Origin: Phycisphaerae bacterium
GTDB taxonomy: Bacteria > Planctomycetota > Phycisphaerae > UBA1845 > UTPLA1
NCBI GenBank assembly: GCA_016935885.1
Contig: JAFGQA010000433.1
Coordinates: forward strand, 1-8,990
Length of the DNA: 8,990 bases
Direction of reading: 5' to 3'
Positions 1 through 8,990 of this stretch are shown here, piece by piece. A program made the translations under genes and the position numbers. Under the pieces are notes generated by a model. It searched no databases and had not been told where the DNA came from. It saw only the letters and a list, made by a program, of their open reading frames with translations. Position 1 is the first letter of the stretch; every line of letters starts with the position of its first letter.

Positions 1-225
1 CTCAGCTTCGCCCGCACAGGCTGATTCTCGGGCGCCAGGCGGCGTAGGCCAGGGCACGCAGTAACTAGTTAAGTGCCAAAGTCCAGAGTCCGGCCTTCGG
101 CCGACCGATGAATCGCCGTGGACGCCTGAAGGCCAACGCCGAAAGGTCCGTCCGAAGGTGCTTTCCGGTAATAGGGGAGGGAAGCCCGCGAATCGCACTC
201 CTGAGTGATCCGTCCGGCCGGTTCG

Positions 226-248
226 GCCATCTCCTGGCAGGAGATGGC
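226..248. repeat. Perfect 9-bp hairpin
   Basis: GCCATCTCC (226-234) and GGAGATGGC (240-248) are exact reverse complements around a 5-nt loop, TGGCA. The geometry (9-bp stem, 5-nt loop) matches the palindromes at 3252-3274 and 8939-8961, though the sequence differs. A short TTTT run lies 13 nt further right (262-265), so a weak rightward terminator is possible. Confidence 0.6.
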
Positions 249-510
249 GGCTCCGTGGCGGTTTTCAATCGCGGCGACTTGCATTTTTCACATACTTGTG
301 CTATCAATTGACGGCGAAGGGAGTGATGTCCCTGCCATGCTCGATCACGGAGGCACGCGCTTTTTGAACCGTTAAACCTGAACCCGCAGGGGGCTGGCCG
401 GTGCATGACTGCTGGGCGGACTCCGAAACCTCGGAGAGGTCTGGCCTTCCCGCGAGGCTCCCACCTTGTTGAGAGGGTTCAAAAAACAGCTTCCGACCGG
501 CATTGCGGCG

Positions 511-544
511 GAGACGTTGCTCGCCTTTCAGCGAGACCCGTCTC
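511..544. repeat. Two-tier stem-loop
   Basis: Outer arms GAGACG (511-516) and CGTCTC (539-544) enclose inner arms CTCGC (520-524) and GCGAG (531-535) with loop CTTTCA. The right half shares bases 534-544 with the neighbouring stem at 534-563, so the two cannot form together. Confidence 0.5.
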
Positions 545-571
545 GTCGAGGCGATGCGGGTCTTCTTCTTT
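534..571 (+). terminator. Candidate rightward intrinsic terminator
   Basis: AGACCCG (534-540) pairs with CGGGTCT (557-563) across a 16-nt loop. A T-rich tail, TCTTCTTCTTT, begins inside the 3' arm (561-571). The tail lies on the plus side, so this would stop a rightward transcript from 1-530, not the leftward pgpA transcript ending at 591. The large loop and interrupted T tract keep confidence modest. Confidence 0.4.
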
Positions 572-590
572 GGCTCACCCAGGCCAGGCA

Positions 591-1142
591 TCACGCACCA
601 ACGCCGAACCATTGTGGCACAACGTACACCCCCAGGTGCAGCAGCCCAAGCGTGTATAGCCCCGCCACCACGTCGTCCAGCACAACTCCCCACCCGCCCG
701 GCACCCGCCGCTCGATCCACCGTGCCGGCCACACCTTGACGATATCGATCGCCCGCTCAAGAAAGAACGCAGCCACAACGACCTGCCACGTCACAGGCAA
801 CGCGAACACCGCAACGAGGTAGCCCGGCAGCTCGTCGATGACATTCTTCCTGCTGTCCTCCTCGCCGAGCACCTTGTCCGTCCGGTCCGCGATCCAGACG
901 GACAGCAGCGTGAACACGACAACGAACGCCGCATAAGCCCCCCAGCCGATCTTCAGCCAGTAGGCCAGTGCCAGGTACAGCGGCACCCCTACGACCGCGA
1001 CCGCCACCGTTCCGGACGCCGCCGGCACGAAACCCAGATAGGCCAGCGACCCAATGAACAGGACCACACGATCTGGCAGCCCCGTGCGTGTGGCCACATC
1101 TGGGCTTGGTGCCTCTTCCTGACCTGACGGTTCAGCAGTCAT
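591..1142 (-). CDS. pgpA: Phosphatidylglycerophosphatase A
   Basis: This 183-residue integral membrane protein matches PgpA, which dephosphorylates phosphatidylglycerol phosphate to phosphatidylglycerol at the inner membrane. The family blocks appear in order: FVPAASGT (38-45), the acidic VIDELPG block (101-107), ERAIDIVKVWP (129-139), and GGWGVVLDD with VAG (149-161). These align with the E. coli WDEFIG, FRxLDxxKPWP and GGMGIMIDD blocks. Hydrophobic segments lie near 26-38, 46-63, 66-85, 107-127 and 155-175. Several usually conserved positions differ: PGT is SGT, WDE is IDE, FR is ER and KPWP is KVWP, while the acidic residues, R130, D133 and K136 remain. The ATG at 1142 lies 11 bp inside the end of mtnP and has no clear ribosome-binding site, so translation is probably coupled. 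An extended frame to 1178 would add an implausible Cys-rich leader. Confidence 0.88.
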   Translation of the reverse strand: MTAEPSGQEEAPSPDVATRTGLPDRVVLFIGSLAYLGFVPAASGTVAVAVVGVPLYLALAYWLKIGWGAYAAFVVVFTLLSVWIADRTDKVLGEEDSRKNVIDELPGYLVAVFALPVTWQVVVAAFFLERAIDIVKVWPARWIERRVPGGWGVVLDDVVAGLYTLGLLHLGVYVVPQWFGVGA

Positions 1143-2049
1143 CACAGGACAGTCGAATCCTCGACAGCAACACGCCATAGCGCTCCACCGTCTCCGGCGA
1201 AATGCCTTCCCGGTTTGTCCAGATCGCCAGATCGAGCGCGTCCTGACAAGCGCACCTCACCGGGTGCGCGCCAGCGCGCTCCTGCTCGGCCATCGCCCGC
1301 AACGCCGCCTTCATCAATGACACACAATTGGCTGTCGCCGCCTCCACGTTTCCGATGATCTCCGCAAGGAGCGCCTGCTTGTCCATCGACGTGTCGTGTG
1401 GACGCCAGCAGTCGTAATCGGTCGGCAGCGCGATCAAGGCGTAGCACATCTCCGCCTCTCGAGCCAGCTTGGCCTCGGGCATGCAGGTCATGCCGATCAG
1501 ATCGCCGCCCCACGACCGGTGCATCTGGCTTTCCGCGACGGTCGAGAACGCCGGGCCCTCCATACACACATAAGTCCCCCCATCGTGGACCGTTACGTCC
1601 ACCGACTCCGCCGCCGACAGCAACGTCCGCCGCAAGTCCGGGCAAAACGGATTCGAAAGCTCGACGTGCACCGCGATACCCGGCTCGTCGAAGAAGGACG
1701 AGGCCCGCCGCGTCGTCTTGTCCACGACCTGATCCACCACCACCAGATCCCGCGGCCGGATCTCCTCCCGCAGGCTGCCGGTGGCCCCGCTCGCGATGAC
1801 GCTCGTGACGCCCAACGCCTTCAGGGCGTAGATATTCGCCCGATATGGCACCGCCGACGGGCAAAACGTGTGTCCCTCCCCGTGTCGCGGCAGAAACGCG
1901 ATCTCGATCCCCTCCCATCGTGTCCGAACGATCGGCGCACTGGGCCGGCCAAACGGCGTATCCACCTCGCACCGCTCCCCACTCACCTCAGCCAGCAACG
2001 CCTGTCCCAGGCCGGTACCGCCGATGACGCCGATAATCCTGTCCGCCAT
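1132..2049 (-). CDS. mtnP: S-methyl-5'-thioadenosine phosphorylase
   Basis: A cytosolic 305-residue enzyme that phosphorolyses 5'-methylthioadenosine, the by-product of polyamine synthesis, to adenine and methylthioribose-1-phosphate for methionine salvage. It belongs to the purine nucleoside phosphorylase/MTAP family. GVIGGTGL (7-14) is the N-terminal phosphate loop. LPRHGEGH (53-60) is followed by PYRANIYALKALG (68-80). Then come ASGATGSL (87-94), MEGPAFST (163-170) and GMTCMPEAKLAREAEMCYA (186-204). TDYDCW (210-215) is typical of enzymes that bind 6-aminopurines, which favours MTAP over inosine/guanosine phosphorylase. The C-terminal 50 residues are Cys-containing and less conserved. The ATG at 2049 is preceded by AAAGGGA at good spacing and begins right at the conserved domain; the open frame upstream to 2187 is rejected. 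It is the first gene of a leftward pair with pgpA. Confidence 0.93.
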   Translation of the reverse strand: MADRIIGVIGGTGLGQALLAEVSGERCEVDTPFGRPSAPIVRTRWEGIEIAFLPRHGEGHTFCPSAVPYRANIYALKALGVTSVIASGATGSLREEIRPRDLVVVDQVVDKTTRRASSFFDEPGIAVHVELSNPFCPDLRRTLLSAAESVDVTVHDGGTYVCMEGPAFSTVAESQMHRSWGGDLIGMTCMPEAKLAREAEMCYALIALPTDYDCWRPHDTSMDKQALLAEIIGNVEAATANCVSLMKAALRAMAEQERAGAHPVRCACQDALDLAIWTNREGISPETVERYGVLLSRIRLSCDDC

Positions 2050-2101
2050 CTCAGATCCCTTTCCAGATTCCACGGACCGCCCGCTAATCCAAGCACGAGG
2101 C

Positions 2102-2130
2102 ACTATGACCTCCGCGCCCGAATCCGTCAA
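2102..2130 (-). promoter_or_regulatory. Promoter of mtnP-pgpA
   Basis: Read on the minus strand, TTGACG (2130-2125, five of six matches to the -35 consensus) is followed after exactly 17 bp by CATAGT (2107-2102, four of six matches to the -10). Initiation near 2095 would give a leader of about 45 nt ending in the mtnP ribosome-binding site. Confidence 0.55.
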
Positions 2131-2167
2131 TTCCGGTGCCCGGCGCTTCACTTGCGCGCAACAGGCG

Positions 2168-2173
2168 TAGAAT
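2168..2173 (+). promoter_or_regulatory. -10 box of phosphotransferase gene
   Basis: TAGAAT matches five of six bases of the -10 consensus and ends 7 nt before the ATG at 2181, so initiation would fall at or beside the start codon. The -35 is weak: TTCACT at 2147-2152 leaves a 15-bp spacer. No Shine-Dalgarno sequence precedes the ATG. Together these suggest a leaderless mRNA. Confidence 0.4.
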
Positions 2174-2180
2174 ATGAGTG

Positions 2181-3230
2181 ATGCCACGCCAACGGGAGCA
2201 ATTCACCTCGGAAGAGCTGGCCATCGTGCTGAGCAACTACGACCTTGGCATCGTCGGCGGCGTCCGGGAATTCCCGCGCGGGTCTCACGCTGCCGCCAAG
2301 ATGGTCATCACGACGGACAAGGGCAAGTACCTGCTCAAGCGGCGCCCCAAGACGGAGGTGGACCCTTATCGCGTCGCGTTCTCCCATTCCCTACAGAGCT
2401 TCCTCGCTTCGAGGAACTTCCCGCTCCCCCACCTGATCGGCACGCGCGAACACAACAACTCGATGCTCAAGATGGGCAATTCGATCTACGAGGTGTTCGA
2501 GTTCATCGACGGAGAGCCCTACGACAGCGGCCTCGTCGCCACCTACCAGTCCGGCAAGACGCTCGGGCTCTATCACCAGCTCGTGCGGGAATACGAGCCC
2601 GAGTGGGACCCACCCCACGGCCATTATCACGATTCCAAAAGCGTCCGTGCCTTCTTCAAGCCGCTGGCGGAGACGCTCGTGAAGACGCCGTCGGTCCGCG
2701 GCAAGAAACAGGATCTGATCGAGCTGCTCAAACTGCTTCGCAGCGCCTACACCGGTGCCGCCAAGGCCGCCAATGACCTGGGAATGCCCAAATGGGAAAC
2801 ACAAATCGTCCATTCAGACTGGCACCCCGGCAATATGCTCTTTGACAAAGGCCACGTGGTCGCGGTGATCGACTACGACGCCGCCCGCATCCAGCCTCGC
2901 GTCATGGACGTCGCCAACGGCTGCACGCAGTTCTCTTTCGTGGCAGGCGGCCGAGATTTGTCCACATGGGAGGACCGCACAGACCATCTTCGCGCCAAGC
3001 GCTTCCTCCGCGGGTACGATGAAATGAACCTCCTCAGCAAGGCGGAGCTCGAGGCCGTGCCATTCCTGATGCAGGAAGTGCTCATCGCCCAGACCATCCC
3101 GCCCATCATCAGAACCGGTGGCACGTTCGCCGAACTCGACGGGTTCGGATTCTTGAACGTCGTCCTCCGCAAGGTCCAATGGCTCCAGGAGAACCGGAGC
3201 AGGCTGGATCTCGACGCCCCTGATGAATAG
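2181..3230 (+). CDS. APH-fold small-molecule phosphotransferase
   Basis: A 349-residue soluble kinase-like protein of the APH/choline kinase/type II homoserine kinase superfamily. The N-lobe has a beta-strand lysine in KYLLKRRP (K53), which should contact ATP phosphates. The hinge region is YEVFEFIDGEPY (103-114). The catalytic loop HSDWHPGNMLF (211-221) carries the base D213 and metal ligand N218. IDYDAA (230-235) is the DFG-equivalent metal-binding segment. The C-terminal 100 residues are mostly helical and should form the substrate pocket. The substrate cannot be read from sequence. Homoserine kinase-, CotS/spore-coat- or methylthioribose kinase-like members share these motifs, and drug resistance is only one possibility. 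The ATG at 2181 is preferred; a GTG at 2178 is one codon upstream in frame. It diverges from mtnP across about 130 bp, so a sulfur-salvage link is possible but unproven. Confidence 0.82.
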   Translation: MPRQREQFTSEELAIVLSNYDLGIVGGVREFPRGSHAAAKMVITTDKGKYLLKRRPKTEVDPYRVAFSHSLQSFLASRNFPLPHLIGTREHNNSMLKMGNSIYEVFEFIDGEPYDSGLVATYQSGKTLGLYHQLVREYEPEWDPPHGHYHDSKSVRAFFKPLAETLVKTPSVRGKKQDLIELLKLLRSAYTGAAKAANDLGMPKWETQIVHSDWHPGNMLFDKGHVVAVIDYDAARIQPRVMDVANGCTQFSFVAGGRDLSTWEDRTDHLRAKRFLRGYDEMNLLSKAELEAVPFLMQEVLIAQTIPPIIRTGGTFAELDGFGFLNVVLRKVQWLQENRSRLDLDAPDE

Positions 3231-3237
3231 TCGGGCG

Positions 3238-3274
3238 CCACTGGCAGGTGCCACTGGCAGCTTGCCTGCCAGTG
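3238..3274 (+). repeat. Palindromic CTTG-loop element, copy 1
   Basis: It starts 8 nt after the phosphotransferase stop codon. CCACTGGCAG occurs twice as a direct repeat (3238-3247 and 3251-3260). The second copy forms a 9-bp hairpin: CACTGGCAG (3252-3260), loop CTTGC, CTGCCAGTG (3266-3274). The layout matches 8939-8961 with compensatory stem changes. No T tract follows, so it is not a standard intrinsic terminator, though it could protect the mRNA 3' end. Confidence 0.65.
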
Positions 3275-3375
3275 CGATCCCCGGGGCGTGCGCTTCTCCG
3301 TACACCAGACGCCCCCACACGACTGGCTTGCCGTTTGGCGGAGCACCCACACGCGCAGTCCCGGTCCAGGCCAAG

Positions 3376-3403
3376 TTGCGTCCACAACCAACCCGACTAC
3401 AAT
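3376..3403 (+). promoter_or_regulatory. Candidate nth promoter
   Basis: TTGCGT (3376-3381) and TACAAT (3398-3403, five of six matches to the -10) are separated by 16 bp. Initiation near 3410 would leave a 5' leader of about 67 nt before the GTG at 3477. The same CTACAATCC string recurs twice upstream of the permease operon. Confidence 0.4.
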
Positions 3404-3476
3404 CCCCACCACGTGAGGGCTCGGCCTCGCGGGAGGGGACGTTGCCTGCTCCCGTGATCTCTCAGGCCGTGAACTC

Positions 3477-4241
3477 GTGGACCCTAATCCCTTGAATCCT
3501 CGAATCCCCCCAGCCTCGCATCCTTCGACCCTCGAATCGCTCAGCGCCCGGCGCCGGCGCGCCGCCGCCATCTGCAAAGCCCTGCACAAACTCTATGCTG
3601 ACGCGGATACTGCCCTGCGGCATCGCTCCCCGCTGGAACTCCTCGTTTCCACCATCCTCTCCGCCCAATGCACCGACGAGCGCGTCAACAGGGTCACGCC
3701 GTCGGTCTTCAAACGCTACAAGAGCGCTCGCGACTTCGCCGGGGCAGACCCGGCCGATCTCGAGGAGCTGATCCGATCCACGGGTTTCTTCCGCAACAAG
3801 ACCAAGAACATCATCGGCGCCGGTCGGGTCATCACCGACCGGTTCAACGGCCGCGTCCCCGACACGATGGAAGAACTGCTCGAAGTGCCCGGCGTATCCC
3901 GCAAAACCGCCAACGTCGTCCTCGGCACCTGGTTCAAGAAGAACGTGGGCTTCGTCGTCGACACGCACGTTGGCAGGCTCGCCCACCGTCTCGGGCTCTC
4001 GTGGCGATCCCGCAACAACAAGGATGCCGTCAAGATCGAGAAAGACCTCATGGAGGTCTTTCCCCAAAGGGAATGGACCTACCTCGGCCACGCCCTGATC
4101 TGGCACGGCCGCAAGGTCTGCCCCTCCCGCAAGCCAGATTGTGAGCGATGCACTCTCTCGAAGTGGTGCCCCTCGGCCTTCTCCTTCGACGCCAACCCGG
4201 CCGCGGCCCGACCACAACGCAAGCGAAAGAAACGCACGTGA
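3477..4241 (+). CDS. nth: Endonuclease III (DNA glycosylase/AP lyase)
   Basis: This base-excision repair enzyme removes oxidised pyrimidines and cleaves the abasic site by beta-elimination. The 254 residues contain the helix-hairpin-helix VPGVSRKTANVVL (137-149) with catalytic lysine K143, and VDTHVGRLAHR (161-171) with catalytic aspartate D162. The Fe-S cluster loop has the standard C-x6-C-x2-C-x5-C spacing (C215, C222, C225, C231). LSAQCTDERV (61-70) is also typical of the family. It is about 40 residues longer than E. coli Nth. The excess is an N-terminal Pro/Ser-rich stretch (3-20), encoded by a degenerate AATCCTCG repeat, and a basic tail ending RKRKKRT that could add DNA affinity. The GTG at 3477 is the first usable start after an in-frame stop at 3414. 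TTG at 3492 is the only other common start before the conserved domain, and neither has a good ribosome-binding site. Confidence 0.93.
   Translation: MDPNPLNPRIPPASHPSTLESLSARRRRAAAICKALHKLYADADTALRHRSPLELLVSTILSAQCTDERVNRVTPSVFKRYKSARDFAGADPADLEELIRSTGFFRNKTKNIIGAGRVITDRFNGRVPDTMEELLEVPGVSRKTANVVLGTWFKKNVGFVVDTHVGRLAHRLGLSWRSRNNKDAVKIEKDLMEVFPQREWTYLGHALIWHGRKVCPSRKPDCERCTLSKWCPSAFSFDANPAAARPQRKRKKRT
3486..3539 (+). repeat. Degenerate AATCCTCG repeat, 5' copy
   Basis: Imperfect units of about 8 bp related to AATCCTCG (AATCCCTTG, AATCCTCG, AATCCCCC, CATCCTTCG, ACCCTCG, AATCGCTC) run through the first codons of nth. They encode its Pro/Ser-rich N-terminal residues. A similar block lies just downstream of nth. 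Confidence 0.5.
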
Positions 4242-4263
4242 ACCGGCGGCGCGTCGGGCGTGT

Positions 4264-4310
4264 GAATCCTGCGACCTTCCGATTCCTACATCCTCGAATC
4301 CCTCAATCCT
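4264..4310 (+). repeat. Degenerate AATCCTCG repeat, 3' copy
   Basis: GAATCCTGCGACC, GATTCCTAC, ATCCTCGA, ATCCCTCA and ATCCTATG follow one another in the same orientation and with about the same period as the block at 3486-3539. The two blocks bracket nth. Confidence 0.45.
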
Positions 4311-4330
4311 ATGGCAATTCACGTTTGAGC

Positions 4331-4411
4331 GTGCCCCGTCCTTTGCGAGGCAAAGGTGGGACTGCATCGCACGACCGCCTCCCACCCTTTCTTTCAGAAA
4401 GGATGGGGCAC
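4331..4411. repeat. Inverted pair of REP-like hairpins (BIME-like)
   Basis: The forward unit at 4331-4360 begins GTGCCCCGTCC and folds as CCTTTGC (4340-4346), loop GAG, GCAAAGG (4350-4356). The unit at 4381-4411, read on the minus strand, begins GTGCCCCATCC and folds as CCTTTC, loop TGAAA, GAAAGG. Both heads and both TGGG tails match while the stem tips differ, so they are two members of one palindromic repeat family in opposite orientation with a spacer of about 20 bp. This is the arrangement of bacterial interspersed mosaic elements, which in other genomes are mobilised by REP-associated tyrosine transposases. No such gene is in the window. Confidence 0.65.
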
Positions 4412-4486
4412 ACGCACACGGCACACGGCCACCACACTCAATCGTTGGCTGGTCTAGGACTGTGGATGGCGGGTCGTAGCTCAAGC

Positions 4487-4507
4487 TGCTACAATCCGCT
4501 ACAATCC
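4487..4507 (+). promoter_or_regulatory. Extended -10 and GCTACAATCC direct repeat
   Basis: GCTACAATCC is repeated without spacer at 4488-4497 and 4498-4507. The first copy lies in TGCTACAAT, a TGn extended -10 followed by a five-of-six TACAAT hexamer. I see no good -35. Initiation near 4502 would give a leader of about 50 nt for the permease-HflK operon. The doubled motif could also be an operator. Confidence 0.35.
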
Positions 4508-4553
4508 GCGCGGCCGGGCACTGAGAGGATATGTCTCAGCGTGAAAGGCGTCC

Positions 4554-6716
4554 ATGCAGTCCGTGCTGATCGAGATCTGGCGGATTCTGAATGAGTCGGC
4601 GATCTACTTGCTGTTCGGGTTCGCCCTGGCCGGCTTCCTACACGTTGCGCTGAGGCGCACGCCGAGATTCACGAATCTGCTGGCCGCCAGGGGCGGTAGA
4701 TCTGTCGTCCTGGCCGCCCTGCTCGGTGTTCCCCTGCCTCTGTGTTCGTGCAGCGTACTCCCAGCGGGACTGACGCTCCGCAAGAAGGGAGCGAGCAAAG
4801 GCGCAACGGTGTCGTTCCTGATCTCCGTACCGGAAACGGACATCGTCTCCATCCTGCTCACCTACGGTCTGCTTGGCCCGGTGATGGCTGTCTTTCGGCC
4901 GCTTGCCGCGATCGTGACCGCCATCGTCTCCGGGCAACTCACAAACTTGGTGGATCGCTGGACCGACGCCGGCAGCCAAGCCAACGCGGAGGAGGAATCC
5001 TGCGCCTGCAAAGAGGAAGACGACGAGGGATACGTCGCCGAGAAGGGGCCGATCTGGAACGCGCTGCACTACGGGTTCGTTCGATTCTTCGGCGACATCA
5101 TCGGCTCATTGCTTCTTGGTCTCATCATCGGCGGGCTGATCACCGCATTCCTGCCTCGCTTTGGACTTGAAGATCTCGTGGGGGCGTCGTCCATTCTCAC
5201 CATGTTGGCGATGCTCGTCGTCGGCATTCCGATGTACGTGTGCGCCACCGCATCGACGCCGATCGCCGCGGGCCTCATCGCCAGCGGGCTGAGCCCCGGC
5301 GCCGCATTGGTCTTCCTGTTGGCCGGGCCGGCCACCAACATCGGCAGCCTCCTCGTCCTGGGCAAGCATCTGGGCCGGGCCGTTCTGATAACGTACCTCT
5401 GCTCGATCGCGGTGATCAGCGTCTTGATGGGTCTATGGCTCGACGCCGCCTTTGATGCCGCCTCGATTTCGCTGCCGGCCATCGTCGCTGCCACCGGTGA
5501 GACGCCGTTTTCGCCTGTCAAGACCGCCGGGGCGATCCTACTGCTCGTGCTGGCGTACATGAGTCTCCGCCGCACCGGCGCATTTGAAGGGCTTCTAGGG
5601 CGCATCAACCGCGCGCTCGGCCTCGAACTCAAGCCACGGCGGGTCAAGCTCGCCGCCGTCGTCTTCCTCCTGATCGCGTACGCATGCAGCAGCCTGTTCG
5701 TGGTCCGGCCGGGTGAGCGGGCCGTCGTCACGCGCTTCGGCCGCATCACGCAGGCGAACCTGTTGCCCGGCCTACACTGCCGCTGGCCTTACCCGATCGG
5801 CCGGACGGACATCGAGTCCGTGACCAGGATCAAGCGGATCGAACTGGGGTACCGCCGGTCGCCGAAAGCGACCGATGACGACGCGGCGGCGCTCGCCGGC
5901 CAGGAGGGCTTGACCGCCGAGTCCTGGATGCTGACCGGCCACGAGGACATCATCGACATCACGTGGGTCGTGCAATACCGGGTGATGGATTCCGAGGATG
6001 GAAAGGAGTTGGAGAAGTATCTCTACGGCCTTGCGGATCGGGAAGCGCTGGTTCGTTCGGCGGCGGACTCGGCGATTCGGGTCGCAGTGGGCAATCGGGG
6101 CATCGACAAGCTGCTGACGACGGCTCGGGGCGAGGTCGAGGACGCGGTCAGGGGGTCCCTCCAGGCCTCGCTCGACGAATGCGACGCCGGGATTGGCATC
6201 GTTCACGTGGGGTTGATCAGCGTGCACGCACCGGAGGAAGTCCACTGGGCGTTCCGCGACCTTGCCAGCGCCAGCGAGGACAGGATGAAGAAGATCAACG
6301 AGGCCGAGGAGTACAAAGAGCGCGTGGTACCCGAGGCGGAGGGGGGCAGGCGAAAGCGCGTTCTGGCTGCCGAGGGCACTGCGACGCAGCTCGTTCGGCA
6401 CGCGATCGGAGAGAGCAGCGCTTTTATGGCCAGGCTGACCGCATACCGAGAACGAAACCCAGCCGTCACAAGGCTCCGATTGTACTTCGAGTCGATGGAC
6501 GCGGTTTTACCGAGTCTGAAGAAGTATGTCTGCCTGTCCAAGGCGGTCAGCGAGGGAATCGACCTGTGGTTGATTAAGGGGGATGTAGGCGTCTCTGATC
6601 TCAAGGAGGACAGAGGCCTCGCCAACCCCGCCGGCCTCCCCGATCTACCGATGTTTCTGCCCGCGACAAAGGAGTCACGCAGCCGCCGCGACGACTTCTG
6701 GAGACCTGCACAGTGA
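4554..6716 (+). CDS. Metal-type permease fused to HflK-like SPFH protein
   Basis: A 720-residue membrane protein in two parts. Residues 1-340 resemble the PF03773 permease family (ArsP and SO_0444-type Cu/Zn efflux proteins). They have about eight to ten hydrophobic segments, the PLCSCSVLP motif (62-70), PETDIVSILLTYG (93-105), MYVCATASTP (227-236) and LAGPATNIGS (256-265). The loop between halves is acidic and holds a second Cys pair, CAC (150-152). After a short basic linker, residues 364-384 form a new membrane anchor. The rest, to about 675, is HflK-like: VVRPGERAVVTRFGRI (383-398), WPYPIGR (411-417), MLTGHEDI (459-466), VVQYRV (472-477), HAPEEV (558-563), a coiled coil near 575-630 and LYFESMDAVLP (643-653). 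The reading frame is continuous. ATG follows AAAGG by 5 nt, and the stop overlaps the next start as GTGA. The inferred role is exporting a metal or metalloid from within an SPFH membrane assembly. The substrate is unknown. Confidence 0.87.
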   Translation: MQSVLIEIWRILNESAIYLLFGFALAGFLHVALRRTPRFTNLLAARGGRSVVLAALLGVPLPLCSCSVLPAGLTLRKKGASKGATVSFLISVPETDIVSILLTYGLLGPVMAVFRPLAAIVTAIVSGQLTNLVDRWTDAGSQANAEEESCACKEEDDEGYVAEKGPIWNALHYGFVRFFGDIIGSLLLGLIIGGLITAFLPRFGLEDLVGASSILTMLAMLVVGIPMYVCATASTPIAAGLIASGLSPGAALVFLLAGPATNIGSLLVLGKHLGRAVLITYLCSIAVISVLMGLWLDAAFDAASISLPAIVAATGETPFSPVKTAGAILLLVLAYMSLRRTGAFEGLLGRINRALGLELKPRRVKLAAVVFLLIAYACSSLFVVRPGERAVVTRFGRITQANLLPGLHCRWPYPIGRTDIESVTRIKRIELGYRRSPKATDDDAAALAGQEGLTAESWMLTGHEDIIDITWVVQYRVMDSEDGKELEKYLYGLADREALVRSAADSAIRVAVGNRGIDKLLTTARGEVEDAVRGSLQASLDECDAGIGIVHVGLISVHAPEEVHWAFRDLASASEDRMKKINEAEEYKERVVPEAEGGRRKRVLAAEGTATQLVRHAIGESSAFMARLTAYRERNPAVTRLRLYFESMDAVLPSLKKYVCLSKAVSEGIDLWLIKGDVGVSDLKEDRGLANPAGLPDLPMFLPATKESRSRRDDFWRPAQ

Positions 6717-7771
6717 AATCCATCATTTGGATGCTGATTCTCGGCCTCGTTGTGCTGACCGCCTGGTCGGTGTTTTTCGCCGTACACGAGACGCAATACG
6801 CCGTGGTCACGCGCTTCGGCGACCCTTACCGGACGATTAAGGAGCCTGGCCTGCGGGTCAAGTGGCCCTGGCCCATCGACAACGTGGTCTACTTTGACAA
6901 GCGTCTACTCGTCTCGGACACGCCCCGACCCGACGAGCCACCCAGGGAGTTCCTCACCAAGGACAAGAAGAACATCGAGGTCGCAAGTTATACGTGCTGG
7001 AAGATCACGGATCCCAAGGTGTTCCTGGAGAGGATCGGCACGCGTCGCGAGGATGCGGAGGCGCGCCTGGGTGAGATCGTGATCTCGGAATTGGGCAAGG
7101 TGCTGGGATGCTACGAACTGACGGACCTGCTTTCAACGGAGCCCGGCAAGATGAAGCTGCCGCAGATCATGGGGGAGATCCGCGAGACCTGCCGCGAGCT
7201 GGTGAAGGACAAGGACAAGTACGATTACGGCGTCGAGATCATCGATTTCCAAATCAAGCGGGTCAACTTCCCCAAACAGAACCGCACCAGCGTGTTCGAG
7301 CGGATGAGGGCCGAGCGGAAACGGATGGCGACCCAATACCGCAGCGACGGTGACAAGGAGGCCACGATCATCCGCGCCGAGGCCAACAAGGAGAGCACGA
7401 CGATCCTTGCAGACGCCTACCGACAAGCCCAGGAGACCGAAGGCAAGGCGGACGCCGAGGCGACGCGGATCTACGCGGATGCCTACGGGCAGGATGCCGA
7501 GTTCTACGAGTTCCTGCGCACGCTGGAGTCCTACGAGAAATCACTGACGCAAGGCACGACCGTCTTCTTGCCCAGCGATTCACCGTACCTGAAATGGCTG
7601 CGATCCGACGCCTCGGTGGCGAGCCACGGGCCTCAGTCCGTGCCGCCTGGACAGAACCCGACGAGCCCAACGCAAGTGGAACCGGTCTGGAGGGACGGCG
7701 AGCAGGAAACGCCAGCGGAGTCAACGCACGATCGCTCGGAAGCGGAGGCTGATGATGACCCCAGCCGGTAA
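6713..7771 (+). CDS. hflC: HflC-like SPFH-domain membrane protein
   Basis: A 352-residue protein with one N-terminal membrane segment (4-23) and a large outer SPFH domain. In the known complex, HflC alternates with HflK in a cage around the membrane protease FtsH and restrains it. HflC-specific signs are TQYAVVTRFGDP (27-38), PGLRVKWPWPIDNV (45-58), VFERMRAERKRMATQYRSDG (194-213), an Ala/Glu-rich coiled coil rich in KE-A repeats (214-258), DAEFYEFLRTLESYEKSL (261-278) and VFLPSDSPYLKWL (284-296). Residues 297-352 form a Pro/Asp/Glu-rich disordered tail that ordinary HflC lacks. Part of it is encoded by DNA shared with the next gene. The GTG start at 6713 overlaps the preceding stop by 4 bp, with GGAG at 6701-6704, so translation is probably coupled. 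An accessory paralogue is possible, since a main hflC may exist elsewhere. Confidence 0.9.
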   Translation: MKSIIWMLILGLVVLTAWSVFFAVHETQYAVVTRFGDPYRTIKEPGLRVKWPWPIDNVVYFDKRLLVSDTPRPDEPPREFLTKDKKNIEVASYTCWKITDPKVFLERIGTRREDAEARLGEIVISELGKVLGCYELTDLLSTEPGKMKLPQIMGEIRETCRELVKDKDKYDYGVEIIDFQIKRVNFPKQNRTSVFERMRAERKRMATQYRSDGDKEATIIRAEANKESTTILADAYRQAQETEGKADAEATRIYADAYGQDAEFYEFLRTLESYEKSLTQGTTVFLPSDSPYLKWLRSDASVASHGPQSVPPGQNPTSPTQVEPVWRDGEQETPAESTHDRSEAEADDDPSR

Positions 7772-8711
7772 GGACCTGGATCGGCCCCTCGGCGGCTTCC
7801 GGCAACGCGAAGTCGTCGTCCTGTTGGTCGTCGCGCTGGCCGTCGTCTGTTGGCTGGTATCAGGATTCTACACCGTCGCCCCGAATGAGACCGGCATCAT
7901 CACGCGCTTCGGCGAATTCTACACCAAGGTATCGCCTGGGATTCACTACGCGCTCCCCTGGCCGATCGACCGCGTGTACACGCCCCGCACGGAGGAGGTG
8001 CAACGCATCGAGGTGGGGTTCCGTGGTCTGGGAGAGCGGTACTCCGAGCGCCGACGGTCAGACATGCTCACCGGCGACGAGAACATCCTGAAGATCATGA
8101 TGGTCGTGCAGTACAAGATCCGCGATCCGGTCGAGTACTTGTTCCGGGTGGATGAGCCGCGCTGGCTCGTGGAACGTGCGGTGGAATCGGCCATGAATCA
8201 GTATGTGGCCCGGCTGCCCGTGGACGATGTGCTGACCGACGCCAAGAACAGAATCCAGCTCGACACGATCGATATCGCCCAGAAGATGCTGGATGACAAG
8301 TACAATGCGGGGATTCGTCTCCTGGGGGGCAACCTCCAGGAGGTCTCGCCGCCGGTTCCCGTCATCGACGCCTTTAAGGATGTGGCCAGCGCCAAGAAGG
8401 ACAGCGAACGGAAGATCGACGAGGCCCGCGAAGACGCGGGCAGGATCATCCTCAAGGCGACCGGCGAGGCCAGGCAACTCATCAGTAATGCGGAAGGATC
8501 TGCCGCAAGCCGAATCGACACGGCTCGGGGTGACACCGCCCGCTTTCTAAGCCTGCTCGAGGAATACCGCAAGGCGAAGGAAGTGACCCGCACTCGACTG
8601 TACGTGGACGCAATGGAGCGAATCCTCGCCAGGACGAAGGTCGTCATCCTCCCCGACGAGGAGGAGGCTGGAGCTTCCAAGCTAACAGTGGTCGAGCAGC
8701 CCGCCGGTTAA
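7755..8711 (+). CDS. hflK: HflK-like SPFH-domain membrane protein
   Basis: A 318-residue partner for the HflC-like protein. It has a short cytoplasmic N-terminus without the Gly/Pro-rich extension of E. coli HflK, and one membrane segment (20-38). The SPFH domain runs from VAPNETGIITRFGEF (41-55) through PGIHYALPWPIDRV (61-74) and MLTGDENI (104-111) to VVQYKIRDPVEYLF (117-130). DAFKDVASAKKDSERKID (205-222) leads into a coiled coil to about 272. TRTRLYVDAMERILARTKVV (278-297) is the conserved HflK C-terminal block. MLTGDEN and LYVDAME closely parallel MLTGHED and LYFESMD in the fused protein, so the operon encodes two HflK-type chains and one HflC-type chain. GGAGG (7744-7748) lies 6 nt before the ATG at 7755 and only 3 nt before the ATG at 7752, so 7755 is preferred. 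The gene overlaps hflC by 17 bp in another frame. Confidence 0.9.
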   Translation: MTPAGKDLDRPLGGFRQREVVVLLVVALAVVCWLVSGFYTVAPNETGIITRFGEFYTKVSPGIHYALPWPIDRVYTPRTEEVQRIEVGFRGLGERYSERRRSDMLTGDENILKIMMVVQYKIRDPVEYLFRVDEPRWLVERAVESAMNQYVARLPVDDVLTDAKNRIQLDTIDIAQKMLDDKYNAGIRLLGGNLQEVSPPVPVIDAFKDVASAKKDSERKIDEAREDAGRIILKATGEARQLISNAEGSAASRIDTARGDTARFLSLLEEYRKAKEVTRTRLYVDAMERILARTKVVILPDEEEAGASKLTVVEQPAG

Positions 8712-8736
8712 GTGGGTGCTTCAGATCGCCATGTGG

Positions 8737-8756
8737 CACCGGCGCCAAGGCCGGTG
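8737..8756 (-). repeat. Palindromic CTTG-loop element, copy 2
   Basis: CACCGGC (8737-8743) and GCCGGTG (8750-8756) form a perfect 7-bp stem 25 nt after the hflK stop. Read on the minus strand the loop is CTTGGC, sharing CTTG with the copies at 3252-3274 and 8939-8961. It may help end or stabilise the operon transcript, but no T tract follows. Confidence 0.55.
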
Positions 8757-8938
8757 GATTGGATGATTCACTGGGCATTCGCTCGCTTGTCTTCACAGTT
8801 CTGAGACAGCTTCTACGTGGAAGGACGCAGGCCGGGGAGAATCCGACCGCCAACCGTGTCTTTCGCGTCGAAGCTGAGGCAGTACCTCTTGCACGGCAGG
8901 GGTCCGTGACACTTCCGGCGGCATTCGATTCTGGGTGC

Positions 8939-8961
8939 CACGGGCGGCTTGTCCGCCCGTG
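8939..8961 (+). repeat. Palindromic CTTG-loop element, copy 3
   Basis: CACGGGCGG (8939-8947), loop CTTGT, CCGCCCGTG (8953-8961). It is preceded by GGTGC and followed by CGG, much as copy 1 is preceded by GGTGC and followed by CG. The stem differs from copy 1 at positions changed on both arms. Nothing else recognisable lies in 8712-8990. Confidence 0.65.
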
Positions 8962-8990
8962 CGGTCTCTCTGGTGGGCGCGGGGGCGTAC

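Follow-up and report, generated by a model that had tools for sequence, protein, structure and literature searches.

The window analyzed here, i.e., the whole stretch of 8,990 nucleotides from a Phycisphaerae bacterium, contains on its forward strand three successive genes encoding SPFH proteins, the first of which is fused to a metal-type permease (Table 1). This fusion gene (K') is a single ATG-started frame of 720 amino acids without any internal stop. The start of the following gene, coding for an HflC-type subunit, shares 4 bases with the end of K', and the third gene, coding for a second HflK-type subunit (K3), likewise shares its first 20 bases with the end of the HflC-type gene. The genes located upstream (nth, an APH-family gene, S-methyl-5'-thioadenosine phosphorylase, and pgpA) show no evident link to K'. 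Short repeats of the tcgaatcc type were seen by eye between genes at positions 3470-3540 and 4262-4310.

Table 1. Features of the window and further transporter-HflK fusion genes (positions without a locus prefix refer to the window).
Feature	Location	Strand	Basis or remark
SO_0444 permease-HflK fusion gene (K')	4554..6716	+	Pfam and NCBIfam matches
SO_0444-type Cu/Zn permease domain, residues 8-335	4575..5558	+	NF033936, PF03773
Cys-Ser-Cys motif, residues 64-66, candidate metal ligands	4743..4751	+	invariant in 99 aligned fusions
Linker, residues 339-365, net charge +6	5568..5648	+	alignment
HflK membrane anchor, residues 366-384	5649..5705	+	separate hydropathy peak; helix 361-378 in model
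HflK-type SPFH region, residues 382-661	5697..6536	+	TIGR01933; Foldseek
Region of the R193-equivalent arginine site	5700-6536		
HflC-type subunit, 352 aa, GTG start	6713..7771	+	TIGR01932, 206.6 bits vs cut-off 134.4
Second HflK-type subunit (K3), 319 aa	7752..8711	+	TIGR01933, 241.4 bits vs cut-off 159.4
CDF-HflK fusion	L092:4023-5588		PF01545 then PF01145; TIGR01297 above cut-off
CDF-HflK fusion	L093:3971-5731		PF01545 then PF01145; TIGR01297 above cut-off
CDF-HflK fusion	L158:3309-4856		plasmid of Aquibium oceanicum, typed conjugative; heads SPFH triplet
Heavy-metal P-type ATPase-HflK fusion	L094:5228-8209		PF00122, PF00702, PF01145; TIGR01525 above cut-off
Different P-type ATPase-HflK fusion, 1154 aa	L125:2372-5836		

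The original prediction, made from the sequence alone, had described one uninterrupted frame joining a PF03773/SO_0444-like permease (residues 1-340) to an HflK-type SPFH protein with its own membrane anchor from residue 364 onward, and had proposed a Pfam search as a check. This search returned the two domains in the expected order, PF03773 at residues 12-294 (E 7.4e-45) and the SPFH domain PF01145 at residues 383-586 (E 2.1e-17). Within NCBIfam, the permease half matched the SO_0444 Cu/Zn transporter family NF033936 with 329.0 bits, thereby passing the curated equivalog cut-off of 300, while the HflK half matched TIGR01933 (hflK) with 187.2 bits versus a cut-off of 159.4. K' thus shows the membrane anchor followed by an SPFH domain that marks the HflK family. 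An AlphaFold2 model of the single chain reached a mean pLDDT of 84.5 and a pTM of 0.69. Its top Foldseek matches were chains of E. coli HflK/C structures (7vhq_E and 9paw_XA are HflK chains), followed by stomatin, prohibitin, and erlin. Domain searches, model, and fold matches consequently agree with the predicted covalent tie between the permease and an HflK-type subunit.

The invariant permease residues of the aligned fusions include Cys64, Ser65, Cys66, Pro93, Glu94, and Cys230 (window numbering). A Cys-x-Cys motif near the N-terminus is found in 119 of the best 120 database hits listed, the sole exception being truncated there, and by its conservation Cys64-Ser65-Cys66 is a candidate set of metal ligands. 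A review lists an SO_0444 family protein in a selenocysteine version (UxC; PMC13188914), which presumably corresponds to this motif. The linker carries a positive net charge in 99/99 aligned proteins and therefore, following the positive-inside rule, is probably cytosolic, which would place the SPFH part in the periplasm, as in E. coli HflK.

Conservation of the fusion and of its operon

As the window represents one single contig, a sequencing or assembly error joining two genes had to be considered, and a hidden stop or frameshift at 5575-5645 had been feared in particular. The linker encoded there is co-linear in 99 aligned proteins (the window protein and 98 of the 119 other database hits), with the junction between the last permease helix and the beginning of the SPFH part, residues 338-386 of the window protein, having a length of 49 in 95 of them. 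Such co-linear fusions occur in other assemblies from other sources, with names among the hits including Planctomycetota, Phycisphaerae, Latescibacterota, and Krumholzibacteria. We therefore count the artefact as refuted and give it practically no credence. Both Pfam domains are present in 119 of the best 120 hits listed, the window's own protein included (P0085 has PF03773 only), a rate biased by the preference of this list for proteins alike over their full length. In parallel, no SPFH gene was found beside unfused SO_0444 permeases in 17 loci examined 0.6-1.5 kb to either side, so that no two-gene version of the fusion is seen there. The SO_0444 permease-HflK fusion is thus confirmed as a real, conserved architecture.

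Within the phylum of L001, at least 13 of 294 genomes carry the fusion. The gene order K'-HflC-HflK is kept in 14/14 permease-fusion loci, i.e., the window and one locus from each of 13 genomes (L001, L042-L053). Downstream of canonical hflK-hflC pairs of the same phylum, neither a third HflK-type gene nor an ATPase gene was found in any of the 18 pairs with sufficient room (20 pairs fetched). The two-gene hflK-hflC operon by which the HflKC-FtsH complex is recognized is therefore not what the fusion loci contain. The domains, the intact fusion, and the covalent tie of the earlier interpretation stand, to which three SPFH genes in place of the canonical pair have to be added. Over the 14 loci, permease, K', C, and K3 show correlated pairwise distances (Mantel r 0.78-0.95, p 0.0001), with shared genome ancestry contributing to these values.

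SPFH proteins are known to organize membrane domains, whereas the cage proposed below is inferred by us; the fusion might accordingly do nothing else than fix the transporter in a lipid microdomain, with neither a closed cage nor a partner protease involved. We regard this as unlikely, since three SPFH types including an HflC partner occur together in all 14 loci and diverge in parallel, which fits a defined hetero-oligomer better than mere microdomain anchoring.

Other metal transporters in the position of the permease

A survey of HflK proteins over the 294 genomes of the phylum led to further long HflK genes in triplets, carrying CDF or heavy-metal P-type ATPase domains N-terminal to HflK (Table 1). 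The K'-C-K order recurs in 3/3 of these CDF or ATPase fusion loci, with the fusions of L092, L093, and L094 each being followed by C and then K3, as well as in one CDF-HflK plasmid locus (L158), near which a heavy-metal ATPase and a gene for a copper chaperone are located. At the different P-type ATPase-HflK fusion of L125, neither HflC nor a second HflK was found in the 6.5 kb examined. In the database, CDF and SPFH domains occur together in 120 of the best 120 hits listed (names including Hydrogenedentota, Eisenbacteria, and Desulfobacteraceae), and PF00702 together with PF01145 likewise in 120 of the best 120 listed, 112 of which also contain PF00122 (names including Planctomycetes and Thermoguttaceae); by their method, both lists favor the same architecture.

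Permease, CDF, and ATPase belong to different Pfam families, and hhalign probabilities for SO_0444 versus CDF and for CDF versus ATPase were both under 1%. Among the best 120 listed in each case, the fused CDFs retain both HxxxD metal sites by which a CDF is recognized (120/120 and 119/120), and the fused ATPases retain CPC (116/120), DKTGT (116/120), and GDGxND (120/120). Judging from these conserved residues, the fused CDF and ATPase transporters look functional. In a careful tree, the permease-type K' form one clade (100/95) and the ATPase-type K' another (100/100), while CDF and ATPase K' group together at 83/87. Either through one fused ancestor with exchange of the transporter or through separate origins, unrelated transporters for the same kind of substrate reached one position. 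The permease-HflK fusion is part of a larger class of metal transporter-SPFH modules.

In a further group of 18 loci (L054 and L095-L111), the first gene encodes roughly 530-760 aa (incomplete in L110), and its N-terminal membrane domain gave no Pfam match above cut-off in the eight sequences scanned. One subset (deg1, 10 sequences) matches the fused CDFs with an hhalign probability of 97.4 (E 1e-11, 205 columns), and a second (deg2, 7 sequences) matches deg1 (98.8), not CDF directly (0.2); control comparisons with SO_0444, ZIP, and ATPase domains stayed under 1%. From the four CDF metal ligands, deg1 kept the first histidine in 8/10 and the other three in 0/10 sequences, compared with 119-120 of the best 120 fused CDFs listed.

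The degenerate-CDF triplets are accompanied by a separate transporter gene: among the 20 loci in which all three triplet genes can be seen, 19 have a P-type ATPase gene directly after them, L054 being the one exception without an adjacent ATPase. These 20 were drawn from the 18 loci and ten more (L125-L134), all of which had been picked from the HflK list for paired matches or long frames before any look at ATPases; L128-L131 are degenerate-CDF SPFH triplets as well. Dropped were L097 and L127 (no third K), L125, L126, L133, and L134 (no C found), and L110 and L132, whose first gene lies outside the stretch (L132 with an ATPase, L110 with none in 1.2 kb). Three of the following ATPases were examined, and all exceeded the heavy-metal ATPase cut-off. 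The same succession, consisting of a long HflK, an HflC-type gene, another SPFH gene, and finally a P-type ATPase, is found on annotated plasmids of Burkholderia ubonensis, Paraburkholderia sprentiae, Rhizobium tumorigenes, and Klebsiella aerogenes; the N-terminal domains of these four long HflKs did not match the class profiles built here. No ATPase was seen downstream of the permease-fusion loci, with under 300 bases to judge in the window and L049. Since an ATPase gene also lies near intact CDF-HflK triplets (0.9 kb downstream in L092, and in L158), the separate ATPase cannot be explained simply as a replacement for a transporter domain that was lost.

Fusions of another kind, in which ZIP is joined in frame to an SO_0444 permease (L037:616-2583, L056:8631-10739, L057:8953-10947), were observed in addition; they combine importer-type and exporter-type domains in one chain.

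Metal context, FtsH, and a proposed function

The HflK half could also serve to bring the permease to FtsH for removal or control when the metal supply changes, in which case the cage would be a quality-control chamber, as in E. coli. FtsH was found in 13/13 carrier genomes (25 matches above cut-off in 16 genomes searched), and a proteolytic role thus stays conceivable. For 6/13 carrier genomes, no HflK above cut-off was found outside the module, which could therefore be the only HflK-like partner of FtsH there. The other 7/13 do possess such an HflK, seen as part of ordinary hflK-hflC pairs in three of them (G046, G059, and G104), so that the module does not just represent the housekeeping complex. 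Of the 25 FtsH matches from the 16 genomes, none is located on a module contig, these contigs being fragments, and no FtsH match was obtained in the ATPase-HflK genome G161, which may be incomplete. Arginine R193 of E. coli HflK (numbering of L160), kept in 15/15 canonical HflK, has its equivalent in the K' of all three intact-transporter classes (permease 24/24, CDF 12/14, ATPase 9/11), compared with 0/34 in K3 and 1/17 in K' of the degenerate class. HflK/C are reported as FtsH partners, with an FtsH contact at "Arg191" of HflK (PMC12048511); as residue 191 is an alanine in the E. coli sequence used, we do not equate both positions. In sum, the module may have a link to FtsH, and targeting for turnover as the purpose of the fusion appears improbable to us.

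In respect to genomic context, a gene for a ZIP-family zinc transporter (PF02535) lies directly upstream in 8/12 testable fusion loci (L042, L043, L044, L045, L048, L050, L052, and L053) and is absent from this place in the window, L001, L046, and L049, with L047 and L051 being excluded because of a contig edge. Beside the window fusion, neither a ZIP gene nor an ATPase nor an evident metal regulator is present, the downstream view comprising 0.3 kb. ZIP transporters are usually importers, and CDFs are mostly exporters.

With regard to direction, the cage could instead capture scarce Zn or Cu at the periplasmic side for import, which the adjoining ZIP genes would fit. A possible relative in Pseudomonas aeruginosa, taken here from literature descriptions, points the same way: PA2439-PA2437, of the HflK/HflC family, are clustered with hmtA (PMC4542158, PMC8531726, PMC11761036), whose product, a P-type ATPase, is described as importing Zn and Cu. 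Zinc depletion raises PA2437-PA2439 by 9.0 to 14.4-fold; for the cluster genes listed, increases of 5.6 to 14.4-fold are given in a znuA mutant, and the PA2439 promoter is bound by Zur together with zinc (PMC4542158, PMC8531726). Export may thus be the wrong direction for the class. On the other hand, one study found hmtA mRNA to be low and not repressed when zinc was added (PMC8531726). Shewanella requires SO_0444, which shares an operon with a ZntR-like regulator, to grow under Zn or Cu stress (PMC3219624), and in Nitratiruptor an SO_0444 gene is induced by Cd and Cu (PMC10092412); the export bias of CDFs can be added to this. A role in uptake or homeostasis instead of export is, in our judgment, rather unlikely, though a more serious contender than either microdomain anchoring or turnover. 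The PA2439-hmtA cluster accordingly supports a metal role and, at the same time, warns against assuming export. In strain PA14, the three SPFH genes PaFlo5-7 of one operon, which we suppose to be PA2439-PA2437, were among the genes studied through deletions that gave no pronounced phenotypes, and the accessible text of that paper mentions zinc once and hmtA never (PMC13086221).

Considering all of these data, we favor, with moderate confidence, the view that the three genes encode an SPFH cage specialized for moving transition metals, one of whose subunits contains the transporter itself. By analogy with HflK and HflC of E. coli, K', the HflC-type subunit, and K3 would form a joint assembly whose membrane helices make up a ring, topped by a periplasmic dome; this picture is modeled on HflK/HflC structures and stomatin. 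The cytosolic N-terminus of each K' would bear an SO_0444-type permease on a short linker of fixed length. The permeases would thereby sit within the ringed membrane patch or against it, at the cytosolic end of their K' anchors and in a fixed ratio. A metal, probably of the Cu/Zn type, would cross the membrane at this patch, and the dome may restrict where it ends up or which partner proteins and lipids come into contact with the permease; confinement of the metal within the lumen is the most speculative element. In other modules a CDF or a heavy-metal P-type ATPase could replace the permease in K', or the ATPase could be provided as separate next gene.

In favor of the cage, we counted the curated cut-offs passed, the triplet order, the three transporter families with their kept metal sites, the ATPase following degenerate triplets, the distance correlation, the upstream ZIP, the role of SO_0444 under Cu/Zn stress, and the precedent of stomatin. 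Counted against it were the single-chain nature of the model, the window lacking ZIP, ATPase, and regulator, L125 lacking C and K3, the ATPase near intact CDF triplets (L092 and L158), its absence at L054, the zinc-depletion response in P. aeruginosa, and FtsH in 13/13 genomes.

Comparison with the closest known systems places the module as follows. The N-terminus of HflK is short and cytosolic, whereas K' has a polytopic metal transporter at this place. All three SPFH proteins of the window exceed HflK/HflC family cut-offs, and the best fold matches of K' come from the E. coli HflK/HflC-FtsH complex (PDB 7wi3, 7vhq, 9cz2), which is encoded with two SPFH genes, not three. Like SO_0444 family members (NF033936), the permease half exceeds the equivalog cut-off and keeps Cys-Ser-Cys, but no joining to SPFH is described for SO_0444 in the accessible text of the respective papers (PMC3219624, PMC10092412). 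Human stomatin forms a dome enclosing AQP1 or UT-B (preprint from 2025, PMC12407830), so that a transporter under an SPFH dome has precedent; the likeness to the module is one by analogy, and stomatin differs in having its cargo as a protein of its own, a cytosolic dome, and water or urea as substrate. A precedent for covalent attachment of a transporter to SPFH was not found in the open-access literature. PA2439-PA2435 of P. aeruginosa, likened by description, also combine Zur-linked HflK/HflC-family genes with a metal P-type ATPase (HmtA), but as a separate gene, and the accessible descriptions give the SPFH proteins no transport role. SPFH-NfeD operons such as QmcA-YbbJ likewise pair an SPFH gene with a dedicated membrane partner, which differs in being NfeD, encoded by a separate gene; the terms "transporter" and "ATPase" are absent from the accessible text (PMC2636767).

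The original prediction was aware of no characterized system of this kind, and a description of the metal transporter-SPFH class was likewise not found in the open-access literature. SPFH cages and SO_0444 transporters are known; a class of metal microcompartments would be new, if shown. With more doubt than confidence, we propose that these modules represent bacterial microcompartments for metal transport, forming a class that is widespread and as yet undescribed, i.e., three-subunit SPFH cages whose first subunit has an SO_0444 permease, a CDF, a heavy-metal P-type ATPase, or, where the ATPase is a separate protein, a vestigial CDF. The metal would pass via the caged membrane patch and the lumen on the periplasmic side and thus be kept from spreading freely in the periplasm.

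The best-known content of bacterial SPFH cages is FtsH, and the class bears on what SPFH cages enclose and for what reason. As cage subunit and transporter share one chain, and unrelated transporters with a shared kind of substrate occupy this position, cargo and likely function become readable from sequence. The question of whether SPFH cages serve transport thereby turns into one approachable with three genes. Our findings suggest that certain bacteria use dedicated protein cages to transport metals and, furthermore, suggest a role for the zinc-responsive SPFH genes beside hmtA in P. aeruginosa.
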